Assembly: GCA_903868035.1 (NCBI GenBank)
Contig: CAIPTQ010000195.1
Span: 1 to 15,143 of the forward strand
DNA: 15,143 bases
From: an uncultured Phycisphaerales bacterium
GTDB lineage: Bacteria > Planctomycetota > Phycisphaerae > WQYP01
Direction of reading: 5' to 3'
Part shown: positions 1-15,143 of the stretch, piece after piece
How the letters are laid out: every line of letters starts with the position of its first letter
How positions within the stretch are numbered: the first letter of the stretch is position 1
Notes under the pieces: generated by a model
Databases searched by the model: none
What the model saw: the letters and a program-made list of their open reading frames with translations, nothing else
Told to the model about the DNA's origin: nothing
Program-made: the position numbers and the translations under genes

Positions 1-61
1 GCAGCGGCGCTATCGCTTCGGCAATCAACCGCTTGACATCCGTGTCACTGTAACTGCTCAT
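1..61 (-). CDS. 5' end of an unidentified gene, last visible cistron of the leftward operon
   Basis: The minus strand opens with ATG at 61 and reads MSSYSDTDVKRLIAEAIAPL before leaving the window. An in-frame TGA lies 6 nt upstream of this ATG, so the frame cannot start earlier. The preceding 62-codon ORF stops at 65-67 and only 3 nt separate the two, so the genes are probably co-transcribed and translationally coupled. An AAGG sits directly against the ATG, too close for an ideal ribosome binding site. Twenty residues are too few to name a family. An alternative is a later start at the TTG of codon 12 or beyond. Confidence 0.5.
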   Translation of the reverse strand, partial: MSSYSDTDVKRLIAEAIAPL

Positions 62-64
62 CCT

Positions 65-253
65 TCATGTTGTACCAACTTGTCGCCGCGGGCGCAAATC
101 ACAAGCGCGAATAATACCGCGGAAACTGTGAACGGTTACGGCCTGTTCATATTCGGCGAGGTGCTGGGATATCTGGTGCATCTGCGTGGTCTGGTTCATC
201 GAGCCGCAGATAAACAGGATGCGCTTACGTTGGAGATTAGCAGTCACGGTCAT
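65..253 (-). CDS. 62-residue ORF resembling a truncated glycosyltransferase N-terminus
   Basis: The ATG at 253 overlaps the permease stop codon in an ATGA arrangement, which favours this start over an in-frame upstream ATG at 331 inside the permease gene. Residues 8-30 contain a hydrophobic strand, RKRILFICGS, followed by NQTTQMHQISQHL. This pattern resembles the first strand-loop-helix of Rossmann-like GT-B glycosyltransferases; the resemblance is from memory and weak. After about residue 38 the sequence becomes Arg-rich and unlike a folded domain, and it stops at residue 62, far short of a glycosyltransferase (usually 300 residues or more). Another frame downstream reads QFPRYYSRL and then stops, so a frameshift is possible but not shown. 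It could be a decayed gene, a gene fused to new sequence, or a genuine small protein. Confidence 0.5.
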   Translation of the reverse strand: MTVTANLQRKRILFICGSMNQTTQMHQISQHLAEYEQAVTVHSFRGIIRACDLRPRRQVGTT

Positions 254-1365
254 ACCTCCCTGTCCCAGCGGGTCACAAGGGCCCCGATGGCAAAGACCGC
301 CGCCGCGACGCCACCGGTGATGGCGGCACATTGAACCGCGGCCAGGTGGTCGAGGAAGATCATGGCCGCGCGGAGCCCCTCGTTGACATAATAGAGCGGC
401 AGCACGCGTGCGAACTTCTGGAGGAATCCGGGCATCATCTCAACGGGGAAGAAGGTGCCGGAGAGGAACATCATCGGGAAGAGGATGGCGTTGGCGGCGG
501 CGATGGCACTTTCGGCTTCTTTGGCGATGGGGGTGAGCATCATGCCGATGCCGACAAACGCGAAGACTTCCAGCACCAGGTATGCCGGGAGCCAGAAGTT
601 GATATGCAGGCGGACGTTGAACACGGCGTAGCTCACCAGGAGGATGGAAGCCGTGGAAATGACCGCCAGGACCAGTTGATATAGGATGTTGGACAGCAGC
701 CAGTCGGTGCGGGTGATGGGGGTGGTGGCAAGTTTTCGCAGGATGCCTTTTTGGCGCAATTCGGCGTTCATATTGAGCGCGCCGGATAAGCTGGAGGTCA
801 TCACGGCCATGGCGATGATGCCGGGGACGAAGAACTCGACAAAGCGGTACTTTGTTTCGAGGATGGATTGCTCGACGAGCTTGATAAAGGGGAGGGTGCC
901 GGACAGACGCTGATTGGTATCCGCGACGATGGCGTTGAGATATTGGAGTTTGGTCGTCACTGAAGTGGAACTGGGATCATAGATATACGTCAGGACGACG
1001 GCGGCGTCGCCTTCCCGCTGCGCGAGCTTGCGCGCGTGCATTTCTGCAAAGCCCCGGGGAATGACTACCGCGAGATTCAGCTTGTGGTCCCGGGCGTATT
1101 GGATGGCGTCCACGTCGGCGGGAATGGCCGTGGTCCTGAATACCCCGTCCACGGTAAGGCTTTGCACCAGTTGTGACGAAGCGGCGCTGTGGTCGAGATC
1201 CTGCACGGGAAGGTCGAAGTTGAGATGGTCGGGCTTGGTGAAGATCGCCCCGAATACCAGCACGAGAATGACCGGGAAGGCGATCGTGAAGAAGAGCGCG
1301 GATTTTTCGCGGAAGAAGGTTTTGAGCCGGACCAGCAAATTGGCGGCGATGATACGCGGGGTCAT
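250..1365 (-). CDS. ABC-2 family transporter permease
   Basis: This is a 371-residue membrane subunit of an ABC exporter. One transmembrane segment lies near residues 22-43. It is followed by a large extracytoplasmic domain (about 44-172) and five further hydrophobic segments at about 176-198, 222-249, 255-281, 286-308 and 339-365. This is the one-plus-five layout of ABC-2 permeases of the YhhJ/DrrB-like type. A conserved-looking GILRKLATTPI cytoplasmic stretch lies at 207-217, the usual contact region for the ATPase. GGAGG at 1372-1376 (complement) lies 6 nt before the ATG, and the start overlaps the ATPase stop by 4 nt, so the two subunits are translationally coupled. Position next to a lipid-type enzyme suggests export of a lipid or amphiphile, but the substrate is inference. 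Family assignment is secure. Confidence 0.93.
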   Translation of the reverse strand: MTPRIIAANLLVRLKTFFREKSALFFTIAFPVILVLVFGAIFTKPDHLNFDLPVQDLDHSAASSQLVQSLTVDGVFRTTAIPADVDAIQYARDHKLNLAVVIPRGFAEMHARKLAQREGDAAVVLTYIYDPSSTSVTTKLQYLNAIVADTNQRLSGTLPFIKLVEQSILETKYRFVEFFVPGIIAMAVMTSSLSGALNMNAELRQKGILRKLATTPITRTDWLLSNILYQLVLAVISTASILLVSYAVFNVRLHINFWLPAYLVLEVFAFVGIGMMLTPIAKEAESAIAAANAILFPMMFLSGTFFPVEMMPGFLQKFARVLPLYYVNEGLRAAMIFLDHLAAVQCAAITGGVAAAVFAIGALVTRWDREV

Positions 1366-2312
1366 GGGGCGCCTCCATTGGATGGGGCGTCAGCGAGGAG
1401 TTGCTCGCCGGTGAGGCTCAGGAAGACCTCTTCGAGGTTGGGCTTGCGCACGTCGATGACGGGCAGGGGCAGGCCGGCACCGGAGATGGCGGCGAGTATC
1501 TTCTGGACATCATCGGTGCGCTGCACGCGAATTCTGGTATTGTGGCGGTTATCCGCGACGGGTTGAAAACCCAATGTCCGGATCAGCAACAGGATGTTGG
1601 CATCGACGGTATTGAGCGTGAGGTACATGGCGTCCGCGTTCTTTTCGATCAGTTCGCCCGGTGCGCCCAGCGCGACGATTTTCCCCTTGGAGATGATCGC
1701 CACAGTATCCGCGAGCAGTTCCGCCTCTTCCATATAGTGCGTGGTGAGGAAGACGACCTTCCCCCGGTTCTTAAGCCCCAGCAACACATCCCACACGGCG
1801 CGCCGCGCGTGGGGATCCAGCCCGGTGGTCGGCTCATCGAGGAAGACCACCTCCGGGTCATTGACCAGAGCGATGGCGATGCCGAGCCGCTGCTTGAGGC
1901 CGCCGGAGAGGCGTTTGAACTCCACATCGCGATGATCCCGCAGGTTCGTCAGGTCCATCAGGCCATCGACAGCGGCGGCTTTCCCGCCAAACAACCGGGC
2001 GTAGTATTGGATGCTTTCCCGCACCGTGATCCGGTCGAACGAGCTGAACCCCTGCGGCAGAACGCCGATGCGGGGCAGGAGGGCGCGTTTTTCTTTGGAC
2101 ACATCCATTCCCAGAACGTGCACGGTTCCCGAGGTAGGCGTGCGGAGGGTCTCGATAATCTCAACGGTGGTGGTTTTCCCCGCGCCGTTAGGCCCGAGGA
2201 AGGCGAACACTTCACCCTTTTTGACGGCGAACGAAACGTCATTCACCGCCAGCAGGTTGCCGTAGCGCTTCGTGAGTCTCTCGACCACAATGGCATCATC
2301 GCGGTTGGACAT
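1362..2312 (-). CDS. ABC transporter ATP-binding protein (exporter type)
   Basis: The 316-residue protein carries the full ABC ATPase motif set: Walker A GPNGAGKT at 40-47, Q-loop Gln87, signature LSGG at 135-138, Walker B VVFLDE at 155-160, D-loop GLD at 164-166 and switch His192. The C-terminal extension of about 90 residues, ending in NLEEVFLSLTG, is typical of DrrA/CcmA-like ATPases that pair with ABC-2 permeases. The start at 2312 gives the expected short N-terminus before the first beta strand. GGAGG is present but 12 nt upstream, longer than usual. It energises the permease encoded immediately downstream and is separated from the upstream acyl-processing enzyme by only 70 nt. All catalytic residues are intact. 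Confidence 0.95.
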   Translation of the reverse strand: MSNRDDAIVVERLTKRYGNLLAVNDVSFAVKKGEVFAFLGPNGAGKTTTVEIIETLRTPTSGTVHVLGMDVSKEKRALLPRIGVLPQGFSSFDRITVRESIQYYARLFGGKAAAVDGLMDLTNLRDHRDVEFKRLSGGLKQRLGIAIALVNDPEVVFLDEPTTGLDPHARRAVWDVLLGLKNRGKVVFLTTHYMEEAELLADTVAIISKGKIVALGAPGELIEKNADAMYLTLNTVDANILLLIRTLGFQPVADNRHNTRIRVQRTDDVQKILAAISGAGLPLPVIDVRKPNLEEVFLSLTGEQLLADAPSNGGAP

Positions 2313-2344
2313 ATATCGCAGATCCCTCCAAAGGGGCGGGGTCT

Positions 2345-2380
2345 AAAAACCTGCACACCCAGACGCGCCCGCCAGTGTGC
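2345..2380 (-). terminator. weak hairpin with T-run between the synthase and exporter genes
   Basis: On the minus strand GCACAC and GTGTGC form a 6-bp stem with a 16-nt loop (2353-2380). Three nucleotides later comes TTTTT (2345-2349). The stem is short and the loop long, so it is at best a partial terminator or a processing or pausing site that lowers exporter expression relative to the synthase. It may have no function. Confidence 0.25.
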
Positions 2381-2382
2381 TG

Positions 2383-5300
2383 CTACAAGCGAGCCAGTTC
2401 GTCGGCGATGGCGTCGACGGCACTGTGAATTTGGGTCTCACAGTGGTTGGTCGTGATGAAAAAGCGCAAGCGAGCGGAGTGCTCGGGCACGGCGGGATGG
2501 AGAATCGGCTGGACATTGATGCCGCGGTCGAAGAGGGCGCGGGCCAGGCGGAGACTTTTGACCGAACTGCCGACGATCACCGGAATGACGGGCGTGCCCG
2601 CGGCAAGGCCGGTGTTGAGCCCGCGTTCCCGGGCCTGGTGGAGGAATAATGCCGATAGCGCACGCAGGCGGGTGACGCGTTGCGGCTGCGCCTGGAGCAC
2701 GGTCAAGGCGGCCAGCGCCGCGGCCGCACTGGGCGGAGACATGCCCACGCTGTAGACGAATCCCGGAGCCGTATACCCCAGGTACTCGACGAGTTCGGCC
2801 GACCCGGCGATGTACCCGCCGCAACTGGCCAGCGACTTGGAGAGCGTGCCCATCCATAGCTCGACATCGGCGCGGGCGCTGCCAAAGTGCTCGCCGATGC
2901 CCCGGCCCGTGAGCCCCATGGTGCCCAGCGAGTGCGCCTCATCGACGAGCAGCAGCGCTTTATGCTTCTTTTTGAGTTCCACGAAGCGCGGCAGATCGGG
3001 GTAATCGCCATCCATGCTGTACACGCCTTCGATGGCTATCAGCACGCGCCGGTAGCGCGGCCGCATTTCCGTCAACAGCGCATCGGCCGCCGCATAGTCG
3101 TTGTGGGCAAAGACGCGCCGGGTCGCACCAGAAAGCTGCGCCCCCTGGATGATCGAATTGTGCGCCAAAACATCATGCACGATCAGGTCTTCCGGCCCCA
3201 GCAGGTGGCCGATGGTGGTGACGTTGGTGGCATGGCCGGAGACGAAGACCAGCGCCGCGGCGGTCCCCAGAAACGTCGCCAGCGCCCGCTCCAGATCACG
3301 ATGCACCTGCTTATCACCGGAGACCAGCCGACTGGCGCCCGCGCTGGTGCCATAGCGGTCAATGGCGGCCTTGGCGGCGGCGGCGACATCCGGGTCATGG
3401 GCCATGCCGACGTAGTCATAGACGCAGAAGTTGACCAGTTCGTGTCCGTCCACGCGCGCGACACAGCCGGAGGATGTCCCACCTTGATCGACACGGAAAT
3501 AGGGGTTATCGCCGGCCACGGCCTTGAGCATGCGTTCGTAACGCTTTAACTCGGCGTACTCGGGGAAGCGGGCAAACTCGTAATGTGCCGGCGGAATCTG
3601 GCCGGCGAGGGCATCAAGTTTTGAATGATCGTCCAGCCGCTTCTGCACCGCTAAGGCCAAATCGCCCAGCGTCTGCGCCGGGTTGAATTCCATATCGGGC
3701 AGGTGGCAGGCGAAGGACTTTTCCAACCGGGCGGCCAGTTCCACGCGTTTGAGCGAATCCAGGCCCAGGGCCGTCAGCGACATGCCAGGCGTCACGCTGG
3801 ACAGCGCCGCACCACCTAGGGCCAGGGCGTGCTGGCAGACGGTGGCCACAACATAAGATTGCGGAGCCCGCGCCGCGGCATGCTCGTTGGGAGCGGCCGC
3901 ACCGCAGGGACAGGTACTGCCATGGACCATGACGGGGGGCACGGCGGCAGCGGCGCCCTCGGCATCCACACGGTGATCTTCGGCCAGGGTTTTGAGTTCC
4001 CCCGCCAGGAATGCCGCCCGGCAGGCGCGGCGCTGCACCTTGCCGCTGGAGGTTTTGGGAATCGTTCCACAACGCACCAGCACAATCGTCTCCAGCGCCA
4101 GCCCATGCTCATCGAGCACTGCCTCGCGCGCCGCCTTCAGCATCGGCGTGAAATCCGTCTCCGCGGTGCGCGTGACCTCCAGCACCAGCACCAGCCGCTG
4201 GCCCCCATCGTCCGCCACCGCAAACGCCGCCCCGAAACCCGCCTCCAGCAGCGGATGACTCTTTTGGGCCGTGGCTTCCAAATCCTGCGGGTGATGGTTC
4301 AGGCCGCGGACGATCAGCATGTCATCCTGCCGCCCGGTGATATAAAGTTGGCCCTCGTGGACAAATCCCAAATCCCCCGTCCGCAAAAACGGACCTTCCC
4401 CCGTATCGCTCAGGTGGGCCCCAAACGATTGGCCGGTCTGCTCCGGCTTGTTCCAGTACCCCTGGCCCACCGATCCACCCGCAACCCAAATCTCACCCAC
4501 GTGGCCCGGCACCGCTTCCGTACACGTCCGTCCATCCACAATCGCCACCCGTAAATCGCCCACCGGCGCTCCACAGCCCACCAACCGCCGCGCATGACAC
4601 GCCTCGTCGCCCACCACCTCCACGCCGTTCTCCGCCAGCGCCGCATCATGAAACGCCCGCACCATGGCCCCGCTCCCCCGCTTGGTGCCGCTGACCATCA
4701 GCGTCGCCTCCGCCAGTCCATAGCACGGATAAAACGCCCCGGCACTAAAGCCGCACGGCGCAAACGCCGCCGCAAAGCGCTTGAGCGTTTCCGACGCCAC
4801 GGGTTCGGCGCCCACAAACGCCAGGCTCCAGCACGAGAGGTCCAGCGTGGCGCGCTGCGCGGCGGTGATCTTGCGCACGCAGAGGTCATAGGCGAAATTC
4901 GGCCCCCCGGAAATCGTCGCCCGGTACTTGCTGATCGCCGCCAGCCACGCAATCGGCTGCTGCAGGAAGGCCCCCGGCGTCATCAATACGCTGGTCAGGC
5001 CCGCCAGCATCGGCTCGAGCACGCCGCCCACCAGTCCCATGTCGTGATACGCCGGCAGCCAGAACACGCTCGCGTCGCTTCCACCCATCCCGAACGCCCG
5101 CTGGATGGCGCGCATGTTATGCATCAGGTTGCCGTGGCTGATCATCACCCCCTTGGGCTGGCTCGTCGAGCCCGACGTGTACTGCAGCAGCGCCAGCATC
5201 TCGGGTACGATCAAAGGCCTCTTCCAGCGCTCGGCCCCGGCGTCAGGGATTTCGTCGGAGGCCAGCCACGGAATCGCCGCTGCGTTGGTCTGGCCCTTGT

Positions 5301-5817
5301 CTGAACCCGTCAGCGCCTGATGCTGCGCCGTGGCCGCGGCGGTGCTTAAAACCAGACCGGCCCCGGCGTCCGCGACGATCGCGCCAAAACGCTCCACGGT
5401 CCGCCGGTGCGGCAGATACGTGGGCACCGCTGTGCAACCGGCGTACAGACAACCAAAGAACCCCGCGACAAAGTCCAGCCCATGGGGATACGCCAGCAGC
5501 ACGCGCTCCCCAGCCAGCCCCAGCTCCTGCAACCGCGCCGCCACCGCACGCGCCCGCCGATCCAACTGGGCGTAGGTGAGTGCGATTTCCCCGCACTGGC
5601 CCTCCAGCAAATAGACAAATGCCGACTGTTCCGGACGCTCCCGCGCATGCTGCCCCAGCACGCCGATCATATCCTCCAGCGGCATTTGCCGGGCCGCCGG
5701 CAGACCCGCCTCCGGCGACCGGATCTGCTTGCCCGCAGCCTCGGCGCAGGTTTTCCTGGATGACAGTCGCGGCACGCGGCCCGTCACCGGTTCCATGGTT
5801 GTCGCGGGCTGGGTCAT
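2383..5817 (-). CDS. trifunctional fatty acyl-AMP ligase / acyl carrier protein / alpha-oxoamine synthase
   Basis: This is a 1,144-residue fusion of three enzymes. Residues about 45-615 are an adenylating domain of the fatty acyl-AMP ligase type, with YTSGST at 213-218, LPAYHDMG at 254-261, YGLAE at 366-370, RTGD at 479-482 and the C-terminal catalytic Lys593 in PKTSSGK. Residues about 650-730 are a carrier domain with GLDSL, where Ser688 would take phosphopantetheine. Residues about 770-1144 are a PLP enzyme of the BioF/KBL/serine palmitoyltransferase family, with ring-stacking His886, DEAHS at 959-963 and Lys994 in TLSKS. The inferred reaction is ATP-dependent fatty acid activation, transfer to the internal carrier, then decarboxylative condensation with an amino acid to a 2-amino-3-ketone. 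The start at 5817 is chosen because AAGGA lies 8 nt upstream; an ATG at 5847 would add 10 residues and has no clear site. The amino acid and chain length cannot be read from the sequence. Confidence 0.92.
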   Translation of the reverse strand: MTQPATTMEPVTGRVPRLSSRKTCAEAAGKQIRSPEAGLPAARQMPLEDMIGVLGQHARERPEQSAFVYLLEGQCGEIALTYAQLDRRARAVAARLQELGLAGERVLLAYPHGLDFVAGFFGCLYAGCTAVPTYLPHRRTVERFGAIVADAGAGLVLSTAAATAQHQALTGSDKGQTNAAAIPWLASDEIPDAGAERWKRPLIVPEMLALLQYTSGSTSQPKGVMISHGNLMHNMRAIQRAFGMGGSDASVFWLPAYHDMGLVGGVLEPMLAGLTSVLMTPGAFLQQPIAWLAAISKYRATISGGPNFAYDLCVRKITAAQRATLDLSCWSLAFVGAEPVASETLKRFAAAFAPCGFSAGAFYPCYGLAEATLMVSGTKRGSGAMVRAFHDAALAENGVEVVGDEACHARRLVGCGAPVGDLRVAIVDGRTCTEAVPGHVGEIWVAGGSVGQGYWNKPEQTGQSFGAHLSDTGEGPFLRTGDLGFVHEGQLYITGRQDDMLIVRGLNHHPQDLEATAQKSHPLLEAGFGAAFAVADDGGQRLVLVLEVTRTAETDFTPMLKAAREAVLDEHGLALETIVLVRCGTIPKTSSGKVQRRACRAAFLAGELKTLAEDHRVDAEGAAAAVPPVMVHGSTCPCGAAAPNEHAAARAPQSYVVATVCQHALALGGAALSSVTPGMSLTALGLDSLKRVELAARLEKSFACHLPDMEFNPAQTLGDLALAVQKRLDDHSKLDALAGQIPPAHYEFARFPEYAELKRYERMLKAVAGDNPYFRVDQGGTSSGCVARVDGHELVNFCVYDYVGMAHDPDVAAAAKAAIDRYGTSAGASRLVSGDKQVHRDLERALATFLGTAAALVFVSGHATNVTTIGHLLGPEDLIVHDVLAHNSIIQGAQLSGATRRVFAHNDYAAADALLTEMRPRYRRVLIAIEGVYSMDGDYPDLPRFVELKKKHKALLLVDEAHSLGTMGLTGRGIGEHFGSARADVELWMGTLSKSLASCGGYIAGSAELVEYLGYTAPGFVYSVGMSPPSAAAALAALTVLQAQPQRVTRLRALSALFLHQARERGLNTGLAAGTPVIPVIVGSSVKSLRLARALFDRGINVQPILHPAVPEHSARLRFFITTNHCETQIHSAVDAIADELARL

Positions 5818-5825
5818 GCAGGGAA

Positions 5826-5830
5826 TCCTT
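5826..5830 (-). promoter_or_regulatory. ribosome binding site for the trifunctional synthase
   Basis: AAGGA on the minus strand lies 8 nt before the ATG at 5817. It decides that start over the ATG at 5847, which sits just after the T-run of the leader terminator and has no Shine-Dalgarno match. Confidence 0.6.
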
Positions 5831-5845
5831 ATTCGCCATGAACGC

Positions 5846-5898
5846 AAAAAAGCCGACGTGGCTTAAGCACCCGTAAAATGCTCAAACCACGTCGGCTT
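5846..5898 (-). terminator. intrinsic terminator in the leader of the synthase operon
   Basis: A perfect 12-bp stem pairs AAGCCGACGTGG (5898-5887 read on minus) with CCACGTCGGCTT (5861-5850), and a T6 run (5851-5846) overlaps the end of the 3' arm. A second 4-bp helix can form inside the loop. The structure points leftward and lies only about 30 nt before the synthase start, so it either ends a short RNA or conditionally stops the operon transcript. The reverse direction has no T-run after the stem. Confidence 0.8.
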
Positions 5899-5988
5899 AC
5901 TCGTCAGCGGGCCTCCTGGCTGTGCCAGACTGCCCTTCATCTAGTCATCCGACTCGGAGCCTCTGCAACGGCGATGAGGCTCCAATAC
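5846..5988 (-). ncRNA. structured leader RNA, candidate riboswitch/attenuator or small RNA
   Basis: Between a good TATAAT promoter and the intrinsic terminator lies a transcript of about 143 nt with three nested structures. First is a perfect 8-bp hairpin, GGAGCCTC/GAGGCTCC (5983-5956), with a 12-nt loop. Second is a long irregular stem: GTCGG with CCGAC (5953-5949 with 5895-5891), ACT with AGT (5945-5943 with 5901-5899), GGGC with GCCC (5935-5932 with 5912-5909) and CTGGC with GCCAG (5928-5924 with 5920-5916), closed by a 3-nt loop. The intervening loops are symmetric (3x3, 7x7, 3x3). Third is the terminator, whose 5' arm contains the same CCGAC that closes the long stem. Mutually exclusive folds are the hallmark of a regulatory leader. 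No known riboswitch class was confidently recognised; the GCCAGGAGGCCCGC stretch resembles a cobalamin box, but the rest of that riboswitch is absent. Confidence 0.55.
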
Positions 5989-5994
5989 ATTTCC

Positions 5995-6022
5995 ATTATA
6001 TGGCGTGCCGCGCGGTAAACAA
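5995..6022 (-). promoter_or_regulatory. sigma-70-like promoter for the leader and synthase operon
   Basis: On the minus strand TTGTTT (6022-6017) is followed after 16 nt by a perfect TATAAT (6000-5995), placing transcription start near 5988. This fits the 5' end of the structured leader. The -35 matches four of six consensus bases. Confidence 0.55.
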
Positions 6023-6042
6023 AGTGGTGCTGGGAAATAATG

Positions 6043-6260
6043 GGTGCATGACAAAATCGGCGGTCAACGGAACCCGTAGCGTAAGCGAGGGAGTTGCGTG
6101 CATTCAGGCGGGCGGTTTCTTCGCGCAGGCGCGGGCTATCCGTCGCCTGCGGGAGTCATCGCAGCGCCTGCGCGAGGACCGCGGGGTTATGGGGAACGGT
6201 CTTTCCACCTCGCTGACGCTACGGGTTCCGTTTTGCCGCCGCCCAGAATGTCATGCACCC
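6043..6260. repeat. MITE-like, nearly palindromic element of about 218 bp
   Basis: Two inverted arms flank the element. The cores 6066-6090 and 6208-6232 match in 24 of 25 positions when one is reverse-complemented. The match resumes outward to GGGTGCATGACA at 6043-6054 and its complement at 6249-6260, with small indels between. Inside, TCGCGCAGGCGC (6121-6132) and GCGCCTGCGCGA (6164-6175) form another perfect 12-bp inverted pair, so the whole element could fold into one long hairpin. The core ACCCGTAGCGT-AGCGAGG is a sequence I recall as dispersed in planctomycete genomes, where it yields spurious peptides such as TRSVSEG. It encodes no transposase. Small ORFs across it (for example 5922-6470) are not treated as genes. 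Confidence 0.75.
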
Positions 6261-6292
6261 GGAAATTATGGGCTGGGGATTCGGGAGGGGGA

Positions 6293-6298
6293 TATAAT
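6293..6298 (+). promoter_or_regulatory. candidate -10 box for the patatin-like gene
   Basis: TATAAT at 6293-6298 would start transcription near 6305, 38 nt before the chosen ATG at 6343. The hexamer 17 nt upstream (GGGCTG) is a poor -35, so the promoter is tentative. It also argues against a TTG start at 6310, which would leave almost no leader. Confidence 0.35.
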
Positions 6299-6342
6299 AT
6301 CTCAATCCATTGCTCGGAATAAATTCCTTTCGAGATGGCCCG

Positions 6343-7716
6343 ATGGGGATTACCATCGCCCGGGTATGCTTTTGGAAAATGATTGTGGTGGTTGTGGGTC
6401 TGGTCGGTGCCGCCCTGAGCGCACCGGGCTGCGCCCATTTTCCGGTCAATGCGCCGCTGGCGCGCTTTGACCCTCATGCCGGCTATCGCTTTGAAAATCT
6501 TCCCCCGACGGAAAAGAATACCGATGCCGTGTTTGTCGTGCTGGCGTTCTCCGGCGGCGGCATGCGGTCGGCGGCCTATAGCTTTGGTTTGCTGGAAGAA
6601 CTGCGGAACACGCCGATCCGTTTCGCCGGCCCGCCGCGCTCGCTGCTGGATGAAGTGGACGTCGTCTCTTCGGTTTCCGCCAGCAGCATCACCGCCGCCT
6701 ATTATGCCGCCCAGCAGGAACAGATGTTCCAGACGTTCCTTCCGCGGGTGTTGTACCGGGATCTCGAGGCGCTGGTGGCGGCCTATGCGCTCAATCCGGT
6801 GAACTGGGCGCGGCTGGCGTCGCCGACGTTCAGCCGCACGGATCTCTTCGCGGAACTACTGGACAACGAGATTTACGACCATCTCACCTTTGCCGATCTC
6901 ATCCGCGCGCGGCGCCGGCCCTACGTGCTGCTGAACGCCGCGGATTTCAGCCTCGGGACGCATTTCGAGTTTACCCAGGAGCAATTCGATTTCCTCTATT
7001 CCGACCTCGCCTCGGTGCCGCTGGCCCGGGCGGTGGTCGCGTCCATGACCGTGCCCGTGGTTCTGGCGCCCGTCAATATCGAAAATTATCCGCACGGCCC
7101 CGATTTTCGCGAGCCCGCGTGGCTCGCCGCGACCCTGGCGGACAAAAACGCCTCGCGCCGTGTGCAGCAGCGCGCCCAGAACCTGCGCTCCTACGAAGAT
7201 GCCGCCAACCGCCCGCACATCCGGGTGCTCGATGGCGCCTATGGCGACTACCGGGGCCTGCAAGGGCCGATGATCGCGTTTATCTCGCCCGATGGGGATT
7301 TCTCGATTCGCCGGCTGATCAACGAACATAAAATCAAAAAGCTGGTGATCATTTCCGCCAATGTCGCGCGCACCCCCGACCTACACTTTGACCGCACGCT
7401 CCGTTCGCCAAGCTGGTACGACACGCTCTATTTTGGGCTCACGGCGCCGATCCGCAACAATGCCGCCGAAATCGTGACCGTGTTCGAGGAATTGCTGCAA
7501 GCCGACCATGCGCACAAGGATACGCCGCCGTATGAGTCGTACTTCATCACGCTGGATTTCAGCGACGTGCAAGAACCCGCCCTGCGCCAGCGACTGGAGA
7601 AGTCGCCGACCGCGCTGTCGCTGACGCGCGACCAGGTCGATGACCTGCGCCGCGCGGCGGCGGAGGCCTTGCGGAATTCCGCGGAGTTTCAGCGGTTGTT
7701 GAAGGACCTGAATTGA
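6343..7716 (+). CDS. patatin-like phospholipase family protein, probably exported lipoprotein
   Basis: The 457-residue protein has the patatin layout: oxyanion-hole SGGGMR at 70-75, the nucleophile region SVSAS with Ser112, and the Asp of the dyad in DGA at 297-299. Patatins hydrolyse acyl esters of membrane lipids with a Ser-Asp dyad. The usual GxSxG is degenerate here (SxSxS), so activity is uncertain. The N-terminus has Arg7 and Lys12, then a hydrophobic segment (about 13-24) ending in SAPGC with Cys30, which suggests a signal peptide and possibly a lipid-modified cysteine, though the lipobox is not ideal. The ATG at 6343 is chosen over an in-frame TTG at 6310 because it fits the putative promoter and leaves a normal signal peptide; an internal ATG at 6379 would remove the positive charges. 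It is transcribed away from the lipid-type operon. Confidence 0.85.
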   Translation: MGITIARVCFWKMIVVVVGLVGAALSAPGCAHFPVNAPLARFDPHAGYRFENLPPTEKNTDAVFVVLAFSGGGMRSAAYSFGLLEELRNTPIRFAGPPRSLLDEVDVVSSVSASSITAAYYAAQQEQMFQTFLPRVLYRDLEALVAAYALNPVNWARLASPTFSRTDLFAELLDNEIYDHLTFADLIRARRRPYVLLNAADFSLGTHFEFTQEQFDFLYSDLASVPLARAVVASMTVPVVLAPVNIENYPHGPDFREPAWLAATLADKNASRRVQQRAQNLRSYEDAANRPHIRVLDGAYGDYRGLQGPMIAFISPDGDFSIRRLINEHKIKKLVIISANVARTPDLHFDRTLRSPSWYDTLYFGLTAPIRNNAAEIVTVFEELLQADHAHKDTPPYESYFITLDFSDVQEPALRQRLEKSPTALSLTRDQVDDLRRAAAEALRNSAEFQRLLKDLN

Positions 7717-8339
7717 ATCATGACCTGCGAGTAGCGGTTGGGGTGACGGCGGTGCGCGCAACGCCTCCACCATTCGCACTTACGCATATCCCTCATCCCT
7801 CATCCCTCCTCCCCAATTCACGCTTTTATTTCAACTTCTCCAAGATGCAAAGAAAAATCTTAAATTATCCTGTTTTTTAACCTGGATTATCGCAATTTAA
7901 GCTCTACCGCCGTCCGTTGCACCACCGCTTTGGTTCCGGCTAAGGGCATCGCATCAACGCACATGCGTATAATAGTGGTGCACCCAAGTATATCGCGCTA
8001 AATTTATGCAAAATTGGATGCATATATCCAATAATCACAAGTGCCTGTAAACACATAAATTACGCTTATAGTCTGCACCTATGCTATTGGTTTTCAGTTA
8101 ATATCGGACAAAATCGGTCGGTAAAAATTTGCATTTCGATGAATTCGGGCCATTATGTGCCTGACCCGTATCATGGATGATTGGGTCCACATTTGCGTGG
8201 GATTTACCTATCTCTATTGTTGTCAACCCATTGGGTTTGGCACACCACGTGATAATGAAGTCTTAAAACGACAGGGAAGTCGGATGTACTTTCTTTCCCG
8301 ACGGCACGATTCAGTCGTCCGTCCTGACGCGAGTACTGC
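7717..8339. other. gene-poor intergenic region, AT-rich from about 7,820 to 8,300
   Basis: No convincing gene is visible. A 74-codon ORF at 8155-8379 overlaps the next gene, has no ribosome binding site and no recognisable features. From about 7,820 the composition turns AT-rich, unlike all flanking genes. It contains TATAAT at 7968-7973 without a good -35, a TTGGAT/ATCCAA inverted repeat (8014-8019 and 8026-8031), and two short inverted pairs near 8279-8325 (GTCGG/CCGAC and GACGG/CCGTC). Together with its length this suggests a regulatory region for the giant gene, or a horizontally acquired or decayed stretch. Confidence 0.5.
7788..7814. repeat. three tandem heptamers ATCCCTC plus C-run; G-quadruplex potential on minus strand
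   Basis: ATCCCTC occurs three times in perfect tandem (7788-7808) and is followed by CTCCCC. The complementary strand therefore has four runs of three or more G separated by 4-nt loops, which satisfies the usual G-quadruplex pattern. It lies about 70 bp after the patatin-like gene. Confidence 0.7.
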
Positions 8340-11300
8340 ATGCGGGCATCAGTGTCGAATGCTCAGGATCACTCTCTGACAGGCATGCTGCGCGCCCCCG
8401 GCGCGCGGGCCTTGTCGCGGTCGCGCGCCCGCCGCCAGCGACCCGCGCCGCATGCCCCGCGCTGGCTGGGTTGCGAGGCCCTCGAACAGCGACTCATGCT
8501 CTCGGGGAATCTGGCGATTACCGGAGTAAAAAGTCTGGGCGGGGCGGGGCATCCCTTCGACTCTCTGGAAGTCAAATTCAATCAGGAAATCCAGGCCTCC
8601 ACTTTTGACACCTCCGACATCACCATCAACGGCACCCCCGGCATCGCCAGTGCCGTCACTCAGATTGATACCACCACCTATCGCGTGGACCTCACCGCCG
8701 GCACCACCGGCGCGGACGTCTATGACTTGAAGATCGGGCCGGACATCCTCGATCTTGCCGCCACCCCCATGAACCAGGACGGCAACCTGACTCCCGGTGA
8801 ATTGACCGACGCCTATTCCGCCAAGCTCATCTCCTCCGCCCAGTCCATCGCCTCGGGCGTCACTACGTTTGATCAGCAGAACCTGGTCGTCTATGGCGCG
8901 GCCGTCTCCTTCGCCGGCGGCCACACGCTGGGAACCGTCAGCCTTGACGGTGCGGCCACGGCCAGTTTTGCCGCTTCGGTCAACGTCCTCAACCTCACCG
9001 TGGGCGGAGCCTCGCGCGTCAATCTTGCCGGCGGCATGACCCTCACCGCCACCGGCACCATCCTCATCACCGGCAACTCCACCATCCTCGCCCAGGGGGC
9101 CAACACCACCGCGCAGGTCGGCGGCATCTGGGCCGGCCAGGGCGTCATCATTGTCGGCAGCGCCCTCACGATTGATTCCGGTTCCACCCTCACCGCCGAC
9201 GCCCAGGGCTATGCCGGCGCGGCTCCCGCCTTCCAGACCGGTGCCGGTCCCGGCGGTGGCAGCGGCGGTGCCGGCGGCGGGGCGGGTGCGGGCTACGGCG
9301 GGGTAGGGGGGTACAGTTCCCAGTGGCGCTATCCCGGCCGCCCGTACGGCTCGGCCACCCAGCCCACCGACCTCGGCTCCGGCGGCGCCTCCGACGACCA
9401 CAGCGGCGACTTCGGCGGCAACGGCGGCGGAGTCATCAAACTCGTCCTCTCCGGTGCCCTCAACGTCAATGGTTCCATCTCCGCCAACGGCGCCAATGGC
9501 CAGTACGACGGCGGTGCCGGCGGCTCCGGCGGTTCGATCTGGATTGCCGCCGACGCCATCACCGGAACCGGCGCCATCCAGGCCAATGGCGGCAGCGCCC
9601 CCAATACATCCTGGCCCGGCGGCGGCGGCGGCGGACGCGTCGCCCTCTACTACGATTCCGCCTTCAGCCTCCCCCGCGCCAACGTCTCCGTCACCGGCGG
9701 CACCGGCTTCCGCAGCGCCGCCGTGGGCACGATCTACGTGCTCGACAACACCCCGCTCGGTCCCCGCATCATCGCCAGCGACCCCTCCTTCATCACCTCC
9801 CGCACCGACGTCACCACCATTCACCTGACCACCTCCGAGGCCCTGGCCACCACCTCCGCCAACGACCCCGCCAACTATTCTCTCATCTACGCCGGTGCCG
9901 ACCGCGCCTTCGGCACCGCCGACGACGTCACCATCACCCTCACCCCCGCCTATCTCGATGGCACCACCCAGATCTACCTCTCCGCCGCCGGTGCCCTCAC
10001 TCCGGGCCTCTACCAACTCACCGCCAAGTCCACCGGCCTCCAAGACCCCGCCGGCAATCCCCTCGACCAAAACCAGGACGGCCTGGCCGAAGACTACGTC
10101 GCCACCCTCGAAGTGGACACCACCGCCCCCACCGTCGCCTCCATTGCCCCCGCCTCGGCGCTCTCCTTCGACGGCAACGACTACGTCATGACCATGGCCC
10201 GCAACTGGGGCTTCGCCACCACCGCCACCGTCGGGGCCTGGGTCAAACCCACCTCCGGCGGCACCGTCTTCTCGATGGACTGGACCGACGCCTACGATGA
10301 ACTCCTGCTCTATGTCTCATCCGACGGCAGCGTCCAGTTCTACAACCATTACCGCCCCGGCAACTACACCGGCATCTCCAGCGCCCCCGGCCTCGCCCCC
10401 ATGGGGAGTTGGACCTACATTTCCGGCGTCATCGACGGCAGCCGCAATAACTTGCATCTCTTCATCAACGGCACCGAAGTCACCACCACCCCCACCACCG
10501 CCGGCGCCCAGGTGGACATTGTCGATTCCACTCCCCGCGTCGCCGCCATCGGCCAGCGCCCCGGCCACTGGGTCGCCAGCGAAGCCTACAACGGCCAGAT
10601 CGCCGACGTGCGCCTCTGGAACCGCCCCCTCTCCGCCTCCGAACTCCAGACCGCCATGGTGACCCCCTCCACATCCGCCGACCCCGGCCTGGTCCTCAAC
10701 TGGCGCCTCGATGAAGGTTACGGCCAGGTCATCACCGACTATTCCGGCCACGGCAACACCGGCTATTACACCCCGCCGCCCTATCAAACAGATTGGCCCA
10801 CCTGGGTCAACGCCACCCCGGAAAATCAGAAATACGCCCTCCGCGTGGTCTTCAACGATCTCGGCGGCCTTGACCCCGCCACCGTCACCAACATCGCCAA
10901 CTACCATCTTCTCGCCAGCGGCCGCGACGGCACCTTCGCCGACGGCAACGAAACCGACCGCTCCTCCTGGCTCACCCGCGTCGATTTCGACCCCGCCTCC
11001 CGCACCGCCATCCTCCGCCTCTCCCAAGTCCTCCCCGAAGATGCCTATCAACTCACCATCCGCAGCGCCGGCATCCGTGATGCCGCCGGCAACCCCCTCG
11101 GCGGCGGCATCGACTACGTCAGCCCAGCCCTCAACATCGTCGAGACCCCCGCCACCGTCACCATCTCCCTCAACCCTGCCGACGACTCCGGCGCCAACGC
11201 CGCCGACCGCATCACCAACAACACCACCCCGCGCTTCTCCGTGACCGTCAACAAGCCCGGCACCATCCAGTTGGATTACGACAACAACGGCACCTACGAA

Positions 11301-14300
11301 CAATCCCTCCCCGTCGCCTCCGCCGGTACCTACACCTTCCTTACCCCCGCCCCCTGGGGCGACGGCCCCCATACCGTCCGCGCCCACTTCATCCCCTGGG
11401 TGGGCCAGACCGCAGACAGCTCCACCGCCCTTATCATTGACACCCATGGGGCGCTCCTCCCCGGTGCCGCCAGCGGCGTGGGCCTCCTCTTCGACGGCAT
11501 GAACGATTATCTCGCCACCCCCGACCTCCGCTCCGGCTTCACCACCGACACCATCACCCTGGAACTCTGGTTCAACGCCTCCGGTCCCGGCGTCCTGATT
11601 GCCGAGACCGGCGCCCCGGTTCCCAACAGCGGCTGGCATGAATCCTCCATCGAAATCCTCACCTCCGGCGAAGTCCGCGTCCGCAACTGGAACCTCGCCT
11701 CCGTCAGTGTCGGCACCGTCGCCTTCGGCACCTGGCATCATGTCGCCCTCCGCTATGACCATGCCACCGGTATCACCAACGGCTACCTTGACGGTGTCAA
11801 GGCCCTGGCCACGGCCTCCGGTGACCGCGCGGCTCCCTGGGAATCCGGCTACGAACAACATTTCCTGCTGGGTGCCACCGAAGGCACCAACCTCGGCTCC
11901 GGGGCCTACTTCAACGGCCAGTTGGACGATTTCCGCGTTTGGTCCACCGCCCGCACCGATGACCAAATCCGCGCTGACATGAACGCCCGTCTCACCGGCA
12001 CTGAAACCGGTCTTGTCGCCGCCTATAACATGGATGAAAGTCAAGGTGCCATCGCACATGACATCACCCCCGCCGCCCGCAACGCCACCCTCGCCCCCGG
12101 CTCCGCCGCCCCGGCCTGGTCCGGCTCGGCCCTCGCCCCCGCCGGCGCCATGCTCTTTGACGGCTCCAGCGACTACATCAACATCGGCGACAGCGCCAGC
12201 CTCCATCTCTCCTCCGGCCTCACCTTTGAAGCTTGGGTCAACCCGCGCAATCCCGGCGGCGATCAGCCCGTCTTCGCCAAGGAAGGCCCCGGCAATCAGC
12301 AGTCCTACTGGTTCGGCCTCTATGGCAACCAATTCGGCCTCCTCATCAGCAACGGCGGCGGCGGCTGGCCATGCGACGCCCGCCACAGCGGCTCGATTGC
12401 CGCCGGCGTCTGGCAGCACATCGCCAGCACCTGGGACGGCACCACCTGGCGCAATTACCTCAACGGCGTCCTCGTCGGTCAGGGCACCTATACCGGCCCA
12501 CTGGCCAATTCCGCCGCCCGCCTCATGATTGGCCGCAATTCTGAATTCGACACGACGCATTTCGCGGGCTCTCTGGCAGACATCCAAATCTGGACCGTCG
12601 CTCGCACCCAATCCCAGATTGCCGCTGACATGCGCCAGATACTCCCCGACGCCACCCCCGGCCTCGCCGCCTACTGGCGTTTGGATGATGCCGGTCCCAA
12701 CGTCGCCGACCACAGCGGCAACGGCAACACCGGCACCTTCGGCAACGGCGATCCCGCCCGCTCACCCCTCCCCATTCCCTCAACCATTGAGATGCAGCAC
12801 CAAGCCATTCGCATCAGCTTCGGCGACGCCAACACCATGGACCCCGCCACCCTCCTCAATCCCGCCCAATACCGACTCCTGGCCAGTGGCGGCGATCGCA
12901 CCTTCGCCGACGGCAATGAAACGGACCTCTCCTCCTGGATCACCTCCGTGGCCTTCGATCCCGTCACCCAGTCCGCCACTCTCTACCTCTCCCAACCGCT
13001 CCCCGATGATTACTATCAGGTCACCGTCCGCAGTGCCGGCATTCTCGACATCGCCGGCAACACCTTCGCCGGCGGCGTAGACCAAACCATCACCGCCCTG
13101 GGCATCGTCGATAGCCCAGCCACAATCTCCAGCGTCATGGAGACCGCCAGCGACACCGGCGTTTCCTCAACCGATGGGTTAACCACTGTCCGTACCCCCG
13201 CCATCGACGTCACCGTCAACAAGCGCGGCACCATCGACGTCGATTTCAACGGCGATGGGCAGTACGAAGTCTCGCTCAACGTCGATGCTGCGGGAACCTA
13301 CGTGTTCACGCCCGCCGCCCCGCTGTCCGACGGCCAGCACATCGTCACCGCGCGCTTCACCCCCTGGGTCGGCCAGCAGGCGTTCAGCACGCTTACCCTC
13401 ACCGTGGACACTGTCAGCCCCACGCTCGTCAATGTCAACCAAGGCTCGGCCTTGTCCTTCAACGGCACCAGCACGCTGGTCTCCATGGGCGACGTTCCCG
13501 CCCTGGTCATGACGCGCAGCCTCACCTTGGAAGCCTGGATTTTCCCCCGCAGCAACACCACGGCCACCATCGCCGGTAAGGACGGCCAATACCTGCTGAC
13601 CCGCTCTTCCGGGGGCACCATTTACTGGTCCTTCGCCGGCACCGGCTACCCCGGCTCACCCGGCTGGGGTTACAACAACACCGGCGTCTATACCCCGCTC
13701 AACCAATGGTCCCATGTCGCCGTCACCTACGAAGCCGGCGTCATCAAAACTTACCTCAATGGCGTGCTGGCGCACACCTACAACGGTTCGAGCCTCCTCG
13801 GCAACGCCAGCCCCGCGACCAGTCAATTCTGGATCGGGGCGCGCCAGGCGGGGACGGAATTCTTCGACGGCATGATCGACGACGTCCGCCTCTACAACGT
13901 CGCTCTCTCCGATCAGGCCCTCAGTTCCACCTATCTTCGCAAACTCACCGGCGCCGAATTGGGCCTCGTCGGTTACTGGCGCTTCGATGAAGGTTCCGGC
14001 ACCACGGTTGCCGACCTCACCGGCCATGGCCTCACCGGCACGCTCGGGGCGGGCGTGGCCAGCCAGCGCCCCGTTTGGACCACCCTCACCCCCGCGCCCC
14101 TCACCGTTCAGACGCCCCTGGCCCCCTATTACCAACGCACCATCACCTTCAGCGAACCGATTGACCCCGCCAGCTTCTCGACCGCCAATATTCATATCCT
14201 CGGCCCCGGCGGCGTCGATCTGGGTGCCGCCCTCTCCATCTCCGGCAATGGCACCACCTACACCGTGCTTTTCAACCCCGTCAATGCCGCGGGCGTCTAT

Positions 14301-15143
14301 GCGCTCTCGGTCGATGGTGCCGTCACCGATCTGGCCGGCAATCTCCTGGCCCCGGCGCTGGACGCCTTCACCATCTCCGTACCCGCACGTTCCGATCTGG
14401 TCGTCAGCCGCATCACACCGGTCGGACCCGCCGGCCATCCGTTCGACCGCCTTGAAGTGCTTTTCTCCCAACCGATCGTATCCGATACCTTCACGCTCGA
14501 TGACCTCCAACTCACCGGCACAAGCGGCGTCATCACCCCGCTGGGCATCACGAAAATCAGCGAACAACGCTATCTGATCGACTGCACCGGCCTGACTACC
14601 GCCTCCAACTACACGCTGGTCATCGGCACCGACATCCAGGCCCTATCCGTCGGCCAGCCCGCCATTGCCGGGAACTATGCACTCCTGGGTCTACCGGGTT
14701 ACGTGCTGGCTTCCGACAACATGTCGCTGGATAACTGGAATGGCATTGTGGCCGGCATCTCCGCCACCATCGTCGGCGAACATGCCTTCGCCAGCCTCGC
14801 GCTCTTTAACTCATCCCTGACCGTCTCCGGTTCCACGCTCAACGTTGGCGACGTCTACCTCTCCGGGGCCGCCACCCTCACCCTCGCCGGCGGTATGACC
14901 TGCACCATCACCGGCACCCTCGCCGTCCAGGATCACTCCACCCTCATCTGCCAAAGCCTCAACAATACCGACCAGGTGAATGGCGCCTGGGCGGGTCAGG
15001 GCGTCACCTTGAATGCCGCCAACGTCATCCTCGACGCCTCCTCGCGCATCTCCGCCGACGGCCAGGGTTATGCCAGCCAGACCGCCTATCGCACCAGCGG
15101 CATCGGACCCGGCGCGTCGATTCGACCCAACGCCAATGGCAAC
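8340..15143 (+). CDS. giant modular surface/secreted protein with Ig-like and LamG domains (partial, runs off right edge)
   Basis: One frame stays open for at least 2,268 codons to the window edge; an in-frame TGA at 8325-8327 precedes it. ATG 8340 is the longest start and ATG 8385 an alternative; neither has a strong ribosome binding site. The N-terminus is Arg-rich, then LEALEQRLMLS-like (ALEQRLMLS at about 51-59), a motif seen on giant planctomycete proteins. Domains in order, by residue: bacterial Ig-like (58-165) with an EF-hand-like NQDGNLTPGE near 145; a Ser/Thr/Gly-rich repetitive segment (170-440) with GGAGG-type runs; Ig-like (455-600) with DQNQDG; LamG-like 1 (607-776); Ig-like pair (826-1036); LamG-like 2 (1048-1219); LamG-like 3 (1271-1436); Ig-like pair (1484-1694); LamG-like 4 (1704-1870); two more Ig-like domains (about 1920-2115); then a second copy of the repetitive segment. 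LamG domains typically bind carbohydrate or protein ligands, so an adhesive or matrix role is inferred. Confidence 0.88.
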   Translation, partial: MRASVSNAQDHSLTGMLRAPGARALSRSRARRQRPAPHAPRWLGCEALEQRLMLSGNLAITGVKSLGGAGHPFDSLEVKFNQEIQASTFDTSDITINGTPGIASAVTQIDTTTYRVDLTAGTTGADVYDLKIGPDILDLAATPMNQDGNLTPGELTDAYSAKLISSAQSIASGVTTFDQQNLVVYGAAVSFAGGHTLGTVSLDGAATASFAASVNVLNLTVGGASRVNLAGGMTLTATGTILITGNSTILAQGANTTAQVGGIWAGQGVIIVGSALTIDSGSTLTADAQGYAGAAPAFQTGAGPGGGSGGAGGGAGAGYGGVGGYSSQWRYPGRPYGSATQPTDLGSGGASDDHSGDFGGNGGGVIKLVLSGALNVNGSISANGANGQYDGGAGGSGGSIWIAADAITGTGAIQANGGSAPNTSWPGGGGGGRVALYYDSAFSLPRANVSVTGGTGFRSAAVGTIYVLDNTPLGPRIIASDPSFITSRTDVTTIHLTTSEALATTSANDPANYSLIYAGADRAFGTADDVTITLTPAYLDGTTQIYLSAAGALTPGLYQLTAKSTGLQDPAGNPLDQNQDGLAEDYVATLEVDTTAPTVASIAPASALSFDGNDYVMTMARNWGFATTATVGAWVKPTSGGTVFSMDWTDAYDELLLYVSSDGSVQFYNHYRPGNYTGISSAPGLAPMGSWTYISGVIDGSRNNLHLFINGTEVTTTPTTAGAQVDIVDSTPRVAAIGQRPGHWVASEAYNGQIADVRLWNRPLSASELQTAMVTPSTSADPGLVLNWRLDEGYGQVITDYSGHGNTGYYTPPPYQTDWPTWVNATPENQKYALRVVFNDLGGLDPATVTNIANYHLLASGRDGTFADGNETDRSSWLTRVDFDPASRTAILRLSQVLPEDAYQLTIRSAGIRDAAGNPLGGGIDYVSPALNIVETPATVTISLNPADDSGANAADRITNNTTPRFSVTVNKPGTIQLDYDNNGTYEQSLPVASAGTYTFLTPAPWGDGPHTVRAHFIPWVGQTADSSTALIIDTHGALLPGAASGVGLLFDGMNDYLATPDLRSGFTTDTITLELWFNASGPGVLIAETGAPVPNSGWHESSIEILTSGEVRVRNWNLASVSVGTVAFGTWHHVALRYDHATGITNGYLDGVKALATASGDRAAPWESGYEQHFLLGATEGTNLGSGAYFNGQLDDFRVWSTARTDDQIRADMNARLTGTETGLVAAYNMDESQGAIAHDITPAARNATLAPGSAAPAWSGSALAPAGAMLFDGSSDYINIGDSASLHLSSGLTFEAWVNPRNPGGDQPVFAKEGPGNQQSYWFGLYGNQFGLLISNGGGGWPCDARHSGSIAAGVWQHIASTWDGTTWRNYLNGVLVGQGTYTGPLANSAARLMIGRNSEFDTTHFAGSLADIQIWTVARTQSQIAADMRQILPDATPGLAAYWRLDDAGPNVADHSGNGNTGTFGNGDPARSPLPIPSTIEMQHQAIRISFGDANTMDPATLLNPAQYRLLASGGDRTFADGNETDLSSWITSVAFDPVTQSATLYLSQPLPDDYYQVTVRSAGILDIAGNTFAGGVDQTITALGIVDSPATISSVMETASDTGVSSTDGLTTVRTPAIDVTVNKRGTIDVDFNGDGQYEVSLNVDAAGTYVFTPAAPLSDGQHIVTARFTPWVGQQAFSTLTLTVDTVSPTLVNVNQGSALSFNGTSTLVSMGDVPALVMTRSLTLEAWIFPRSNTTATIAGKDGQYLLTRSSGGTIYWSFAGTGYPGSPGWGYNNTGVYTPLNQWSHVAVTYEAGVIKTYLNGVLAHTYNGSSLLGNASPATSQFWIGARQAGTEFFDGMIDDVRLYNVALSDQALSSTYLRKLTGAELGLVGYWRFDEGSGTTVADLTGHGLTGTLGAGVASQRPVWTTLTPAPLTVQTPLAPYYQRTITFSEPIDPASFSTANIHILGPGGVDLGAALSISGNGTTYTVLFNPVNAAGVYALSVDGAVTDLAGNLLAPALDAFTISVPARSDLVVSRITPVGPAGHPFDRLEVLFSQPIVSDTFTLDDLQLTGTSGVITPLGITKISEQRYLIDCTGLTTASNYTLVIGTDIQALSVGQPAIAGNYALLGLPGYVLASDNMSLDNWNGIVAGISATIVGEHAFASLALFNSSLTVSGSTLNVGDVYLSGAATLTLAGGMTCTITGTLAVQDHSTLICQSLNNTDQVNGAWAGQGVTLNAANVILDASSRISADGQGYASQTAYRTSGIGPGASIRPNANGN
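10815..13419 (+). repeat. duplicated Ig-like pair within the giant gene (10815-11445 and 12789-13419)
   Basis: Two blocks about 1.97 kb apart encode strongly similar protein: the first has FADGNETDRSSW and VTVNKPGTI, the second FADGNETDLSSW and VTVNKRGTI. Both continue through AGTY and a PWVGQ motif. Each block is followed by a LamG-like domain, indicating duplication of a composite module rather than of one domain. Confidence 0.8.
14397..15143 (+). repeat. start of a second copy of the N-terminal module of the giant gene (first copy 8511 onward)
   Basis: Protein landmarks of the first copy recur about 5.86-5.89 kb later: GHPFDSLEVKF against GHPFDRLEVLF, NLAGGMT at 9021 against LAGGMT at 14883, and WAGQGV, then a DAQGYA or DGQGYA motif. 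The second copy is cut by the window edge before its Gly-rich part. Confidence 0.75.

Follow-up and report, generated by a model that had tools for sequence, protein, structure and literature searches.

A probable transcription-terminating leader RNA of a general stress regulon in planctomycetes

Known attenuators mostly serve one pathway. In transcriptional ON riboswitches, such as the glycine and the adenine (ydhL) riboswitches, the basal helix and the terminator have a strand in common, while T-box leaders are represented by a model in the Rfam library and sibling small RNAs are found in several similar copies per genome. The Brt RNAs of Bartonella are described as proposed in two roles, both as small RNA and as antitermination switch (PMC5387305). 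The Rhodopirellula-1 motif of 2010 is listed for Proteobacteria and Planctomycetes in a table row that carries no Rfam accession (PMC2864571), and term counts in two genome-wide RNA surveys gave no mention of the planctomycete genera looked for (PMC11109978, PMC8632094).

Overall, we present the analysis of a structured RNA element which is likely a cis-acting leader of an undescribed family, controlling the transcription of stress genes by antitermination through a choice between two folds. It is probably a transcription-terminating leader of a general stress regulon that works as an ON switch. Text searches of the literature found no description of the leader family, which is apparently undescribed. 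Beyond the single copy dealt with in the initial annotation, the RNA family, the stress regulon and the link to DUF2294 proteins are new.

The leader RNA of the window and its relatives

The window, i.e. the whole stretch of 15,143 nucleotides analysed, carries the leader and the genes behind it on its minus strand as follows.

5995 to 6022, minus: putative promoter read from the sequence, -35 TTGTTT at 6022-6017, 16-nt spacer, -10 TATAAT at 6000-5995
5956 to 5983, minus: 5' hairpin P1 of 8 bp, 5983-5976 pairing with 5963-5956, from folding
5891 to 5953, minus: long stem (sensor/antiterminator), from folding and covariation in 119 relatives
5953-5949 with 5895-5891, minus: basal helix of the long stem, GUCGG with CCGAC
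5948-5946 facing 5898-5896, minus: 3x3 loop of the long stem, AUG/AAG
5945-5943 with 5901-5899, minus: helix of the long stem, ACU with AGU
5935-5932 with 5912-5909, minus: helix of the long stem, GGGC with GCCC
Between the GGGC/GCCC and UCUGGC/GCCAGG helices, minus: AG/AG loop of the long stem
5929-5924 with 5920-5915, minus: top helix of the long stem, UCUGGC with GCCAGG
5846 to 5898, minus: intrinsic terminator, with GUCGG at 5857-5853 and the U-run at 5851-5846, from terminator scan and covariation
5898-5891, minus: 5' arm of the terminator, AAGCCGAC, the strand common to terminator and long stem
5826 to 5830, minus: putative ribosome-binding site AAGGA read from the sequence, 8 nt upstream of ATG 5817
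2383 to 5817, minus: acyl-AMP ligase, carrier protein and oxoamine synthase fusion of 1144 aa (Pfam PF00501, PF23024, PF00550, PF00155), the gene presumed to be controlled
1362 to 2312, minus: ABC transporter ATPase (PF00005), probable operon member on the same strand after a 70-nt gap
250 to 1365, minus: ABC-2 permease (PF12698/PF01061), probable operon member with a 4-nt overlap with the ATPase gene

Transcription is expected to start near 5988, as predicted from the promoter letters, and 28 nt separate the U-run from ATG 5817. The leader segment folds far more stably than its shuffles (z -7.45, 0/200). The minus-strand series of TATAAT promoter, 8-bp hairpin, long irregular stem and terminator proposed in the initial annotation was found again in sequence and fold, with GUCGG 5953-5949 and CCGAC 5895-5891 exactly at the positions given there; its placing of the terminator GTCGG at 5858-5854 was one base off, and the terminator stem, taken as 12 bp, has at least 20 pairs in both the fold and the terminator scan.

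The TTGTTT/TATAAT promoter of the window was absent from the output of a consensus promoter scan requiring 9 of 12 letters. The -10-like block CTATAATG is common to the upstream regions of 119 relatives and scores above shuffled sequence, lying at a median of 47 nt upstream of the core (37 nt in the window). The upstream 54 nt of these relatives show a weak excess of structure, with a mean fold of -16.4 kcal/mol vs -12.3 kcal/mol (sd 3.9) after base shuffling, and the sequence of P1 is variable among them. As a side observation, the DNA upstream of the leader promoter (6042-6260) forms a nested inverted repeat like a small mobile or REP-type element, with arms at 6066-6090/6208-6232 (96%) and 6042-6063/6239-6260 (82%), an 18-base piece of which occurs in 0/294 loci searched. 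Farther off, a very long plus-strand protein with LamG and Ig-like domains (8340-15143) runs off the window.

Plain blastn with the window alone retrieved homologues at E 4e-16 and 7e-17, and the window element is therefore not a chance structure. One genome (G001) holds five copies by blastn at E<1e-5, and one of these as query gave relatives in 10/201 genomes of the order, G001 included. A family covariance model was built from 17 copies, and the window element, being itself among the 17, scores 102 bits in it. Matches to the model were obtained in 9/51 genomes of the family (E<=0.001) and, with just nine candidates scored per genome in the searches of about 400 genomes, in 19/400 genomes of the order (E<=0.01), 65/397 of one planctomycete class (E<=0.001) and 14/392 of the phylum (E<=1e-6), the homologous stretch of the window being 5845-5956 (minus). 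Close counting in 20 positive genomes gave 3 to 11 matches each (E<=1e-5), or 3-10 copies per genome once reverse-strand echoes below 42 bits were dropped. Copies within one genome are alike and often clustered: G544:C557 carries six within 12 kb, G445:C91 six within 6 kb. A divergent subfamily, GCCGGAAGACG, was seen at five loci (L184, L180, L175, L179, L181) before LpxA-type and other genes, and in L180 and L175 a G-C replaces the U-A pair after the 3x3 loop.

In an alignment fitted to a model that holds the terminator as well as the upper part of the long stem, and hence biased towards both, 93.7% of the long-stem cells are paired among 119 members, with 125 two-sided changes (shuffles 29.5), and 94.5% of the terminator cells, with 279 (shuffles 70.5). 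For either fold, covariation exceeds that of each of the 500 shuffles and of every slid version, and a slide by one column lowers pairing to 38-48%. The basal UCGG/CCGA helix, which stands outside the model, is near-invariant, shuffles matching its observed pairing in 69/500 and its score in 96/500 cases, and because of this invariance covariation cannot decide on the shared helix. In an alignment of 180 elements, each of its four inner pairs is formed in 164 to 179, the pair of column 5 with 74 being unpaired in 16/180; for the fifth (column 4 with 75) the numbers are 111 formed and 69 unpaired. Compensatory changes in this helix are few among the 180 elements. C-G-C has become U-A-U on all three strands together in L155 and L233:3604, which belong to different genomes, and G-C has become A-U in L156, while an A at column 73 occurs in four members, with the matching long-stem U in two and without it in L232 and L233:57.

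The internal-loop columns 9, 11, 27, 57, 64 and 68-70 show 90-98% conservation among the 119 members, these letters being about as conserved as paired ones, and the apical loop varies in length across the family (3 nt in the window). A small GUC/GAC hairpin did not hold up. A leader-peptide attenuator was discarded as far as the two AUGs of the core are concerned: those at 5948-5946 and 5940-5938, the former opening a three-codon frame AUG ACU AGA UGA in the window, are not kept across the 119 members, column 10 being U in 78/119 and column 19 being G in 59/119.

With reference to Rfam 15, 0 matches reached the gathering score in the window, the best match on the leader was a microRNA model at E 3.4, and 18 related loci gave 0 matches at E<=1. 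The earlier proposal of an undescribed cis-regulatory RNA, outside the established riboswitch classes and with a long stem that excludes the terminator, is corroborated by the abundance of homologues in blastn and covariance-model searches, by the covariation of both folds and by this outcome in Rfam.

Genes behind the leaders

The leader stands before a FAAL (acyl-ligase fusion) gene in three genomes, namely that of the window and those of L182 and L174, whose relatives are 67% identical over 1107 residues and 65% identical over 337 residues respectively. In L001, a locus of G001 which holds the closest relative of the window's fusion protein in a protein search (72% identical), no element lies directly upstream of the fusion gene; two back-to-back elements are located about 2 kb from it, facing Dps and a KaiC-like gene respectively. 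The lack of a leader before this gene counts against the reading given below.

The genes that recur downstream of the elements are MpsC/DUF2294, KaiC, Dps, CsbD, BON, catalase, DUF892, sigma factors and desaturases, five of these (CsbD, BON, catalase, Dps, DUF892) being classical members of the general stress response. Fifty downstream proteins, picked for variety and then named by Pfam, included MpsC/DUF2294, KaiC, ferritin (Dps-like), CsbD, DUF883, BON, catalase, DUF892, DUF5670, BrkB, fatty-acid desaturase, LpxA, four sigma70 factors, carbohydrate phosphorylase, PLD, isochorismatase, ice-binding, acetate kinase, GH1 and patatin, with no Pfam match for 12 of the 50. The occurrence of one terminator/antiterminator device before many stress genes suggests that the stress response is controlled after the start of transcription.

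By a simple score of codon composition, the first gene lies on the strand of the element in 124/135 cases, and an opposite-strand ORF ranked first for 11/135; for some elements the same score puts the gene start 200-460 nt away. These elements weigh against cis control, although in L209, one of the 11, an MpsC-family frame lies at distance 0. The distance between an element and the aligned portion of its gene has a median of 57 nt for MpsC, 77.5 for sigma factors and 25 for FAAL.

Two side observations concern these neighbourhoods. In L162, L163, L174 and L159 a small similar frame (VVNGE.L.L.L) lies between the terminator and DUF892. The window also has a plus-strand patatin-like phospholipase gene (6310-7716) that points away from the leader, and in L200 a patatin gene follows an element.

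The two folds and what may act on them

When the RNA is folded only as far as the shared strand reaches, the best fold is the long stem in 115/118 members (criterion: three or more of the four inner basal pairs), the G-C pair 7-72 having a mean pair probability of 0.99. At full length, the terminator fold is favoured over the antiterminator by 8.6 kcal/mol (sd 2.3, range 1.2 to 13.9; 118 members). When the leader of the window adopts the antiterminator fold, the leftover upper hairpin stops 6 nt short of the U-run. The family has a conserved structured core and a terminator with a common strand, which is the architecture of a transcriptional riboswitch.

On this footing, RNA polymerase would start near 5988 and make P1 and then the long stem, which is computed to fold once 5891 has been transcribed. 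Without stabilisation, the 3' arm of the terminator would reclaim the shared AAGCCGAC, a preference given by the computed folds, and transcription would presumably stop at the U-run. A signal, be it a small molecule or a protein, may stabilise the long stem, whose internal loops are conserved, whereupon the leftover hairpin would lie too far from the U-run to terminate and the gene would be read. From this fold logic we infer the ON direction of the switch. The family would serve a planctomycete general-stress regulon, and in the window a lipid-synthesis operon.

A special case of this explanation, possible if rather unlikely, is that a leaderless DUF2294 protein attaches to the long stem so that the polymerase reads on, which would make DUF2294 the regulator of the regulon. 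DUF2294 (PF10057) is present in 20/20 genomes with the RNA vs 1/20 without. Across the 397 class genomes searched for the RNA, 54 have both, 11 the RNA only, 23 DUF2294 only and 309 neither (Fisher p 5e-37, a value that ignores kinship among assemblies of which many are in pieces). Against the idea stand these 23 genomes with DUF2294 and no RNA match, and the 11 of 65 RNA-bearing genomes with no DUF2294 match (G017, G049, G467, G480, G516, G532, G565, G608, G634, G651, G691).

The neighbourhoods speak for it, as counted over already located elements and after splitting the DUF2294 genes of the 20+20 genomes at 95 bits, a cut-off picked after viewing the scores, both of which weaken the count: of 41 high-score genes (one from an RNA-less genome), 19 lie back to back with the nearest element within 1 kb, 7 just before an element, 11 far and 4 on element-less contigs, 0/41 being led by an element within 1 kb, while 27/33 low-score paralogues are led by one. 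Examples of the leaderless back-to-back paralogues are G001:C4:1906-2244 and G150:C376:13390-13728. A leaderless gene beside its targets is how regulator genes often look, and the DUF2294 paralogue is therefore a possible regulator and a good suspect for that role, even though the paralogues may just be stress proteins from the same island.

The structure model of DUF2294 is confident (pLDDT 89.7). It has no clear relative among solved structures, with no known RNA-binding fold standing out, and with a pI of 5.9-8.8 across eight examples the protein is not strikingly basic, both of which count against this special case. DUF2294 is annotated as MpsC, and in favour of the regulator reading, mpsC could be deleted in Staphylococcus with no phenotype and was not needed for MpsAB (PMC6689103).

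The fuller scheme is doubtful: part of the planctomycete general stress response would run by antitermination, with a leaderless, RNA-binding DUF2294 paralogue recognising the common leader and letting polymerase through at up to about ten stress genes or operons in a genome, among them sigma factors and its own paralogues. If true, DUF2294 would represent a novel type of antitermination protein, and since it is widespread in other bacteria, more regulons of this sort might exist there. The link to the leaders gives a functional lead for DUF2294.

Stress alters elongation speed. A purely kinetic or temperature switch with no ligand, in which the long stem forms first and the speed of the polymerase or the temperature decides whether the terminator displaces it, would draw on this effect, on the dominance of the prefix fold and on the narrow energy gap across the family. 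It is nonetheless improbable, as internal-loop letters conserved to such a degree would be needless in a simple timer.

Quite improbable, too, is a multicopy family of trans-acting small RNAs of about 143 nt with their own promoter and terminator, the downstream genes being incidental or sharing the promoter region only; the free RNA of that length considered in the initial annotation is accordingly held less likely than a leader. The terminator is strong family-wide by the pairing given above, a promoter-like block marks the upstream regions as a group and a genome may hold up to 10 similar cores, all of which fit small RNAs, although a terminated RNA would exist under any role. The placement of the genes argues otherwise. 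The loci contain 83 genes of recurrent families, 15 of them far from an element and 68 within 700 nt; of these 68, 67 lie downstream on the strand of the element and one overlaps it in the same orientation, with 0 upstream or opposite, a count that shows orientation and not frequency because the loci were drawn around elements. The two divergent elements of L001 each face their own gene, the short gaps leave little room for a second promoter before many genes, and the most conserved letters lie in helices and internal loops, not in an exposed seed.

Constitutive attenuation, with a terminator that merely lowers expression behind strong promoters and a conservation due to descent by duplication, would suit the similar, clustered copies of a genome and is very unlikely given that two exclusive folds are kept with compensatory changes before unrelated genes in many genomes.

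Comparison with known systems

Among the defining features tested, the family shows a structured core and a terminator with a common strand, as in the general kind, and none that defines a named family. T-box leaders likewise choose between terminator and antiterminator, and they were set aside on the absence of an Rfam match in the window (gathering score) and in 18 related loci (E<=1).

ANTAR leaders (EutV, NasR, AmiR) also act by leader antitermination, one regulator serving several leaders. Their targets are described as two small hexaloop hairpins (PMC3369931), whereas the window has a single long stem whose apical loop measures 3 nt. Two adjacent hexaloop hairpins with A at position 1 and G at position 4 are not present here, the P2 loop of the window having 3 nt. 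ANTAR (PF03861) genes occur in 3/20 genomes with the RNA and 3/20 without, with 0/14 control genomes matched. The ANTAR system was rejected on both grounds, its genes not tracking the RNA and the twin hexaloop hairpins being absent.

The RAT of BglG, LicT and SacY is described as a single hairpin overlapping a terminator, the stabilisation of which turns the genes on, as proposed here; it has 29-30 nt (PMC3369931), in contrast to about 63 nt and other letters in the leader core. Proteins with CAT_RBD (PF03123) were found in 0/40 genomes (20 with the RNA, 20 without), 4/14 control genomes being matched, and the BglG/LicT system was dismissed on their absence from the 40 genomes.

Transcriptional ON riboswitches have the same architecture of a conserved core and a basal helix excluding the terminator. 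They serve one pathway, whereas the leaders here precede stress genes and lack an Rfam match.

Brt RNAs, as described for Bartonella, are multicopy and place a 3' stem-loop directly before a gene, like the leaders here; they are given as 194-203 nt long, unique to Bartonella and each 10-18 nt before an HTH regulator gene (PMC5387305). Compared by description, HTH regulator genes in the one case contrast with many unrelated stress genes in the other. Overall, the family resembles RAT and riboswitch leaders by mechanism and Brt RNAs by genomic style.
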